A stretch of DNA of 64,000 nucleotides, taken from contig CACWTU010000001.1 of NCBI GenBank assembly GCA_902763885.1, positions 186,001-250,000 on the forward strand, read 5' to 3'. The DNA is from an uncultured Bacteroidales bacterium (GTDB lineage: Bacteria; Bacteroidota; Bacteroidia; Bacteroidales; Bacteroidaceae). The position numbers and the translations under genes are program-made. The notes beneath the pieces were generated by a model. It saw only the letters and a list, made by a program, of their open reading frames with translations, was not told the origin of the DNA and did not search any database. Shown here piece by piece: positions 1 through 64,000 of the stretch (positions are counted from its first letter, which is position 1; every line of letters starts with the position of its first letter).

Positions 1-1
1 C

Positions 2-2017
2 CTTACTGCTGGTATCGACTACAAACTTACATTTATGACTTTAGGTTGGGACAATAAGGCTCAGACAAACGTTTACATCTTCCCCAAACCAGTTGAAGGA
101 ACTCCCGCTGATGTGAAAGCTGAAGACAAGACAAAGCTTGGTGAGTTCACTCCTACCAATTCAGTTGGCAATGCTGAAGGCCGTAAAACTACTTATGTAG
201 TTAGTACAGCCGATACTATCAATTATTTCTTCACTGTACCTGCTGATGGCAAGTATATTGTAGAATTTGAGATGCCTAGCAGTGCTGGTTGGACCGGAAC
301 ATTGTATAGTGATATACACATCACCAAAGCTAATGATACACATGTAGGCGATCTCTCCGATGTTTCTGTAAGCAGAATTAACAAGGCTCTTGACAATGCT
401 TACAAAGCTATTCAGGCAGCTGAGCCGGCTAAGTATCAAGGTGCTGACCTTGAAAACCTTATAAAAGTTAAGGCTAAGAGTGACGGCTTTATTGCTGCCA
501 AGAAGGCTACCAACCTTAACCTGCCGTCAGAGTATGAGGAAGAAGCCCAGATTATTGATGCTGCTACAAGCGCCCTTAAACTCCATATGGACACTGTTGA
601 TGCATTCAATAAGGCATTGGCAGATGCACAGGCTAAGCTTGATCTTTACGATGCTGATACACTCAAAGCATATAAGAATCTTGTTGTAGTAGGTGATCTG
701 CAGACTGCTGTAACCAGATTTGACGGCTATGACTTCTCAGCTCAGGCTCCTGGTCAGATTAATGCTGATACCAAGATTCTGCTTGATGCCATCAAGGCTG
801 TTGAAGACCGTCAGGCTCTGAATTACGAGCTGAAAGATGCCAAGACTGCTGCTTCTGCTATATTGCTGGCTAATGCTAAGTATTCAGCCCTGGCTGCATA
901 TGTTGATCTGGAGGATGCTATCACTTCTGCAAATGAATTAGATTCTATTGCTGCAGTTGATGAGGAAATCAACAGCACTATCAGTGCTCTGTCAGGTGCA
1001 ATTAGGCCTGTTAAGCTGCTTGCATATGCTAATGTAATCACTAAGCGTATTACAGCACTGAACTCTTTGGCTACCGAACTTGGCGTAGAATTTGATTCAG
1101 ATACTAAGACACGCATAGCTGATGCTGTTATCGATGATGATGAACTTGCTGATCTTATGAAGACAATGATCACAGAGGCTATCTACAATAGGGTTAACGA
1201 TGGTAACAATAGGCCTTTGGATCTGTCTGCATTCATCAAGAACTACTATCTGTATGCTACTCCTATCCTCAATGAGGTTAGTTCAGTTACCAAGGATAAT
1301 GGTAATACATTGAAGAATGCTACTATCGTTACTCCTGGAGCTCAGATCCAGCACATTGAGCACAGATGGAATACTAACCAGGTATGGGGCGTAATTCTTG
1401 ATGTAGAATTTGATAACCTCTATCCGGGTTGGAGCTTCACTGCTAACAACAACGGTGGCAGCGGTAACAGATATGTAACTCCTGACGATGAGGGCTATCC
1501 TACCTTTACCGGTGAAGATGAGACCAAGTACCTCGCATTTGACGGCCAGCTTGCTATGGACTGGAACTCAAAGGCTGAGATGAAGCAGGTTGTTACAGGA
1601 CTTCCTATCGGTACCTATTCTCTGGGTATTAACCTTAAGAATAACGGTAACCCCGGTAGCACTAGCCTTACTGCAATTGTAGGCGAAGATACTTATAAGG
1701 GTACAAATCCTTCAGGAACAGGCGTATTCAGTGTTGACAGTATCTTGGTTGGAGCTGAAGGTGTGATGGCTATTGACTTCATCCTTGCTTCTGGCAACAA
1801 CTGGTCAAAGGCTGATAACTTCTCACTGACCTTTACTCCTCGTGCAGACTTTGACTATAGTACAGTTGCTACAGTTGTTGACTTTGCACAGGCTGAGATT
1901 GCTGCAGGTGAGTATGAGTACTACACTCTGACCTGGATTAAGGTTGAGGCACCTGAGAAGGGTCAGGTTTACTTCCGCAAGAGCGGTAATGTTGTTGAAA
2001 AGATTATCTTCAAGTAA
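2..2017 (+). CDS. Large secreted protein, C-terminal part, with T9SS-like C-terminus
   Basis: The reading frame is already open at the window edge, so the start and any signal peptide lie upstream; about 671 residues are visible. The middle (roughly residues 110-360 of the visible part) is Ala/Asp/Leu-rich helix resembling the FIVAR-like helical modules of surface proteins. Residues around 450-620 look like a beta-sandwich with many Asn, Gly and aromatic residues, as in carbohydrate-binding modules. The last 20 or so residues, ending YFRKSGNVVEKIIFK, resemble the short beta C-terminal signals of type IX secretion cargo. A surface-attached or secreted protein, possibly glycan-binding, is inferred; no catalytic motif was recognised. 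A strong terminator follows the stop. Confidence 0.6.
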   Translation, partial: LTAGIDYKLTFMTLGWDNKAQTNVYIFPKPVEGTPADVKAEDKTKLGEFTPTNSVGNAEGRKTTYVVSTADTINYFFTVPADGKYIVEFEMPSSAGWTGTLYSDIHITKANDTHVGDLSDVSVSRINKALDNAYKAIQAAEPAKYQGADLENLIKVKAKSDGFIAAKKATNLNLPSEYEEEAQIIDAATSALKLHMDTVDAFNKALADAQAKLDLYDADTLKAYKNLVVVGDLQTAVTRFDGYDFSAQAPGQINADTKILLDAIKAVEDRQALNYELKDAKTAASAILLANAKYSALAAYVDLEDAITSANELDSIAAVDEEINSTISALSGAIRPVKLLAYANVITKRITALNSLATELGVEFDSDTKTRIADAVIDDDELADLMKTMITEAIYNRVNDGNNRPLDLSAFIKNYYLYATPILNEVSSVTKDNGNTLKNATIVTPGAQIQHIEHRWNTNQVWGVILDVEFDNLYPGWSFTANNNGGSGNRYVTPDDEGYPTFTGEDETKYLAFDGQLAMDWNSKAEMKQVVTGLPIGTYSLGINLKNNGNPGSTSLTAIVGEDTYKGTNPSGTGVFSVDSILVGAEGVMAIDFILASGNNWSKADNFSLTFTPRADFDYSTVATVVDFAQAEIAAGEYEYYTLTWIKVEAPEKGQVYFRKSGNVVEKIIFK

Positions 2018-2043
2018 TCTCTAGATAACAAAACCTCTATAAT

Positions 2044-2085
2044 GAATCGGCGGAGAGCGCAAGGCTCCCCGCCGATTCTCTTTTT
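2044..2085 (+). terminator. Rho-independent terminator
   Basis: A GC-rich hairpin with arms GAATCGGCGG and CCGCCGATTC is followed by TCTTTTTA. It lies just after the first gene and separates it from the GH43 pair. Confidence 0.85.
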
Positions 2086-2186
2086 ATCACTTTTTAGGTC
2101 TGTCAATTATGCTATTTGATTAAAAGGAGGTATCTTTATAACCGCTAACCGAAAGAGTGCTAATTATTAACATTATCATTATAAAG

Positions 2187-3539
2187 ATGAAATCAAGATT
2201 TACTCTTCTGGCCGCTCTTATGATGGCCGGCATTGCCGCTCAGGCACAGAACCCTATTATCCGTGACCAGTTCTCAGCTGATCCTTCAGCTCTTGTTGTA
2301 GGTGACCGCGTATATGTGTTCCCGTCTCATGACATCCCGGCTCCTGATGAATACGCCCGTAAGGACTGGTTCTGCATGGCTGACTATCATGTATTCTCAA
2401 GTGACAACCTTACTGACTGGAAGGACCACGGTGTAATTGTTGACCAGTGGACTGCACCTTGGGTAAATGAGAAGGGTTATTCAATGTGGGCACCAGATTG
2501 CAAGCAGAACCCCAATAACGGCAATTATTATTTCTTCTGGCCGGCAGGCTCCAAACCACAGCCCAGTGCAAACGGACGCCGTGGTATGGGCGGTAACCGT
2601 GTAGGTGTGGCCATTGCTCACAATCCTTTTGGTCCCTATATCCCTGAGGCTACTCCTCTGGAAGGTGTAGGTGGCATTGACCCCTGTATCTTTGTTGATG
2701 ATGACGGCCAGGCTTACCTTGTAATGCCCGGTATCACTATCACCAAGATGAATGATGACTGGCTCTCAGTTTCAACTGATCCGGCTGACCGTCATCGTGT
2801 AGAGGAGGTTCCCACCAAGGGTCTTGTAGAGGGTCCGTACCTGTTCAAGCATAACGGCAAGTACTATATGACATTCCCTTGGGCACGTGACGTTGAGGAG
2901 GTGCTGGCATACTGCATGGCAGATAACATCTTCGGCCCGTACAAGTTCATGGGCGTATTCTTTGAGGAGCATGCCAACAAGTGCTGGACCAACCACCACT
3001 CAATCATAGAGTTCAAGGGACAGACCTATCTCTTCTATCATCACAATGACTATTCACCTGCATTTGACAAGAACCGTTCAGTTTGCGCTGACTCTATCTT
3101 CTTTGAGCCTGACGGCAGCATCCGCATGGTTAAGCCTTCATTGCGTGGTATCGGCGTAACACAGGCCAATAAGGAGATTCAGATAGACCGTTACTCTGAG
3201 ATTAGCCAGAGCGGTGATTCAATTGCATATCTTGATACAACCAATTACTTTGCAGGCTGGAAGACCGTATTCTATGAGCAGGGTGCTTGGGTTAAGTATA
3301 ACACCGTAAACTTTGAGAAGGCTCCTGAGAGAGTAAAGGTAAAGATTGCCGCTCCTTCAACCGGAACACTTGAGATACTGCAGGATGACAAGGTCATCTC
3401 TAAGGTTAAGCTCAGCCCCAAGAGCACTGCAACTGAGATTGTAGCAGCCGTTAAGGGTGCATCAACCGGAGTACATCATCTTAAGGTGCGCCTGGCATCC
3501 AAGGGTAATGTCCAGGTAGACTGGCTCTCTTTTGAATAA
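2187..3539 (+). CDS. Glycoside hydrolase family 43 enzyme with C-terminal CBM6-like domain
   Basis: A secreted five-bladed beta-propeller hydrolase, probably a beta-xylosidase or alpha-L-arabinofuranosidase acting on xylan or arabinan fragments. The chosen ATG gives a clean signal peptide (MKSRFTLLAALMMAGIAAQAQ); an in-frame ATG 30 bases upstream adds only an odd Ile-rich extension. The GH43 triad is visible: general base Asp about 32 (SADPSALV), pKa-modulating Asp about 165 (GGIDPCIF) and general acid Glu about 215 (VEGPYLF). After about residue 320 a beta-sandwich typical of CBM6 follows (WVKYNTVNF, VQVDWLSFE). The 450-residue length is normal for this architecture. It is 21 bases upstream of a second GH43 gene, so the two are probably co-transcribed. 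Exact specificity cannot be read from sequence. Confidence 0.88.
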   Translation: MKSRFTLLAALMMAGIAAQAQNPIIRDQFSADPSALVVGDRVYVFPSHDIPAPDEYARKDWFCMADYHVFSSDNLTDWKDHGVIVDQWTAPWVNEKGYSMWAPDCKQNPNNGNYYFFWPAGSKPQPSANGRRGMGGNRVGVAIAHNPFGPYIPEATPLEGVGGIDPCIFVDDDGQAYLVMPGITITKMNDDWLSVSTDPADRHRVEEVPTKGLVEGPYLFKHNGKYYMTFPWARDVEEVLAYCMADNIFGPYKFMGVFFEEHANKCWTNHHSIIEFKGQTYLFYHHNDYSPAFDKNRSVCADSIFFEPDGSIRMVKPSLRGIGVTQANKEIQIDRYSEISQSGDSIAYLDTTNYFAGWKTVFYEQGAWVKYNTVNFEKAPERVKVKIAAPSTGTLEILQDDKVISKVKLSPKSTATEIVAAVKGASTGVHHLKVRLASKGNVQVDWLSFE

Positions 3540-3560
3540 AACTTAAACCAAATGTGTGAT

Positions 3561-5186
3561 ATGAAAGCTAAGACCGTATTGACAGCAATTCTGACCATGT
3601 TCGTAGGGGCATGGTCAGGCTGTTCTTCAACCAACAAGGTTACTGAGTGTGTTAACCCGCTTACTTATACTGATATTCCGGATAATGACTGGATCCGTGT
3701 GGGCGATGACTACTATATGGTAAGTACCACCATGTATTTCTGCCCGGGTGCTCCTATCATGCACTCCAAGGATCTGGTGCACTGGGAGCTTGTAAGCTAT
3801 GTGTATGACTATCTTGAGGATGATGATGTATATAACCTGCGTAACGGCCGCAACGCTTACGGCAGGGGCCAGTGGGCTACATCACTCCGTTATGTAAACG
3901 GTACATACTATGCTCTGTTCATAGCCAATGACCAGAACAAGACATACATCTACCGCACCAAGGATATTACCAAGAGTAATTGGGAGCGTTCAGTGATAGA
4001 CCGCCCGTTCCATGATGCCAGCATGCTCTTTGAGGATGGCCATCTCTATGTGGTATGGGGTAACGGTGAGATCCGTATCATAGAGCTTGAACCGGACGGT
4101 TCTGCCATCAAGGCCGGTGCTGAGGAGAAGATTATCATTGATTCTCCGCGTCAGGGCTATAACCTGCGTGCCGAGGGTGCGCATATCTATCACATCGGTG
4201 ATTATTACTACGTGATTGTGATTGACTGGCCAAGCGGCGGCGTACGTACCGAGACCTGCTGGCGCTCCAAGAACTTGTTCGGCCCGTATGAGAGCAAGAC
4301 CATCCTGAGCGGTGCATTTGACGGCCGTGGTGACGGTGTGGCTCAGGGTGCCATCATCGAGACCCAGAACGGTGACTGGTATTCAATCATGTTCCAGGAT
4401 CACGGTGCAGTAGGACGTATCCCTACCCTGCAGCCTATGAAGTGGGTTGACGGATGGCCTATCCTGGGCGATGATACCAAACCTGTCAAGCAGTTTACCG
4501 TAAACCTGCCGGAGAGCGGCAAGAACCGTACCTGGGATAATGATGAGTTCAACTATAAGAAGAATGAGCTGGATCTGGTATGGCAGTGGAGTCATAAGCC
4601 TGACAACAGCGCCTGGTCAGTTACTGAGCGTAAGGGTTGGCTCCGCCTCAAGACAGGCCAGATAGCTACGAATGTTATGAATGCCCGCAATACGCTTACA
4701 CAGCGCACTGTAGGCCCTCGTTGCTACAGTGAGGTGCTGATGGACGCCAGCGGTATGAAACCCGGTGATAGGGCAGGAATTGTGGCTTTCCAGAGCAATT
4801 ACTGCACCATTGGTGTTGAGGTGGCTCAGGATGGATCCAAGAGTCTTGTAGCCATGACACATCGTGCTCAGGGCCGCCGTTGGGGCCAGCAGGGTGGTCA
4901 GCAGCCCAGCCCTGATACTGAGGCTCTGCGCATCCCGCTTACGCAGGATAAGGTTTGGCTCAAGATCCGTTACGTGTTCACTCCCCAGGAGGAGGGTGAG
5001 CGTGCCGATCAGGCATTCATGAGCTACTCTCTTGACGGTAAGAACTGGACTGATGTAGATGCCGTACTCCAGATGTCATTCAGTCTGGATTACTTTACCG
5101 GCTACCGCACCGGACTCTACAGCTTTGCTACAGAGGCAGCCGGCGGATATGCCGACTTTGATTACTTCCGCCAAATAGCACAATAG
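3561..5186 (+). CDS. GH43 lipoprotein (subfamily 12-like) with C-terminal concanavalin-like domain
   Basis: Begins with a lipoprotein signal (WSGC, Cys about 21), so it is probably anchored to the outer membrane. The propeller starts with NPLTYTDIPDNDWIRVGDDY and carries the likely base Asp about 43, modulating Asp about 152 (FHDASMLF) and acid Glu about 205 (RAEGAHIY). From about residue 330 a C-terminal beta-sandwich like that of GH43 beta-xylosidases is present (AGIVAFQSNYCTIGVEV, GYRTGLYSF). The layout matches xylosidases/arabinofuranosidases of the GH43_12 type. An ATG nine bases upstream is possible but gives no better signal peptide. The TAG stop lies inside a long perfect palindrome that may terminate the transcript. 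Confidence 0.88.
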   Translation: MKAKTVLTAILTMFVGAWSGCSSTNKVTECVNPLTYTDIPDNDWIRVGDDYYMVSTTMYFCPGAPIMHSKDLVHWELVSYVYDYLEDDDVYNLRNGRNAYGRGQWATSLRYVNGTYYALFIANDQNKTYIYRTKDITKSNWERSVIDRPFHDASMLFEDGHLYVVWGNGEIRIIELEPDGSAIKAGAEEKIIIDSPRQGYNLRAEGAHIYHIGDYYYVIVIDWPSGGVRTETCWRSKNLFGPYESKTILSGAFDGRGDGVAQGAIIETQNGDWYSIMFQDHGAVGRIPTLQPMKWVDGWPILGDDTKPVKQFTVNLPESGKNRTWDNDEFNYKKNELDLVWQWSHKPDNSAWSVTERKGWLRLKTGQIATNVMNARNTLTQRTVGPRCYSEVLMDASGMKPGDRAGIVAFQSNYCTIGVEVAQDGSKSLVAMTHRAQGRRWGQQGGQQPSPDTEALRIPLTQDKVWLKIRYVFTPQEEGERADQAFMSYSLDGKNWTDVDAVLQMSFSLDYFTGYRTGLYSFATEAAGGYADFDYFRQIAQ

Positions 5187-5237
5187 TATCGTTTCCCTGT
5201 GTCATGACACATGACACAGGGAAACGATACTATTGTG
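5179..5237. repeat. Perfect 28-bp inverted repeat, contains the upstream stop codon
   Basis: Two perfectly complementary 28-base arms are separated by a 3-base loop (ACA); the 5' arm begins CACAATAGTATCG. The stop codon of the second GH43 gene lies in the 5' arm. There is no T-run, so it is not a classical terminator. The same 14-base core ATCGTTTCCCTGTG recurs at 26387-26400, ahead of the GSCFA gene, suggesting a dispersed repeat. Confidence 0.9.
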
Positions 5238-5298
5238 TCATTGAAAAAGTTAAAATAATATAAACATTTAACTTTCGTACCTAATCTTTATAATAGGA

Positions 5299-5889
5299 AT
5301 GAAGCGTGATTTGAGTGACAGTATGCAGAGTCAAGGATCCCTTTCAGTGAGCGATGAATCCATTGCCCGTATGCTGTGTGATGATAATCACGTAGAACAA
5401 GCAGTGCGCCTCATTATGAAGAAGTATGGTGAACAGTTATACTGGCACATACGCAGAATGGTGGTGGCACATGATGATGCTGAGGACTGCTTGCAGGAGA
5501 CGATGATAAACGTGTACAAGTACCGTAGCACATACTCTAACGAGTACCCGCTTTCATCCTGGCTCTACAAGATAGCTACAAATGAGAGTCTTAAATTATT
5601 GAAGAACAGGGCCGGTTTCACGATGTCAGTTGATGACCTGGGTGATTCACTTAAGGACAGCGTTCGTGAGGAGGCCAGCCCAAATGCTGATGAGACTCTG
5701 ATTCTGTTACAGGAGGCCATAGCATTGCTGCCTGCCAAGCAGAAGATGGTGTTTAACTTGCGTTACTATGATGACAAGAGTTATGAGGAGATACACCAGA
5801 TAGTAGGTGACAGCGTAAATACGCTCAAGACCAACTACCACTACGCAGTACAAAAGATAAAGGATTATATATTAGAACATCAGTTATGA
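5299..5889 (+). CDS. ECF-type RNA polymerase sigma factor
   Basis: A sigma-70 family protein of 196 residues. Region 2 spans about residues 30-95 (DDAEDCLQETMINVYKY, then SSWLYKIATNESL), which binds core polymerase and the -10 element. Region 4 spans about 135-190 with a helix-turn-helix (LPAKQKMVFNLRYYDDKSYEEI). Regions 1 and 3 are absent, as expected for ECF sigmas. It overlaps the next gene by four bases (ATGA), and that gene encodes a one-pass membrane protein in the position of an anti-sigma factor. The likely role is extracytoplasmic stress or envelope sensing; the signal is unknown. It is not next to a FecR/SusC pair. Confidence 0.93.
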   Translation: MKRDLSDSMQSQGSLSVSDESIARMLCDDNHVEQAVRLIMKKYGEQLYWHIRRMVVAHDDAEDCLQETMINVYKYRSTYSNEYPLSSWLYKIATNESLKLLKNRAGFTMSVDDLGDSLKDSVREEASPNADETLILLQEAIALLPAKQKMVFNLRYYDDKSYEEIHQIVGDSVNTLKTNYHYAVQKIKDYILEHQL

Positions 5890-6212
5890 AAGAGTTTGAT
5901 CTGGAAAGTATGAGTAGGGAGATGCCCTTCAAGATGCCTGAGCATTTCCTTGATGACATGACAGAACGTGTCGTGTCCCAGATTGGTAAGCAGCGCAAGC
6001 AGAACAGGGACCGTAAGATTGTGGCTCTGTTTGCAAGCGTAGCTAGTGCTGCAGCAGTTGCCCTGCTGTTCCTGCATCCGTTTGGAAGCAGCCTGAATAT
6101 TCCTGATTATGATAACATCTCACAGTGCGCAAGCGTGGATGAGGTGCTCCAGGATATGACTGCAGAAGAACTGAGCTTGTATTCAATGATGAGTAACTAT
6201 TACGGCAACTGA
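5886..6212 (+). CDS. Small one-pass membrane protein, candidate anti-sigma factor
   Basis: 108 residues translationally coupled to the ECF sigma gene. The N-terminal 45 residues are charged and cytoplasmic-looking. One hydrophobic segment spans about residues 47-65 (VALFASVASAAAVALLFL). A short acidic tail follows (ASVDEVLQDMTAEELSLYSMM). No zinc-binding ZAS motif and no FecR domain are visible. The anti-sigma role is inferred only from position, size and topology. It is followed after two bases by a secreted Gln-rich protein, so the three genes form one operon. Confidence 0.6.
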   Translation: MKEFDLESMSREMPFKMPEHFLDDMTERVVSQIGKQRKQNRDRKIVALFASVASAAAVALLFLHPFGSSLNIPDYDNISQCASVDEVLQDMTAEELSLYSMMSNYYGN

Positions 6213-6214
6213 TT

Positions 6215-7033
6215 ATGAAAAAGCGCTGGACGGCATTGTTGATTCTTGCAGGCTTGCTCCTTTCCTCACCATCTATGATGGCGCAGCAGGAAAGGGATGA
6301 GCAGATGATCAATGCGTCTCTGCGTTTCATAAAGGAGAATGCCAGTCTTACCAAGAAGGAGTACGAGAAGTTTGCCAAGATTTACATTGAGTATAACGAG
6401 CAGCTTGCCAAGTTGAACCGTGAGCTTCAGCCTGAGTCACGTGATTATATGAAGCGTTGGCAGGAGATAAACTCCAGCTATATGCAGAAACTTGACAAGG
6501 CTCTGCCTGATTCCACCCGTCAGAAGGTGGGTGTAGCTCAGTGGGAGCTTGGCCAGAAGGTTTGGGGTCAGCGTTCAGAGCAGACCCGAATGAATTCGGA
6601 GCGTCAGTTCCAGATGATGGGGCAGTGGAATCAGATGAACCCGCAGTTTATGATGCAGCCCCACATGTATGATTTCCAGCGTTTCCGTCAGCGTGAAATG
6701 CAGCAGGCTGATGAACAGCAGCAACAGTGGTGGGAGAACTACTGGCGCAACTGGGGTGAGCCTGATACTGCAATGATACGCCGTATGGAGGAGATAAGCC
6801 GACGTTATCGTGAGCGTGACAGCATCTGGCAGCAGCGCAGGCAACAGTTTGGGCCGCAGTCAGGTCCTCAGTTCGGCCCTGGTGGATTCGGCCCTGGGTT
6901 CGGCGGTTCTGGTTTTATTCCTCAAGTGCCTCAGATGGGTTTCCCGCACAGAGGCCAGCAACAGAATAACGGAATTCCCCAGTATGGCCCTCAGTTTGGT
7001 CCGGGCTTCAATAATACCAACAGATTCAGATAA
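6215..7033 (+). CDS. Secreted Gln/Met-rich protein, Spy/CpxP-like helical region, Pro-Gly-Phe tail
   Basis: A signal peptide (MKKRWTALLILAGLLLSSPSMMAQ) precedes a long charged alpha-helical region (residues about 25-125, SLTKKEYEKFAKIYIEY). This resembles the small periplasmic Spy/CpxP-type sensors often found in sigma-factor operons. Residues about 125-205 are very rich in Gln, Met and Trp. The last 65 residues repeat GPQFGP/GPGF-like units and look disordered. As the third gene of the ECF operon it may be the periplasmic sensor or an effector of the response, but this is inference. A terminator follows. Confidence 0.6.
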   Translation: MKKRWTALLILAGLLLSSPSMMAQQERDEQMINASLRFIKENASLTKKEYEKFAKIYIEYNEQLAKLNRELQPESRDYMKRWQEINSSYMQKLDKALPDSTRQKVGVAQWELGQKVWGQRSEQTRMNSERQFQMMGQWNQMNPQFMMQPHMYDFQRFRQREMQQADEQQQQWWENYWRNWGEPDTAMIRRMEEISRRYRERDSIWQQRRQQFGPQSGPQFGPGGFGPGFGGSGFIPQVPQMGFPHRGQQQNNGIPQYGPQFGPGFNNTNRFR

Positions 7034-7052
7034 TCTTTCATTCTCTTGATAT

Positions 7053-7087
7053 AAAGCGTGTCCATCTTCCCGGCACGCTTTTTTTTT
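7053..7087 (+). terminator. Rho-independent terminator of the sigma operon
   Basis: Arms AAAGCGTG and CACGCTTT followed by a run of T residues, 20 bases after the stop of the third operon gene. Confidence 0.85.
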
Positions 7088-7099
7088 CACCCTTCCCCC

Positions 7100-7197
7100 A
7101 GGGGCACAAAGGGGACGGTTCTTTTTGTGCCCCTAATTATTGCTCTTGGAGGTGTTACAAACAGGGGCACAAAAAGAACCGTCCCTATTGTGCCCCT
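7100..7197. repeat. REP-like inverted pair, GGGGACGG type
   Basis: Two palindromic units lie in opposite orientation. Each is about 35 bases, bounded by AGGGGCAC and GTGCCCCT and containing GGGGACGGTTCTTTTTG or its complement. They are separated by a 28-base spacer. The spacer is closely similar to that of the pair at 35740-35836 (AATTnTTGCTnTTGnAGGTGTT), so the whole pair is the repeated unit. The second unit has a small change (CCCTATTG instead of CCCCTTTG). Confidence 0.9.
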
Positions 7198-7200
7198 ATA

Positions 7201-7238
7201 AAAAACGAATCGGAACATTTCTGCTCCGATTCGTTTTT
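7201..7238. terminator. Bidirectional terminator
   Basis: Arms ACGAATCGGA and TCCGATTCGT, flanked by A-rich and T-rich runs. It can stop the minus-strand fasciclin gene and any plus-strand read-through. Confidence 0.85.
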
Positions 7239-7256
7239 TTAGTTTCAGGTGATTTA

Positions 7257-9530
7257 TTAATATCTGTCCTCAGGAATTGTACCTGCATAGACTGCCTTAG
7301 GAACAATCTCAAGGATGTTCATAGGAGCGATACTGTTAGGATCTTCCTTAACCTGACGCATGCGGAGGTAGTAATCCTTGTCAGGCTCCATAAAGCGTGT
7401 GGTAACAATCTTACGGAAGCAAACGTCATGGTTACGCAGACGATCGCCTATGCTGGTTCCCATTGCAAAACCTGCAGGAGCCTTCATATATCCGCGGTTA
7501 CGCATAGCCTTGTCATTAGCCTGGATATTGAGTTCCTTCTCCTCAGGTGTGCTACCCTTTATATCCTTATCCAGAACGTTTCCTATCTTGGCGTCGGTTG
7601 TCATGATAGCCATATTAACGGGTATTCCGCACGGATCCCAGCTGGGATCACCTTCACCCTCCTTACCTGTTCCAAAGAAGAAGTGTACAATACCACGTGT
7701 CTTACGATACTTGGCATCTGCCTGTGCGTTACCGAATATACGGATTTCATAAGTACCTGCCTCAGGTACAGGCGGCAGACGGAATGTAATATCAAATATA
7801 CCCTTGATGTTCATTTCATCATGATACATGATATCCCAATCCTTATCCTGATATCTTACAACATATAGGGTCTGTTCTGATGCACTTACATTCTTGCAGA
7901 AACCTTCCTTGAATGCATATACTGCAAAGGTGGTAGGCTTGTCACCAAGAGTCTGTCTCATACGGCCACGTGCTCCACTGTTGATGAAGTCAGGTGACAG
8001 AGTGTGACCCATGAATCTCAATCTTGTTCTGAGGGCGTTCTTGGTGTGTCCGTCAAATACCAGCAGACTGTCAACGAAATAGTAGCCACCGTTCATGGCA
8101 CCTTCTGTATCGATGTCCTGAACCTCATCCCTGTTCCATATCCTGATACCTTCTGCCTCAAGAGTTCCAGCGGCTACTGTTCCCTTACGGTTAATGTAAA
8201 TGTATTTACCGTTATTGTTTGAAGCCATTCCGAGATCACTGAATTCTCCGTTATCATACGGTGTGCTTATACGCATGATTGAGTGCTGGAGTGTCTCGTA
8301 GAAATCTTCCATATCAATGGAATCAGGGCAAGCTCCTTTATAATGATCAATGATATTCTTGTCAGTGAAATTCATGAGGTTACGCTCAAGCCACTCCGGA
8401 AGGATATGATAAGCCATAAGCTTGTATAACGGGCTTGTGGTCAGAGTGTCATTGTCATTGAGATGGGCGCCGTCATTATAAACCCTTCTGGCAAAAGCTT
8501 TGAGACTCTCACCTGCTTTACCTGTGAACTTACCTACAACACCCTCTTCCTCAACATCTGTGATTCCATATTTTACGTCAAGTACTGAGTCTGTAACGGC
8601 GAACAATGTGTATTTGAACAGACGCTCGTTTGGCCAAACAACTCTCTGGTACTGACCGTTATCGTAATTCTGGTAACCTGTTGAATAGTGAACCTTGACG
8701 CTTCCGGTCATCTCAAGGCATGCATAGGTTGAATCATATCCGGGTTCGGGGTATGTTACATCCCTGTACTTTTCAAGTTCTTCACTCAGCTTGGTCATTT
8801 CCAAAGCCCTAAGGAAGATAGTAGCCTTGTGGCCGGGTGTGGCCTTGGCGTTGTTGAGTCTGAGGAAACCGGGAATATACTCGGTACTCTGCCTGATAAC
8901 CTTATCTATAATATGAACTACACCGTTTACTGTAGAGTCATCAGCCTCTATGATTTTTGAGAACTGGTTGATGGTATAGGCAACTCTGATCTGGCTGAGA
9001 TCGGTTGAATCCTCTACGGCCTCATAGGTAAGATAACGGTTCAGCATGTTTGAGTAGGGAAGACTGCCGTCCTTGTTCTTTCTGAGGTCATCAAGGAAAA
9101 TGGACTCTTTGCAGAGGTGTGTCCTACGGATGGAGTCAATGATTGAATCGGGAAGACAATCAACACTTGCAAAATAGAGATTCTTCTTTTCAGGATTCGG
9201 CTCCATTTCCTTTCTCTCTTGCAGATATGCTCTTATAGCCTCATTGGTGGGAACAAACAGTGTACGGTCACCGTATGTCTTAAGCTCTCCCCAGTAACTG
9301 CTGCCATTGATGTTTTTCTTGAGAATATAGATGAAGTCTGAGAAGATTTGCTCTCCGTTTTCATCTGTGTACTCCTCAAGGAATGTGGCGATGGTTTTAC
9401 CGTCACTGATGTAGAATGTGCCGGGGTGCTGCTCACTCCAAAGGTCTGTACATGAAGATGCAATACCTAACAGAACTGTTGCGACTGCGGCAATCGCTGA
9501 CTTTCTGATTGATCTTTTGTTGATTTTCAT
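7257..9530 (-). CDS. Fasciclin-domain outer-membrane lipoprotein
   Basis: 757 residues with a lipoprotein signal (LLGIASSC, Cys about 27). The first fasciclin-like domain spans about residues 45-215 (TLFVPTNEAIRAYL, then VNGVVHIIDKVI). A second diverged copy spans about 230-490 (FKYTLFAVTDSVL, LMAYHILPEWL, NGGYYFVDSLLVF). The C-terminal 200 residues form a beta-rich domain (AGTYEIRIFG). In Bacteroidetes such lipoproteins usually accompany SusC/SusD-type uptake loci, but no SusCD is seen here. Adhesion or glycan handling at the cell surface is inferred. The leader contains TTAATTAATTA, also seen before the GH8 and GH9 genes. Confidence 0.82.
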   Translation of the reverse strand: MKINKRSIRKSAIAAVATVLLGIASSCTDLWSEQHPGTFYISDGKTIATFLEEYTDENGEQIFSDFIYILKKNINGSSYWGELKTYGDRTLFVPTNEAIRAYLQERKEMEPNPEKKNLYFASVDCLPDSIIDSIRRTHLCKESIFLDDLRKNKDGSLPYSNMLNRYLTYEAVEDSTDLSQIRVAYTINQFSKIIEADDSTVNGVVHIIDKVIRQSTEYIPGFLRLNNAKATPGHKATIFLRALEMTKLSEELEKYRDVTYPEPGYDSTYACLEMTGSVKVHYSTGYQNYDNGQYQRVVWPNERLFKYTLFAVTDSVLDVKYGITDVEEEGVVGKFTGKAGESLKAFARRVYNDGAHLNDNDTLTTSPLYKLMAYHILPEWLERNLMNFTDKNIIDHYKGACPDSIDMEDFYETLQHSIMRISTPYDNGEFSDLGMASNNNGKYIYINRKGTVAAGTLEAEGIRIWNRDEVQDIDTEGAMNGGYYFVDSLLVFDGHTKNALRTRLRFMGHTLSPDFINSGARGRMRQTLGDKPTTFAVYAFKEGFCKNVSASEQTLYVVRYQDKDWDIMYHDEMNIKGIFDITFRLPPVPEAGTYEIRIFGNAQADAKYRKTRGIVHFFFGTGKEGEGDPSWDPCGIPVNMAIMTTDAKIGNVLDKDIKGSTPEEKELNIQANDKAMRNRGYMKAPAGFAMGTSIGDRLRNHDVCFRKIVTTRFMEPDKDYYLRMRQVKEDPNSIAPMNILEIVPKAVYAGTIPEDRY

Positions 9531-9682
9531 ATTGTTTGGTTAATTAATTATTTAGTTATCAGGTTATTAAGTATAACTTTGATCTGTTTGGACAAAGGAC
9601 AGTCCGCACGGATTGCGCAGTTATAGCGCGTAAAGATAATAAGAATTTCAGATATGATGGTTATTTTATACCTTTTTTTATT

Positions 9683-9723
9683 AAAAAATGCGTCCGGGCC
9701 ATATTTGTAACGGTCCGGACGCA
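9683..9723 (-). terminator. Rho-independent terminator for the xylB-GH8 operon
   Basis: Read on the minus strand, a hairpin with arms TGCGTCCGG and CCGGACGCA is followed by a run of T residues. It lies just after the GH8 stop. Confidence 0.85.
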
Positions 9724-9746
9724 TAAGGTTGCTATATTCAGAGTTC

Positions 9747-11039
9747 TTACCAGTTCATGCGATAATTGCCGCTCAGATGGAGCAGTGAGAAGAGGTAGAT
9801 AAGTCCGTCATAATAGATGTCATAGTAGCCGTCCTCATATGGCTCGTGCTTGAGTGAGAACATATGGCGTATCAGCTCCTCGTTATAATCGCTGCTGCAC
9901 ATGAGGGCTGTGGTGGCCATGGTTCCTACAAAACCTATTGAGTGTCGCAGGTTGCCTCTCCAGCGGCCGCCGCCCATGAGGAAGCGGGGAGCATCACCGT
10001 TAAGGGCAAACTGATCGGGGAACTCGGTTATTCCGTAACGGCCCAGGATGGCGTTCTGGAACTTCTTGGCATACTCAGTCTGCCACTCTGCATCCTTGTG
10101 GTACCATGTGAAGTCCATTGCAATGTTCATGGGTACGCGCCATGAGTCATAGTGGAACTCACTGCCGCGGTTGGGAGTGCCGTCAAACTGGCTCTGGTCG
10201 GGGTTGATACCGGTAACGGGGTCGCAGGCGCGGTGCAGGTATGCACGTGCGCTGTCAGCCAGCTCGTGGTAGATAGCCTCACGGCCATCCTTGGCTGTCT
10301 CGGCCCAGATCTCATAGAATGCGGGCAGGTGATATGAGGGGTCGGTCCACTCGTTGGAGCGTACATCGGGGCAGAAGTTGATGAGTTTCTTGTCCATGTT
10401 GATGATGTTGGTCACACCACCTGTACCGTCCTTTGAGAAGAGGTCATTAAGCAGTTCCTGAGCTTCCTTGAGGTAGTCAAACTCCTCATAGCTGCCCCAG
10501 CGGCGTGAAGCCAGCAGCAGGTCTGTCACATAGTAAAGTTCACCGTCACTGGCAGAACCCTGTGATGTGCGGCGGCCGTCGGTGCGGCATGACCATGCAA
10601 ACAGGCCGTGTGAGGGACCCTCCTCATTGTGGCGCATAAAGTGCTTTGACCAGCGCCATACCTTGTTGAAGAGTTCAGGTTTATCCATCTGTACGGCTAC
10701 CATCATGGCGTATGACTGGCCCTCGGTGCGGACGTCATTGTTCTTTACGTCTGATATGTAACCCATCTTTACTGTCTTGCCGTCAACCTCAACGTCAACG
10801 TCCTTGTAAGCGGCATTTTCACCCTCAAATATGATTGAATAGATCTCATTGATCTTGGCGTCAATCTCAGCCTGGCTGAAGCCTGCTTCCTTGAGATAGT
10901 TGCGGTACTTGCCTGTCTCTATGTAGCCTTTCTTGGCCGGTTCAAGTTTCTTTGCTTTTGCTGATGATGCGCAGGCGGCAATGGCCAGGAATGCGCAGAG
11001 AGCTGCCATCATAATGGCTTTTGTCTTGTTCTTTCTCAT
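9747..11039 (-). CDS. Glycoside hydrolase family 8 lipoprotein, likely reducing-end xylose-releasing exo-oligoxylanase
   Basis: 430 residues with a lipoprotein signal (LAIAAC, Cys about 23). The GH8 (alpha/alpha)6 barrel motifs are clear: general acid Glu about 106 (RTEGQSYAMM), Asp about 165 (ASDGELYYVTDLL) and the probable base Asp about 298 (FHYDSWRVP). These patterns match the Rex-type GH8 enzymes that remove xylose from the reducing end of xylo-oligosaccharides. It lies 17 bases downstream of xylB on the same strand, which supports xylose release feeding xylulose phosphorylation. An endo-xylanase is the alternative. The leader holds AATTAATTAACTAA immediately before the ATG. Confidence 0.9.
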   Translation of the reverse strand: MRKNKTKAIMMAALCAFLAIAACASSAKAKKLEPAKKGYIETGKYRNYLKEAGFSQAEIDAKINEIYSIIFEGENAAYKDVDVEVDGKTVKMGYISDVKNNDVRTEGQSYAMMVAVQMDKPELFNKVWRWSKHFMRHNEEGPSHGLFAWSCRTDGRRTSQGSASDGELYYVTDLLLASRRWGSYEEFDYLKEAQELLNDLFSKDGTGGVTNIINMDKKLINFCPDVRSNEWTDPSYHLPAFYEIWAETAKDGREAIYHELADSARAYLHRACDPVTGINPDQSQFDGTPNRGSEFHYDSWRVPMNIAMDFTWYHKDAEWQTEYAKKFQNAILGRYGITEFPDQFALNGDAPRFLMGGGRWRGNLRHSIGFVGTMATTALMCSSDYNEELIRHMFSLKHEPYEDGYYDIYYDGLIYLFSLLHLSGNYRMNW

Positions 11040-11056
11040 TTTAGTTAATTAATTGG

Positions 11057-12535
11057 CTATTGTTGTACGTATGATTTCCAGCGCTGGTAGGCCTCATCGT
11101 ATGCGGGCATATCGGAAGCCTTGGGCTCTATGACGCGGATCTTCTGCAGTGAAGCGAAGGCCTCGTTGTGGTCATTGTAGATGTGGGCTCCCATGCCTGC
11201 ACCCTTGGCAGCACCTATTGAACCGTCTGTGTTGTAGAGCTCAATGGTGGCACCTGTAACACCGGCCAGGGTGTCACGGAAGATGGGGCTCAGGAACATA
11301 TTGGCATTGCCGGCGTGGATCTTGTTCACGGGCATGCCCATATCCTCCATTATCTCTATTCCGTATTTGAATGAGAATACTATACCCTCCTGGGCGGCAC
11401 GGATAAGGTGTGAACGGTTGTTGATGTTGAAGTTCACTCCGTTGAAGCTGCAGCCGCGCTCCTTGTTCTCAAGCACACGCTCTGCGCCGTTACCGAACGG
11501 CAGTACAGATACGCCGCCTGAACCTATGGGTGCCTGGGCAGCCAGGTCATTCATCTCAGCATATCCTATGCCCTCTGGTACGATGTTGCGCTTCATCCAG
11601 GCGTTGAGGATACCTGTGCCGTTGATGCAGAGCAGTATTCCTAAGCGGTTGAATCCTGTCTTGTGGTTTACGTGGGCAAAGGTGTTCACTCTTGACTTGG
11701 GGTCATAGCTTATCTCACCGTTCACACCATATACTACGCCTGATGTTCCAGCAGTGGATGCTATCTCACCGGGCTCGAACACGTTGAGTGAAAGTGCGTT
11801 GTTGGGCTGGTCACCGGCACGATAGGTTACAGGTGTGCCCTCTGCCAGGCACAGCTCCTTGGCTGCTGCCGATGTGAGGCGGCCCTGCTCTGCGAATGTG
11901 GGTACAATCTTGGGTATGAATGAGCGTGGTATGCCGTAGTAGTCAAGCAGGAATCCAGCTACATCGCCTGTCTGGAAATCCCAGAACATACCCTCTGAAA
12001 GACCTGATATTGTGGTTGCAATCTCACCGGTAAGACGCATTGCGATATAATCACCGGGGAGCATGATCTTGTCAATCTTGTCAAAAATCTTAGGCTCGTT
12101 CTGCTTTACCCAGGCCAGCTTGGAGGCTGTGAAGTTACCGGGGGTGTTGAGCAGATGGGTAAGACACTGTGAGCGGCCCAGATCCTGAAAAGCGGTCTCA
12201 CCGATGCCTACTGCGCGGGAGTCACACCAGATGATGGCGGGGCGCAGCACTTTCTGATGCTTGTCAACGCACACCAGTCCGTGCATCTGATAAGAAATAC
12301 CTATGGCTTTGATATCCTTTACATCAACATTGCTTTGGGAGAGAACAGCTGCTGTGGCTTCTTTCAGGTATGACCACCAGTCTTCAGGGTTTTGCTCAGC
12401 CCATCCCGGGTTGACTGCTTTAATGGGTGCTTCACTTTTGGGAGCAAACGCTGTTGCTACACAACTGCCGTTCTGGGCATCTACGAGGCTGCACTTCACT
12501 GAAGAGCTGCCAATGTCATAACCTAACAGATACAT
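11057..12535 (-). CDS. xylB: Xylulokinase
   Basis: A FGGY-family sugar kinase of 492 residues that phosphorylates D-xylulose to xylulose 5-phosphate for the pentose phosphate pathway; cytoplasmic. The N-terminal ATP-binding fold starts with GYDIGSSSVKCSLVD. The QMHG sequence at about 83-86 is characteristic of xylulokinases, as is WCDSRA. The catalytic Asp is about 242 in RAGDQPNNALS. It is the first gene of a two-gene operon with a GH8 oligoxylanase. No xylA (xylose isomerase) is present in the window. Confidence 0.95.
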   Translation of the reverse strand: MYLLGYDIGSSSVKCSLVDAQNGSCVATAFAPKSEAPIKAVNPGWAEQNPEDWWSYLKEATAAVLSQSNVDVKDIKAIGISYQMHGLVCVDKHQKVLRPAIIWCDSRAVGIGETAFQDLGRSQCLTHLLNTPGNFTASKLAWVKQNEPKIFDKIDKIMLPGDYIAMRLTGEIATTISGLSEGMFWDFQTGDVAGFLLDYYGIPRSFIPKIVPTFAEQGRLTSAAAKELCLAEGTPVTYRAGDQPNNALSLNVFEPGEIASTAGTSGVVYGVNGEISYDPKSRVNTFAHVNHKTGFNRLGILLCINGTGILNAWMKRNIVPEGIGYAEMNDLAAQAPIGSGGVSVLPFGNGAERVLENKERGCSFNGVNFNINNRSHLIRAAQEGIVFSFKYGIEIMEDMGMPVNKIHAGNANMFLSPIFRDTLAGVTGATIELYNTDGSIGAAKGAGMGAHIYNDHNEAFASLQKIRVIEPKASDMPAYDEAYQRWKSYVQQ

Positions 12536-12640
12536 ATTATTGCTTTATAATTGATTGTAATTTATACCAGTTTACATTAGGGCAAACAAAGGTAGTGAAA
12601 AGAACTGAAAAGAACACCATCGGCACGGTTCTTTTTGAGA

Positions 12641-12750
12641 GCGGACGTTCCGACAGGAAACGCAGGTGCGAACGTATTCATACAGTCCAAGCGTCCAAGA
12701 ATACGTCCGTACCTGCGTAAACAGCGGACGCTCCGACCTGAAACCCGTGT
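12641..12750 (-). repeat. GCGTCC-type repeat, copy A
   Basis: The reverse complement of this stretch matches 16872-16985 over about 105 bases with few differences, including GTTTACGCAGGT and GACGTATTCTTGGACGCTTG. It contains an internal hairpin (CGTATTC ... GAATACG). It fills most of the gene-free stretch between xylB and the GH95 gene; the rest of that 307-base gap is unremarkable apart from a short GGTTCTTTTTGAGA fragment similar to the REP units. Confidence 0.85.
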
Positions 12751-12842
12751 GCGAACGTATTATTCTAGCCCAAGCGTGTAGTGTAACGAAAAAATGAGTA
12801 CTTTTGACACCTATTAATAATTGTCACTATCCAGATTCGCTT

Positions 12843-15209
12843 ATGAAGAAAACTTTGCTTATTGCCTTGGTGACCATGCTTTCACTGTCATGTTCATCAC
12901 AAAATCATGAACTTAAACTTTGGTACAACACCCCCGCACAACAGTGGACCGATGCCCTCCCGCTCGGTAACGGACGATTGGGCGCCATGGTGTTCGGTAC
13001 ACCGGCCCAGGAACGTATTCAAATCAACGAGGAGACCATTTGGGGCGGAGGTCCTCATAACAATGTAAACTACGCCGCCAAGGATGGGTTGGATAAGATA
13101 CGTACAGCCCTTTGGGAAGGCCGCAGGTCCGATGCCCAGGCTCTTTGCGATGAGTACATTTCGTCCAAGAGCGCACATGGTATGCCTTATCAGACAGCCG
13201 GTTCGCTTATGCTTGATTTTGACGGAATCACCGATTTCACCGACTATTACAGGGAGCTGGACATAGACCGCGCCGTGGCTCTGACCCGCTTCAAGGCAAA
13301 TGGTGTGGAATATACACGCGAGTGTTTCGTATCATTCCCGGATCAGGTAATAGCACTGCGTCTTACAGCATCGGCCAAGGGTGCCCTCTCGTTCAAGGCC
13401 AGTTACAACCTGCCTTACCGTGATGACCGGATTCTGAGCCGTTCAGCACAGATTGACGGCAAGCAGGCTACAATGACCGTATCCTGCAAGGGTGATGACC
13501 ATGAGGGTATAGAGGGTAAGATACGCTTTACAGACAAGACCCTGATCATTCCCCAGGGTGGCAGCATGACATCGGCCGATAATGCCATAACGGTAAATGG
13601 AGCCGATGCCGTTACCATATACATATCAATAGGTACAAACTTTGTGAATTACCAGAGCGTAGGAGCCGATGAGAACAAGGCCGCTGACCGCTGGCTGGAG
13701 CCTTTCATAAAGGGTAAGAAAAAATATGCCACCGTATTGGCCAATAATATAAAGGAGTATCAGAAACAGTTTGGAACCGTTACTCTTGACCTGGGTACCA
13801 ATGACCAGGCCAAACTGCCTACCGATCAGCGTGTAGCACAGTTTGCCCAGACCTTTGACCCGCAGCTGGTGGAACTCTACTTCCAGTTTGGCCGGTACCT
13901 GCTCATTTGCTGCTCACAGCCGGGCGGACAGGCCGCCAACCTGCAGGGTATCTGGAACGAGAGCCGTCAGGCTCCCTGGGATGGTAAATACACCACCAAC
14001 ATCAACGTTGAGATGAACTACTGGCCGGCATTCGTATGCGGCATACCCCAGACATTCGATCCGTTCCTGCAGCTGGTCAAGGATTGCGCCGAGCACGGAA
14101 AGGAGACCGCCGCCATGTACGGCTGCCGCGGCTGGACCCTGCACCACAACACCGATATATGGCGCTCCACAGGTGCCGTAGATGGTGCCTATAACGGCAT
14201 GTGGCCCACCGGTGCCGCCTGGTTCTGCCAGCAGATATGGGACGGTTATCTGTTCAACCAGGACCGCAAGTATCTTGAGGAGATATATCCTATAATGAAG
14301 AGTGCCTGCGAGTTCTTCATAGACTTCCTGGTGGAGGAACCCGTATCGGGTCACAAGTATCTTGTAATTGCACCGTCTTACTCACCTGAGAACGCACCCC
14401 ACGTACAGGATGTGTTGGGCAAGGGTAACATAACCACCGTATTCGGTGCCACGATGGATAACCAGATGATGGCCGATTTGTTCGGTAATATGATCGATGC
14501 CGCCGAGCTGATGGGTGAAAAGGATGCCGAGTTCGTAAAGACACTCAAGAACGTCAAGAGCCGTCTGGCTCCCATGAAGATAGGCAGCTGGGGACAGCTG
14601 CAGGAGTGGTTTGAGGATTGGGATGACCCCAAGGATAACCATCGCCACGTATCACACCTGTGGGGCATGTATCCCGGACGTCAGATCACTGCCGACGGCA
14701 CCCCTGACCTGTTCAAGGCAGTACGCACCAGCCTTGAAGCACGCGGTGACGAATCGACCGGCTGGTCAATGGGCTGGAAAGTCTGCCTGTGGGCCCGCCT
14801 GCTTGACGGTAACCACGCATATAAGCTCATCCAGGATCAGATCAAGCCTGCCGGCGGACGCGGATTTGGCGGTCGTGGCGGTACATATAACAACCTGTTC
14901 GATGCACACCCGCCATTCCAGATTGACGGAAACTTTGGCTGCACCGCCGGTATTGCCGAGATGCTGGTTCAGAGCCACACCGGTAAGGTAGTCCTGCTGC
15001 CCGCTCTGCCCGATGTATGGAAGGACGGATCAGTCAAGGGTCTTTGCTGCCGCGGCGGATTCGTACTGGAGGAACTTACCTGGAAGGACGGTAAGCCCGC
15101 TATTGTCAAAGTGCGCTCCACTGTTGGCGGCAAACTGGATATTGCCTGGAACGGAAGCGAGCAGAGTCTGGACACTAAGGCTGGCAAAGAGTACAGCATC
15201 AAGTTCTGA
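12843..15209 (+). CDS. Glycoside hydrolase family 95 lipoprotein (alpha-L-fucosidase or alpha-L-galactosidase)
   Basis: 788 residues from the chosen ATG, which gives a lipoprotein signal (SLSC, Cys about 17). The N-terminal beta-domain starts LKLWYNTPAQQWTDALPLGN. The (alpha/alpha)6 barrel carries the expected catalytic set: Asn about 386 and 388 (TNINVEMNYWP), acid Glu about 516 (SYSPENAPH) and Asp about 695 (FQIDGNFG). GH95 enzymes invert and remove alpha-1,2-linked L-fucose, or L-galactose, from side chains such as those of xyloglucan. With the GH9, GH43 and GH51 neighbours a plant hemicellulose target is more likely than host glycans. The segment with the next gene is bracketed by inverted repeats. 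Confidence 0.92.
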   Translation: MKKTLLIALVTMLSLSCSSQNHELKLWYNTPAQQWTDALPLGNGRLGAMVFGTPAQERIQINEETIWGGGPHNNVNYAAKDGLDKIRTALWEGRRSDAQALCDEYISSKSAHGMPYQTAGSLMLDFDGITDFTDYYRELDIDRAVALTRFKANGVEYTRECFVSFPDQVIALRLTASAKGALSFKASYNLPYRDDRILSRSAQIDGKQATMTVSCKGDDHEGIEGKIRFTDKTLIIPQGGSMTSADNAITVNGADAVTIYISIGTNFVNYQSVGADENKAADRWLEPFIKGKKKYATVLANNIKEYQKQFGTVTLDLGTNDQAKLPTDQRVAQFAQTFDPQLVELYFQFGRYLLICCSQPGGQAANLQGIWNESRQAPWDGKYTTNINVEMNYWPAFVCGIPQTFDPFLQLVKDCAEHGKETAAMYGCRGWTLHHNTDIWRSTGAVDGAYNGMWPTGAAWFCQQIWDGYLFNQDRKYLEEIYPIMKSACEFFIDFLVEEPVSGHKYLVIAPSYSPENAPHVQDVLGKGNITTVFGATMDNQMMADLFGNMIDAAELMGEKDAEFVKTLKNVKSRLAPMKIGSWGQLQEWFEDWDDPKDNHRHVSHLWGMYPGRQITADGTPDLFKAVRTSLEARGDESTGWSMGWKVCLWARLLDGNHAYKLIQDQIKPAGGRGFGGRGGTYNNLFDAHPPFQIDGNFGCTAGIAEMLVQSHTGKVVLLPALPDVWKDGSVKGLCCRGGFVLEELTWKDGKPAIVKVRSTVGGKLDIAWNGSEQSLDTKAGKEYSIKF

Positions 15210-15259
15210 TGCTAAAAATACTATCGCACCTGCGTTTCCCCAAGCGTGCCTCTAATCCA

Positions 15260-15565
15260 CACAAGGATTCCAGCTGCGCCAAGTAAAACCAAACCTTTTT
15301 TAGCGAAGCCCAAGAAGGTTTGGTTTTACCCGGCCTGGAGGGCCGGCAAGCGTAGTGAAACGAAGCGCGTTTCCAGAAGGAAACTAAAAAAGGTTGAATT
15401 ATATTCGACCTTTTCTCGCCACGACAGAGTGAGTAAACTCCCTCTGTTCGTCTGGCTTAACGAAAACGTTGTTTCTAATACGCAGATAGGATTCCATCCT
15501 GACGCTTAAGGCCTTCAGGCCGTAAAGCGCAAAAAACGAGCGTAGCGAAGCAGCGAGATACCTTT
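15260..15565 (+). repeat. Multi-hairpin structured element, copy 1
   Basis: Gene-free stretch of 395 bases between GH95 and the porin. It opens with CACAAGGATTCCAGCT, then a hairpin from GTAAAACCAAACCTT to AAGGTTTGGTTTTAC. This is followed by short stems CGGCC/GGCCG and GTTTCC/GGAAAC, a stretch ACGCAGATA, a stem around GGCCTTCAGGCC, and GCGTAGCGAAGCAGCGAGA. All of these recur in the same order at 55438-55660. This copy carries about 80 extra bases after AAAAAAGGTTG. Downstream of the GH95 stop (15219-15256) there is also a fragment of the GCGTCC-type repeat (CACCTGCGTTTCC). Confidence 0.85.
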
Positions 15566-15604
15566 CCGGATGGAAAAAAGAAAAAACAACTATAAACTAA
15601 AAAT

Positions 15605-16822
15605 ATGAAAATCAAAAACGTACTCCTGCAGGCCCTAACATTAAGCCTGCTCCCCCTGAGCGCAACCGCTCAGAAACAAGTGTCAATTGACTGGTACGGC
15701 TTTGTTGCCGCACAATCATTTACGGATACACATGCCAGTCAGGCAAAAGCCGAGGGTTTTCTCTATCAGTTTCCTTTAGACAAGGATGCTGATCTCCAGG
15801 GAAATGACCTTAACAGCTACACGTACGGTTCAGAGTTCGGAACCATGGCACGCTTAGGCTTTACCCTGAAAGGCCCCGATATCCTTGGCGCATCTACCCG
15901 TGCAAAAGCTGAGATAGAGTTCTCCGGACATAAATCCGGCGAGATTCTTTACCGTCATGCTTTTATGGCATTTGACTGGGATGACGGCGGTACTCTTATT
16001 CTTGGCCAGACCTGGCATCCTATGAATGACCTGTTCCCGTCAACAGTTGGTATTGCTATAGGTGCACCCTTTAACCCTCTGAACCGCAGTCCGCAGTTGC
16101 GTGGTGAAGGTTTCCTGGATAAGAATCAGAAAATCAAGCTTACAATTGCCTGCATATTCCAGTCCATGAACACATCGACAGGTCCTGCTGGAAATTCTTA
16201 CAACTATATACGCAACTCCTTGAGACCAATGATATATGGAGGTCTTGATTTCAAGCTGGGTGACCTTAAGCTGGGCGCAGGCGTTGAATACCAGGATATA
16301 GTTCCTCTCATGGATGCCACTGACAACAACAAGAAATATCACCTTACCGGCTTTACCGGAATGGTTCAGGCTCATTATGCCAAGGATAAGCTCTCTATAA
16401 AGGCCAAGGGTCTTTTAGGCCAGAATATGTCACATCTGGGCATCTGCTCCGGCTACGGTCAGGTGGCTGATCCTAACATTACCGGAAAAATAGAGTATGC
16501 TCCGCTTACCGCCCTTTCCTCATGGGCTCAGGTTCAGTATGGCGGTGCTCTCAAGTTTGGACTGTTCGGAGGCTATATGAAAAACTATGGTGCAGACAAG
16601 GATCTTGATGCTACCAAGATCTACGCCATTGGCGGTGGAAAGATTGACAGCATGTGGAGGCTCACTCCCAATGTCACCTACACCACAGGTAACGTGGTTT
16701 TTGGATGTGAGTTTGAATTTACATCGGTAGCATACGGAAAGGTTGAGTCTAAGGGCACTGTAACTGATACACATGATGTGAACAACTTACGTTCACTCGT
16801 GTCCGTAATGTACAACTTCTAA
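15605..16822 (+). CDS. Outer-membrane porin-like beta-barrel protein
   Basis: 405 residues with a signal peptide (LSLLPLSATAQ). The mature protein is built of alternating amphipathic strands and ends in a terminal Phe (SVMYNF), as expected for an outer-membrane barrel inserted by BAM. Segments such as GTMARLGFTLKGP, AKAEIEFSG and LILGQTWHPMNDLFP resemble the DcaP-like or anion-specific trimeric porins found in Bacteroidetes. Passive uptake of small solutes or oligosaccharides is inferred; the substrate is unknown. It shares a strand with the upstream GH95 gene but is separated from it by the structured repeat, so co-transcription is uncertain. Confidence 0.75.
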   Translation: MKIKNVLLQALTLSLLPLSATAQKQVSIDWYGFVAAQSFTDTHASQAKAEGFLYQFPLDKDADLQGNDLNSYTYGSEFGTMARLGFTLKGPDILGASTRAKAEIEFSGHKSGEILYRHAFMAFDWDDGGTLILGQTWHPMNDLFPSTVGIAIGAPFNPLNRSPQLRGEGFLDKNQKIKLTIACIFQSMNTSTGPAGNSYNYIRNSLRPMIYGGLDFKLGDLKLGAGVEYQDIVPLMDATDNNKKYHLTGFTGMVQAHYAKDKLSIKAKGLLGQNMSHLGICSGYGQVADPNITGKIEYAPLTALSSWAQVQYGGALKFGLFGGYMKNYGADKDLDATKIYAIGGGKIDSMWRLTPNVTYTTGNVVFGCEFEFTSVAYGKVESKGTVTDTHDVNNLRSLVSVMYNF

Positions 16823-16871
16823 GCCAAGCTTTGCTTTAGCATTGGACGCTTCGACCAGTGAAATACGCATG

Positions 16872-16985
16872 AACGCGGGTTTCCAGTCGGAGTGTCCACT
16901 GTTTACGCAGGTGCGGACGTATTCTTGGACGCTTGGACTGTGTGAATACGTTTGCACGTGGAAAACGTGTCGGAGCGTCCGTGTG
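16872..16985 (+). repeat. GCGTCC-type repeat, copy B
   Basis: About 110 bases closely similar to the reverse complement of 12641-12750. It includes GCAGGTGCGGACGTATTC, CTTGGACGCTTGGACTG and a GTCGGAG(C/T)GTCC motif that occurs twice, in direct orientation. Copies A and B face each other around the GH95-porin segment. Confidence 0.85.
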
Positions 16986-17060
16986 TGGGCGCAGGTGCTG
17001 GCGTTTTTTTGAGGCGCGGGGCGGGGAATACGGGGAGAAAGATGTATCTTAGCGGGTTGT

Positions 17061-18047
17061 ATGAAGATAGGGGAGATTGATTTTGGTGAGAGGCCGGTGT
17101 TTCTGGCCCCGATGGAGGATGTGACTGATCCTGCGTTCCGCCTGCTCTGCAAGCGGTTCGGGGCCGATATGGTCTATACCGAGTTTGTATCAAGCGATGC
17201 TCTGATACGCGAGGTGAACCGCTCCATGCAGAAACTTACCATCTGTGACGAGGAGCGCCCTGTGGCTATCCAGATTTACGGTAAGGATACCGATGCAATG
17301 GTGGGTGCCGCAAGGATGGTAGAGGCCGCAGGCCCTGATGTGCTGGACCTGAATTTTGGCTGCCCTGTAAAGAAGGTGGCAGGCAAGGGAGGCGGTGCAG
17401 GCATGCTTCAGAACATTCCCAAGATGCTGGAGATTATCCGTGCGGTGGTGGATGCGGTCAAGATTCCCGTTACCGTTAAGACCCGTCTGGGCTGGAATGA
17501 TGAGAGCAAGATTATAGTTGAACTGGCGGAACAGCTGCAGGACTGCGGTATCCAGGCACTGACCATTCACGGACGCACCCGCGCCCAGATGTACACGGGG
17601 CAGGCGGACTGGACATTAATAGGCAAAGTCAAGGAGAATCCGCGCATGAAGATTCCTATTATCGGCAACGGTGATATAACCACACCTGAGCGTGCCAAGG
17701 AGTGTTTTGACCGATACGGGGTGGATGCCATCATGATAGGCCGCGGCAGCTTTGGGCGGCCTTGGATTTTTGAGGAGGTCAAGCGTTATCTTAAGACCGG
17801 ACAACTCTGGGAGGACCCCGGATTCCAGTGGAAAATGGATGTGCTTAAGCAGGAGACCTTAGACAGCATTGCCCGTCTGGACGAGCGCCGCGGCATAGTG
17901 CACATTCGTCGGCATCTGGCTGCGAGCCCGCTGTTCAAGGGTCTGGAGGATTTCCGCCACACCCGCATTGAGATGCTCCGCGCCGAAACGGTCAGCGACC
18001 TGTTTGCCATTATGGACCGCATTACAGCCCAATGGGGCTCGTATTAG
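17061..18047 (+). CDS. dusB: tRNA-dihydrouridine synthase
   Basis: 328 residues, the usual length. A FMN-dependent TIM barrel that reduces uridines in the tRNA D-loop using NADPH. Visible motifs: the N-terminal FMN site APMEDVTDPAFR, the catalytic Cys about 101 in LNFGCPVKKV, VKTRLGW, TIHGRTRAQMY, GNGDI and MIGRGSFGRPWIF. Bacteroidetes usually carry a DusB-type enzyme, and the pattern fits that group, though subgroup choice is from memory of the family. It is a single gene, convergent with the GH51 gene; the gap between them is a long inverted repeat. Confidence 0.92.
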   Translation: MKIGEIDFGERPVFLAPMEDVTDPAFRLLCKRFGADMVYTEFVSSDALIREVNRSMQKLTICDEERPVAIQIYGKDTDAMVGAARMVEAAGPDVLDLNFGCPVKKVAGKGGGAGMLQNIPKMLEIIRAVVDAVKIPVTVKTRLGWNDESKIIVELAEQLQDCGIQALTIHGRTRAQMYTGQADWTLIGKVKENPRMKIPIIGNGDITTPERAKECFDRYGVDAIMIGRGSFGRPWIFEEVKRYLKTGQLWEDPGFQWKMDVLKQETLDSIARLDERRGIVHIRRHLAASPLFKGLEDFRHTRIEMLRAETVSDLFAIMDRITAQWGSY

Positions 18048-18052
18048 AAAGA

Positions 18053-18327
18053 GAACTTTTTGGGGTATAGATATCTGAAACTACGCACGCCGAACCTTAG
18101 GTTTGACGAGACAACGGCTCCGGGCTACTACGAGCCCCTACGGACCCTAAACGTCGAACTCCTCCTTATAGCCCCCTACGGGGTCTAACGTTCGTCAGAC
18201 ATGCGCCGTTTTTAACGGGATCCTCCGTGGGCTCTCCGCTTACGCCCTCCGCCAATGCTCGTCAAACCTAAGGTTCGGCTGCTGCAACAAGTTGCAGGGT
18301 TTCTGATACCTATACCCCAAAAAGTTC
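18053..18327. repeat. 275-bp long inverted-repeat element between convergent genes
   Basis: The outer arms GAACTTTTTGGGGTATAG and its complement (two mismatches over about 29 bases) lie at the extreme ends. A perfect 22-base inner pair (GCCGAACCTTAGGTTTGACGAG type) lies at 18089-18110 and 18258-18279. The centre holds short GC-rich hairpins such as GGGCTACTACGAGCCC and CCCCCTACGGGG. It exactly fills the gap between dusB and the GH51 gene. Confidence 0.9.
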
Positions 18328-18333
18328 GCTCGC

Positions 18334-20937
18334 TTAGTAAGCTTTGGTGATGGTCAGGACGCCTGCTGAAAGTGCGGGGATGCTCAGGATTACGTCGTTT
18401 CCATCGGTGGAAGCGCTGGTTTTCTTTAGCGCTACTGCGTTCTTGTTCTCCATGCTGTTGGATACGGTCAGGGAGCCGGGGGCATAGTACTCAAACTCCG
18501 TGCCTGATATGCCGGTCCAATCACCTTTAATGCGTAGCGTTGCGGGCTGGTCGGTTGGATTGACAACCTTGACGATTACATCGGCCCCATTCTCTGACAT
18601 GGTGGTGCTCACGCTCACATTGCCAGTCTCACCGCTGTATGCCAGACGGTACTTGGAGAAATGGTCGTACCAGAGCTCGGTCACCTGGCAGTTGGGGGCC
18701 TTGAACAGGTCCTTGTAGTCAAAGTTGATGAACGCATTGTTCCAGTCCGGGGCATCGGTACGGCGTATAAAGAGCGCTGCGGCACCCATGGCAACCACGT
18801 CACGGGCCTCGCACATGTTCAGGAATCCGCCGGCAAAGAGACCGGTGCGCCAATCTATGCTGTTAAGGTTCCACTCGGAGATAAAGAGCTTGATGTTGGG
18901 GTTGGGGCTCTCGGCAATCATCTGGGCGTAACGGTCATACTGCTGGCCTAAGCGTGCGGGGCCTGTGGCATAACCGCCCTGCTGCTCGTAGTGGTGCAGG
19001 CTCAGGTAGTCAAAATACTGGCCGCTGCGCTTTATGAACTGCTCGTCCTCCTGGAATCCGCCGCAGGCAATGATCTTGATTGACGGGTCAACCTTGCGCA
19101 TGGCGGTGCTGAAATCACGCACGCATTTCTCATATCGGTCAATACCCATCTCCCACATCTCATTGTCTATCTCCCAGTATTTTACGTTGTAGGGCTCGGG
19201 GTGTCCGTTGGCGGCACGCTTGGCTCCCCACTCATCGGTGGCGGGGGCGTTGCAATAACGTACCCAGTTCACGGCATCCTGCAGGATACGGTCGTATTCA
19301 TCGGCCGGACGCTCAAATTTGACGCTTACCACTATAACCGGCTCGGTGTTGACCTCACGGCAGAACCTGATGAATTCATCGGTGCCAAAGCAGTTCTGGT
19401 CATAGTCCATCCACATCCAGTGGGCCCAACGCTCACGGTTCTCCTGAGGGCCGATGCCCCACTGCCAGTCATACTGAGCCACGTAACCGCCACCCGGCCA
19501 GCGCAGGCATGTGGGGTGCAGTTCCTTGACGGCCTGCAGTATGTCGGGACGGAAACCACCCAAGTCCTTACCGGTCTGGGTGCTCATGGTAACCATATCA
19601 ATCTGCACGGTTCCACCCTTGACCACAATTGCAAAATCACCGTCACCGCTTATCTGGTTCTGTTCGGTTCTGCCTCCGATATTTAAATTGACTCTTGCTC
19701 TGACTTGGCCTGTTCCAAGACTCTGAGGTTCCAAGGTGAAATCATATTTCTTCCACTCCTTGCTGTTTATCTTGCCCAGTGACTGGCGGGCCACAAACTC
19801 ACCTTTCTCATTACGCAGTCCAACAATCAGTTCGCCTTTGCCCTTGGCATAAATGGAGCCCACGTACTTTTCACGTACAATTATGTTCTGAGGGCCCTGT
19901 GCCATTCCGGCCTCGGCCTTCTTGCCTGCGGTAATCTCCTGTGAGTAACGCATGTTCACCGCATCGTCCTTTATAAGACGGTACTTGCCCTCACCGAATG
20001 CGGTCCACTCGGGTGCCACCTCGGGAATCTGCACATCCTTGGGAGTGCCGGCAAACAGGGTCTCGTCACCACTCTTGACGGTTATGTTGCGGTATGTAGC
20101 CTCGGTGTAGTTCACCCAGAATACAATGTCATTCTTACCGGTCTGCTCAAGGCCGCTGTACTTAACTACCTCCTTGTCATCAAAGTACATGGTAACATCG
20201 GCACCCTTACGGCTTATGCGCAGTTTGTGCCAGTCCTGATTTTCATTGACCTGATCCTTGTTGGCTGGGGCCGATGCCAGGGCGGCAAGCGTGTTCATGC
20301 GCCTGCCGGGACGACCACCGAATCCTTGTGATTCACGCACCTCCATAGCGCAGATTGAGAAATCGGCCGTGGAACTCTGCTGCTGCAGTGCGGCGCGTGC
20401 ATTGGCCTCATTGGCGGCATCTATCTGTGACTGGGTCTGTGCGGGTGTGAATGTGCGGCCCTCATAATATGGGTCGTGTATACGTGCATAATAGGCGCTT
20501 CCATCGGCCTTTTGACCGAATGCAAAGCGTATGTCCATAAGGCCTCCGCTCCACGAACGGCGTGCCAGTTTGTAGGAGCGCCAGTTAAGGTCCATCGTGA
20601 TTTCGTAGTCATCGGACTCAACGGTGGTGATGCTGAGCGGCTGTTCGTAACGTGTGGGCGAGTGCAGTATCATGTCATCGTCCATGTACCAGCCGTCAAA
20701 ATAGCCGTCGCGCGGCGGGATGCCGGGGTACTGCTCGGGCTCGAATGAGCGGCCGTAGATCAACTCCTGCCAGACACCGTTGTTGGCGCTGAAATAGATG
20801 TGCTCAAAGAGCTGGCCGTAGAGCATCTCATCGATGATGCCGCTGGGCTGTTTACTGTCAACTGTAATCTCATACTCATTCTGTGCCTGAACCCCTAGAC
20901 TCAGGGCAAGCACACACATTGCGGTTAGTTTTTTCAT
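18334..20937 (-). CDS. GH51 alpha-L-arabinofuranosidase with inserted lectin-like domain
   Basis: 867 residues from the second ATG, which gives the better signal peptide (MKKLTAMCVLALSLGVQAQ); secreted to the periplasm or surface. The catalytic TIM barrel shows WPGGGYVAQYDW, the acid/base Glu about 593 (WEIDNEMWEMG) and nucleophile Glu about 688 (FISEWNLNSIDW). Enzymes of this family remove arabinofuranosyl side groups from arabinan and arabinoxylan. Typical members are near 500-660 residues. The extra length is an insert at about residues 140-300 (ADGSAYYARIHD, WHKLRISRKGADVTMYFDD) resembling the concanavalin-like DUF1080 fold, followed by a CBM4-like beta domain. It stands alone on the minus strand. 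Confidence 0.92.
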   Translation of the reverse strand: MKKLTAMCVLALSLGVQAQNEYEITVDSKQPSGIIDEMLYGQLFEHIYFSANNGVWQELIYGRSFEPEQYPGIPPRDGYFDGWYMDDDMILHSPTRYEQPLSITTVESDDYEITMDLNWRSYKLARRSWSGGLMDIRFAFGQKADGSAYYARIHDPYYEGRTFTPAQTQSQIDAANEANARAALQQQSSTADFSICAMEVRESQGFGGRPGRRMNTLAALASAPANKDQVNENQDWHKLRISRKGADVTMYFDDKEVVKYSGLEQTGKNDIVFWVNYTEATYRNITVKSGDETLFAGTPKDVQIPEVAPEWTAFGEGKYRLIKDDAVNMRYSQEITAGKKAEAGMAQGPQNIIVREKYVGSIYAKGKGELIVGLRNEKGEFVARQSLGKINSKEWKKYDFTLEPQSLGTGQVRARVNLNIGGRTEQNQISGDGDFAIVVKGGTVQIDMVTMSTQTGKDLGGFRPDILQAVKELHPTCLRWPGGGYVAQYDWQWGIGPQENRERWAHWMWMDYDQNCFGTDEFIRFCREVNTEPVIVVSVKFERPADEYDRILQDAVNWVRYCNAPATDEWGAKRAANGHPEPYNVKYWEIDNEMWEMGIDRYEKCVRDFSTAMRKVDPSIKIIACGGFQEDEQFIKRSGQYFDYLSLHHYEQQGGYATGPARLGQQYDRYAQMIAESPNPNIKLFISEWNLNSIDWRTGLFAGGFLNMCEARDVVAMGAAALFIRRTDAPDWNNAFINFDYKDLFKAPNCQVTELWYDHFSKYRLAYSGETGNVSVSTTMSENGADVIVKVVNPTDQPATLRIKGDWTGISGTEFEYYAPGSLTVSNSMENKNAVALKKTSASTDGNDVILSIPALSAGVLTITKAY

Positions 20938-20967
20938 ATTGGTAGACACTTCGTTGTTTATAATACG

Positions 20968-21050
20968 TTAGTACCTGCGTTTCCTGTCCAAGCGTCCGTC
21001 TATCACGCAGGTTCTTTAGTATTGTTGGACGCTTGGTTCAGAAAATACGC
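20968..21050. repeat. GCGTCC-type repeat, diverged third copy
   Basis: Contains TACCTGCGTTTCCTG, CCAAGCGTCC and, facing it, GGACGCTTGG, the same words found in copies A and B but with a different order and spacing. It lies between the GH51 and U32 genes. Shorter and less well conserved than A and B. Confidence 0.65.
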
Positions 21051-21051
21051 T

Positions 21052-22329
21052 CTAAAGCTTGTTATTTGTCGAAACGTACGGAGAAGACGCCCCTTTCTGC
21101 ACTACTTTGAACAGTTTGTCACCCCGGCGGACGCGCTCCGGAGTCTTGAAGGATACCCTGACTCCCTGGGGTACGGTCTCAACGGTCTTGAGATCCACGC
21201 GCGGATCATCCAGGTTGAAGGTGATGCAGCCTGTTGTGGCTCCCGTTACCATCAGTTTGTCGCCGGCGCTGATGGGTGCGGCCTCTATTGAGAACTCCGC
21301 AACCTCTATCTTGGAGAACCAGTCGGTGCACTTGCCTACATAGACCTTGGTCTCTGTGGCCTGTGAGCCATACACTTCATTCCATTCACCTAAACGCTGG
21401 CCCAGATAGTAGCCGTCCCAGAAACCGCGGTTGAATACGGTAGCCAGGCGCTTGTCCCACAAATCCTTCTTTTCATCGGTGAATTGGCCGTCTATAACGG
21501 CTTGGATGGCCTCTCCGTAGCACTCGGCTACAGTACGTACGTATTCCGGTCCGCGGGCACGTCCCTCAATCTTGAACACCTGTACGCCGGCCTCAATCAT
21601 ACGATCCATAAAGCGGATGGTCTTAAGGTCCTTGGGTGACATTATGTACTGATTCTCAATGGCCAGTTCTATATCGGTTTCGCGGTCTTTTACTATGTAT
21701 CCGCGACGGCATATCTGCATGCAGGCTCCGCGGTTGGCGCTGGCGTTCATCTCGTTCAGGCTCAGGTAGCACTTGCCGCTTATGGCCATGCACAGGGCTC
21801 CGTGACAGAACATCTCTATGCGTATCCTCTCACCTTTGGGACCGCGAATATCCTGCTCAATTATCTGTTTGTGAATCTCAGTCACCTGGTCCAGATTAAG
21901 TTCACGCGCCAGTACCACCACATCGGCAAACTGAGCATAGAACTTGAGCGCCTCAATGTTGCTTATGTTGAGCTGCGTTGAAAGATGCACCTCCATACCT
22001 ACCTTGTTACAGTAGGTCATCACGGCGATATCGCATGCAATTATGGCCGATATGCCCGCACTTAAAGCAGCATCCACAATCTCATGTACAAGAGGAATGT
22101 CCTCGCCATACATTACGGTGTTAAGCGTCAGGTAGCTCTTGACCCCATGTGCATCGCACTGGCTGGCAATCTCCCGCAGGTCATCAAGGGTAAAATGGCT
22201 CGCACTGCGCGAACGCATGTTCAGCTTCTCCACGCCAAAGTAGATTGATCCCGCATGGGCCTGGAAAGCTGCCGCTAAGCTCTCCCAGGAGCCCACCGGA
22301 GCCATTATCTCAAAATCTTCTCTTCTCAT
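21052..22329 (-). CDS. U32-family (TrhP/YegQ-like) iron-sulfur protein
   Basis: 425 residues of the peptidase U32 family. Current knowledge links most members to hydroxylation of RNA or quinones using prephenate rather than to proteolysis. The N-terminal TIM-barrel region reads MAPVGSWESLAAAF and IYFGVEKLNMR, as in tRNA uridine-34 hydroxylation proteins (TrhP). Four conserved cysteines likely bind an Fe-S cluster: about 180, 187, 203 and 207 (HGALCMAISGKC, GACMQICRRG). The C-terminal beta domain is short. A role in tRNA wobble modification is the best guess; RlhA-type rRNA hydroxylation is the alternative. Single gene with its own leader. Confidence 0.8.
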   Translation of the reverse strand: MRREDFEIMAPVGSWESLAAAFQAHAGSIYFGVEKLNMRSRSASHFTLDDLREIASQCDAHGVKSYLTLNTVMYGEDIPLVHEIVDAALSAGISAIIACDIAVMTYCNKVGMEVHLSTQLNISNIEALKFYAQFADVVVLARELNLDQVTEIHKQIIEQDIRGPKGERIRIEMFCHGALCMAISGKCYLSLNEMNASANRGACMQICRRGYIVKDRETDIELAIENQYIMSPKDLKTIRFMDRMIEAGVQVFKIEGRARGPEYVRTVAECYGEAIQAVIDGQFTDEKKDLWDKRLATVFNRGFWDGYYLGQRLGEWNEVYGSQATETKVYVGKCTDWFSKIEVAEFSIEAAPISAGDKLMVTGATTGCITFNLDDPRVDLKTVETVPQGVRVSFKTPERVRRGDKLFKVVQKGASSPYVSTNNKL

Positions 22330-22418
22330 TGTTATGATTTAGGTTGCTAATTTAATGCTTTCTTACGGTTTTTAGTATCTTTGAAGACACTTTGGATAAT
22401 AAACCAACAATAGACTAT

Positions 22419-23321
22419 ATGAGAAGGATTTCAGTTTTGGCAACTCTTGCAGTTGCATTCGGTTTGGGCTGCAACGCCCAGGTGGCAGAAACATTTACTA
22501 AGAACCGTACTGTTGAGGACGGCGGTACAGGCCCTTACAAGGCAATAATGGTAGAGGAGCCCAGTCTTGAGGCGCATACCATTTTCCGTCCGGCCGACCT
22601 GAGCAAGTTTGATAAGAAAAATCCGCTGCCTATCCTTGTATGGGGTAACGGTGCCTGCACCAATTCACCTTGGGAGCATCAGAATTTCCTGAGCGAGATT
22701 GCATCGCACGGATTCTTTGTGGTGGCCATAGGTTACTGGCCTGCCGAGGGTGAACGTTACCATGGTGCTCAGTCCAAGGTAGAGCAGCAGATAGAGGGCC
22801 TTGACTGGGCAATCGCTCAGAATGCCGATAAGAACAGCCCCTATTACAATAAGCTGGACGTTAAGAGTATAGCAGCGGCAGGCATGTCATGCGGCGGATT
22901 GCAGACTCTGGTAAATGCAGCCGACGAGCGTCTCAAGGCCATCATGATATGCAACAGCGGTTCGTTCATCGATCCGTCCGGTGCTGTTCCCGGTATGCCG
23001 ATGCCTCAGAAAGAGGACCTAAAGAAGATCCACACTCCGGTGATGTATCTGCTGGGCGGCCCCACCGATATAGCATATGAGAACGGTATGGATGATTTCC
23101 ACAAGATAGACCATGTGCCCGCAGTTGCAGTGAACTATCCCGTAGGTCACGGCGGCACATACGGCCAGCCTCACGGCGGTGAGTTCTCCATTGCTGCCTT
23201 GGCATGGCTCAAGTGGCAGCTCAAGGGTGACAAGGAGGCAGCCGCTATGCTTAAGGGCAGCCCCTGCGGATTGGAGCAGCGTCCCGATTGGACAGTTGAG
23301 AAAAACGATAAGATTAAATAA
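22419..23321 (+). CDS. Secreted alpha/beta hydrolase
   Basis: 300 residues from the chosen ATG, which begins a signal peptide (MRRISVLATLAVAFGLGCNAQ). The alpha/beta-hydrolase elbow is GMSCGG with nucleophile Ser about 157, an oxyanion region PILVWGNGAC, and a late His in NYPVGHGGTYG. The fold resembles the dienelactone-hydrolase/PHB-depolymerase-like group, so esterase activity (for example deacetylation or removal of feruloyl groups from hemicellulose) is possible but not shown. A -7-like box TATCTTTG is present at 22376-22383. It is followed by galE on the same strand. Confidence 0.75.
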   Translation: MRRISVLATLAVAFGLGCNAQVAETFTKNRTVEDGGTGPYKAIMVEEPSLEAHTIFRPADLSKFDKKNPLPILVWGNGACTNSPWEHQNFLSEIASHGFFVVAIGYWPAEGERYHGAQSKVEQQIEGLDWAIAQNADKNSPYYNKLDVKSIAAAGMSCGGLQTLVNAADERLKAIMICNSGSFIDPSGAVPGMPMPQKEDLKKIHTPVMYLLGGPTDIAYENGMDDFHKIDHVPAVAVNYPVGHGGTYGQPHGGEFSIAALAWLKWQLKGDKEAAAMLKGSPCGLEQRPDWTVEKNDKIK

Positions 23322-23383
23322 TAATGTCAGCTATTGGCCAACAGCTAACAGCCAACAGCCTGAGCGAAGCAAAGTTTTAAAGT

Positions 23384-24397
23384 ATGAATATACTTGTAAC
23401 AGGTGGAGCCGGATTCATCGGCTCACATACAATTATTGAGTTGTACAAGGCAGGACACACTGCCGTAGTGGTTGATAATCTCAGTAACTCAAATCCTGAG
23501 AGCCTGAGGCGCGTATCCAAGATTCTGGGTGGTACGGAGATACCTTTCTTTAAGGTCGATATCCGCGACCGTGCAGGCCTGGACAAGGTGCTTGAGCAGT
23601 ACAAATTTGATGCCTGCATACATTTTGCCGGGCTCAAGGCTGTGGGCGAATCGGTAAGCAAACCTATAGAGTATTATGAGAACAATATAAGCGGTACACT
23701 GGTGCTGGTTCAGGCTATGCGTGACCACGGATGCAAGAACATCATATTCTCATCAAGTGCTACAGTATATGGCAATCCGGAGATAATTCCTATAACCGAG
23801 GAGTGCCCCAAGGGCGTGTGCACCAACCCTTACGGCTGGACCAAGAGCATGCTGGAGCAGGTTCTTACCGATATGCAGTTTGCCGATAAGGAGTGGAACG
23901 TGGTGTTGCTGAGGTATTTCAATCCCATCGGCGCTCATGAGAGCGGCCTGATAGGCGAGAACCCCAACGGTATTCCCAATAACCTGATGCCGTACGTGAC
24001 TCAGGTGGCAGTGGGAAAACGTGCTGAGCTGGGTGTATTCGGTAATGATTATGATACTCCCGATGGCACAGGCGTGCGTGACTATATCCATGTGGTGGAT
24101 CTGGCACGCGGTCATGTGTGCGCACTCAAGGCTATTGAGCGCAAGTGCGGATTGGGCCTCTACAATCTGGGTACAGGTCACGGTTATTCTGTGCTGGATG
24201 TCGTTAAGGCATTTGAGAGAGTAAACGGTGTCAAGGTGCCGTACAGCATCAAGCCCCGTCGTCCGGGCGATATCGCCACCTGCTACAGTGATCCCTCAAA
24301 GGCTGAGCGTGAACTGGGTTGGAAGGCTCAGTATGGGCTGGATGAGATGGTTCGGGACAGCTGGAACTGGCAGAAGAAAAACCCTGACGGGTTTTGA
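23384..24397 (+). CDS. galE: UDP-glucose 4-epimerase
   Basis: 337 residues of the extended short-chain dehydrogenase family. Interconverts UDP-galactose and UDP-glucose in the cytoplasm. The NAD-binding GGAGFIG motif lies at 7-13, the SSSATVYG segment with the catalytic Ser at about 123-130, and the YxxxK pair at Tyr150/Lys154. Sugar-binding elements RYFNPIGAH and RDYIHVVDLA follow. Downstream are a galactokinase-like GHMP kinase and a sugar-phosphate nucleotidyltransferase, which suggests a galactose-type salvage route. The 62-base upstream gap has tandem ACAGCC/T words. An AT-rich repeat and a palindrome follow the stop. Confidence 0.95.
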   Translation: MNILVTGGAGFIGSHTIIELYKAGHTAVVVDNLSNSNPESLRRVSKILGGTEIPFFKVDIRDRAGLDKVLEQYKFDACIHFAGLKAVGESVSKPIEYYENNISGTLVLVQAMRDHGCKNIIFSSSATVYGNPEIIPITEECPKGVCTNPYGWTKSMLEQVLTDMQFADKEWNVVLLRYFNPIGAHESGLIGENPNGIPNNLMPYVTQVAVGKRAELGVFGNDYDTPDGTGVRDYIHVVDLARGHVCALKAIERKCGLGLYNLGTGHGYSVLDVVKAFERVNGVKVPYSIKPRRPGDIATCYSDPSKAERELGWKAQYGLDEMVRDSWNWQKKNPDGF

Positions 24398-24458
24398 AAA
24401 TTGAGAATTGAAAATTGAAAATTGAAATGTCCCAATGGGGACTCCCCTTTGGGACATT
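24396..24458. repeat. ATTGAAAATTG tandem repeat followed by a GTCCC palindrome
   Basis: About three tandem copies of GAAAATTGA-type words lie next to an almost perfect hairpin, AATGTCCCAATGGGG and its complement around ACT. The AT words recur at 43244-43290 and, inverted, at 48250-48362. Sits in the galE-kinase gap. Confidence 0.75.
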
Positions 24459-24470
24459 GAATTGAACAAT

Positions 24471-25643
24471 ATGAGGTGCGAAGAGATTTTTGAAGAGACT
24501 TACCGCAAGGCGCCCGATGACGTAGCGTTCTGCCCGTACAGAATATGTCCGATAGGTGCGCATGTGGATCATCAGCTGGGCCGTATTACAGGTCTGGCTA
24601 TAGACAGGGGCATTTACTTTGCCTATAGTTCCAAACAGAACGGTGTAATTGAGCTACAGTCATTGCAGTTTGACAAGCGTGCACAGTTCCATATCCGTGA
24701 GATAGCCGAGGTTAAGCAGAATGACTGGGCCGATTATCTGCGCGGCGTAACCATTGCGCTTGCTCAGAGATATACCCTTTCCACCGGATTGTGCGGTGTG
24801 ATAGAGGGTACTCTGCCCATTGGCGGTCTGTCATCATCGGCAGCAGTATGTCTGGTTTATTTATCGGCCCTGTGTAAGGTCAACAACATAAATCTGACGC
24901 CATTGGAGATGATAACAATCGCCATGGCATCGGAAAACAACTATGTGGGCGTGAACAGCGGCAAGCTGGACCAGAGTTGCGAGATGTACTCTAAGAAGGA
25001 TCATCTGCTCTATCTTGATACCAAGGATGATACGTATGAGCTTATTCCCACCAAATCCACGATGAAACCGTATGAGATTGCAATCTTCTTTAGCGGTGTG
25101 GAGCGTACACTGGCAGGCAGCAAGTTCAATATGAGGGTGGATGAGTGCCGCAGTGCCGCTTATGCCCTGATGGCCTACGCCGGTATGGAATATGGAAAGT
25201 TTGGCGAGACCTATTTCCGCATGGTGCCGCGTGATGTCTATGACACCTATAAGGACCGCCTGCCTGACAACTGGCGCAAGCGTGCCGAGCACTGGTACAC
25301 GGAGCAGGAACGTGTCATGGCGGGTGCCGAGGCATGGCGTAAGGGTGACATTGAGGAGTACGGCCGTCTGAGTTTCCAGTCAGGCAACTCTTCCATTTAC
25401 AATTGGGAGACTGGTTCGCCCGAGCTCAAGACCCTGTATGAGATAATGACGCATACTGACGGTATCTACGGAGGCCGTTTCAGCGGTGCCGGTTTCAAGG
25501 GCTGTTGCATGGCACTTATAGATCCTGCATTCAGGGAGAGCATTATAGAGAAGGTTTCAAAGGAGTACCTCAAGGCTTTCCCGGCACTTGAGGGAAAATA
25601 TATGACTACCATCTGCCATTCGGCCGACGGACTGAAACTATGA
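24471..25643 (+). CDS. Galactokinase-like GHMP kinase with altered sugar-binding motif
   Basis: 390 residues from the ATG after the repeat. The GHMP motifs are present: LPIGGLSSSAAV (about 115-126, ATP phosphate loop) and GVNSGKLDQS (about 160-169, with the likely catalytic Asp167). The usual galactokinase signature GEHTDYNxG is replaced by GAHVDHQLG (about 29-37), so the sugar site differs. True galactokinase, galacturonokinase and arabinokinase are all possible. It overlaps the downstream nucleotidyltransferase by four bases (ATGA), which argues that its sugar-1-phosphate product is activated directly to an NDP-sugar. galE is directly upstream. Confidence 0.8.
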   Translation: MRCEEIFEETYRKAPDDVAFCPYRICPIGAHVDHQLGRITGLAIDRGIYFAYSSKQNGVIELQSLQFDKRAQFHIREIAEVKQNDWADYLRGVTIALAQRYTLSTGLCGVIEGTLPIGGLSSSAAVCLVYLSALCKVNNINLTPLEMITIAMASENNYVGVNSGKLDQSCEMYSKKDHLLYLDTKDDTYELIPTKSTMKPYEIAIFFSGVERTLAGSKFNMRVDECRSAAYALMAYAGMEYGKFGETYFRMVPRDVYDTYKDRLPDNWRKRAEHWYTEQERVMAGAEAWRKGDIEEYGRLSFQSGNSSIYNWETGSPELKTLYEIMTHTDGIYGGRFSGAGFKGCCMALIDPAFRESIIEKVSKEYLKAFPALEGKYMTTICHSADGLKL

Positions 25644-26374
25644 AGTGCCTGATACTTGCAGCGGGTTATGCAACCAGGTTGTATCCGCTTACGGAGAACT
25701 TCCCCAAACCTCTGCTCAAGGTGGGTGACAAGACCATCCTTGACTGGCTTATCGATGATATCGAAGGAGCGGGATTAGTCGATGAATACGTGGTTATATC
25801 GAACCACAAGTTTGCTCACCACTTTACGGAGTGGGCATCGGGCAAGAGCGTAAAGATAACTGTTGTTGATGACGGTACCAGTACCAATGAGACCCGCCTG
25901 GGTGCCGTGCGTGACATACAGTTTGCCATAGACAGCCTGAAACTGGATGATGACATGCTGGTGATAGCCGGTGACAACGTGCTGGATTTCAGCCTGCAGA
26001 AGTTTGTGCGTTATGCCCACGAGCACAAGACATCATGCATCATGCGTTACTTTGAGCCGGATATGAAGCGTCTGGTTAAGTGTGGAATTGTGGAGGTCGC
26101 TCCCGATGACCGTATCATCGGCATGGAGGAGAAACCTGCTCAGCCCAAGTCAAATTGGTGCTGCCCGCCGTTCTACTACTACACCAAGGCCGATGCCCGT
26201 CTGGTTCCCGCAGGTATAGCCGCCGGATGCGGAACCGATGCTCCCGGCAGTTACATTGCATGGCTCTGCACACAGACTCCTGTGTATGCAATGGAGATGC
26301 CCGGTCGCCGATATGACATCGGAAACCTGGAATCTTATCATCAGGTTTGCGCCGAGTACAAGGGAATAAAATGA
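25640..26374 (+). CDS. Sugar-1-phosphate nucleotidyltransferase
   Basis: 244 residues with the nucleotidyltransferase signature near the N-terminus (LAAGYATRLYPLT, then PKPLLKVG, about residues 6-29). The metal-binding Asp lies in VIAGDNVLDF, and the sugar-site region reads GIVEV, MEEKPAQP. It would join a sugar 1-phosphate to a nucleotide, releasing pyrophosphate. It is shorter than RmlA (about 290) and has no C-terminal beta-helix. Translational coupling to the upstream GHMP kinase suggests the kinase product as substrate. The nucleotide and sugar are not determined. Confidence 0.82.
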   Translation: MKCLILAAGYATRLYPLTENFPKPLLKVGDKTILDWLIDDIEGAGLVDEYVVISNHKFAHHFTEWASGKSVKITVVDDGTSTNETRLGAVRDIQFAIDSLKLDDDMLVIAGDNVLDFSLQKFVRYAHEHKTSCIMRYFEPDMKRLVKCGIVEVAPDDRIIGMEEKPAQPKSNWCCPPFYYYTKADARLVPAGIAAGCGTDAPGSYIAWLCTQTPVYAMEMPGRRYDIGNLESYHQVCAEYKGIK

Positions 26375-26399
26375 CACAAAAGGATCGTTTCCCTGTGCT

Positions 26400-27341
26400 A
26401 TGAAACTGACTACTCCCGTTGAGATTGAACCGTTAAAGAAGAGGCTCACTTACAGGGACAGCATCCTGTTTGTGGGCTCCTGTTTTGCCTATGAGATAGG
26501 CAATAGGTGTGTGGAGCGGTACTTTGACGCAATGGTGAATCCGTTTGGCGTACTGTTCAATCCTTGCTCTATTTCTGACTGCCTGGGCTTGCTTGAGGGC
26601 TATGGCATAAACGCGGAGCAGTGCAGTTTCATACCCGAGGATGTGATTGAAACCAGCGGTGGATTCTGCTCGTTCCATCATCACGGCAGTTTTTGCAGGC
26701 CTACGGCACAGGAGTTTCTGGAGAATGCAAACAATGAATTGGCCAAAAGCTCTGAATTTTACTACCGTGAGGGCTGGGTGGTGGTTACATTGGGTACGGC
26801 ATTCATTTATACTGATAAGGAGAGCGGCATGGTGGTAGCAAACTGCCATAAGCTGCCTTCTGAGCGCTTTGAGCGCACCATGATAGATGCTGACCAGGTG
26901 TTTGATGCGTTGAGCCAGTATGTGGCTGCACGGCCGCAGCGTCAGTGGATATTCACGGTAAGCCCGGTACGCCATCTGGCTGACGGGCTTCACGCCAATA
27001 CTTTGAGCAAGAGCACCCTTCATCTGGGTATCGAGAAACTGGTAAACCGCTATCCCAATGCGCATTACTTTCCGGCCTATGAGATTCTGATGGACGAACT
27101 CCGTGACTACCGATTCTATGCCGATGACATGATGCACCCGTCGGCCCAGGCTGCCGATTACATCTTTGAACGTTTCATGGATTTTGCGCTTGCCGACAGT
27201 GAGAGACCGTTGCTGTCAGAGGCAGAAAAGGTGCGCGGCATGATGCAGCATCGCATCCTCAATCCCAACACTCCGCAGACCGCCCAATTCGAGGCCCAGC
27301 GCACCCAAGCACTAGAATCCCTCCTCTCCAAAATCCGTTGA
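26400..27341 (+). CDS. GSCFA-domain protein
   Basis: 313 residues named for the motif visible at about residues 26-30 (FVGSCFAYEIG). The family has an SGNH-hydrolase-like fold, with the Ser in GSCFA as the presumed nucleophile and a late D/H pair in YADDMMHPS. GSCFA proteins are common in Bacteroidetes and are of unknown function; esterase or acyltransferase activity on glycans is plausible. It follows the nucleotidyltransferase by 25 bases that contain the ATCGTTTCCCTGTG repeat word, so it is probably the last gene of this operon. A REP pair follows the stop. Confidence 0.85.
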   Translation: MKLTTPVEIEPLKKRLTYRDSILFVGSCFAYEIGNRCVERYFDAMVNPFGVLFNPCSISDCLGLLEGYGINAEQCSFIPEDVIETSGGFCSFHHHGSFCRPTAQEFLENANNELAKSSEFYYREGWVVVTLGTAFIYTDKESGMVVANCHKLPSERFERTMIDADQVFDALSQYVAARPQRQWIFTVSPVRHLADGLHANTLSKSTLHLGIEKLVNRYPNAHYFPAYEILMDELRDYRFYADDMMHPSAQAADYIFERFMDFALADSERPLLSEAEKVRGMMQHRILNPNTPQTAQFEAQRTQALESLLSKIR

Positions 27342-27349
27342 ACGAGCTG

Positions 27350-27466
27350 AGCTGAGGGGCACAAAGGGGACGGTTCTTTTTGTGCCCCTCGTTCCAAAAG
27401 TTCTGTGCACCTTGGGTTATTTTCTCAGGGGCACAAAAAGAACCGTCCCCTTTGTGCCCCTCAGCT
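27350..27466. repeat. REP-like inverted pair, GGGGACGG type
   Basis: Outer arms start AGCTGAGGGGCAC and are perfectly mirrored at the other end. Each arm is itself a GGGGCAC...GTGCCCC palindrome around GGGGACGGTTCTTTTTG. The 37-base spacer differs from that of the pairs at 7100 and 35740 but contains CCAAAAGTTCT, similar to the flank of the single unit at 38189. The right arm overlaps the 3' end of the HAD phosphatase gene. Confidence 0.92.
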
Positions 27467-28091
27467 GGTCGGCGCTATCAGCGATGAAGTCTGCGGCGGT
27501 GAGTTCGTGGCGAGGACGGAAGCCCCAGCTTACTGCGATTATGGGGATGCCGGCGTTGCGGGCGGTCTGGATATCGGTGCTTGAATCGCCTACCATTATG
27601 GTGTGGGCGCGGTCGGTGCCGGCTTTGTTCATGATGTATTCCACCACGGCGGCATCGGGCTTTAGAGGGTACTTGGGGCTGTTGCCCATTACCGCTACAA
27701 ATGGTATGTCTGGGAAAAACTTCGCTATGAGTCTTTCTGCTCCAGCCTGAATCTTGTTTGATGCTACTGCAAGCTTGTATCCTCCGGTGGAAAGGTCGGA
27801 AATCAATTCCGGTATGCCGGGATATGGCGTGGTGTAAACATCTATATGCTCAGCGTAATATTCAAGGAATCTGGCCAGCGTACTGTCCACAAACGCATCA
27901 TCGGAGGACTTGTCATCGGGCAGGGCACGCATGATGAGTTTGCGCATCCCGTTACCTACCATCAGGCGGTACTCATCAAGGGTATGCTGAGGCAGCCCCA
28001 ACTCTGCTAACGTATGGTTTGCTGCGTTACCCAGATCCGCAATGGTGTTGAGCAGCGTTCCGTCAAGATCAAAAATCACCAGTCTATCCAT
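27417..28091 (-). CDS. gph: HAD-family phosphatase, phosphoglycolate phosphatase-like
   Basis: 224 residues. HAD motifs: FDLDGTLLNT with nucleophile Asp8 and Asp10, the Ser/Thr-type motif VASNKIQAG, the Lys in PKYPLKPDA, and VGDSSTDIQTARNAG. The cap domain is the C1 type. Cytoplasmic; probably dephosphorylates phosphoglycolate or a similar small phosphoester. The start chosen is the ATG giving MDRLVIFDLDGT, because the further upstream codons translate a REP unit. The last 15 or so codons (GTKGTVLFVPLRK) are also encoded by a REP unit, so the original stop was probably lost. Gene name is by family resemblance only. Confidence 0.82.
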   Translation of the reverse strand: MDRLVIFDLDGTLLNTIADLGNAANHTLAELGLPQHTLDEYRLMVGNGMRKLIMRALPDDKSSDDAFVDSTLARFLEYYAEHIDVYTTPYPGIPELISDLSTGGYKLAVASNKIQAGAERLIAKFFPDIPFVAVMGNSPKYPLKPDAAVVEYIMNKAGTDRAHTIMVGDSSTDIQTARNAGIPIIAVSWGFRPRHELTAADFIADSADQLRGTKGTVLFVPLRK

Positions 28092-28110
28092 ATCGGCCGC
28101 AAAGATACAC

Positions 28111-28196
28111 AAAAGAGTACCAAAGGGGACAGACCCCAATGGTATCATTTTTGGAAAAAGTGTACCATTGGGGTCTGTCCCCTTTGGTACTCTTTT
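28111..28196. repeat. REP-like inverted pair, GGGGACAGACCCC type
   Basis: Perfect 34-base arms: AAAAGAGTACCAAAGG then GGACAGACCCCAATGGTA, mirrored after an 18-base spacer. Each arm contains the small palindrome GGGGACAGACCCC (GGGG/CCCC). It lies upstream of both the HAD gene and the GH9 gene, between divergent starts. Confidence 0.92.
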
Positions 28197-28258
28197 GCAC
28201 TTTTAAAATAATTACCTATATTAGCGGTCAAGTCAATTAATTAACTAACCAATGCCAT

Positions 28259-30982
28259 ATGAATAGATCCTTTTTATTTGTCGCATTGGCGGCATTTGCC
28301 GTTGCCGCGTGTGACAAGGCGCCTCAACAGGCTGCTGACCTTAAGCTGAATGACAAGGAGTATTTTGAAACGCAGGGAGTGAACGTTCTGGTATTCAGCA
28401 ACACTTTCAACGGAGGATTCAATGATGAGAAGAACTCCGGAATCGAGATTATTCATCACGGTGTGCGTACTGTGCAAGGTGGCGCAGTGCGTCTTAACAA
28501 GACCCCTGAGCAGTGGGACCTGGTGCCTGCATCCCCCTCACGTATTGTTGATTCGGTCAACAATTCTATTGAGGTGACCATGCGTTACGCGGATTATGAT
28601 TTTGATTCGCGCGTAGTGGTTACCGCCCATGGCAAGGCCGTGGAGATTGCTGTTTATCTTGACAAGCCCGTGCCGGAATTCCTGGCAGGCAAGGCCGGTT
28701 TCAATCTGGAGTTCCTGCCGTCACAGTACTGGGGCAAGACCTACATCATGGATGGCCGTCCTAACCGATTCCCGCGCTATGCGGTAAGCCAGACCCAGGC
28801 CGTTTCAAATGATGAGAAACCCCGTCAGTTCAAGGGATTCCGCACTTACGATGACCGTGGTACCGGAGAGTTCGTTGATCCGCTGCCTCTTGAGACAGGC
28901 CACTCCATCCTTATTGCTCCCGATGCACCCGAGCGTATGATCAGCATCAACTCCGATGATGCCGTACTGGAGCTTTATGACGGACGTATGTTGGCCCAGA
29001 ACGGCTGGTTTGTACTACGCAGCGTACTGCCCGCAGGCAAGACGGGTAAGGTGGTAACCTGGACAGTGGAGCCTCATGCCATACCCGGCTGGATAAGAGA
29101 GCCCAACATAGGTTTCTCACAGGTGGGATATGTTCCTTCCCAGCCCAAGGTTGCCGTGATAGAGCTTGACAAGATGGATAAGGTTCAAAAGACTGCATCG
29201 ATCTACAAGATAGAGGACGATGGCAGCGAGAAACTGGCTTACAAGGGCAAGACCGATGTCTGGGGCATGTACTATAAGTACAACTACGTTAAGTTTGACT
29301 TCAGTGAGGTCAAGGATCCCGGTGTCTATTACATCAAGTACGGCGATTACAAGACCGGTAACTTTATCATTGACAACTCAGTATATAATTGGATTACCGA
29401 TGCCACCAGCGACGTATGGATTCCCATCCATATGAATCACATGACCGTGAATGAGGGGTATCGTATCTGGCACGGCGAGCCGTTTAAGGAGGGTTATCTG
29501 CAGGCTCCCCAGAGTGACCATTTTGACCTTCACTCACAGGGCGCGCAGACCAATACCAAGTACAAGCCCTACGAGTTGATACCCGGTCTGAACGTGGGTG
29601 GTTATTTTGACGCAGGTGACTTTGACATCGAGACCGGATCAAACATCAGCGTGGTTCAGAATATGGTTGCTGCCTGGGAGCTTTTCCATCCCATGCGTGA
29701 TGAGACATTCGTTAGCGAGGAGCAGCGTTACGTAGATCTTCATCGTCCGGACGGCAAACCTGACCTGCTGCAGTACATTGAGCACGGCGTGCTGAACCTG
29801 CTGGCTCAGGCTGAGAACATCGGATTCATGTCACAGACACTCTCTAGCTCAGTGCTTGACAACTACCATCATCTGGGTGATGCAGCTGCCATTACCGATG
29901 GCCTGCACTATGATCCCAGCTTGCCCAAGTATGTGAAATCGGCCGATGGAAAGCGCAGCGGTACTCCTGATGATATGTGGGCTTTCACCAACCGCAACCT
30001 TAACTCAGATATCAATGCCGCCAATATGTTCGCAGCCGCAAGCCGTGTACTCAAGGGTTACAACGATGACCTGGCTGCACGTTGCCTGAAGCAGTCCAAG
30101 CGGCTCCAGGAGGAGGCCACAAAGCTGATGAGCCAACGCGGAGCCGGTGGTATGGGACGCGTGGGCGGTCAGGGTGGTCAGAGACCTCAGGGCGCTCAGA
30201 ATGCTCAGAGAGCACAAGGTGGTCAGGGCGGACAGAATGCTCAGAGACCGCAGGCTCCTCAGGGTGGTCAAAGACCTCAGGGCGCACAGGGTGGACAGAA
30301 TGCCCAGGGTGGTCAAGGCTTCCAGAACCAGAACTTCAACCGTGCCGGCAACGGAAATATGGCAACAAATCTGCAGTTATATATTGCCACGGGTGAGAAA
30401 TCATACATTGAGCAGTTCAACGAACAGATATGGTCAGCTCTGGATCGTAACGTGAACAACAGTATCCGTACTGCTATGGATGCCATTCCGTATATGGATG
30501 CTGCTTATAAGGAGCGTTTGCGCCCGTATGCTGAGAAGTACAAGGATTATCTTGAGCAGGTTACCAACAACAATCCTTACGGTGTGCCTATAGGTGAAGG
30601 AAACTGGGCCGGTAGCGGTGCCGTGGTAACTTACGGAACCACCGCAACCTTTGCAAACCTCTACTTCCCGGATATCATTGACAAGAAATACGCCTATAAC
30701 GCTGCAGCGTTCATGTTCGGATGCCATCCGTACCACAACTATTCACTTGTTGCTACGGTAGGTGCAGCTCGTCCAAAGCAGGTGTTCTACGGAAACAACC
30801 GGGCAGATTTCTCATTCATACCCGGCAACGTGGCTCCCGGACTGCTGTTCCGCAAGCCCGACCATTTTGAGAACTTTGACGATTGGCCATTCCTGTGGGG
30901 CCAGAATGAAGGCACTATTGCCGGCAACACCAGCTACTACATCTTTGGTGAGGCCTTCAAGCAGATGTCAAAAGAGCATTGA
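28259..30982 (+). CDS. Glycoside hydrolase family 9 lipoprotein with Gly/Gln-rich insert
   Basis: 907 residues, lipoprotein signal (AVAAC, Cys about 18). An N-terminal region of about 270 residues of unclear fold is followed by the cellulase N-terminal Ig-like domain (IGFSQVGYVPSQPKVAVIEL) and the GH9 (alpha/alpha)6 barrel. The catalytic Asp pair is about 451/454 (GGYFDAGDFD) and the acid Glu about 884 (GQNEGTIAGN). It probably cleaves beta-1,4-glucan or xyloglucan chains at the surface. Residues about 627-697, inside the catalytic domain, are a low-complexity stretch of GGQ, RPQGAQ and NAQ units. The leader contains AATTAATTAACTAA, shared with the GH8 gene. A REP pair lies just upstream. Confidence 0.85.
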   Translation: MNRSFLFVALAAFAVAACDKAPQQAADLKLNDKEYFETQGVNVLVFSNTFNGGFNDEKNSGIEIIHHGVRTVQGGAVRLNKTPEQWDLVPASPSRIVDSVNNSIEVTMRYADYDFDSRVVVTAHGKAVEIAVYLDKPVPEFLAGKAGFNLEFLPSQYWGKTYIMDGRPNRFPRYAVSQTQAVSNDEKPRQFKGFRTYDDRGTGEFVDPLPLETGHSILIAPDAPERMISINSDDAVLELYDGRMLAQNGWFVLRSVLPAGKTGKVVTWTVEPHAIPGWIREPNIGFSQVGYVPSQPKVAVIELDKMDKVQKTASIYKIEDDGSEKLAYKGKTDVWGMYYKYNYVKFDFSEVKDPGVYYIKYGDYKTGNFIIDNSVYNWITDATSDVWIPIHMNHMTVNEGYRIWHGEPFKEGYLQAPQSDHFDLHSQGAQTNTKYKPYELIPGLNVGGYFDAGDFDIETGSNISVVQNMVAAWELFHPMRDETFVSEEQRYVDLHRPDGKPDLLQYIEHGVLNLLAQAENIGFMSQTLSSSVLDNYHHLGDAAAITDGLHYDPSLPKYVKSADGKRSGTPDDMWAFTNRNLNSDINAANMFAAASRVLKGYNDDLAARCLKQSKRLQEEATKLMSQRGAGGMGRVGGQGGQRPQGAQNAQRAQGGQGGQNAQRPQAPQGGQRPQGAQGGQNAQGGQGFQNQNFNRAGNGNMATNLQLYIATGEKSYIEQFNEQIWSALDRNVNNSIRTAMDAIPYMDAAYKERLRPYAEKYKDYLEQVTNNNPYGVPIGEGNWAGSGAVVTYGTTATFANLYFPDIIDKKYAYNAAAFMFGCHPYHNYSLVATVGAARPKQVFYGNNRADFSFIPGNVAPGLLFRKPDHFENFDDWPFLWGQNEGTIAGNTSYYIFGEAFKQMSKEH

Positions 30983-31051
30983 ATTTGAGGATATGTTTCA
31001 TGGAGATTTGGTATATTTGCGCATTACCACTTTAAATTGTTATCCCAAGTT

Positions 31052-31804
31052 ATGAAACGTTTATGTCTTTTGTTTGTTCTGGTTGTTTTTGTAGTTCCTG
31101 TTATAGGGCAGGCTCCCAATCAGGTTTATTTAAAGAACGGAAGCATCATCAAAGGTAAAATCGTAGAGTTGGATCCGTTAAACGAAGTCAAGATAGAGAC
31201 CGGCGATGGTAGTTTGTTCGTATTCCAGATGGCTGAGATTGATCACATAGTTGGATCTGTGGCAACAGGGAATAACAACAATAACGCTGATTGGGGCAGA
31301 AAAAATACTATTCGCAGGATAGACAGACACGGAAGCGATTTCTATTGGGAGGATAATGATGAAAAACTAACGCCCGAAGAATGTTTTTCCATACTTAGTA
31401 AAGGGGGCATTCATGATAATCTCTATGAGACGTATAAAAGTGCACAGGTACAATTCAATAACGGCCGATCTTTGATTGTCACGGGCATTACTTTTACTCT
31501 CGCTGCAACTGTATGTTATTGTTTATATTTGAATTCTGGTTATTCCTATGACTATGGTAGGTATAAAAAAACAGAATATGACGATACTAAGTTGGTCATG
31601 TTTTACGTGTCATCAGTTGCAGCTGATTTATGCTTCTTTAGCGGATTCCTGTTTAAAGGAATAGGAAAAGGGCGCTTGGAATGGGTAAAGGACACCTATA
31701 ACTCAGGGCATTCACAAGCATCGGCTATAAGAATTGCACCGTCATTAATGATGACAGCTCAAAATGATTTGGGATTTGGCTTATCGCTGAATCTTTCATT
31801 CTGA
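31052..31804 (+). CDS. Unknown membrane protein with N-terminal beta domain
   Basis: 250 residues from the ATG giving a signal sequence (LFVLVVFVVPVIGQ). Residues about 22-70 form a small beta domain (VYLKNGSIIKGKIVELDP, VFQMAEIDHIVG) that recurs in many Bacteroidetes proteins of unknown function. Two hydrophobic segments at about 140-160 (IVTGITFTLAATVCYCLYL) and 180-205 suggest an inner-membrane anchor. The C-terminus resembles an outer-membrane strand (LGFGLSLNLSF). Codon use is more A/T-rich than in the neighbours, which may indicate later acquisition. No function can be assigned. Confidence 0.65.
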   Translation: MKRLCLLFVLVVFVVPVIGQAPNQVYLKNGSIIKGKIVELDPLNEVKIETGDGSLFVFQMAEIDHIVGSVATGNNNNNADWGRKNTIRRIDRHGSDFYWEDNDEKLTPEECFSILSKGGIHDNLYETYKSAQVQFNNGRSLIVTGITFTLAATVCYCLYLNSGYSYDYGRYKKTEYDDTKLVMFYVSSVAADLCFFSGFLFKGIGKGRLEWVKDTYNSGHSQASAIRIAPSLMMTAQNDLGFGLSLNLSF

Positions 31805-31920
31805 TGCACTATACAAATAGAAACTGGAGTCAGTTCCTAAATGATTTTTAGTGAGCGAAACCGGCCGGAGGCCGCCCTTTCGCGTTAGCGAAATAAAACA
31901 AGGTGCTTATGTGGCACCAT

Positions 31921-31956
31921 AAAAAGAAAGAGACGCAAAAGCGCCTCTTTCTTTTT
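31921..31956 (-). terminator. Terminator of tRNA-Phe
   Basis: On the minus strand, a strong hairpin whose arms AAAGAGGCGC and GCGTCTCTTT enclose a TTTT loop and end in a T-rich run, immediately downstream of the tRNA. A second small hairpin (GGTGC/GCACC) follows at about 31901-31918. The adjoining 31848-31895 is GC-rich and resembles other intergenic repeats (CGGCCGGAGGCCG). Confidence 0.85.
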
Positions 31957-31957
31957 G

Positions 31958-32030
31958 TGGTGCCACCGGGAATCGAACCAGGGACACAAGGATTTTCAGT
32001 CCTTTGCTCTACCAACTGAGCTATGACACC
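31958..32030 (-). tRNA. tRNA-Phe (GAA)
   Basis: 73 bases fold as a cloverleaf: acceptor GGTGTCA with TGGCACC, D-arm GCTCAGTTGGTAGAGC, anticodon stem AGGAC/ATCCT with loop containing GAA, and T-arm CTGGTTCGATTCCCGG. The discriminator is A and no CCA is encoded. Confidence 0.97.
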
Positions 32031-32056
32031 AGAAACATTTGCCTCAAATGCGGGTG

Positions 32057-32087
32057 CAAAGATACGCACTTTTTTAAGTCCGGCAAG
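32057..32087 (-). promoter_or_regulatory. Bacteroidetes-type promoter of tRNA-Phe
   Basis: On the minus strand, CTTG is followed after 19 bases by TATCTTTG, a good match to the Bacteroidetes TTTG-N19-TAnnTTTG promoter. It lies about 27 bases upstream of the tRNA 5' end. Confidence 0.7.
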
Positions 32088-32154
32088 TTTTTCAGAGTAA
32101 AAATATTCATGAGATAAAAAAAAGATGTACCTTTGCAATGTCATTGCAAAGGAT

Positions 32155-32227
32155 CGGAATGTAGCGCAGTTGGTAGCGCACTACGTTCGGGACGTAGGGG
32201 TCGGGCGTTCGAGTCGCCTCATTCCGA
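32155..32227 (+). tRNA. tRNA-Pro (CGG)
   Basis: 73-base cloverleaf: acceptor CGGAATG with CATTCCG, D-arm GCGCAGTTGGTAGCGC, anticodon stem CTACG/CGTAG with loop TTCGGGA (anticodon CGG), T-arm GGGCGTTCGAGTCGCCT. No CCA is encoded. A -7-like box TACCTTTG lies at 32128-32135. Its 3' half is also the antisense 3' end of a recombinase remnant, marking it as an integration site. Confidence 0.97.
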
Positions 32228-32690
32228 CTTGAGGCGACAACAGGGTAAAATCTGTTGTCGCTTCTTCTTTTACCTCATTATAAACTGCTGATATATCGTT
32301 AATTACTTTTATTGCTTCGTTCATATCTTGTGTTCGATAACACTTATTTTCCTTATCCCATAGAACCCCCGTAGGGAATACGAGATTTTGTATTTTCTGC
32401 CGTGTCTGATATGAACCTTCTTCCCAGCAACTGCTTAATTTACAGACAAATGTAAGAACCTCTTCAGTGTGCTTTTCAATGTTCGACAAGTCTATCTTTG
32501 CATCTTCAAGTTCTTCGTTAATAGAAGATAATTCAGAGTTTAAATGCTCGATAGTTGTCTCATATACGTCTTTGGTTATTTCTCCCAAGCCATACCGGAT
32601 TTTTAAGGTTTTAACCTTATTCTCTTGTTCTGTCCTTCTTTTAAGAAGGATTGTCCTAACTTCAATCTTTGTTTTAAATGAATAAATCCA
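32181..32690 (-). pseudogene. 3' remnant of a large serine recombinase at tRNA-Pro
   Basis: An open frame of about 170 codons has no catalytic domain and no ATG at its 5' end; homology-like sequence begins where an unrelated lipoprotein gene ends. It shows the coiled-coil and C-terminal features of Bacteroidetes serine site-specific recombinases: YETTIEHLNSELSSINEEL, then QTRQKIQNLVFPTGVLWDK. The last residues (GMRRLERPTPTSRT) are the antisense translation of the tRNA-Pro 3' half, as in elements that integrate into tRNA genes. The resolvase N-terminal domain and zinc ribbon are missing, so it is a relic and not active. Confidence 0.75.
32234..32271 (+). terminator. Terminator of tRNA-Pro
   Basis: Arms GCGACAACAG and CTGTTGTCGC followed by TTCTTCTTTT, seven bases after the tRNA. 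It lies within the antisense recombinase remnant. Confidence 0.85.
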
Positions 32691-32694
32691 TTAC

Positions 32695-33162
32695 CTACTT
32701 AACGTCTTCAATGTCCGAAATAACATAAGTAGCATGAACTTTATGTTTATGAACGAGATTATATGAATACGAGTTATTATCATATGGAGAATGAATCTGT
32801 GTATTTGTAGAATCGGGATAATAATCAATAGAACTACCATCCTCAAATATAATTCTGATTCCATATCGGTAATCAACCCTCGTCCAATGATAAACAACGC
32901 TTTGAGCCCATTCTATTGTTGCTTCAGTACTAAATTCCTCATCACTAATAAATAATGCACTCTCCCCACTATTAATAACAATTGAGTCTTTCTTTGATAA
33001 TGAATTTGAATCATTAATAGCATAAAGAACACACCTACCTGAAGTCTCATTATCTATATAAACATCACACCAAATCATTGGGTCGCAACTCAACAAACCA
33101 CTGATAGAAACAATGATGCCCACCGCTAAAACCAACAAGTGTCTTTTTCCTTTTGTTCTCAT
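32695..33162 (-). CDS. Small lipoprotein of unknown function
   Basis: 155 residues from the ATG that lies about 20 bases after a -7 box; a TTG 21 bases further upstream overlaps that box and is less likely. The signal ends in a lipobox (ISGLLSC, Cys about 26). The mature part is rich in Ser, Tyr and Asp (WCDVYIDNETSGRCVLYAI, IIFEDGSSIDYYPDS) and looks beta-rich, with no recognised domain. Base composition is clearly more A/T-rich than the surrounding carbohydrate genes. Its place behind a recombinase relic and before a weak copy of the tRNA-Pro word suggests it is cargo of a decayed integrated element. Confidence 0.65.
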   Translation of the reverse strand: MRTKGKRHLLVLAVGIIVSISGLLSCDPMIWCDVYIDNETSGRCVLYAINDSNSLSKKDSIVINSGESALFISDEEFSTEATIEWAQSVVYHWTRVDYRYGIRIIFEDGSSIDYYPDSTNTQIHSPYDNNSYSYNLVHKHKVHATYVISDIEDVK

Positions 33163-33180
33163 AGCCCTCAATCTTTTGAG

Positions 33181-33210
33181 CAAAGATAACTATTACTATC
33201 TATCCTCAAT
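33181..33210 (-). promoter_or_regulatory. Promoter of the small lipoprotein gene
   Basis: On the minus strand, TTG is followed after 18 bases by TATCTTTG, close to the Bacteroidetes -33/-7 pattern, about 20 bases before the chosen ATG. Confidence 0.5.
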
Positions 33211-33275
33211 ACATACATTACAAGTTTCTCAAAGTCCTTGAGAGCGTTCGAGATTTTGTCAGTCCATTCGACAGA

Positions 33276-33306
33276 AAAGGGGAGCCGTTCAGCTCCCTTA
33301 TTTTTG
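33276..33306 (+). terminator. Orphan plus-strand terminator
   Basis: Hairpin GGGAGC/GCTCCC followed by TTATTTTTG. No plus-strand gene lies directly upstream. The word GCGTTCGAG, shared with the tRNA-Pro T-arm, is at 33244-33252, so this may be the far end of the integrated remnant. The rest of the 33163-33408 gap shows nothing further. Confidence 0.6.
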
Positions 33307-33408
33307 TCAGAATGACAGTCTCCTTTTTTTACCTAATCGAAAATGCGCATTTGAATGCAGATATATATAATAATGTAATATATTTGCAGCACAACCGGAA
33401 AGGGGTAT

Positions 33409-35220
33409 ATGAAAACCAAATTACTACCAATAATTCTTTTGCTGGGGACCGTATTCTGTCTCAGCTGTGATATAAGAAAAAAGGCTGTTTATGTTTATTC
33501 TCCTGATATGGAGATATGTGTTGCTGTCACTGACAGTGCATTATATGTGGAATATGGGAATCAGTTAGTCCAAACCGTCAAAATAGATTTTGCCAGAAGG
33601 TCAAATTGGAGTATTTTCAATCTACAGAGATTCTCATATAATATGGTTTCCGGTAAACGTTCGGATTGTTCAGATTATTATAATGAGTTGATTTATAATG
33701 GGTCAGATGGCAGGAGCCTGATTGTCAGGGCATACCATGACGGTGTGGCTTTCCGTTATGCTGATGGCCTGGAAAAGGTAACATACGTGATTCCTGAAGG
33801 TCAAAAGCGTTGGTTGCAACATCTCAAGACTGATTATGAAGGTTTTTATCCGGAGAGTACATCATCAGAATACGGCCATTATGCCTATCCTGCACTTTTG
33901 GAGTATGGAGATGGCGTGTTCGGACTTATTACGGAATCAGGGATAGGTCATGGCAACAGTTGCTCATATCTTACCAGTTGCGGTGAGGAATATACAGTAG
34001 TCTATACTGATAACGTTGATCGTAGGGAGGATGATAATTCAATCTACAGAAAAAGGTTTAAGCCTGAATATACTCATCCCTGGCGTATTATAATGGTGGG
34101 GACATTGGCTGATATCGTTGAATCGACTCTTGTTACTGATGTGGCCGATGAATGCAGGATTGAGGATACATCGTGGATAAAGCCGGGGGTTTCATCGTGG
34201 ATATATTGGGCCAATAATCATGGTTCCAAGGATTTCCGGAAGGTGAAGGAATACATCGACCTGGCTCATGATATGCATTGGCCATACACTCTGATAGACT
34301 GGGAGTGGGATGAGATGGCTAACGGCGGTAACATAGAGGATGCAATGGCATATGCACGTGAGAAGGGTGTCAAGGTTAATCTTTGGTATAATTCCGGTAC
34401 ATCGTGGATAGGGCCCGGTGCCCCCGGCCCGCAGGATCGCTTACGTACTGCCGATGCCCGTGAACGTGAGATGACCCGTCTGGAGCAGATGGGCGCAACC
34501 GGAATCAAGGTTGACTTTTTCCTGCCCGATAACTGCGAGATGGTGGACTACTACTTGGATATCCTTGAGGATGCAGCCCGACATCATTTGCTGGTGGATT
34601 TTCACGGATGTACCGTGCCTCGCGGCTGGAGCCGTACCTGGCCTAACCTGATGTCTATGGAGGCGGTCTATGGTGCCGAGTGGTATAACAATAACCGCCG
34701 GATGACTAACGCTGCCGCTGCACATAACGCAACGCTGCCGTTCACGCGCAATGTAATCGGCCCAATGGATTATACTCCGTGTACGTTTACTGACAGTCAG
34801 AATCCGCATATCACCACCGATTGCCATGAGCTGGCATTGCCTATCCTGTTTGAATCAGGTCTGCAGCACATGGCTGACCGTCCTGAGGCATATCTGGGGC
34901 TGCCATCAGAGATTAAGGGTCTTTTGTCTCATCTGCCATCGGCCTGGGATGATACACGCCTGCTGGCCGGATACCCCGGTCAAAGCGCTGTTATTGCACG
35001 CCGTTCCGGAGATATGTGGTACGTTGCCGGCATAAACGGTACTGATAATGAGATTACTATTGAGCCTGATTATTCCAGAATGGGAGATGATGTATATATA
35101 TTATCTCTTGTCACAGACAAGGGTGACAAGCCAGGGATGGGGTTCAACATTCAGTACGACGTTGAAGATGGCAATCTGACGCTCCCTGCTCGCGGTGGTT
35201 TCGTTGCACTCTGCAGATAA
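33409..35220 (+). CDS. GH97 lipoprotein, probable retaining alpha-galactosidase type
   Basis: 603 residues, lipoprotein signal (FCLSC, Cys about 20). An N-terminal beta-supersandwich (to about residue 255) is followed by a TIM barrel (WIKPGVSSWIYWANN) and a C-terminal beta domain. GH97 contains inverting alpha-glucosidases (SusB-like, with Glu as base) and retaining alpha-galactosidases (with Asp nucleophile). Here Asp about 369 in TGIKVDFFLPD is in the nucleophile position and Glu about 418 in SMEAVYGAEW is the probable acid/base, favouring the retaining alpha-galactosidase type. It could remove galactosyl side groups from galactomannan or related glycans. It is slightly shorter than SusB. 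A REP hairpin starts directly after the stop. Confidence 0.88.
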   Translation: MKTKLLPIILLLGTVFCLSCDIRKKAVYVYSPDMEICVAVTDSALYVEYGNQLVQTVKIDFARRSNWSIFNLQRFSYNMVSGKRSDCSDYYNELIYNGSDGRSLIVRAYHDGVAFRYADGLEKVTYVIPEGQKRWLQHLKTDYEGFYPESTSSEYGHYAYPALLEYGDGVFGLITESGIGHGNSCSYLTSCGEEYTVVYTDNVDRREDDNSIYRKRFKPEYTHPWRIIMVGTLADIVESTLVTDVADECRIEDTSWIKPGVSSWIYWANNHGSKDFRKVKEYIDLAHDMHWPYTLIDWEWDEMANGGNIEDAMAYAREKGVKVNLWYNSGTSWIGPGAPGPQDRLRTADAREREMTRLEQMGATGIKVDFFLPDNCEMVDYYLDILEDAARHHLLVDFHGCTVPRGWSRTWPNLMSMEAVYGAEWYNNNRRMTNAAAAHNATLPFTRNVIGPMDYTPCTFTDSQNPHITTDCHELALPILFESGLQHMADRPEAYLGLPSEIKGLLSHLPSAWDDTRLLAGYPGQSAVIARRSGDMWYVAGINGTDNEITIEPDYSRMGDDVYILSLVTDKGDKPGMGFNIQYDVEDGNLTLPARGGFVALCR

Positions 35221-35274
35221 TAAACGCAAAGGGGACGGTTCTGTTTGCGAACAGAACCGTCCCCTTTGCGTTTA
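35221..35274. repeat. Single perfect REP hairpin, GGGGACGG type
   Basis: Perfect 25-base arms beginning TAAACGCAAAGGGGACGG with a 4-base loop (TGCG). The flanks differ from the GGGGCAC-bounded units. It starts one base after the GH97 stop, and its last three bases supply the stop codon of the convergent DUF1648 gene. Confidence 0.92.
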
Positions 35275-35700
35275 TTTGTTCGCTTTGAGAAGGCAGACTA
35301 TCAGGGTAATTATTCCAGCCAACATGATTACCGGTTCGGCAAACATGAATATCGGGCATTTACCGAACGTAAGCGTGACCAGCGTGGAACTAAGGATGGT
35401 GAGAGCCAGGCATAATGAAAACATATGGAGTCCGCAAAGACGCAGGCCCTTTTCATCGGGTTTTAATTTAAACATTTTGTTGGCCAAAGCGTAAATTCCG
35501 TATGTCACCAGGCAAAGCAACATGCTGATTATGGGATAGAATATCAGCGTGGTCCTGGCCATGGAGCCGCTGGCATTGCCCGCAGGGTCAAAGTGAGCCG
35601 GAAGGACATCGGGCAGGGCACTCCACCTTATCCAAATTGCACATACATTCACAATAATGATGATTGCCGGAATCATCCAACCGTATTTACACCTTTTCAT
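35272..35700 (-). CDS. DUF1648-domain membrane protein
   Basis: 142 residues with four probable membrane helices (about 9-24, 48-72, 88-110, 118-138). The stretch between the first two contains WSALPDVLPAHFDPAGNASG, the hallmark of DUF1648, a domain also found in SdpI-like immunity and signalling proteins. Only the basic DUF1648 module is present. Its stop codon is contributed by the adjacent REP hairpin, so its C-terminus may have changed recently. Function unknown; a role in envelope stress or peptide immunity is speculation. Confidence 0.8.
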   Translation of the reverse strand: MKRCKYGWMIPAIIIIVNVCAIWIRWSALPDVLPAHFDPAGNASGSMARTTLIFYPIISMLLCLVTYGIYALANKMFKLKPDEKGLRLCGLHMFSLCLALTILSSTLVTLTFGKCPIFMFAEPVIMLAGIITLIVCLLKANK

Positions 35701-35739
35701 AAAACATCATTTTTTTACAAATATACAAAAGGAAGCAAT

Positions 35740-35836
35740 AGGGGCACAAAGGGGACGGTTCTTTTTGTGCCCCTAATTCTTGCTGTTGAAGGTGTTCTAA
35801 ATAGGGGCACAAAAAGAACCGTCCCCTTTGTGCCCC
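35740..35836. repeat. REP-like inverted pair, GGGGACGG type
   Basis: Same architecture and spacer as 7100-7197: two opposed units bounded by AGGGGCAC and GTGCCCC(T), with spacer AATTCTTGCTGTTGAAGG. It lies upstream of both the DUF1648 gene (minus) and the BlaR1-like gene (plus). Confidence 0.92.
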
Positions 35837-35959
35837 AAGTACTAATAATAAAAGTTAAAGTTTGGTGGGTGGGTATATTTTTCTACTAAAAGATTAGGAT
35901 TTGGTTTTTCTGGAGTTTTTCTTTGTTGCAGAGATTAACCTATTAATGGTCCGAAGCTT

Positions 35960-37711
35960 ATGATTTACCTTGTTTTATCCGCAGTTACACTGGCACTCCT
36001 ATATGGAGTTTACCGCTTGGTGCTGAGCCGTACTACTCTGCACAGATTCAACAGGACCGTCCTGCTATCCATCCTTGTACTTTCATTTATTCTGCCGGCT
36101 GTCCGCATAGACGGATTGTCAGTTTTTCCCGATAAGCGCGCAATCGTGGACACTCCCCTTTTGCCCGAAAAAAATACCAAAGGGGACAGACCCCAATGGT
36201 ACTCTTTTGAAAATGATACCAAAGGGGACAGACCCCAATTGTACCAAGCCGTACAGACCATAGACGTCACCTCCAAGGTTTTGCAGATAAGTCTGACAGA
36301 TGTACTTACCTATTTATATATAGTTGGCGTTGTGTTCTTCATCCTGCGCCTTTTCATCGGGATAATCCGGGCTGAGACTCTATGTCGTCTGGGCGGCCGT
36401 AGGCTGGCTGACGGTTCCCGGTTGGTGGTGTGTGACGGTGATTTCCAGCCCACCAGCTGGTTGAATACCATCATCATGAGCCGCAAGGATTATGAGTCCG
36501 ATAGTGCCGGGATGATAATAGAACATGAGCAGGCGCATATCCGTAATCGTCACTCGATCGATGTGATGCTGGCACAGATGGTATGCGCCCTGCAGTGGTT
36601 CAACCCCGCCGCGTGGGCCCTCAAGCGCAGCCTGCAGGAGGTGCACGAGTATGAGGCCGATGCCGCCGTGCTAGCCGACGGACTCAACGAGCGCCAGTAC
36701 CAGCTCTGCCTTGTCCAGGCCGCCTTAAACGGCCGGATAGGGTATGTGACCAGCAATTTTGCCGATTGTTCAACCAAAAAACGTATAAAGATGATGAAAC
36801 GCAACCAATCTTCTCCTTTTGCATGCCTCAAGGCATTGCTTCTGTTGCCCGTAGTGGCAGTCATCATCCTGACGGCATCAGCCTGTAAACAGGATGCAAA
36901 AAATAACGGTGTTGCCCAGGCTGGCACCAATGAGTCTGGTTTGGATCAGACAGCCCCAGAAAAGGTTAAGTCCGAGCCTTACGATACTCTGGCCTTGCTT
37001 AAGAAATTCGGATACAAAAGTGATGTGGAAACCGATCCCTATGACATCAAAATCAAAAAGCTTAATCATTTTGTAACAATTGAGGCTGACGGCTCCATCT
37101 GGTTCAACATAGCCGGTCAGAACAACTATGAGCGTGCCTATCTGTCCAGTCTTGACCGCGATTTTGAACTTGCCAAAAGCAGGAGCAGTGTTGAGGTGAC
37201 AAATCCAGATAAGGTTTACGTGATGTATAACAAGGAGAACCACTTGGACAGATGTGCTGAGGTTATAAAGCAGCTTCAGAAAAGTTATTCTGATGAGAAC
37301 ATAGTATTTGTGCGTGAGCTCCCGCACAAGACAGTTCCGCCACCACCAGGATTGAAAATTGACACTGAAAAGGACGATTACCTGATAGTCATGATCAATT
37401 CCAATAATGAAATCCGTATGGAAGGCCAGTGGAGCTCCGGGGAGGGTATCAAGGCAAATTTCAGCTCACAAGAACCTGTCAGTCCCCAGGAAATATCAAA
37501 GTTGGATGGTTTGATCAGAGCTGGCATTCCTGAGATTAATGAGAAAAATCCCGGTGAAAGTACGATTATCAAGGGACTTAAGGGAAGTTTACAATGGGAT
37601 TTGACTTGCTCAAGCAGGGTGGTGAATGAAGTGGAGAAGATCCTGCGCAGATATGTGGAACCTGGTTATGTCCTTTACCAAAGACCTACACTTGTAGTGA
37701 ATTCCAAATAA
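35960..37711 (+). CDS. BlaR1/MecR1-like M56 metallopeptidase sensor with ExbD-like C-terminal region
   Basis: 583 residues. N-terminal membrane helices (about 2-20, 32-50, 112-136) enclose a linker, then the zinc protease motif HEQAH (His189, Glu190, His193) and a third ligand Glu about 232 (HEYEADAAV). A further helix at about 287-305 ends the M56 domain. The C-terminal 270 residues lack a penicillin-binding domain. Segments such as VTIEADGSIWFN and PDKVYVMYNKENHLDRCAEVI resemble the ExbD/TolR periplasmic fold, possibly twice. Such sensors cleave or inactivate a BlaI repressor. The blaI-like gene follows after seven bases. Codons 72-96 are two REP units, read as KGDRPQ repeats. Confidence 0.85.
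   Translation: MIYLVLSAVTLALLYGVYRLVLSRTTLHRFNRTVLLSILVLSFILPAVRIDGLSVFPDKRAIVDTPLLPEKNTKGDRPQWYSFENDTKGDRPQLYQAVQTIDVTSKVLQISLTDVLTYLYIVGVVFFILRLFIGIIRAETLCRLGGRRLADGSRLVVCDGDFQPTSWLNTIIMSRKDYESDSAGMIIEHEQAHIRNRHSIDVMLAQMVCALQWFNPAAWALKRSLQEVHEYEADAAVLADGLNERQYQLCLVQAALNGRIGYVTSNFADCSTKKRIKMMKRNQSSPFACLKALLLLPVVAVIILTASACKQDAKNNGVAQAGTNESGLDQTAPEKVKSEPYDTLALLKKFGYKSDVETDPYDIKIKKLNHFVTIEADGSIWFNIAGQNNYERAYLSSLDRDFELAKSRSSVEVTNPDKVYVMYNKENHLDRCAEVIKQLQKSYSDENIVFVRELPHKTVPPPPGLKIDTEKDDYLIVMINSNNEIRMEGQWSSGEGIKANFSSQEPVSPQEISKLDGLIRAGIPEINEKNPGESTIIKGLKGSLQWDLTCSSRVVNEVEKILRRYVEPGYVLYQRPTLVVNSK
36173..36246 (+). repeat. Two direct REP units inside the BlaR1-like coding sequence
   Basis: Two tandem copies of ATACCAAAGGGGACAGACC plus CCAATGGTAC-like sequence, about 42 bases apart, keep the reading frame and encode NTKGDRPQWY and DTKGDRPQLY. 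They are in direct orientation, unlike the inverted intergenic pairs, so they do not form one long hairpin. Confidence 0.92.
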
Positions 37712-37718
37712 TCACGTC

Positions 37719-38084
37719 ATGAAAGCGCTGTCAGAAAGAGAACAGGAGGTGATGAATATCATCTGGGAACTGCGCAACTGCTGCGTGGAGGATGTGGTAA
37801 ATCGGTTGCCCGATGACCCCAAACCTGCCTATACTACGATCCAGACGTTTATGCGCATACTGGAGCAGAAGGAGTTCCTGGCGCATAAACGCGATGGCAA
37901 GAAGCATATCTTCTATCCTATTGTTGAAAAGCCTGAGTATACCCGATGGAGCCTCAAACATATGAAAGACAACCTGTTTGGAGGATCGGCCAAATCACTC
38001 CTGAATACCTTTATCCGTGATACAGAACTCTCACAGTCCGATATTTTGGAACTGGAATCCCTACTGGAAGAATTAAAGAGGTGA
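37719..38084 (+). CDS. BlaI/MecI-family transcriptional repressor
   Basis: 121 residues, normal length. A winged helix-turn-helix spans about residues 1-75 (LSEREQEVMNIIWELRNCCVEDVV, PAYTTIQTFMRILEQKEFL, then KKHIFYPIV). The C-terminal dimerisation helices follow (LLNTFIRDTELSQSDILEL). It represses its own operon until the paired M56 protease inactivates it. Here the sensor gene comes first and the repressor second, the reverse of many bla/mec loci. No beta-lactamase gene is present nearby, so the regulon is unknown. Confidence 0.93.
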   Translation: MKALSEREQEVMNIIWELRNCCVEDVVNRLPDDPKPAYTTIQTFMRILEQKEFLAHKRDGKKHIFYPIVEKPEYTRWSLKHMKDNLFGGSAKSLLNTFIRDTELSQSDILELESLLEELKR

Positions 38085-38089
38085 AAAAG

Positions 38090-38159
38090 GTACCAAAGGG
38101 GACAGACCCCAATGGTACTCTTTTCAAATGGTACCATTGGGGTCTGTCCCCTTTGGTAC
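38090..38159. repeat. REP-like inverted pair, GGGGACAGACCCC type
   Basis: Perfect 29-base arms, GTACCAAAGGGGACAGA at one end and the mirrored sequence at the other, around a 12-base spacer. It begins six bases after the blaI-like stop, and its T-rich end could aid termination. Confidence 0.92.
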
Positions 38160-38188
38160 TCTTTTTTACTCAAAAGTTCTCTTGGAAA

Positions 38189-38223
38189 AGGGGCACAAAA
38201 AGAACCGTCCCCTTTGTGCCCCT
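38189..38223. repeat. Single REP unit, GGGGACGG type
   Basis: One 35-base unit from AGGGGCAC to GTGCCCCT in the orientation AAAAAGAACCGTCCCC, directly behind the other REP type. Its flank CAAAAGTTCT matches the spacer of the 27350 pair, so it may be half of a former pair. Confidence 0.9.
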
Positions 38224-38308
38224 ATGCACGTTTTTTGAAATTTAATTTATAATGACGGTTTTTTGGAGTATATTCGCTGAATATTACGGATAGACTAATC
38301 AGCAATAT

Positions 38309-39634
38309 ATGAAAAGCGATATAAAGCCGGCAGAGGGTAAGTTTGGAGTCCTGTGCGTAGGACTTGGTGCGGTTACGACAACCCTTATTACCGGAACTCT
38401 GATGGCTCGTAAGGGGCTTGCAAACCCTGTGGGCTCTTTCTCCCAGTTGGGTAAGATGCGTGTGGGTCGCGGTGAGAAGAAACAGTACCTGCATGTGGGC
38501 GATATTGTACCTCTGGCGAACCTGAATGATGTGGTTTTCGGCGCCTGGGATGTGTTCACGGACAATGCATACGAGAGCGCCAGATACTGTCAGGTGCTCA
38601 AACCTGAGGATATCGCGCCGGTTCGTGATGAACTGGAACGAATCAAACCAATGAAGGCATGCTTTGATGCTGATTTTACCAGGAACCTTGTTGACCCGTC
38701 ATTCGGCCGCGTACCCGATCCGCTTTGGGTTATGCCCGATGATACGCGCTGGAATTACGCTCAGAACCTGCGCCGTGATATTCAGGACTTCAAGAAGGAA
38801 AACGGCTGCAGTCGCGTGATGGTTTTCTGGATAGCCAGCACTGAGTCATATACTCCTCGGAATGAGCAGATCCACGGAACATTGGCCGGCTTTGAGGCTG
38901 CCATGAAGGCCGATGACCGCAGGCATCTGCCCCCAAGCATGATTTATGCGTATGCCGCACTGATGGAGGGATGCCCGTTCATAATGGGCGCTCCCAATGT
39001 GTGCGTAGATATACCCGCATTTTTTGAACTCTCAAAGAAACAGGGCTTGCCCATAGTAGGCAAGGATTTCAAGAGCGGTCAGACCATGATGAAGAGTGCA
39101 CTTGCTCCGGCTTTCCGTACGCGTATGCTTGGCGTTGAGGGGTGGTTCTCAACCAATATCCTGGGTAACCGTGACGGTCAGGTGATAGAGCACCCGGACA
39201 ACTTTGAGACCAAGCGCATTAGCAAGGAGTCGTCGGTGGAAAATATTCTTGCACAGGATGAATATCCCGAACTTTACTCCGATATATATCATAAGGTAAA
39301 GATCAACTATTATCCGCCGCGTAAGGATAACAAGGAGAGCTGGGATAACATTGACATATTCGGGTGGATGAACTATCCCATGCAGATAAAGATAGATTTC
39401 CTTTGCCGTGACTCCATACTGGCAGCTCCAATCTGTCTGGATTTGATTCTGTTCACTGACCTGGCTGTCAGAGCTGGTCTGAGCGGAGTTCAGGAGTGGC
39501 TCTCATTCTATGTCAAGAAGCCTATGACTTATGATGATGAGCGCCCCGTACATGACCTTTTCCAGCAGTTTGCCATGCTCAAGAACCGGATACGTGAGTT
39601 AGGCGGATATGAGGCAGACCAGGAATTGGATTGA
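38309..39634 (+). CDS. ino1: myo-Inositol-1-phosphate synthase
   Basis: 441 residues. Converts glucose 6-phosphate to inositol phosphate with internal NAD+ redox cycling. The N-terminal NAD-binding loop is VGLGAVTTTLITG. Conserved family segments include WVMPDDTRWNYAQ, VFWIASTES, MGAPNVCVDIPAFFEL, VGKDFKSGQTMMKS and GWFSTNILGNRDG. In gut Bacteroides this enzyme supplies inositol lipids (phosphatidylinositol and inositol sphingolipids). The other lipid-headgroup genes known from those species are not next to it here; the flanks are REP repeats and argR. A phytate or osmolyte role is the alternative. Confidence 0.93.
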   Translation: MKSDIKPAEGKFGVLCVGLGAVTTTLITGTLMARKGLANPVGSFSQLGKMRVGRGEKKQYLHVGDIVPLANLNDVVFGAWDVFTDNAYESARYCQVLKPEDIAPVRDELERIKPMKACFDADFTRNLVDPSFGRVPDPLWVMPDDTRWNYAQNLRRDIQDFKKENGCSRVMVFWIASTESYTPRNEQIHGTLAGFEAAMKADDRRHLPPSMIYAYAALMEGCPFIMGAPNVCVDIPAFFELSKKQGLPIVGKDFKSGQTMMKSALAPAFRTRMLGVEGWFSTNILGNRDGQVIEHPDNFETKRISKESSVENILAQDEYPELYSDIYHKVKINYYPPRKDNKESWDNIDIFGWMNYPMQIKIDFLCRDSILAAPICLDLILFTDLAVRAGLSGVQEWLSFYVKKPMTYDDERPVHDLFQQFAMLKNRIRELGGYEADQELD

Positions 39635-39676
39635 TATTCATTTTTTAAAGATTTTTGCATAATTATTTCCCCTATT

Positions 39677-39710
39677 TTTGTATATTGAATCGCTTTTATA
39701 GCTAATTTTG
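39677..39710 (+). promoter_or_regulatory. Possible promoter of the arginine cluster
   Basis: TTTG and TAATTTTG are separated by 22 bases, slightly longer than the usual Bacteroidetes spacing. They end about 28 bases before the argR ATG. Confidence 0.4.
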
Positions 39711-39737
39711 CACCCGAAACGAGAATATTTATGCAAT

Positions 39738-40220
39738 ATGAAGAATAAAAACAATCGTTTGGAGGCTATCCGTCTCATAATCTCCGAGCAGGACATCAAG
39801 AATCAGGATCAGCTGCTTCAGGTGTTGAACTCAAGAGGTTATTCGGTAACTCAGGCAACATTGTCGCGTGACCTCAAGAAAATGAAGATTTCCAAGGTGG
39901 CAAATACATACGGTGACTACCTGTATGTCCTGCCCAACCATGCACTTCTGCAGAAGAAGGTATCCAACGGAACATTTGATGAGGTTGCCTCAAACCAGCC
40001 CAGATACGGTTTCGTATCACTCAACTTCTCCGGTAATATGGCTGTAATCAAGACCAGGCCGGGATATGCAAGCAGCCTTGCTTACGATGTTGACAACCAT
40101 AATCTGCCCGGTGTGCTGGGTACGATAGCAGGTGATGACACCCTGCTCATTGTTCTTGCAGAGGGTGCAAACCGTCAGGAAATAAAAAGATTGTTAGAAC
40201 CGATAATCATATCTTTATAA
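39738..40220 (+). CDS. argR: Arginine repressor ArgR
   Basis: 160 residues from the ATG (MKNKNNRLEAIRLII); an in-frame TTG 30 bases upstream lies within the promoter-like sequence and is rejected. The N-terminal winged helix has VTQATLSRDLKKMKISKV. The C-terminal arginine-binding and hexamerisation domain includes VIKTRPGYASSLAYDVD and GTIAGDDTLLIVL. It senses arginine and represses biosynthesis genes. As first gene of the arginine cluster it probably controls itself and the downstream genes; no convincing ARG box was resolved by eye. Confidence 0.95.
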   Translation: MKNKNNRLEAIRLIISEQDIKNQDQLLQVLNSRGYSVTQATLSRDLKKMKISKVANTYGDYLYVLPNHALLQKKVSNGTFDEVASNQPRYGFVSLNFSGNMAVIKTRPGYASSLAYDVDNHNLPGVLGTIAGDDTLLIVLAEGANRQEIKRLLEPIIISL

Positions 40221-40236
40221 GATTTGTATAGGAAAA

Positions 40237-40836
40237 ATGGAAAACGTAATTGATGTAGTGGTTGCGGATGAGACACACGAGAAGTATGTTGACACCATCC
40301 TTGAAACCATTTCTGAAGCAGCAAAGGTTCGTGGTACCGGTATAGCTAAACGTACCCACGAGTACGTGGCAAACAAGATGCGTGAAGCTAAGGCTGTTAT
40401 AGCTCTGGATGGTGACAAGTTCGCCGGATTCAGTTACATCGAGACATGGCAGGATAAGAAATACGTTACTACATCGGGCCTGATCGTTCATCCCGATTAC
40501 CGTGGACGCGGACTTGCCAAGCGTATCAAGGATATGACATTCACTCTGGCCCGTACACGTTGGCCGCATGCCAAGATATTCTCGCTTACAAGCGGTGCCG
40601 CAGTGATGGCCATGAACACCCAGCTTGGCTACAAGCCGGTCACTTTTGCCGATCTTACCCAGGATGAGGCATTCTGGAAAGGTTGTGAAGGTTGCGTGAA
40701 TGTTGATATTCTGCATCGTACCGGCCGAAAATACTGCATATGCACAGGTATGTTGTATGATCCTGAGGAGTATCTTCCCGCCAAGTTGCCCGAGGACGTA
40801 CTCAAGAGAATTAAGGAATTGGATAATAAGAAATAA
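40237..40836 (+). CDS. GNAT-family acyltransferase, candidate N-acylglutamate synthase
   Basis: 199 residues. The acyl-CoA binding loop reads LIVHPDYRGRGLAKRI, the GNAT A motif, with strands ALDGDKFAGFSYIE before it and AMNTQLGYKPV after it. It lies 16 bases after argR and 8 bases before argG, inside an arginine operon that otherwise lacks a first-step enzyme. The likely role is therefore acylation of glutamate with acetyl- or succinyl-CoA; N-succinyl intermediates are known from Bacteroides. It is unrelated in length to classical ArgA (about 440) and ArgJ. Function is inferred from position. Confidence 0.78.
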   Translation: MENVIDVVVADETHEKYVDTILETISEAAKVRGTGIAKRTHEYVANKMREAKAVIALDGDKFAGFSYIETWQDKKYVTTSGLIVHPDYRGRGLAKRIKDMTFTLARTRWPHAKIFSLTSGAAVMAMNTQLGYKPVTFADLTQDEAFWKGCEGCVNVDILHRTGRKYCICTGMLYDPEEYLPAKLPEDVLKRIKELDNKK

Positions 40837-40844
40837 TAGAAGAT

Positions 40845-42047
40845 ATGAGCAAGAAGAAAGTAGTAGTTGCTTTTTCAGGTGGTCTGGATACAAGTTATAA
40901 TGTGATGTATCTGACCAAGGAGATGGGTTATGAGGTTTATGCCGCATGTGCCAACACCGGCGGTTTCAGCCCTGAGCAGCTCAAGAAGAATGAGGAGAAC
41001 GCCTACAAGCTGGGCGCAGTAAAATATGTCACTCTTGATGTCACTCAGGAGTATTATGAGAAGTCACTCAAGTATATGGTATTCGGCAATGTTCTGCGTA
41101 ACAACTGCTATCCCATATCAGTATCATCAGAGCGTATCTTCCAGGCACTTGCCATTGCCAAGTACGCCAATGAGATAGGGGCCGATGCAATAGCACACGG
41201 TTCAACCGGTGCCGGCAATGACCAGATCCGTTTTGACATGACATTCCTGGTAAAGGCTCCCGGCGTAGAAATCATCACCCTGACCCGTGACCGTAACCTG
41301 AGCCGTAAGGAGGAGATCGATTATCTGAATGCCAACGGTTTCAGTGCTGATTTCACCAAGCTCAAGTACTCATACAACGTAGGTATCTGGGGTACATCAA
41401 TCTGCGGTGGTGAGATTCTGGACAGCAAGCAGGGCCTGCCCGAGAGCGCATACCTTAAGCACCCCACCAAGGACGGTTCCGAGATTCTGAGCCTGGGATT
41501 TGAGAAGGGTGAGCTGGTTGCTGTTAACGGCAAGAAGTTTGATGACCGCATCAAGGCTATCCAGGAGGTTGAGAAGATTGGTGCCGCATATGCAATAGGC
41601 CGTGATTGCCACGTTGGTGACACTATCATCGGCATAAAGGGCCGCGTGGGCTTTGAGGCTGCAGCCCCCATGCTTATCATCGGCGCACACCGCTTCCTTG
41701 AGAAGTACACCCTGTCCAAGTGGCAGCAGTACTGGAAGGACCAGGTGGCCAACTGGTACGGAATGTTCCTGCATGAGTCACAGTACCTGGAGCCCGTAAT
41801 GCCCGATATCGAGGCTATGCTGGCCAGCTCACAGCGTAACGTGAACGGAACAGTAACCCTGGAACTCCGTCCCTACAGCTTCCAGACCGTAGGTTGCGAT
41901 ACTCCCGATGACCTTGTACACAACAAGCTGGGTGAGTATGGTGAGGGTGCCAAGGCATGGACAGCCGATGACGCCAAGGGATTCATAAAGATTACATCAA
42001 CTCCGCTGCGTGCTTACTATAGCGTACATCCGGATGAAGAGAGATAA
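40845..42047 (+). CDS. argG: Argininosuccinate synthase
   Basis: 400 residues, normal length. Joins citrulline and aspartate with ATP. The PP-loop AFSGGLDTSYNVMYL is near the N-terminus. Further signatures are AHGSTGAGNDQIRFD, YSYNVGIWGTSICGGE and VGRVGFEAAAP-like sequence. It follows the GNAT gene closely and is probably in the same transcript. A second step enzyme, argH, is not in the window. Confidence 0.96.
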   Translation: MSKKKVVVAFSGGLDTSYNVMYLTKEMGYEVYAACANTGGFSPEQLKKNEENAYKLGAVKYVTLDVTQEYYEKSLKYMVFGNVLRNNCYPISVSSERIFQALAIAKYANEIGADAIAHGSTGAGNDQIRFDMTFLVKAPGVEIITLTRDRNLSRKEEIDYLNANGFSADFTKLKYSYNVGIWGTSICGGEILDSKQGLPESAYLKHPTKDGSEILSLGFEKGELVAVNGKKFDDRIKAIQEVEKIGAAYAIGRDCHVGDTIIGIKGRVGFEAAAPMLIIGAHRFLEKYTLSKWQQYWKDQVANWYGMFLHESQYLEPVMPDIEAMLASSQRNVNGTVTLELRPYSFQTVGCDTPDDLVHNKLGEYGEGAKAWTADDAKGFIKITSTPLRAYYSVHPDEER

Positions 42048-42083
42048 TATACAGAAATTTATAACCTATTAAATTTGAGAATT

Positions 42084-42275
42084 ATGGCAGAAGGAAAGAA
42101 ACTTTACCGTTCAACAACAAACAAGAAACTGTTCGGTGTATGTGGTGGTTTGGCAGAGTATTTTGATATTGATGCAACTGTAGTACGCATCATTTTCCTG
42201 ATTTTGCTGTTGTGCGCTGGAGGTGGCGGGGTGGCCTATCTTATTTGCGCATTGGTAATGCCTGAGAAGAGATGA
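42084..42275 (+). CDS. PspC-domain small membrane protein
   Basis: 63 residues. Almost the entire protein is one PspC domain: KKLYRSTTNKKLFGVCGGLAEYFDIDATVVR, quoted here in part as KLFGVCGGLAEYF, followed by a membrane helix (IIFLILLLCAGGGGVAYLICALV). The ATG nine bases after a possible TTG is preferred. It overlaps argC by four bases (ATGA), so it is translationally coupled to an arginine gene, an unexpected partner. PspC proteins act in membrane stress responses; here the role is unknown. Confidence 0.9.
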   Translation: MAEGKKLYRSTTNKKLFGVCGGLAEYFDIDATVVRIIFLILLLCAGGGGVAYLICALVMPEKR

Positions 42276-43240
42276 TAAAAGTTGGCATAATAGGAGGTGC
42301 AGGTTATACTGCAGGTGAACTTATTCGCATACTGCTGGGGCATCCCGATGCAGAGATTGTGTTCGTGAACAGTACCAGCAATGCGGGCAACAAACTGAGT
42401 GCCGTGCATGAGGGTCTGATAGGTGAGACTGATATGACTTTCACTGATCAGTTGCCACTTGACACTATCGATGTGCTGTTTTTCTGCACCGCTCACGGCG
42501 ATACCCGCAAGTTCCTTGAGGCAAACACTCTGCCTGAGGACCTGAAGGTGATTGACCTCTCCATGGATTACCGCCTGGAGGCTGAGGGCAATCCGTTCAT
42601 CTACGGCTTGCCGGAGTTGAATCGCCGTGCTATATGCAAGAGCCAGTATGTGGCCAACCCCGGCTGCTTTGCCACTGCAATCCAGCTGGCACTGCTCCCG
42701 CTGGCCCGTAACCTGATGCTGAATGATGACGTCTATGTAAACGCCATCACCGGCAGCACAGGCGCAGGCGTAAAGCCGGGTGCAACCACGCACTTCAGCT
42801 GGCGTAACAACAACATAAGCATCTACAAGCCGTTCACCCATCAGCACCTGCCTGAGATTATGCAATCCATCAAGCACTTGCAGAGCAGCTTCAACTCCGA
42901 TATCAACTTTATCCCTTATCGTGGTGACTTTGCCCGTGGCATATTCGCTACAGCTGTAGTCAAGAACGCAGTTGATATTGAGGAGTTGTATCGCATCTAT
43001 CGCGAGTACTATGCTGAGGACTCTTTCGTGCATGTGGTTGATGAGCCGATAGACCTCAAACAGGTGGTAAACACTAACAAGTGCCTGCTTCACCTGGAGA
43101 AACATGGTGACAAACTGCTTGTGGTATCTTGCATAGATAACTTGCTCAAGGGCGCCAGCGGCACGGCCGTGCACAACATGAATTTGCTGTTCAATTTAAA
43201 AGAGACTACTGGTTTGAAATTAAAACCCTCCGGCTTCTAA
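42272..43240 (+). CDS. argC: N-acetyl-gamma-glutamyl-phosphate reductase
   Basis: 322 residues. NADPH-dependent reduction of N-acyl-glutamyl phosphate in arginine synthesis. The dinucleotide loop is VGIIGGAGYTAGELIRIL, with the catalytic Cys in YVANPGCFATAIQL. Late signatures are HRHLPEI-like HQHLPEIMQ and the ending LKGASGTAVHNMNL. In Bacteroides the pathway may use N-succinyl rather than N-acetyl substrates. It is coupled to PspC upstream and separated from argD by 63 bases of AT-rich repeat. Confidence 0.95.
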   Translation: MIKVGIIGGAGYTAGELIRILLGHPDAEIVFVNSTSNAGNKLSAVHEGLIGETDMTFTDQLPLDTIDVLFFCTAHGDTRKFLEANTLPEDLKVIDLSMDYRLEAEGNPFIYGLPELNRRAICKSQYVANPGCFATAIQLALLPLARNLMLNDDVYVNAITGSTGAGVKPGATTHFSWRNNNISIYKPFTHQHLPEIMQSIKHLQSSFNSDINFIPYRGDFARGIFATAVVKNAVDIEELYRIYREYYAEDSFVHVVDEPIDLKQVVNTNKCLLHLEKHGDKLLVVSCIDNLLKGASGTAVHNMNLLFNLKETTGLKLKPSGF

Positions 43241-43290
43241 TTAATTGAAAATTGAGAATTGAAAATTGAAAATTCACGATTCAATTGAGA
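43241..43290. repeat. ATTGAAAATTG tandem repeat
   Basis: Four or so GAAAATTGA/GAGAATTGA words in tandem between argC and argD, ending in TTCAATTGAGAATT. Same family as 24396-24426 and 48250-48362. Confidence 0.75.
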
Positions 43291-43303
43291 ATTTGGATTT
43301 AGG

Positions 43304-44428
43304 ATGAATTTATTTCCGGTATATAGCCTGTTCCCGGTCAATATCGTAAAGGGACAGGGTCAGAAAGTGTGGGATGACAAAGGTCAGGAGTATCTGGACC
43401 TTTACGGTGGTCATGCCGTTATTTGTATAGGTCACGCTCATCCTCATTACGTAGAGGCAGTGAGCCGTCAGGTGGCCACATTGGGCTTCTACTCAAACTC
43501 AGTGATTAACCGTCTGCAGGAGCAGTTGGCTGAGCAGCTTGGTCGTGTATCGGGCTACGAGGATTACAGCCTGTTCATGATAAACAGCGGCGCCGAGGCT
43601 AATGAGAATGCTCTCAAGCTGGCATCTTTCCATACCGGTCGCAGCCGTGTGCTTTCACTCAAGAAGGCTTTCCACGGCCGTACATCATTGGCAGTTGAGG
43701 TTACTGACAACCCCAAGATCATTGCCCCCATCAATGCCTGCGGTCATGTGACCTATCTGCCGTGGGGTGACCTTGAGACTGCCAAGGCTGAACTTGCCAA
43801 GGGTGATGTGGCTGCTCTGATAATTGAAGGAATACAAGGCGTAGGAGGTATTCAGGTACCTTCCGATGATTATATGAAAGGACTGCGTGAGGCTTGTACG
43901 GCAAACGGCACTGTAATGGTTCTGGATGAGATCCAGAGCGGTTACGGCCGTAGCGGCAAGTTCTTTGCTCACCAGTACAACGGCATCAAGCCAGACCTCA
44001 TCACCGTAGCAAAGGGTATCGCCAACGGCCTGCCCTGCGCCGGACTGCTTATCAGCCCCATGTTCCAGCCGGTTATCGGTCAACTGGGCACCACATTCGG
44101 CGGCAACCATCTGGCTTGCGCCGCAGCTATGGCTGTGCTTGACGTGATAGAGCAGGAGCACCTGGTAGAGAACGCTGCCAGCGTAGGCTCATACCTGCTT
44201 GAGCAGCTCAAGCAGATTCCCGGACCCAAGGAGGTTCGCGGCCGCGGCCTCATGATAGGCATGGAGTTTGAGCAGCCCATCAAGGAGATACGCCAGCGTC
44301 TGCTATTTGAGGAACACATCTTTACCGGAGTAAGCGGCACCAACGTAATCCGCCTCCTCCCGCCCCTTTGCATCACCAAATCCGATGCCGACCGCTTCCT
44401 GGAAAGCTACGCCAAGGTAATCAAGTGA
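43304..44428 (+). CDS. argD: Acetylornithine (or succinylornithine) aminotransferase
   Basis: 374 residues, PLP-dependent class III aminotransferase that forms N-acylornithine. Visible: DLYGGHAVICIGHAHP, MINSGAEANENALKLA, the PLP-contacting VLDEIQSGYGRSGKF, the Schiff-base Lys in LITVAKGIANGLP, and TTFGGNHLACAAA. It closes the arginine cluster; a terminator-like hairpin follows within about 60 bases. Substrate acyl group (acetyl or succinyl) cannot be read from the sequence. Confidence 0.93.
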   Translation: MNLFPVYSLFPVNIVKGQGQKVWDDKGQEYLDLYGGHAVICIGHAHPHYVEAVSRQVATLGFYSNSVINRLQEQLAEQLGRVSGYEDYSLFMINSGAEANENALKLASFHTGRSRVLSLKKAFHGRTSLAVEVTDNPKIIAPINACGHVTYLPWGDLETAKAELAKGDVAALIIEGIQGVGGIQVPSDDYMKGLREACTANGTVMVLDEIQSGYGRSGKFFAHQYNGIKPDLITVAKGIANGLPCAGLLISPMFQPVIGQLGTTFGGNHLACAAAMAVLDVIEQEHLVENAASVGSYLLEQLKQIPGPKEVRGRGLMIGMEFEQPIKEIRQRLLFEEHIFTGVSGTNVIRLLPPLCITKSDADRFLESYAKVIK

Positions 44429-44485
44429 TTTTTTTATCAAACGGGACCGGGGTATATCCTCTCAGGGACATTGCCCTCCCACAAC

Positions 44486-44530
44486 AAAATATATCGATTC
44501 CGAAACTTTGTTCCAGAATCGATATTTTTT
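44486..44530. terminator. Bidirectional terminator between argD and nadK
   Basis: Arms ATATCGATTC and GAATCGATAT with an A-run on one side and T-run on the other. A second hairpin with arms ACTA-CTCGC and GCGAG-TAGT lies at about 44549-44574. Confidence 0.8.
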
Positions 44531-44618
44531 GTCGCGGGCCCCTCCCACTAGTCTCGCGTGGGTGCGAGTAGTTTCTGAGACTATATCCCCTTCTGTTCCC
44601 CTGGAAAAACTGCAGGAA

Positions 44619-45491
44619 TTATTTGCGGGAGTCAGTACCCCAAAGCATCTTTTCTCTAAGGGTGGCAAAGAAGTCTCCCTTGGCGGGTTTGATTACGCTG
44701 ATGCGGAAGGGGGCGCGGCTGATTTCTATGGCTGTGTGCTCAGGGCAGCTGAAACTGTTTCCGTCTATGGATACCAGGAAGCTGTGGCTGCGGCTGGTTA
44801 CGTCCAGATGGATTGTCTCATCGGCAGGGAGCACCAGAGGACGCATGGTGAGGCTGTGCGGTGCAACCGGAGTGAGGCAGATCACATTGGTGCCCGGAGC
44901 AATGATGGGGCCGCCCACGCTCAGTGAGTAGGCGGTGGAGCCGGTAGGTGTGGCTACCACCAAGCCATCGGCCTGATAGGTAATCATGGGGGTGCCGCCT
45001 ACGCTGGTGGCAACCTGAATCATAGATGATATGTCGTGCTTAAGGATAGCGATATCATTCAGGGCATAGGGGGTGTGACCCTCAGGCAGCCCTTCCATGT
45101 TGATTTGCAGAAGGTTGCGCTCCTCAAGGGTGTAGTCACCGTTATGGATGCGGGTAATGGCATCGGTAATGCGGTCAGCGGTGATATCGGCCAGGAAACC
45201 CAGGCGGCCGGTATTGATACCCACCATAGGGATGCCCTTGCTGCCCACGCGGGTGGCGGTGCGCAGGAAAGTTCCGTCACCGCCTATGCTGATAACGGCG
45301 TCGGCAGTAAAATCATTACCTTCAAAGAGACTGTCATAGGGAATATCCTGCCCCAGGTTGTGCGTCAGGAACTCATGGTAACGTTTGTCAATGGCAATCT
45401 CGTCACCAAGAGAATGCAACAGATTAAAGAACTGAAGCTCATGGCCACAGCTTTTGGCGGGTGAAGGGTTTCCGAATATTGCGAATCTCAT
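44619..45491 (-). CDS. nadK: NAD kinase
   Basis: 290 residues. Phosphorylates NAD to NADP with ATP. The kinase signature GGDGTFLRTA lies at about residues 70-79, followed by GINTGRLGFLADI, LNDIAILKHDIS and the conserved ADGLVVATPTGSTAYSLS segment. It is divergent from pdxJ, sharing a 118-base intergenic region with facing -7 boxes. Length and motifs are standard. Confidence 0.96.
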   Translation of the reverse strand: MRFAIFGNPSPAKSCGHELQFFNLLHSLGDEIAIDKRYHEFLTHNLGQDIPYDSLFEGNDFTADAVISIGGDGTFLRTATRVGSKGIPMVGINTGRLGFLADITADRITDAITRIHNGDYTLEERNLLQINMEGLPEGHTPYALNDIAILKHDISSMIQVATSVGGTPMITYQADGLVVATPTGSTAYSLSVGGPIIAPGTNVICLTPVAPHSLTMRPLVLPADETIHLDVTSRSHSFLVSIDGNSFSCPEHTAIEISRAPFRISVIKPAKGDFFATLREKMLWGTDSRK

Positions 45492-45532
45492 ATCTTTATA
45501 ATCTTTTAAGCAATGGTGAGCGGATTTATTCC

Positions 45533-45582
45533 TATCTTTGCTGATTAGAGCAAGCAGGAAAGATTGCTCCCCGGCAAAGATA
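45533..45582. promoter_or_regulatory. Divergent -7 boxes of nadK and pdxJ
   Basis: TATCTTTG on the plus strand (45533-45540) and its complement CAAAGATA (45575-45582) face away from each other around a small hairpin (GAGCAA/TTGCTC). Matching -33 boxes were not clear. Confidence 0.45.
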
Positions 45583-45609
45583 GTTCATTTTATTCAAGTG
45601 AGAGGAGTT

Positions 45610-46326
45610 ATGACCAGATTAAGTGTAAATATCAACAAGATAGCCACTCTGCGCAATGCACGCGGAGGCAACAATCCCGATGTAGTCAAGACAGCCCTTG
45701 ACTGCGAGAGGTTTGGGGCCGACGGCATAACCGTGCACCCCAGACCTGATGAAAGACACATCAAACGTCAGGATGTGTATGACCTCAAGAAGGTGCTGAC
45801 TACAGAATTCAATATAGAAGGATATCCCGCTCCTGATTTCATGAAGCTTGTAACCCAAATCAAGCCGGCACAGGTTACACTTGTACCCGATACCCCGGAA
45901 CAGGTAACCTCAAACCACGGTTGGAATACACTAGATGAGCAGGATTTCCTGACAGATATCGTTGCTGAGTTAAAGGGACACGGTATCCGCACATCGATAT
46001 TCGTGGATGCCAATATCAAGATGGTTGAGATGGCCGCTAAGGCTGGAGCAGACCGCGTGGAGCTTTATACTGAGCCTTATGCGGAGAACTACATTAAACT
46101 GGGGCCGGAAATGGCAGTCAAACCTTTTGTAGAGGCTGCACGTAAGGCAAGAGAGTGCGGAATGGGCCTGAATGCCGGTCATGACCTTAGCCTGGTTAAC
46201 CTTAAGTATCTCAAGGAGCAGATTCCATGGATGGATGAGGTATCGATAGGCCATGCCTTGATATGCGATGCACTCTATTTGGGACTTGAGAAGACTATAA
46301 GCGAATATAAAAAATGCATTAAATAA
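45610..46326 (+). CDS. pdxJ: Pyridoxine 5'-phosphate synthase
   Basis: 238 residues, exactly the family length when started at the ATG after GAGAGGAGTT, which also provides an AGAGGAG ribosome-binding site. A TIM barrel that condenses aminoacetone-like 3-amino-2-oxopropyl phosphate with deoxyxylulose phosphate. Signatures: [53 protein letters not shown] and [13 protein letters not shown]. It is first in an operon with exbB, exbD and a tonB-like gene, an order common in Bacteroidales. Confidence 0.96.
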
Positions 46327-46327
46327 T

Positions 46328-47029
46328 ATGTTCTTACAATCAACACTTGCACAGGCATTAGGCGACACCGTGGCTCAGAGCCAGGTTGCCGTACAGATTG
46401 CAGAGGAGACTGCAGACAAGATGAATCTCTTTACTATGGCCATGAAGGGCGGATGGATCATGATTGTCCTGCTCATCCTGTCCATAATCTGTTTCTACAT
46501 CTTCTTTAACCGCATAGCCGTTTACAGGAAGGCTGTAATTAAGGATCCGCATTTCCTGGATCGTGTAAATGACTACATGAAGAACGGTGAGGTAAAATCT
46601 GCTCAGATATTCTGCCAGGCAACAGCATCACCGCTCAGCCGTATAGTTGAGAAGGGCGTAGGTCTGGCCGGTCGTGACAGTAAGGATGTACAGATGGGTA
46701 TGGAGAATGCCGCCAACGTGGAGATTGCCAAACTTGAGAAGGGTTTGTCAGGGCTTTCAACCATTGCAAGTGCCGCTCCTATGATTGGTTTCCTTGGTAC
46801 GGTGATAGGTATGGTACGTGCCTTCTGGGAGATGGCCAATGCAGGTAACAATATTGATGTCTCTCTGCTTTCTGGTGGTATTTATGAGGCCATGATTACC
46901 ACTGTAGGTGGTCTGATAGTAGGTATCATAGCATTGTTTGCTTATAATTACTTAGTGTCACGTGTTGACAGCATAACGAACGAGATGGAGTCTTTCATCC
47001 AGGATTTCACCGTTAATCTGGAGAAGTGA
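46328..47029 (+). CDS. exbB: ExbB/TolQ-family proton channel protein
   Basis: 233 residues, inner membrane. First membrane helix at about 42-62 (GGWIMIVLLILSIICFYIFF). The conserved cytoplasmic and helix 2-3 region reads GLSGLSTIASAAPMIGFLGTVIGM, then YEAMITTVGGLIVGIIALFAYN. It forms with ExbD the motor that energises TonB-dependent outer-membrane transport, essential for Sus-type glycan uptake. One base separates it from pdxJ's stop and one from exbD's start. Confidence 0.9.
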   Translation: MFLQSTLAQALGDTVAQSQVAVQIAEETADKMNLFTMAMKGGWIMIVLLILSIICFYIFFNRIAVYRKAVIKDPHFLDRVNDYMKNGEVKSAQIFCQATASPLSRIVEKGVGLAGRDSKDVQMGMENAANVEIAKLEKGLSGLSTIASAAPMIGFLGTVIGMVRAFWEMANAGNNIDVSLLSGGIYEAMITTVGGLIVGIIALFAYNYLVSRVDSITNEMESFIQDFTVNLEK

Positions 47030-47030
47030 T

Positions 47031-47444
47031 ATGCTAAAACGTAAGAATAAAATATCGCCGCAGTTCAGCATGTCGTCCATGACTGACATCATATTCCTGC
47101 TGTTGATATTCTTTATGATAACATCCACCATGGTGAGCCCAAATGCCATCAAGGTGCTGCTGCCGCAGAGTTCGCAGCAGACATCGGCCAAACCGCTCAC
47201 CCGTGTTATCATAGACCGTGACCTGAATTACTACACGGCGTTTGGAAATGAGGATGAGATGCCCATACTATTTGAGGAACTCACTGATTTCCTGATAGAC
47301 TGCTCTCAGAAGGAGCCCGATATGTATGTGGCCCTTTATGCCGATGAATCCGTACCCTACAAGGAGATTGTAAAGGTGCTCAATATAGCTAATGAGAATC
47401 AATTCAAGGTGGTGCTTGCAACGCGCCGTCCTGACCGCAAATAA
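47031..47444 (+). CDS. exbD: ExbD/TolR-family biopolymer transport protein
   Basis: 137 residues with one membrane helix at about 15-36 (MTDIIFLLLIFFMITSTMV) that contains the essential helix Asp of the proton path (SMTDIIF). The periplasmic domain follows (PDMYVALYADESVPYKEIVKVLNIANENQFKVVL). It partners with the upstream ExbB. Standard length and arrangement. Confidence 0.9.
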   Translation: MLKRKNKISPQFSMSSMTDIIFLLLIFFMITSTMVSPNAIKVLLPQSSQQTSAKPLTRVIIDRDLNYYTAFGNEDEMPILFEELTDFLIDCSQKEPDMYVALYADESVPYKEIVKVLNIANENQFKVVLATRRPDRK

Positions 47445-47447
47445 CAG

Positions 47448-48242
47448 ATGAAAAGAGAGGATTTCAACATATTCTCGTTGCTGTGGACGCTGCTCATTCA
47501 TGCCGGCGTGATAGGACTGCTGTTGCTGTTGCATCTTACTAAACCTGTGATGCAGGCAGAGAGCGGCGTACCGGTGATGCTTGGGGATATGGGTAACCTT
47601 GATACGGACTATGAGTTTACTGAGGTGAATTCCATGCCGGCTCCCGCACCCGCTTCTGTTCCGGTACCGGTGGCACCTCAGGCAGAGCCTACTATCACCC
47701 AGAATATGGAGGAGACGATAGCTATTGAGACCGGTGAGAAGGAGAAACCCGTCAAACCAGTTGAGACCGTAAAGCAACCCACTCCGGAGGAGATCCGCGC
47801 CGAGCAGGAACGCAAGGCGGCAGAGGAGGCCCAGAACCTGATGGCCAATGCATTCGGGCGCAGCAGCACAATGCAAGCCAGCGCTCCGACAGAAACCAAT
47901 ACCGATGTACAAGGTATCATGGGCTCTACTGAGGGCAACGCCTCACAAGGCAAACCTACAGGTGTAGGCAGTTATGGTACTTGGGATTTAGGTGGACGTG
48001 ATATGGTTGGGGAACTGCCCCGTCCGACATATAACATTCAGGAGGAAGGACGTGTAGTTGTGACGATTATAGTTGATCCTGAGGGCAACGTGATTGATAC
48101 CCGAATCAACAACCGTACCAACACCACCAATCTTCAGTTGAGGAATGCTGCCGAGCAGGCTGCCCGCAAGACAAAGTTCAACGCTATAGGAGGTGAAAAC
48201 AACCAAACCGGCACCATCACCTACTACTTCAAACTCAAATAA
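47448..48242 (+). CDS. TonB-like energy transducer
   Basis: 264 residues. One N-terminal membrane helix (LLWTLLIHAGVIGLLLLLHL), a Pro/Ala/Glu-rich periplasmic spacer (PAPAPASVPVPVAPQAEP, then EEIRAEQERKAAEEA) and a C-terminal domain with the TonB-type beta pattern (RVVVTIIVDPEGNVIDTRI, AARKTKFNAIGG). Immediately after exbB and exbD, it completes the motor that opens outer-membrane receptors. The spacer's Glu/Ala repeat also resembles TolA, so a Tol-type role is the alternative. Confidence 0.85.
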   Translation: MKREDFNIFSLLWTLLIHAGVIGLLLLLHLTKPVMQAESGVPVMLGDMGNLDTDYEFTEVNSMPAPAPASVPVPVAPQAEPTITQNMEETIAIETGEKEKPVKPVETVKQPTPEEIRAEQERKAAEEAQNLMANAFGRSSTMQASAPTETNTDVQGIMGSTEGNASQGKPTGVGSYGTWDLGGRDMVGELPRPTYNIQEEGRVVVTIIVDPEGNVIDTRINNRTNTTNLQLRNAAEQAARKTKFNAIGGENNQTGTITYYFKLK

Positions 48243-48249
48243 CGTGATT

Positions 48250-48362
48250 AGTAATTTAATTTTCAATTAACAACTTCGTTGTTGACTTTTGTCGCGACTC
48301 GGCCAAACAAGCAAGCTTGATGGCTCTCACTGCTCCAAAAGTTTTCAATTCTCAATTAAAAT
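48250..48362. repeat. AT-rich repeat words with AACAAC hairpin
   Basis: TTTTCAATTAA and TTTTCAATTCTCAATTAA bracket a middle of about 75 bases containing the hairpin AACAACTTCGTTGTT. The words are the complement of those at 24396 and 43241. Confidence 0.65.
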
Positions 48363-48911
48363 ATGGTTTACATCTTTCTTGCAGAAGGCTTCGAAGCCAT
48401 AGAAACCATAACCCCGCTGGATATGCTCATCCGTGCCGGAGTGGAAGTAAACACCATCTCCATTATGGATGATTTCCTTGTCAAGAGCAGCCAAGGTATT
48501 CCCGTGCAGGCCGATGACCTGTTTGAGAACACTGATTTCAGTGATGCTGAGATGCTGATACTTCCTGGCGGACAGCCCGGCTCCACCAACCTTGGCAAGC
48601 ACAAGGGGCTGGAGGCTCTGTTGCGTGAGGCCTTTGAAAAGAACCTTCCCGTTGGCGCTATCTGCGCTGCTCCTACGGTTTTGGGTAAGCACGGACTGCT
48701 GCAGGGACGCAAGGCAACCTGCTATCCGGGATGCGAGGGTATGCTCAAGGGTGCTGATTGCAAGGAGACATTCGTTGAGAAGGACGGAAATCTTATTACC
48801 GCATGCGGTCCCGCCGCTGCTGTTGAGTTTGCAAAGGCTATCATCAGCCTGCTTCGCGGTGACGAGGTAACAGCCTCGGTTTGTGAAAAGATGATGTTCG
48901 GCCGTGCCTGA
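48363..48911 (+). CDS. DJ-1/PfpI-family protein
   Basis: 182 residues, one DJ-1 domain. The nucleophile-elbow Cys about 101 lies in GAICAAPTVL and the paired Glu about 14 in EGFEAIET, the two key residues of DJ-1/YajL-type proteins. This group acts in oxidative-stress protection and is debated as a protein/glyoxal deglycase. It overlaps recG by one base (TGATG), so the two are coupled. Confidence 0.92.
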   Translation: MVYIFLAEGFEAIETITPLDMLIRAGVEVNTISIMDDFLVKSSQGIPVQADDLFENTDFSDAEMLILPGGQPGSTNLGKHKGLEALLREAFEKNLPVGAICAAPTVLGKHGLLQGRKATCYPGCEGMLKGADCKETFVEKDGNLITACGPAAAVEFAKAIISLLRGDEVTASVCEKMMFGRA

Positions 48912-51007
48912 TGCTTGATCTTGATCAGCGTGACGTCAAGTATCTGCCCGGTGTAGGCCCGGCAAGAGCCGCCCTCCTTAAAGGCGAGCTCCAGATAAGC
49001 ACGCTGCAGGATCTGCTTTACTTTTTTCCTTACAAATACATAGACCGCAGCCGCATCTTCCAGATAAGGGAGGTGGACGGCACCATGCCTTATATCCAGC
49101 TCAAAGGTAAGATATTGAGTTTTGAGCAGATAGGTGAAGGCCGTAAGCAACGTCTGGTGGCCCATTTCAGTGACGGTACCGGCGTGGCTGACCTGGTGTG
49201 GTTCAGCGGGATAAAATATACTTTGGACCGTTATCGTCCGGGCATAGAGTATGTGGTGTTCGGCAAACCCACCATATTCGGTGGACGTGTGAATGTGGCG
49301 CACCCTGAGATTGATGTTGAGGCCAATATCAATCTGCAGGAGATGGGGATGCAGCCCTATTACAACACCACTGAGAAGATGAAGAAGGCGGGTCTTAACT
49401 CCGCCGCCATACGCAAGCTGATAAACAACCTGATGGCTCTTATTGTGGAGCCGCTGCCTGAGACTCTGCCTGACTGGTTGCGTGAAAAGGAGCACCTTAT
49501 GCCCCTTACTGATGCCCTTAAGGTTATACACAACCCGCGTACTCCGCTGGAGTTGAGACTGTCACAGTTACGTCTCAAGTTTGAGGAACTGTTTTATGTG
49601 CAGCTTAACCTGGCTCGTTATGCAAGTGACCGTCAGCGCAAGTTCAAGGGGTATGTGTTTGCCAAGGTCGGTGATAAGTTCAATGCATTCTACAATACCA
49701 AACTGCCGTTCAGCCTTACCGATGCCCAGAAGCGTGTAATACGTGAGATACGCAACGATATGGGTAGCGGCCGCCAGATGAACCGTCTGCTGCAGGGCGA
49801 TGTGGGCAGCGGTAAGACCATGGTGGCGCTGATGACCATGCTGATAGCCATAGACAATGGTTATCAGGCTTGTATTATGGCTCCCACCGAGATTCTGTCA
49901 GAGCAGCATTTTGCAAATATCGGCCGTTTCATCGATGGATTGGGGTTGAAAGTTGAGCTTCTTACAGGCAGTATCAAGGGCAAACGCAGGGAGGCGATAC
50001 TCAAAGGTCTCAAGGATGGCAGCGTGAATATCCTGGTGAGCACCCATGCCGTATTGGAGGACCCCGTGGAGTTTAACCGTCTGGGATTTGTGGTGATTGA
50101 TGAGCAGCACCGTTTTGGTGTGGCGCAGAGGGCAAGGCTCTGGACCAAGAGCAATATGCCGCCGCACGTGCTGGTCATGACAGCTACACCCATACCGCGT
50201 ACATTGGCAATGACATTGTACGGTGATCTGGACGTTTCAGTTATTGATGAGCTTCCCCCGGGCCGCAAGCCCATACATACGGAGCATTTCTATGACGGCA
50301 ACCATACCGCGGTCTATGCATTCCTGGACCGTGAACTCAAGAAGGGACGTCAGGCGTATATAGTCTATCCGCTCATTGAGGAGAGTGAGAAGATTGACCT
50401 CAAGAACCTGGAGGAAGGATATGAGATTGTATGCGAGAGGTTTGCCGGTTACAAGGTGAGCAAGGTACATGGACGTATGAAACCGGCTGAGAAGGATGCT
50501 GAGATGCAGCGTTTCAAGAATAACGAGACGCAGATTATGGTGGCTACCACGGTCATTGAGGTGGGCGTGGATGTACCTAATGCCAGTGTCATGCTGATTG
50601 AGAACGCCAACCGTTTCGGTCTGTCACAGTTGCACCAGCTGCGTGGGCGTGTGGGCCGTGGCGCTGACCAGTCCTTCTGCATGCTCATCACTCCATATCA
50701 GCTATCGGAAGATACCCGTAAACGTATTGAGATAATGACCGCCACCTGTGATGGCTTTGAGATAGCTGAGGCTGACCTCAAGTTGCGTGGACCGGGTGAT
50801 CTGGAGGGTACGCAGCAGAGCGGTATGGCTTTTGACCTCAAGATTGCCAACCTGGCACGTGACGGAGCGCTCATAGAGCATGTGCGTGAGATAGCCAAAG
50901 AGATTATAGCCGATGACCCTGAACTGGCGCGTCAGGAGAACGTACTTATGGGCAGGATGCTGCGCCGTCTTAAGAAAAGTCAGTTTGACTGGTCATCAAT
51001 CTCGTGA
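48911..51007 (+). CDS. recG: ATP-dependent DNA helicase RecG
   Basis: 698 residues. Remodels stalled replication forks and Holliday junctions. The N-terminal wedge/OB domain (YLPGVGPARAALL, then IQLKGKILSFEQIG) is followed by helicase motifs: Walker A at about 296-304 (GDVGSGKTMVAL), PTEILSEQHF, the DEQHRFG box at about 396-402, TATPIPRTLAM, and motif VI HQLRGRVGRG. All elements are complete and of usual length. Confidence 0.97.
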   Translation: MLDLDQRDVKYLPGVGPARAALLKGELQISTLQDLLYFFPYKYIDRSRIFQIREVDGTMPYIQLKGKILSFEQIGEGRKQRLVAHFSDGTGVADLVWFSGIKYTLDRYRPGIEYVVFGKPTIFGGRVNVAHPEIDVEANINLQEMGMQPYYNTTEKMKKAGLNSAAIRKLINNLMALIVEPLPETLPDWLREKEHLMPLTDALKVIHNPRTPLELRLSQLRLKFEELFYVQLNLARYASDRQRKFKGYVFAKVGDKFNAFYNTKLPFSLTDAQKRVIREIRNDMGSGRQMNRLLQGDVGSGKTMVALMTMLIAIDNGYQACIMAPTEILSEQHFANIGRFIDGLGLKVELLTGSIKGKRREAILKGLKDGSVNILVSTHAVLEDPVEFNRLGFVVIDEQHRFGVAQRARLWTKSNMPPHVLVMTATPIPRTLAMTLYGDLDVSVIDELPPGRKPIHTEHFYDGNHTAVYAFLDRELKKGRQAYIVYPLIEESEKIDLKNLEEGYEIVCERFAGYKVSKVHGRMKPAEKDAEMQRFKNNETQIMVATTVIEVGVDVPNASVMLIENANRFGLSQLHQLRGRVGRGADQSFCMLITPYQLSEDTRKRIEIMTATCDGFEIAEADLKLRGPGDLEGTQQSGMAFDLKIANLARDGALIEHVREIAKEIIADDPELARQENVLMGRMLRRLKKSQFDWSSIS

Positions 51008-51042
51008 TATTTGATTAACTTCGCACCCTGTAAAATAAAAAG

Positions 51043-51876
51043 ATGTACTTAAGAGCGGTGCAAAGGATTCTGATGTTTGCTGTGGCACTCCTTTCATGGG
51101 GGGCTGTCATGGCACAGGATGTCATGCCTGCACATGTAATGAATGTGCAGCCCATGGACCAGGTTCTGATACCTGCACATCTGAATCCCGGCCTTGCTAT
51201 TGACCTGGACAATCCGGCATCATATCTCTACCCTGAGTGGAGCAATGAGTACGTACACAAGTTTGAAAATGTGGTGCTGCCTGATACAGTAGTCATATCC
51301 ATGAAAGGATATTGCATGCCTACTGACAGCACACGTATTACGGATAAGTACGGATATCGTCCACGTCGCGGACGTGCACATCTGGGCTTAGACGTCAAGG
51401 TGAAGATTGGAGACACCATCCGTGCTGCGTTTGACGGCAAGGTGCGTATATCACGCTATGAGCGCCGTGGTTACGGACACTATCTTGTGATTCGTCACCC
51501 TAACGGACTGGAGACTGTATATGGACATCTGTCCAAGAAACTGGTGAATGAGAATGATATTGTCCATGCCGGTGATCCTATAGCACTGGGGGGTAACACA
51601 GGACGTTCCACAGGATCGCACCTGCATTTTGAGACCAGGATATTAGGCAATGCGATTAATCCCGCACTGATGTTTGATTTCCCCAATCAGAAGGCAGCTA
51701 CTGATTATTATGTGTATCAGAAGAATACCCGTGAGGTCTATTACAAGGTCAAGAGCGGGGATACTTTGAGCAAGATAGCAATTAAGAATGAGACCTCAGT
51801 GGCCAATTTATGCAAGCTCAACGGCATTTCAAAGAATACTGTATTAAGGATTGGACAGACGCTGAGAGTGAACTGA
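51043..51876 (+). CDS. Secreted M23 peptidase with LysM domain
   Basis: 277 residues. A signal peptide (MFAVALLSWGAVMAQ) is followed by an M23 (LytM-type) zinc peptidase domain. The ligands are His113 and Asp117 (HLGLDVKV) and the GSHLHFE motif (His193, His195). A single LysM module at about 232-277 (YYKVKSGDTLSKIAIKNETS) would bind peptidoglycan. The full set of metal ligands suggests an active endopeptidase that cuts peptide cross-links during growth or division. It lies 35 bases after recG. Confidence 0.92.
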   Translation: MYLRAVQRILMFAVALLSWGAVMAQDVMPAHVMNVQPMDQVLIPAHLNPGLAIDLDNPASYLYPEWSNEYVHKFENVVLPDTVVISMKGYCMPTDSTRITDKYGYRPRRGRAHLGLDVKVKIGDTIRAAFDGKVRISRYERRGYGHYLVIRHPNGLETVYGHLSKKLVNENDIVHAGDPIALGGNTGRSTGSHLHFETRILGNAINPALMFDFPNQKAATDYYVYQKNTREVYYKVKSGDTLSKIAIKNETSVANLCKLNGISKNTVLRIGQTLRVN

Positions 51877-51903
51877 TAAGACAAGGTTATGTGTGAAGGT
51901 AAT

Positions 51904-52461
51904 ATGAATAAGCCTGACACCAACAGGCAGTTTGAGGAGGTGATAAAGACGTGTCGTGCCCTGTATGTAAAGAAACTGCAGGACTACGGTGCCTCTTGGC
52001 GTATAATGCGTCCGGAGTCGCTGACTGACCAGATTTTCATCAAGGCCAAGCGTATCCGCAGCATAGAGACCAAGGGTGTATCACTTATTGATGAGGGCAT
52101 ACGCTCAGAGCTTATCGGCATTGTCAATTACGGAATAATTGCCTTGATTCAGCTTGAATACGGCTTCTCTGATACTGTTGACAAGGATGCAGATTGGGCA
52201 GTAAAAGAGTATGACAAGTATGCTAACGCCGCCTTGGAGCTGATGAAAAAGAAAAATCATGACTATGATGAGGCCTGGCGCGGGATGCGTACCACATCTT
52301 ACACAGACCTTATCCTGACCAAGATAAACCGCACCAAGGAGATTGAGAGTCATGAGGGCAAGACGGTAGTATCGGAAGGCATTGATGCCAACTATATGGA
52401 TATGATCAATTATGCCGTATTCGGCTTGATCAAGATAATGGAGCAATCAAAACAGGATTGA
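51904..52461 (+). CDS. Tandem DUF1599 protein
   Basis: 185 residues made of two related halves. The first reads KKLQDYGASWRIMRPESLTD, then FIKAKRIRSIE and IVNYGIIALIQLE. The second reads KKKNHDYDEAWRGMRTTSYT, then LTKINRTKEIE and MINYAVFGLIKI. This is the DUF1599 (nucleotide modification associated domain 1) fold, duplicated. The catalytic role is unknown; resemblance to all-alpha NTP pyrophosphatases is possible. It is in a compact operon with DoxX-like, tpiA, SPOR and folE genes. Confidence 0.85.
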   Translation: MNKPDTNRQFEEVIKTCRALYVKKLQDYGASWRIMRPESLTDQIFIKAKRIRSIETKGVSLIDEGIRSELIGIVNYGIIALIQLEYGFSDTVDKDADWAVKEYDKYANAALELMKKKNHDYDEAWRGMRTTSYTDLILTKINRTKEIESHEGKTVVSEGIDANYMDMINYAVFGLIKIMEQSKQD

Positions 52462-52466
52462 CAGGC

Positions 52467-53603
52467 ATGGGTAGTGAGGTCAAGAAAAAAGATTTGCCGG
52501 TAAAGGTTCTGGTAAACTTCTGCCGTGTGCTTCTGGGACTGACGTTTTTGTTCTCAGGGGTAGTTAAGGCTATTGACCCCGTGGGTACGCAGATAAAGCT
52601 TTCTGATTATCTGATGGCATTTGGTATGGGTGGCATGGTGCTTGAGTCCACTCTGCTTATTCTGGCCTGCCTGCTGGCGGGATTTGAGATCCTTATAGGT
52701 TCATATCTGGCTGTGGGTGCTTTCTATCGGGGCTCATCGCTTATAGCACTGATCATGATGGTAATCCTGACTCCGTTTACGCTGTATCTGGCAATGGAGA
52801 ATCCGGTTGAGGATTGCGGTTGCTTTGGTGATGCGCTGGTGCTTACCAATTGGCAGACATTCGGGAAAAACGTGTTCCTTCTGCTGCTGGCTCTGATTGT
52901 ATTCATCAAGAAGAAAAAGATTGTCCCGTTTGTGGATGAACGGAGGCATTGGGTTGTGACACTTGTGGTTACGCTGATTGCTGTAAGGTTCATGGTGGGT
53001 AACATCAAGGGGCTGCCGGTACTGGATTTCAGGCCTTACAAGGTAGGCGTTGATCTGCGTAGTGAGGTGCTGGGAAGCGCTAAGAACCCGGAGATGACGG
53101 ATTTCTCCCTGATGGATGACGATATGAATGATGTAACGGAGGAGGTCCTGATGGATCCCGGTTACACGTTCCTGCTCATATCACCGCATCTGGAAGATGC
53201 AAGTGACAGCGGCCTGGATCTTATAGATGATGTTTTTGACTATTGTGCCAATTGGGGATATAATATGATAGGAGTCACCTCATCCGGAACTGAAGCCATC
53301 AGGCAATGGACAGAGAATGCAGGTGCTGAGATTAAGTTCCTGTTCTGTGATGAGATTCCGCTGCAGACGATGGTACGTTCCAATCCGGGTCTGGTGCTGA
53401 TAAAGGATGGTGTGATAGTAAACAAATGGAGCTATTTCAACATACCTCCTGATGAGGAACTTTCAGCGCCGCTTGATGAGATCAGTGCAGGCCGGATTCC
53501 GGATCCTGATCCTATGCGGACTCCGTGGGCCGTGGCATTGCTGTTTGTGCTGCCTCTGCTCCTGATTGTGCTGATAGACAAGTTTAAAGGATTGATTCAA
53601 TAA
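52467..53603 (+). CDS. DoxX/MauE-like membrane protein with thioredoxin-like domain
   Basis: 378 residues. Four or five membrane helices (about 15-180) carry the DoxX/MauE pattern ([23 protein letters not shown], in part) and a Cys pair in [12 protein letters not shown] soluble region from about 200 looks like a degenerate thioredoxin fold ([27 protein letters not shown]) without a CxxC pair. A last helix lies near the C-terminus ([17 protein letters not shown]). Possibly involved in electron transfer or disulfide chemistry. Upstream of tpiA; the neighbourhood is common in Bacteroidales. Confidence 0.78.
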
Positions 53604-53626
53604 CACTTTTAATAATACTATTTGAA

Positions 53627-54388
53627 ATGAGAAAGAAAATTGTTGCCGGAAACTGGAAGATGAACAAGACTCTCCAGGAAGGTATTGCTCTCGCTGAAGA
53701 GCTGAATCAGGTGTTGGCTGCTGACAAGCCAAATTGCGATGTAATAATCGGTACTCCGTTTATTCATCTTGCCAAGATTTCTGATATCATTGACCACAAG
53801 GTTATCGGCCTTTCAGCTGAGAACTGCGCTGACAAGGAATCAGGTGCTTATACCGGTGAGGTATCAGCTGCTATGGTTAAGTCAACAGGTGCCGAGTATG
53901 TAATCCTGGGTCACTCAGAGCGCAGGGAGTACTATCATGAGACCTATGAGATCCTTAAGGAGAAGGTTCTGCTGGCTCTTGCCAACGGTCTTAAGGTTAT
54001 CTTCTGCATCGGTGAGTCACTCGATGAGCGTGAGAAGGGTATTCAGAACCAGATTGTAAAGGCTGAGTTGGAGGGTTCAGTATTCAACCTCTCTGCCGAT
54101 GAGTTCAAGAACATCACTATCGCCTATGAGCCTATCTGGGCTATCGGTACCGGTAAGACCGCTACTGCTGATCAGGCTGAGGAGATTCACGCTTATATCC
54201 GTTCAGTGATTGCCGATAAGTATGGCAAGCAGGTTGCTGAGGATACTTCTATCCTTTACGGTGGCTCATGCAAGCCCTCAAATGCCGGTGAGCTTTTTGC
54301 TAAGGTTGATATCGACGGTGGTCTGATTGGCGGTGCTTCACTTAAGGTCGCAGACTTCAAAGGAATAATAGACGCTTGGAAGAAGTGA
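53627..54388 (+). CDS. tpiA: Triosephosphate isomerase
   Basis: 253 residues, normal length. Interconverts dihydroxyacetone phosphate and glyceraldehyde 3-phosphate. Substrate Lys in GNWKMNKT, catalytic His in [10 protein letters not shown], catalytic Glu in [15 protein letters not shown] (loop 6), and [11 protein letters not shown] near the end. Strongly codon-biased, as expected of a highly expressed gene. Its stop overlaps the SPOR gene start (GTGA). Confidence 0.98.
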
Positions 54389-54837
54389 AAAAATTTGGAA
54401 CAATAATAATTGTTTTTCTCTTTACGGCTCTGGCCAGCGCCCAGCAAAAGACGCTGGTCCAGGAGCTGGAGAGGAGAGTTCCGGGTAGGGGGCAGATTCA
54501 CGTTGAAAGAGATGTGCGTCTGGACAGCCTTATAGGAAAGGTATCTGAGGCTGAGTCTGGCACTAAGATTAAGGCCAAGGGATACCGTATCCAGGTCTAT
54601 GCCGGAAACAATACCCGTGCATCGAAAGAGAGGGCTAATGAGGTGGATCGCTATATCCGCGCTCTCTATCCTGACCTGCCGGTACACACAGAATTCAAAA
54701 ACCCGCGCTGGCTCTGCACCGTAGGTGATTTTCTCTATTATGAGGAGGCATATGAGACATTGCGCAAACTGAAGAAAGAGACCCCATACAAGGGTATAAT
54801 AATTTTACGTAATCAGGATATTACAATCCCGCTATGA
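54385..54837 (+). CDS. SPOR-domain protein
   Basis: 150 residues when started at the GTG that overlaps the tpiA stop (GTGA); this gives a signal sequence [19 protein letters not shown]. An upstream TTG would add three residues only. The SPOR domain covers about residues 65-145 ([42 protein letters not shown]). SPOR domains bind denuded glycan strands of peptidoglycan, so a periplasmic cell-wall role is likely. It overlaps folE by four bases (ATGA). Confidence 0.88.
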
Positions 54838-55430
54838 GTTCACTGATACCATATTCCGATGAAGAGTCAGAGAAGTTTCTGGCATTGAAGCATCACTATG
54901 AGGAGATTCTTAAACTTATTGAGCCCGATGCAGGCCGTGAAGGTCTGGTGCGTACTCCTCTGCGTGTAGCCAAGACGCTTCTGGACTTTACCAGCGGATA
55001 TGAGATTGATCCTGCCGCCATCCTTAAATCCGCCATGTTCAAGGAGGATTACAGCCAGATGGTGATAGTAAAGGATATTGACTTTTATTCATTGTGTGAG
55101 CATCACATGCTGCCGTTCTACGGCAAGGCTCACGTGGCATACATTCCCAACGGTTATATTACCGGACTGAGCAAGATTGCCCGCGTGGTCGATGCCTTTG
55201 CACGTCGCCTTCAGGTTCAGGAACGCATGACGTCACAGATCAAGGACTGTATCCAGGAAACCCTTCAGCCCCTTGGCGTGATGGTGGTTATCGAGGCCAG
55301 TCATATGTGCATGCAGATGCGCGGCGTAGAGAAACAGAACTCAGTTACCACTACATCCGATTTTACCGGCGCTTTCAACCGCGCTAAGACTCGCGAGGAG
55401 TTTATGAACCTCATTGCACCCCGTAAGTGA
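54834..55430 (+). CDS. folE: GTP cyclohydrolase I
   Basis: 198 residues. Opens GTP to dihydroneopterin triphosphate, the first step of folate synthesis. Zinc and catalytic residues are seen in [20 protein letters not shown] (Cys and His at about 88-91) and the later [10 protein letters not shown] (second Cys ligand). The conserved [18 protein letters not shown]-like segment is present. It closes the operon and is followed by the second copy of the structured repeat. Confidence 0.97.
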
Positions 55431-55437
55431 GTAAATG

Positions 55438-55660
55438 CACAAGGTTTCCAGCTAAGAGTAAAAATTTAGGCGCCTTTTGGGGCGCCATAATTTTTACCCG
55501 GCCTGAAAGGCCGGCAAGCGACCGTAGGGAGCGCGTTTCCAGAAGGAAACTAAAAAAAGGTTGTTTCTGATACGCAGATATGTTTCCATCCTGACGCTTT
55601 AGGCCTTTAGGCCGTAAAGCGCAAAAACCGAGCGTAGCGAAGCAGCGAGAAATCCGCCGC
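55438..55660 (+). repeat. Multi-hairpin structured element, copy 2
   Basis: Begins CACAAGGTTTCCAGCT, then a hairpin with ends GTAAAAATT and AATTTTTAC and inner arms GGCGCC/GGCGCC. The same series as copy 1 follows: CGGCC/GGCCG, GTTTCC/GGAAAC, AAAAAAAGGTTG, ACGCAGATA, AGGCCTTTAGGCC and GCGTAGCGAAGCAGCGAGA. The ~80-base block present in copy 1 is absent. It fills the gap between the convergent folE and dnaG genes. Confidence 0.85.
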
Positions 55661-55671
55661 ATGGAATAATC

Positions 55672-57726
55672 TTAAAGATTGACAACCCTCTCTCCCAATA
55701 CCTTAGAGAGTTCAGCCCGGGCGGACAGGAGCTGCTTGTAGCGGCGCTGGAGTTCCATAAGCTTATCAGTTGACTCCAGGGCTGAGGGATCCTGCATCTG
55801 CTTTTCTATCTCTTTGATCTCAAGGCGGAGCACCTCCATCTGGTAGTCGGCCATGATGTGACGGGTGAGTTGTAGCAGACGTTGCCCGTCCTCAACGGGT
55901 TTGTTGTCCTTGAAGATGGTACTCAGCTGGTAACGCTCCTCCATGAGGCTGGCGGCTGTGAGGCTAACGAATGTCTCGGGGTGGGACATGAAGAACTTTT
56001 CGCTGTTGAAATCCTTCTCTTCAAGATGCTCGGCCATGAGCTCCACAAAACGCTTATAGACAGGATGGCGGAACTCGAGCCCATCATTCTGTAGTGAGCC
56101 TACTATGAATTGTCCTACAGTCATATCTTGCTCCTGATCCTCTTCATTACGGAAGGTACACATCACTTTGCCACCATATCTTACTATGAGTTGGGACAGG
56201 AGGCGTTCTTTATCCATCATGGGGCCCAGGCCTTCACGTTTCAGTGCGCGGACTTGTTGACGTAGTTTATCTTCTGCTGAAATCTCAGGTTGCGGGGCGG
56301 GTTCGGAAGGTGTATCGGGCGTGTCAGGATTATCTGATTCAGTGGTGGCTGGTTCTGGATTTTGCCCGTTTTCATCGGCTGATTGGGCTGGACGAGGGGC
56401 TTGCGCAGCCGCTTGAGCCTGCTCGCGTTGGCGGCGGTTCACGTCATTAATGAGCAGACGCTCATCAATCTTCATTATCTGGCTGCACTCGGTGATATAG
56501 ACTGACCGTACAATGGGATCCTGTATTACCGATATGCTCTGCGTGATACTCTTGATAAGCTCGCTGCGGCTGTAGGGATCATCGGCCGCATCCTCCATAA
56601 GGAGGTTCACCTTGAAGCGGATGAAATCCACCTGGTGAGTGTCAATGTATTTCTGGAACTCGGTGGCTCCGCGGCCCTGGGCAAAGCTGTCGGGGTCCTC
56701 ACCGTCGGGCAGCAGCAGGACCTTTACGTTCATGCCCTCTGCCAATAGCATGTCTATACCGCGCAGGGAGGCTTTTATGCCGGCCTTATCGCCGTCATAG
56801 AGTACGGTGATGTTGTTGGTAAAACGGTGTATCAAGCGTATCTGACCGGGGGTAAGAGATGTGCCGCTTGATGCAACTACATTCTCCACGCCACTCTGGA
56901 ACATAGATATGACATCGGCATAACCCTCTACCAGGAAGCAGCGGTCCCTGCGTACTATGGCCTGCTTGGCCTGCCAAAGTCCATAGAGTTCACGGCTCTT
57001 GGAGTATATTATGGATTCCGGAGAGTTTACGTACTTGGCTACCTTGGCATCGGCATTCATTATGCGGCCGCCGAATGCCACCACCTTGCCTGCTATGGAG
57101 TGCACGGGGAATATAACGCGGCCGTGGAAACGGTCACGCAGCTGGCCGTCATTCTCACGCTCGTAACAGAGTCCGGTCTTGATGAGGTTCTCCTTTGTGT
57201 AACCTTTGGCCAATGCGGCACGGGCCAGAGCATCGGGCTCATCGGGACAGTAACCCAGGTGGAACTTTTCCAGTATGTCATCGCGGAATCCGCGCTTGCG
57301 GAAATAGGCCAGACCTATGGCGCGTCCCTTATCGGTGTTGAGCAAAGTGTCCTTGAAGAAATCCAGTGCAAACTGGTTGGTGATGAACATGGATTCACGT
57401 TCGTTCTGCAGGGCTTTCTCTGAGTCCGTGAGTTCACGCTCGTTGTATGGTATCCCGTATTTGCGGGCCAGCCATTTGGCGGCATCCCAGTATGACATCT
57501 GCTCATGCTCCATGAGAAAGTGTATCACGTTGCCGCCCTTGCCGCAGCTGAAGCACTTGCAGATTCCCTTGGAGGGGGAGACGTAGAATGACGGGGTCTT
57601 CTCGTTATGGAACGGACACAGCCCCACATAGTTCACACCGCGTTTGCGTAGGGTGACAAATTCCGATACCACATCAACAATGTTGGCGGCATCGAGTATC
57701 TTCTCTATGGTAAGCTGGTCTATCAT
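55672..57726 (-). CDS. dnaG: DNA primase
   Basis: 684 residues. The N-terminal zinc-binding CHC2 domain has Cys37, His40, Cys58 and Cys61 (CPFHNEKTPSF, CFSCGKGGN). The polymerase core with TOPRIM follows (CFLVEGYADVISM, about 262-275; TVLYDGDKAGIKAS). A linker at about 425-490 is low-complexity (Ala/Gln, then Pro/Glu/Asp), leading to the C-terminal helicase-binding helices. It synthesises RNA primers at the replication fork. No rpoD or rpsU is attached as in some bacteria. Confidence 0.97.
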   Translation of the reverse strand: MIDQLTIEKILDAANIVDVVSEFVTLRKRGVNYVGLCPFHNEKTPSFYVSPSKGICKCFSCGKGGNVIHFLMEHEQMSYWDAAKWLARKYGIPYNERELTDSEKALQNERESMFITNQFALDFFKDTLLNTDKGRAIGLAYFRKRGFRDDILEKFHLGYCPDEPDALARAALAKGYTKENLIKTGLCYERENDGQLRDRFHGRVIFPVHSIAGKVVAFGGRIMNADAKVAKYVNSPESIIYSKSRELYGLWQAKQAIVRRDRCFLVEGYADVISMFQSGVENVVASSGTSLTPGQIRLIHRFTNNITVLYDGDKAGIKASLRGIDMLLAEGMNVKVLLLPDGEDPDSFAQGRGATEFQKYIDTHQVDFIRFKVNLLMEDAADDPYSRSELIKSITQSISVIQDPIVRSVYITECSQIMKIDERLLINDVNRRQREQAQAAAQAPRPAQSADENGQNPEPATTESDNPDTPDTPSEPAPQPEISAEDKLRQQVRALKREGLGPMMDKERLLSQLIVRYGGKVMCTFRNEEDQEQDMTVGQFIVGSLQNDGLEFRHPVYKRFVELMAEHLEEKDFNSEKFFMSHPETFVSLTAASLMEERYQLSTIFKDNKPVEDGQRLLQLTRHIMADYQMEVLRLEIKEIEKQMQDPSALESTDKLMELQRRYKQLLSARAELSKVLGERVVNL

Positions 57727-57919
57727 GAAAACCTCATATCGGGATGGGACTTCAAAAATACAAAAAAGAGCTCAATTCAAGGTCAATGCTGACGTTCAAC
57801 TGCTTTTATTTTCGTAAAAATTCCGAAAAATAAAAATCTTAATTTTTATTGGCTATTTTGATTCTTGTTTTTGACCGAAAAACACTTATTTTGTAACGAA
57901 AATTTTATTGTGACGTAAA

Positions 57920-58342
57920 ATGGACACCAAACCTTACAAAATCAGAGAAAGGATTGAAAAGGAAGCCGGTTACAGAGGCCTTATTCGTGCAGAACTTGCA
58001 GATGAACTTTATGACGGTGTTCTTACAATCATTGTGGCGCAGAAAAAATACCGTGACAAGGATTATTCTGCCCGTCAGCTTGCGAATGACCTGAATACTA
58101 ACCCCAGGTATCTTTCGGCAGTTATCAATTCAAGATTCGGAATGAACTATTCCAGTCTGGTGAATGAATTCAGGGTACGTGACGCAGCGCACATGCTGAC
58201 TGATAAACGTTATGCGGACATGACTATGGAGGAGATAGGCGCTAAGGCAGGTTTTGCCAACAGGCAGTCTTTCTATGCAGCCTTCTTCAAGGAGAAGGGT
58301 GAAGCTCCCCATCAGTATAAGAAACGCCATCTTGCCAAGTGA
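57920..58342 (+). CDS. AraC-family HTH transcription factor
   Basis: 140 residues. The C-terminal hundred residues form an AraC-type double helix-turn-helix (YSARQLANDLNTNPRYLSAVI, then MEEIGAKAGFANRQSFYAAF, ending KEKGEAPHQYKKR). There is no sugar-binding or periplasmic sensor domain, so it is a short stand-alone regulator. The 193-base upstream gap is very A/T-rich with no clear promoter. Downstream genes start two bases later, suggesting an operon with an AlkD-like and a Fur-family gene. Target genes unknown. Confidence 0.88.
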   Translation: MDTKPYKIRERIEKEAGYRGLIRAELADELYDGVLTIIVAQKKYRDKDYSARQLANDLNTNPRYLSAVINSRFGMNYSSLVNEFRVRDAAHMLTDKRYADMTMEEIGAKAGFANRQSFYAAFFKEKGEAPHQYKKRHLAK

Positions 58343-58343
58343 A

Positions 58344-58904
58344 ATGACAGTTCAGGAGAGTATCCTTGACATAAAGCAGAAGTTGCGGCTCAGTATGAAC
58401 GGCGTTGCCTCCGGAAGCATGAGGCAGGCCGGCATAGAATACAAGCTCAATTTTGGCGTAGGGATTCCTGAACTCAAAAGGATAGCTTCAGAGATAGAAA
58501 AGGATGCAGAGCTTGCGGGTGCCCTCTGGAAGGAGGATATCCGTGAATGCAGGATGATAGCAGCTATGATATATCCGGAGGACCGGTTTCTGCCGGACCT
58601 GGCGGATGTATGGATTGAACAGATAGAATATCCTGATCTTGCAGAGGTATGCTGCATGTACCTTTTCTGCAGGATGCAGGGTGCATCAGAGGCCGCTTTC
58701 CGATGGATTGCTTCCGATAACGGAATGGCCCGATATTGCGGATTCCTTACGTTGGCTCATCTTTTGCGTCAAGGGCGCGAGATGAGTGAACGTTATGTGC
58801 TGGAACTGAAAGACCAGGCTACGGCAGCCATAAACGGTGCGGACCTTATGTGTGCGCAGGCAGCCAGGACTGCTTTGGATTGTCTGGAGAGAGACAATGG
58901 ATAA
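58344..58904 (+). CDS. AlkD-like HEAT-repeat DNA alkylation repair protein
   Basis: 186 residues from the ATG one base after the AraC-family stop. All-helical HEAT-type repeats (YKLNFGVGIPELKRIASEIEK, in part; then ECRMIAAMIYPED and MARYCGFLTLAHLL) resemble the AlkC/AlkD DNA glycosylase family and its shorter Bacteroidetes relatives. The AlkD catalytic Asp cannot be placed with certainty, so activity is uncertain. It overlaps the Fur-family start by eight bases. Confidence 0.7.
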   Translation: MTVQESILDIKQKLRLSMNGVASGSMRQAGIEYKLNFGVGIPELKRIASEIEKDAELAGALWKEDIRECRMIAAMIYPEDRFLPDLADVWIEQIEYPDLAEVCCMYLFCRMQGASEAAFRWIASDNGMARYCGFLTLAHLLRQGREMSERYVLELKDQATAAINGADLMCAQAARTALDCLERDNG

Positions 58905-59406
58905 GACGGAGAGTATACGTCAGGCCCGGCAGAAACTGTCGGATTACGTGCATATCAACTCCTTGAGATATACGCAGGAGAGAGAGACGTTACTTGATGC
59001 CATATATCTGACAGAGGCTCCGTTCTCGGCCGAAGCCATGTCAAAACAGATGTCCGAGAAGAGGCGCATGAGAGTAAGCCGTGCCACCGTATATAACAAC
59101 CTGGGGCTGTTTGAGCGTGCGGGTCTGGTGAGGAAGGTTTACATAAATGAGCAGGTGCTGTTTGAGAGGACAGACAGGAATCTTGGCGTGATACGTCTGC
59201 AGTGCAGCAATTGCGGCAAGGTGACTGAGATGAATGATGACAGGGTGCGTCATCAGATAAGTGAGATGAGAACCCGTCGTTTTACCATGACCGGATGGTC
59301 ATTGAGCGTTTATGGCCTGTGCAGCTCATGCATGGCTACGCTCAAGCGTAAACAGAAAAAGTTAATGAATAAAGATAAAGAGAAAAATGAAAACAGAAAA
59401 GATTGA
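58897..59406 (+). CDS. Fur-family transcriptional regulator
   Basis: 169 residues from the ATG overlapping the end of the AlkD-like gene. The winged helix shows YTQERETLLDAIYLTEAPFS and RVSRATVYNNLGLFERAGLV. The metal-binding C-terminal domain has two Cys pairs that hold structural zinc, CSNCGK and CSSC. It senses metal or peroxide; the subtype (Fur, Zur or PerR) is not clear by eye. The extended Lys-rich tail overlaps the purA start by 20 bases. Confidence 0.92.
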   Translation: MDKTESIRQARQKLSDYVHINSLRYTQERETLLDAIYLTEAPFSAEAMSKQMSEKRRMRVSRATVYNNLGLFERAGLVRKVYINEQVLFERTDRNLGVIRLQCSNCGKVTEMNDDRVRHQISEMRTRRFTMTGWSLSVYGLCSSCMATLKRKQKKLMNKDKEKNENRKD

Positions 59407-60661
59407 CGTACTGCTGGGATTGCAGTGGGGTGATGAAGGCAAGGGTAAGGTAGTGGATGTGCTGACTCCGCGTTATGATGTGGTAGCCCGTTTCCAGGGT
59501 GGTCCCAACGCCGGCCATACACTTATCTTTGATAACAAGAAGTTCGTGCTCAAGTCCATCCCTTCAGGTGTATTCCAGGGTAACAAACAGAATATCATAG
59601 GTAACGGAATGGTGCTTGACGCCGCCCTGTTCAAGGCAGAGGCTGAGGCACTTGAAGCTGCCGGCATAGATCTTAAGAGCCGTCTGCTCATCTCCAAGAA
59701 GGCACATCTTATCCTGCCTACACACCGTCTTATGGACAGTGCGTTGGAGGCATCAAAGGGTTCAAACAAGGTTGGTACCACAGGTCGTGGCATCGGTCCC
59801 ACATATACTGACAAGGTAGCCCGTACCGGTGTCCGCGTAGGTGACCTGCTGCGTCCTGATTTTGAGGAGCGTTATGCTGCCGCACGTGCCGCTCATGAGC
59901 GTACCCTTAAGAGCCTCAACTTTGAGTATGACCTGGCTCCGCTGGAGAAGGCATGGCGTGAGGGCATTGAGTATATGAAACAGTTCAAGTTCGTGGACAG
60001 CGAGCACTTTGTGGCCAACCTTCTGCGTGAGGGCAAGACCATACTTTGCGAGGGCGCTCAGGGCACAATGCTTGACATAGACTTTGGTTCATATCCTTTT
60101 GTAACCTCATCAAACACCATCTGCGCAGGTGCCTGCACCGGTCTGGGTGTAGCTCCGCGCAATATCGGTAAGGTTTACGGAATCATGAAAGCCTACTGCA
60201 CACGTGTAGGTAGCGGTCCGTTCCCCACAGAGTTGTTTGATGCCGATGGCGAGAAGCTCTCTGACCGCGGTCAGGAGTTCGGCGCCGTAACAGGCCGTCG
60301 CCGCCGTTGCGGTTGGGTTGACCTGGTGGCTCTGCGTTATGCCGTGCGCCTGAATGGTGTGACAGACCTGATCCTGATGAAGAGTGATGTGCTTGATGTG
60401 TTCAAGACCATCAAGGCATGCGTGGCTTACAAACTGCCAGATGGCACCCAGACTGATGAGTTCCCGTTTGACTGCGAGGGTGTAGAGCCTATCTATGAGG
60501 AGCTTCCCGGTTGGCTGACTGACCTTACCGCTCTCCATGATGAGAATGAGTTCCCAGAGGAGTTCAACAATTACATATCATTCCTGGAGGAGTATCTTGA
60601 GACCCCTGTTTCAATAGTTTCAGTAGGTCCGGACCGTAACCAGACAATCGTTCGCGAGTAA
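59387..60661 (+). CDS. purA: Adenylosuccinate synthetase
   Basis: 424 residues, standard length. Joins IMP and aspartate with GTP in AMP synthesis. Nucleotide loop GLQWGDEGKGKVVD near the N-terminus, the catalytic GGPNAGHTLIF, VGTTGRGIGPTYTDK, EGAQGTMLDIDFGSYPFVTSS (in part) and the GTP-binding end region. The start ATG lies within the 3' end of the Fur-family gene. Its stop overlaps the next ATG (TAATG). Confidence 0.98.
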   Translation: MKTEKIDVLLGLQWGDEGKGKVVDVLTPRYDVVARFQGGPNAGHTLIFDNKKFVLKSIPSGVFQGNKQNIIGNGMVLDAALFKAEAEALEAAGIDLKSRLLISKKAHLILPTHRLMDSALEASKGSNKVGTTGRGIGPTYTDKVARTGVRVGDLLRPDFEERYAAARAAHERTLKSLNFEYDLAPLEKAWREGIEYMKQFKFVDSEHFVANLLREGKTILCEGAQGTMLDIDFGSYPFVTSSNTICAGACTGLGVAPRNIGKVYGIMKAYCTRVGSGPFPTELFDADGEKLSDRGQEFGAVTGRRRRCGWVDLVALRYAVRLNGVTDLILMKSDVLDVFKTIKACVAYKLPDGTQTDEFPFDCEGVEPIYEELPGWLTDLTALHDENEFPEEFNNYISFLEEYLETPVSIVSVGPDRNQTIVRE

Positions 60662-61389
60662 TGCTTGTATTTTTGTCAGTTCCGGGATATCCGGGTTATT
60701 CGTCACCACCCGCCATGTATTGGATACTGTTCATAGCGATAGCTATCCTCAGTTTCTCAGTACAGGGAAACCTGAACCGCAAGTTCAAGAAGTATTCCAA
60801 AGTACCTACCCGTAACGGCAGTACAGGTTTCGAGGTGGCATCCAGGATGCTTGCCGAGTATGGTATCGGCAATGTCAAAGTGACTTGTGTTGAGGGACGT
60901 CTTACGGATCATTACAATCCGGAGAACAATACCGTTAACCTGAGCAAGGATGTATATTACGGCAACAGCATAATGGCTGCGGCTGTTGCTGCCCATGAAT
61001 GCGGACATGCCGTTCAGCATGCACAGCAGTATGCACCTGTCAGGATGCGCTCAGCCTTGGTACCGGTGGTACAGTTCTCTTCACAGATTGTTACCTGGGT
61101 GCTGTTGGCAGGTATCCTTATGATTGAGGTCTTTCCGGGTATCATGCTTGCAGGCATTGTCCTGTTTGCCATGACCACCCTGTTCAGTTTCATAACCCTG
61201 CCGGTTGAGGTTGATGCCAGCCGCCGGGCTTTGGCTTGGCTTAAGCAGACCGATATTGCCCGGGGTGAGACTATGGAGGCTGCTACCGATGCCCTTAAGG
61301 CTGCCGCTTACACTTACGTTGTGGCTGCCATAAGTTCATTGGGCACACTGATTTATTACATAATGATTTACGGGTCAAGAAGACGTTGA
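60661..61389 (+). CDS. Membrane zinc metallopeptidase (YugP-like)
   Basis: 242 residues. The zinc motif HECGH lies at about 112-116 (VAAHECGHAVQHAQQY), between an N-terminal helix (YWILFIAIAILSFSVQG) and three later membrane helices. This is the PF04298 type neutral zinc peptidase seen as YugP in other bacteria; substrate unknown. It is coupled to purA by overlapping stop and start. The start at this ATG has a short extra stretch before the helix; an ATG 57 bases later is possible. Confidence 0.9.
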   Translation: MLVFLSVPGYPGYSSPPAMYWILFIAIAILSFSVQGNLNRKFKKYSKVPTRNGSTGFEVASRMLAEYGIGNVKVTCVEGRLTDHYNPENNTVNLSKDVYYGNSIMAAAVAAHECGHAVQHAQQYAPVRMRSALVPVVQFSSQIVTWVLLAGILMIEVFPGIMLAGIVLFAMTTLFSFITLPVEVDASRRALAWLKQTDIARGETMEAATDALKAAAYTYVVAAISSLGTLIYYIMIYGSRRR

Positions 61390-61396
61390 TTAATAA

Positions 61397-62752
61397 ATGA
61401 AACCATCAATTCCCAAAGGTACGCGTGACTTCACTCCGGTGGAGATGGCACGTCGTAACTACATATTTGATACCATACGCGGGGTGTTCCGCCTGTTCGG
61501 CTACAGACAGATAGAGACCCCTTCAATGGAGAACCTCTCCACCCTTATGGGTAAGTACGGTGAGGAGGGTGATAAGCTCCTGTTCAAGATACAGAACTCA
61601 GGTGATTACATGAGTGGCCTTACCGATGAGGAACTGCTCTCACGCAACAGCCTCAAGCTGGCGTCAAAATTCTGTGAGAAGGGCCTCCGTTATGACCTCA
61701 CCGTTCCCTTTGCCCGTTTCGTGGTGATGCATCGTGAGGAGCTGCAGTTCCCCTTCAAGCGTTTCCAGATACAGCCTGTATGGCGTGCTGACCGTCCGCA
61801 GAAGGGCCGTTACCGCGAGTTCTACCAGTGTGATGCCGATGTGGTAGGCAGTGATTCGCTGCTCTACGAGATTGAACTCATACAGATGATAGATATGGTG
61901 TTCAGCCGCTTTGGCGTTCGCGTGGCTATCAAGCTGAACAACCGCAAGATCCTGGCCGGCATCGCTGAGAGCATCGGCCAATCAGATAAGATTGTTGATA
62001 TTACCGTAGCCATTGATAAGCTGGACAAGATAGGTCTGGACGGCGTGAATGCTGAACTGGCCGATAAAGGCCTGCCGCAGGATGCCATTGACAAACTGCA
62101 GCCTATAATCAAGCTTACCGGCTCCAACAGTGACAAGCTGGATACTATAGCCACAGTGCTTGCAGGTAGTGAGACTGGTTTGAAAGGTGTTGAGGAGTGC
62201 CGTTTCATTCTGGATGGTGCCACCAAGCTCGGACTCAAGAACCAGCTGGAGCTTGACCTCACTCTGGCCCGCGGCCTCAACTACTATACCGGAGCCATCT
62301 TTGAGGTAAAGGCTCTTGACGTTGAGATAGGTTCCATAAGCGGTGGCGGACGTTATGATAACCTGACCGGCATATTCGGACTTCCGGGTGTGAGCGGTGT
62401 GGGCATCTCGTTCGGTGCCGACCGTATCTATGACGTTCTGAACCAGTTGGATCTCTATCCCAAGGAGGCCCAGGGTGGCGTAAAGGTACTGTTCCTGAAC
62501 CTGGGTGAGCAGGAGGCTCAGTTCTGCCTCAAGCTTTTGGCTGAACTCCGCGCTAAAGGCATTCCCGCTGAGATATATCCCGATGCTGCCAAGATGAAGA
62601 AGCAGATGGCTTACGCCAATGCCAATGCTGTTCCTTTTGTGGCTATTGTGGGCAGCGACGAGCTGGCTCAGGGTAAGGTTACTCTCAAGAATATGGAGAG
62701 TGGAGAGCAGGTTTTGGTTAATGCCGATAAGTTGGTGGATAGTTTGATTTGA
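61397..62752 (+). CDS. hisS: Histidyl-tRNA synthetase
   Basis: 451 residues. Class II aminoacyl-tRNA synthetase with motif 1 near [11 protein letters not shown], motif 2 in [22 protein letters not shown] (in part), histidine-binding [15 protein letters not shown], motif 3 [11 protein letters not shown], and a C-terminal anticodon-binding domain. Last gene of this cluster; REP units follow immediately. Confidence 0.98.
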
Positions 62753-62840
62753 CACACGGGGACAGTCCCCTTTTGCACGTGTTAAATAAAGTGACTAATT
62801 CTAATATTATCAGGTGACAAAAGGGGACAGTCCCCGGTGC
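62753..62840. repeat. REP-like inverted pair, GGGGACAGTCCCC type
   Basis: Two units CACGGGGACAGTCCCC+TTTTG and CAAAAGGGGACAGTCCCC+GG face each other across a 32-base AT-rich spacer. The unit itself has the self-palindrome GGGGACAGTCCCC (GGGGAC/GTCCCC). Located between hisS and ruvB, it may act in termination. Confidence 0.9.
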
Positions 62841-62876
62841 AAGATGCCAAATTTAGTGGGATGATTCCCGGTGCAG

Positions 62877-63899
62877 ATGGAAGATTTTGATATACGAGCA
62901 CAGCAGTTGACGAGTGACAAGGAGCTGGATAACGCTCTGCGTCCGCTTAAGTTCGATGATTTTGCCGGACAGGGCAAGATTGTCGATAACCTGCGTGTGT
63001 TTGTGCAGGCAGCCCGTCAGCGTGGCGAATCGCTTGACCATACCCTGCTGCATGGCCCTCCCGGACTGGGTAAGACCACGTTGAGCAACATCATAGCCAA
63101 TGAGCTGGGCGTGGGCTTCAAGATTACATCGGGCCCCGTGTTGGACAAGCCGGGTGACCTGGCCGGAATCCTTACTTCACTTGAGCCCAAGGATGTGCTT
63201 TTTATTGATGAGATCCACCGCCTGTCACCCGTGGTAGAGGAGTATCTCTACTCAGCTATGGAGGATTACCGTATAGACATCATGATAGACAAGGGTCCGT
63301 CGGCCCGTAGCATACAGATAGACCTCAACCCGTTTACCCTGATAGGTGCCACCACCCGCAGCGGTCTGCTTACCGCACCACTCCGCGCCAGGTTCGGCAT
63401 CAACATGCATCTGGAGTATTATGACGCCAAGACCCTGCAGAAGATAATACTGCGCTCAGCCGGTATCCTGGGCATACCTTGCGATGTGGACGCCGCTGCT
63501 GAGATTGCGGGCCGAAGCCGCGGAACGCCCCGTATTGCCAACGCCCTGCTGCGTCGTGTGCGTGACTTTGCGCAGGTAAAGGGATCAGGGCGTATCACCG
63601 TAACCATAGCCAATATCGCCCTTGAGGCGCTCAACATAGACAAGTACGGACTTGACGAGATAGACAACCGCATACTGACCACCATCATTGACAAGTTCAA
63701 GGGTGGTCCGGTGGGTATAGGTACAATTGCTACGGCACTCAGTGAAGATGCCGGCACCATAGAGGATGTTTATGAGCCGTTCCTTATCCAGGAGGGATTC
63801 CTCAAGCGTACGCCGCGTGGCCGTGAGGTTACGGATCTGGCCTACAAGCATCTGGGCCGTTCCCGCTACGCCTCGATGTCAGGTGACCTGTTTGAATAA
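62877..63899 (+). CDS. ruvB: Holliday junction branch-migration helicase RuvB
   Basis: 340 residues from the ATG ([10 protein letters not shown]); a GTG six bases upstream is possible. AAA+ ATPase with Walker [12 protein letters not shown], Walker [12 protein letters not shown], sensor 1 [10 protein letters not shown], arginine finger region, and the C-terminal winged helix ([17 protein letters not shown]). RuvA and RuvC are not in the window. The gene is separated from hisS by a REP pair. Confidence 0.98.
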
Positions 63900-63987
63900 A
63901 TGCAACAGTTTTGCAGCGTTTCTTGACGTATTCTGCAATTTTTCAGTTTATATATTTGCAGAAGAATCAATATAAATTTGTGTACTT

Positions 63988-64000
63988 ATGAGATGCCTTT
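63988..64000 (+). CDS. Possible start of a further gene
   Basis: An ATG with a few codons (MRCL) lies at the window edge, about 30 bases after the -7-like box TATATTTG at 63951-63958. Too short to identify. Confidence 0.3.

What the first reader, a model, noticed from the sequence alone, without database searches (positions are those of the whole stretch)
15260..15565. Two copies of a multi-hairpin element whose first hairpin differs in sequence but keeps pairing
The copies at 15260-15565 and 55438-55660 share boundaries, order of stems and several exact words. The first hairpin has different arms in each copy (AAACCTT/AAGGTTT versus GGCGCC/GGCGCC), while the closing GTAAAA/TTTTAC is kept. 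Change of sequence with retained pairing is the signature of selected structure, and suggests a structured RNA or a transposable unit with a swappable hairpin. I do not recognise it as a known RNA family. This is my best candidate for something undescribed in the window.
Basis: partly seen in the sequence, partly recalled or inferred. Interest (0 to 1): 0.75.

Follow-up and report, generated by a model that had tools for sequence, protein, structure and literature searches.

The report
Swappable multi-hairpin repeat between genes
In one group of related gut bacteria, a repeated stretch of DNA hairpins sits just behind the ends of genes and keeps its folded shape while whole hairpins are exchanged or inserted, and a shorter relative of it often lies next to a mirror copy of the neighbouring gene's end.

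Summary
The two copies belong to a dispersed family: 13 covariance-model matches of 65 bits or more in this genome; matches, some weak, in 15 of 25 same-genus genomes and 0 of 16 genomes of other families. Rfam has no match. The first hairpin (H1) pairs in 97.4% of cells across 47 distinct sequences, with 145 two-sided changes.

Same-site comparison between species shows what moves. In two close pairs H1 is replaced as a block while the 3' module stays 97-100% identical. In two pairs a hairpin cassette is a clean insertion of 74-75 nt; one of these cassettes lies in window copy 1. So "a unit with a swappable hairpin" is supported.

"Selected structured RNA" is not established. Two-sided changes outnumber one-sided ones nine to one, two loops are inverted, and a related core often abuts an inverted copy of a neighbouring tRNA, 5S, SRP, tmRNA or mRNA end. 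Template switching leaves such marks without selection.

Best reading: a non-autonomous, BOX/BIME-like modular palindromic element, mostly between convergent genes. Its mobiliser and function are unproven.

The parts
15217..15282 (+). 5' leader of copy 1 (begins AATAC..GCACCTGCG; carries the repeated word GGxTTCCAG)
   Evidence: similar 5' end in L002, L009, L012 and L114
15283..15329 (+). H1, the swappable hairpin, GTAAAAC...GTTTTAC
   Evidence: CM match 15283-15389; covariation
15330..15346 (+). H2, CCGGCC/GGCCGG; its arms are invariant in the 44-row alignment
15347..15368 (+). variable linker
15369..15384 (+). H3, GTTTCC-AGAA-GGAAAC (other copies: GTTTGGGGCG/CGCCCCAAAC)
15385..15393 (+). 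A-run, TAAAAAAGG
15397..15467 (+). cassette B, 71-nt inserted hairpin unit, GTTG on both sides (15393-15396, 15468-15471)
   Evidence: identical in L160, L230, L153; absent at the same site in L006 against L160
15494..15573 (+). 3' module: P2 about 15503-15529, P3 15537-15557 with an A-run on its 5' side; outer P1 pairing (15494-15499 with 15568-15573) kept in a minority of copies
55434..55457 (+). short leader of copy 2
55458..55497 (+). H1 of copy 2, the other class (GTAAAAATTT..GGCGCC/GGCGCC..TTTTTAC), terminator-like on both strands
55498..55560 (+). H2 (55498-55514), linker, H3 (55535-55550), A-run TAAAAAAAGG (55551-55560)
55561..55664 (+). 3' module of copy 2, ending just before the dnaG stop at 55672
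31862..31903 (+). third core (H2, H3, A-run), other element type, beside tRNA-Phe
31911..31919 (+). 9-nt inverted copy of the 3' end of tRNA-Phe (31958-31966), on the far side of its terminator
   Evidence: exact, but too short to be significant alone

Best explanation
A non-autonomous, interspersed, modular palindromic DNA element, limited in our sample to one Bacteroidales genus, that fills the gap behind gene ends, mostly between convergent genes. SHOWN: modular build; dispersed copies; presence or absence at the same site between species; block exchange of H1 (with the leader in one pair); insertion of hairpin cassettes; inverted copies of neighbouring gene ends beside a related core. INFERRED: new H1 alleles come by ectopic recombination (gene conversion) with other copies, and stems are created, lengthened and kept perfect by template-switch (fold-back) replication at these palindromes. 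Selection mainly removes copies that hurt genes and keeps hairpins that work as terminators: P3 with its A-run for the minus-strand gene, H1 perhaps for the plus-strand gene. The enzyme that dispersed the core is unknown.
For: Dispersed family. Presence or absence: behind folE, 3 of 19 readable loci carry the element (G000, G020, G022), 1 a remnant (G008), 15 none. Block swap: L005/L086 3' flank 98% over 300 nt, core 1.00, 3' module 0.97, H1 0.52, left flank 94.8% over 1335 nt up to the element; L067/L188 differ by H1 and one clean 74-nt gap, with 218 identical nt to the right of the cassette site and identical sequence from H2 to it (3' flank 92% over 292 nt). 9 of 21 H1s from diverged same-site pairs have a match of 0.96 or more at another site; 3 more matched only their own site (recounted by hand). 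Cassette B insertion. H1: 145 two-sided against 16 one-sided cells, 23 unpaired, of 893. Inverted loop in 2 of 70 H1s with a recognised loop. Inverted gene-end copies: score 14 or more in 37 of 56 sites against 33 of 552 permuted pairs. Context: of 76 resolved, 52 convergent, 20 tandem behind a co-oriented gene, 3 tandem reversed, 1 divergent; 34 of 110 unresolved. AAAA within 14 nt before P3 in 86 of 98.
Against: Tandem orientation 20 to 3 (p 0.0005, not corrected for relatedness or replication strand) and the G-T over A-C excess hint at a role of the plus strand as RNA. No target-site duplication or terminal repeat was found for the whole element, so transposition of the whole unit is not proven. 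Among 21 same-site pairs with flank 85% or more, H1 is less alike than the core in 11 and than the 3' module in 14 (cassettes lower the core and module values), so other modules turn over too. Full-type elements show no inverted gene-end copy (0 of 40). Template switching itself was not observed. A simple terminator scan did not call P3 in either window copy.
Confidence: 0.6

Rival explanations
1. A selected structured RNA: the hairpins act in the 3' untranslated part of the upstream gene's mRNA (stabiliser, terminator or protein-binding site), and compensatory change reflects selection on RNA pairing.
For: Orientation behind co-oriented genes 20 to 3; G-T 21 against A-C 7; strong covariation; copy-2 H1 is terminator-like.
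Against: One-sided intermediates are scarce (16 against 145 cells); H1 is replaced as a block in the closest pairs; on a wider H1 set G-T against A-C is only 23 to 13; P1 is seen in 25 of 102 by a simple pattern and many linkers have no hairpin (by eye); patchy within the genus (14 of 25 by DNA search; 15 of 25 by model).
Confidence: 0.2
2. A REP/BIME-type element moved by a RAYT or other Y1 (HUH) transposase acting on single-stranded hairpins.
For: Hairpin-rich, intergenic, between convergent genes; GNA against TNC triloops on the plus strand: H2 108 to 0, P3 17 to 1, P2 15 to 5; Y1 transposase matches in 18 of 25 genus genomes, own genome included.
Against: In the printed flanks of the five Y1 genes inspected, the palindromes are of other types (GGGGAC/GGGGTC families), not this element. 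G007, G009, G010 and G020 carry element matches but show no Y1 match (draft genomes, 78-97% complete).
Confidence: 0.12
3. Reverse-transcription product: self-primed cDNA of a transcript's 3' hairpin joined to an element RNA ending in AAAAAAAGG.
For: Inverted copies of tRNA, 5S, SRP, tmRNA and mRNA ends lie between the A-run and the gene's terminator. The own genome has two reverse-transcriptase matches.
Against: Reverse-transcriptase domains were found in only 4 of 25 genus genomes (G000, G001, G018, G021) and not in element-rich G008, G020, G022 (draft genomes). Inverted extensions also occur without a recognised core.
Confidence: 0.05

Closest known systems
BOX, RUP and SPRITE repeats of Streptococcus pneumoniae (PMC3049150: abstract and one section read)
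   Same: Short, dispersed stem-loop repeats; BOX is modular, with boxB absent or repeated; the authors think them parasitic; SPRITE is terminator-like.
   Different: Sequence relation not tested; other phylum; here hairpin alleles differ at the same site between species, and a related core abuts inverted copies of gene ends.
REP / BIME elements (PMC1525189: passages only)
   Same: Palindromes frequent between convergent genes; reported there to bind gyrase, IHF and DNA polymerase I.
   Different: Much longer here (about 230-360 nt), several distinct hairpins, no link seen to the Y1 genes of these genomes.
Template-switch mutations that create and maintain hairpins (PMC8794818: abstract and passages)
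   Same: Several compensatory changes at once, stem extension, inverted loops.
   Different: There inferred in rRNA and other RNA genes; here in a repeat family and behind tRNA genes. A mechanism, not an element family; its formal test was not run here.
MITEs (general knowledge, recalled)
   Same: Small non-autonomous units; cassette B has clean filled and empty states with GTTG on both sides.
   Different: Whole element: no terminal inverted repeats seen by eye and no resolved duplication.

Membership tests
Rfam families | covariance-model score at or above the gathering score | tested here: not met
   window: only two tRNAs; five loci with E up to 0.1: only tRNAs at gathering level
REP/BIME moved by RAYT | cognate Y1 transposase gene flanked by the same repeat | tested here: not met
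   three own-genome genes plus L199 and L201: other palindromes in the printed flanks; no Y1 match in G007, G009, G010, G020
REP/BIME moved by RAYT | extragenic palindromes in many copies | tested here: met
   none of 110 inside a called ORF; up to 63 model matches in one genome, antisense echoes included
BOX-type modular repeats | modules in fixed order, variable module content, dispersed | tested here: met
   read by eye
BOX-type modular repeats | sequence similarity to boxA, boxB or boxC | not tested
   box models not on hand
MITE | terminal inverted repeats and target-site duplication of the whole element | tested here: inconclusive
   no terminal repeat seen by eye; sites without the element behind folE too diverged to show a duplication
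MITE (cassette B only) | precise insertion with short direct repeats | tested here: met
   one filled/empty pair
Template-switch hairpin evolution | block compensation, stem extension, inverted loops | tested here: inconclusive
   patterns present, but no ancestral reconstruction or simulation was run and the process was not observed
Selected structured RNA | transcript and pairing-dependent function | not testable with these tools
   needs RNA-seq and mutants

The most novel reading that the evidence does not exclude
The core (H2, H3, A-run ending in GG) is an active hairpin maker: it repeatedly drives fold-back copying at its A-run end, capturing a mirror copy of whatever gene end lies next to it (tRNA, 5S, SRP RNA, tmRNA, mRNA) and so building new extended terminators and a supply of exchangeable stems across the genome.
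Probability: 0.15. Interest if true: 0.85.

Novelty: new variant of a known kind. Interest (0 to 1): 0.6.

Why it matters
Covariation is the usual proof of a functional RNA structure. This family gives a natural case, with dozens of alleles and same-site pairs between species, where strong covariation goes with block exchange and, in the related core, with mirror copies of gene ends, so it can test how far covariation can be trusted. It also suggests how terminators at tRNA and protein genes may grow out of the gene's own mirror copy.

Tried and rejected
Whole-element transposon with terminal repeats: none seen by eye. Viral carriage: of two exact-pattern scans of viral contigs one gave 0 matches and one gave 1, which lies in a stretch without the rest of the core and was taken as chance. 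Pattern hits without H1 were dropped as chance: 7 of 124 sites (L097, L126, L132, L159, L161, L184, L187; the five whose titles were listed are Competibacteraceae, Saprospiraceae, Paraburkholderia, Pseudomonas and a Bacteroidetes MAG), and L194 was cut off by the contig end. RAYT and reverse transcriptase as movers: see rivals. P1 as a conserved stem: 25 of 102 by a simple pattern, so not claimed. Loop-triad strand test: H1 loop calling was ambiguous and is not used. A narrow regular expression found only 12 cores and was replaced by a profile search.

Rows dropped: one search kept 110 elements with H1 plus flanks, 77 distinct class-a H1s; one search used only the 47 distinct 47-nt H1s; one search used the first 44 of 70 eligible rows; one search used 96 of 102 sites (56 second-type, 40 full-type), dropping 6 too near a locus end; one search read 21 of the 25 folE matches, 19 successfully. 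One search scored at most 85 candidates per genome with strict filters, so its counts are lower bounds. In one search the criterion 'starts at the tRNA end' was chosen after looking, and the core was recognised by a simple pattern that misses degenerate cores (G018, perhaps G014). Replication-strand bias was not tested. No paper on this family appeared in the listings of searches, which cover open-licence papers only.

Full report
OBSERVATION. Both copies are present. They share H2, H3, the A-run and much of the 3' module, while H1 differs between GTAAAA and TTTTAC. Both fold better than all shuffles. Rfam gives only tRNAs at gathering level. The spans are about 15217-15573 and 55434-55664. 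Copy 1 lies between a GH95-type glycoside hydrolase gene ending at 15209 and a 405-aa gene without a Pfam match starting at 15605; copy 2 lies between a GTP cyclohydrolase I gene (folE, + strand) and a DNA primase gene (dnaG, - strand).

FAMILY. A DNA search of the own genome gave 46 matching pieces at a loose threshold. A covariance model built from 44 copies gives 29 matches at E 0.001 in the own genome, some of them antisense echoes of the palindromic H1; 13 score 65 bits or more (counted from the listing). It has matches in 15 of 25 genomes of the genus, six of them with three matches or fewer and best E-values no better than 1e-10, and in none of 16 genomes from other families of the order (at most 85 candidates scored per genome). 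The DNA search gave 14 of 25 and 0 of 16. Some titles name ruminant stomachs; that RUG stands for rumen genomes is recalled.

ANATOMY, plus strand: leader (AATAC..GCACCTGCG, then repeats of a GGTTTCCAG word), H1, H2, linker, H3 in two alternative forms, A-run, a CTAATACGCAGATAGG word, then P2 and P3. AAAA lies within 14 nt before P3 in 86 of 98 modules, so P3 is terminator-like on the minus strand; TTTT follows within 10 nt in 1 of 98. The pattern scan did not call P3 in the two window copies.

PLACE. Of 110 elements, none lay inside a called ORF and 76 had both neighbours within 400 nt: 52 convergent, 20 tandem behind a co-oriented gene, 3 tandem reversed, 1 divergent; 34 were unresolved. Behind folE, 19 of 21 loci put in could be read: G000, G020 and G022 carry an element, G008 keeps a remnant of the 5' end next to another hairpin repeat, and 15 have a bare gap or unrelated palindromes (the next gene was not checked in each).

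H1 VARIATION. On 47 distinct H1s, 97.4% of 893 cells pair; 13 of 19 pairs change on both sides; 145 cells have two-sided changes (shuffled mean 34.4), 16 one-sided, 23 are unpaired (13 of these at the innermost pair); covariation is 0.483 (shuffled 0.149). G-T against A-C is 21 to 7 on this set (p 0.013, related rows not corrected) and 23 to 13 on 77 H1s over 14 pairs. Two of 70 H1s with a recognised loop carry it inverted.

SAME SITE, DIFFERENT SPECIES. 54 pairs with alignable 3' flanks were compared. In L005/L086 the 3' flank is 98%, core 1.00 and 3' module 0.97, but H1 is 0.52; the left flank is 94.8% over 1335 nt up to the element, so leader plus H1 was replaced as a block. In L067/L188 the sequence from H2 to the cassette site is identical, and so are 218 nt to its right, while cassette A is a clean 74-nt gap and H1 differs; the 3' flank as a whole is 92%. 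In L006/L160 cassette B is a clean 75-nt gap with GTTG on both sides; the same 71 nt lies in window copy 1. Of 21 H1s from diverged pairs, 9 match another site at 0.96 or more, 3 match only their own site that well, 9 match less well (recounted). Against a special role of H1: among 21 pairs with flank 85% or more, H1 is less alike than the core in 11 and than the 3' module in 14, so all modules turn over.

SECOND TYPE AND MIRROR COPIES. The same kind of core, with another 5' part, lies beside tRNA, 5S, SRP RNA and tmRNA genes and some protein genes (RNA genes confirmed); its query matched 21 of 25 genus genomes and 0 of 16 others (the query shares its core with the first type). When a tRNA or tmRNA lies within 260 nt to its right, it is on the minus strand in 38 of 38 cases; 18 of 56 sites had none. 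Next to the A-run there is often an inverted copy of the gene's 3' end, with the gene's terminator in the middle: alignment score 14 or more in 37 of 56 sites against 33 of 552 permuted pairs; 0 of 40 full-type elements show it. At the tRNA-Lys locus in 24 genomes, the alignment beats all 50 shuffles in 6 of 10 loci with a recognised core and 2 of 14 without. Counting any match that starts at the tRNA end, a criterion set after looking, it is 10 of 10 against 6 of 14 (Fisher p 0.006, relatedness not corrected). One of the 6, G018, carries degenerate cores by eye. The window's third core shows an exact 9-nt version.

MECHANISM. Monttinen and Loytynoja (PMC8794818, abstract and passages) state that template switching gives several compensatory changes at once, stem extension and inverted loops. 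All three patterns occur here, so covariation alone cannot prove selection; their formal test was not run. The recurrence of the same H1 alleles at unrelated sites needs exchange between copies as well. What dispersed the core is unknown: the Y1 genes inspected lie beside other repeats, and reverse-transcriptase matches occur in 4 of 25 genomes, the own genome included.

STANDING. It works like BOX/BIME-type modular palindromic repeats. Membership in the RAYT-linked REP class was tested and not met. Sequence membership in BOX was not tested.

Noticed in passing
window 31862-31919: Third core beside tRNA-Phe, with an exact 9-nt inverted copy of the tRNA end.
   Followed up: partly
L202, L218, L225 (own genome): Three Y1/RAYT-like transposase genes with palindromes of other types (GGGGAC/GGGGTC families) in their flanks.
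   Followed up: partly
gap behind folE in L231, L232, L235, L237, L239: Relatives carry other, unrelated palindromic repeats at the site of window copy 2, so this gap looks like a hot spot for hairpin repeats.
   Followed up: no
L322 (G018) tRNA-Lys locus: A core facing the protein gene, followed by an inverted copy of that gene's 3' end.
   Followed up: no
L265 (own genome), 1500-1683: A core abutting the Bacteroidales small SRP RNA gene, with an inverted copy of its end.
   Followed up: partly
L093, L094, L122, L148, L175, L178, L186: A further hairpin cassette (TAACCCATCTGG..TGACATT) before the 3' module.
   Followed up: partly
window 9671-9683 and 33322-33334, minus strand: Near matches to the A-run motif, not examined.
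   Followed up: no
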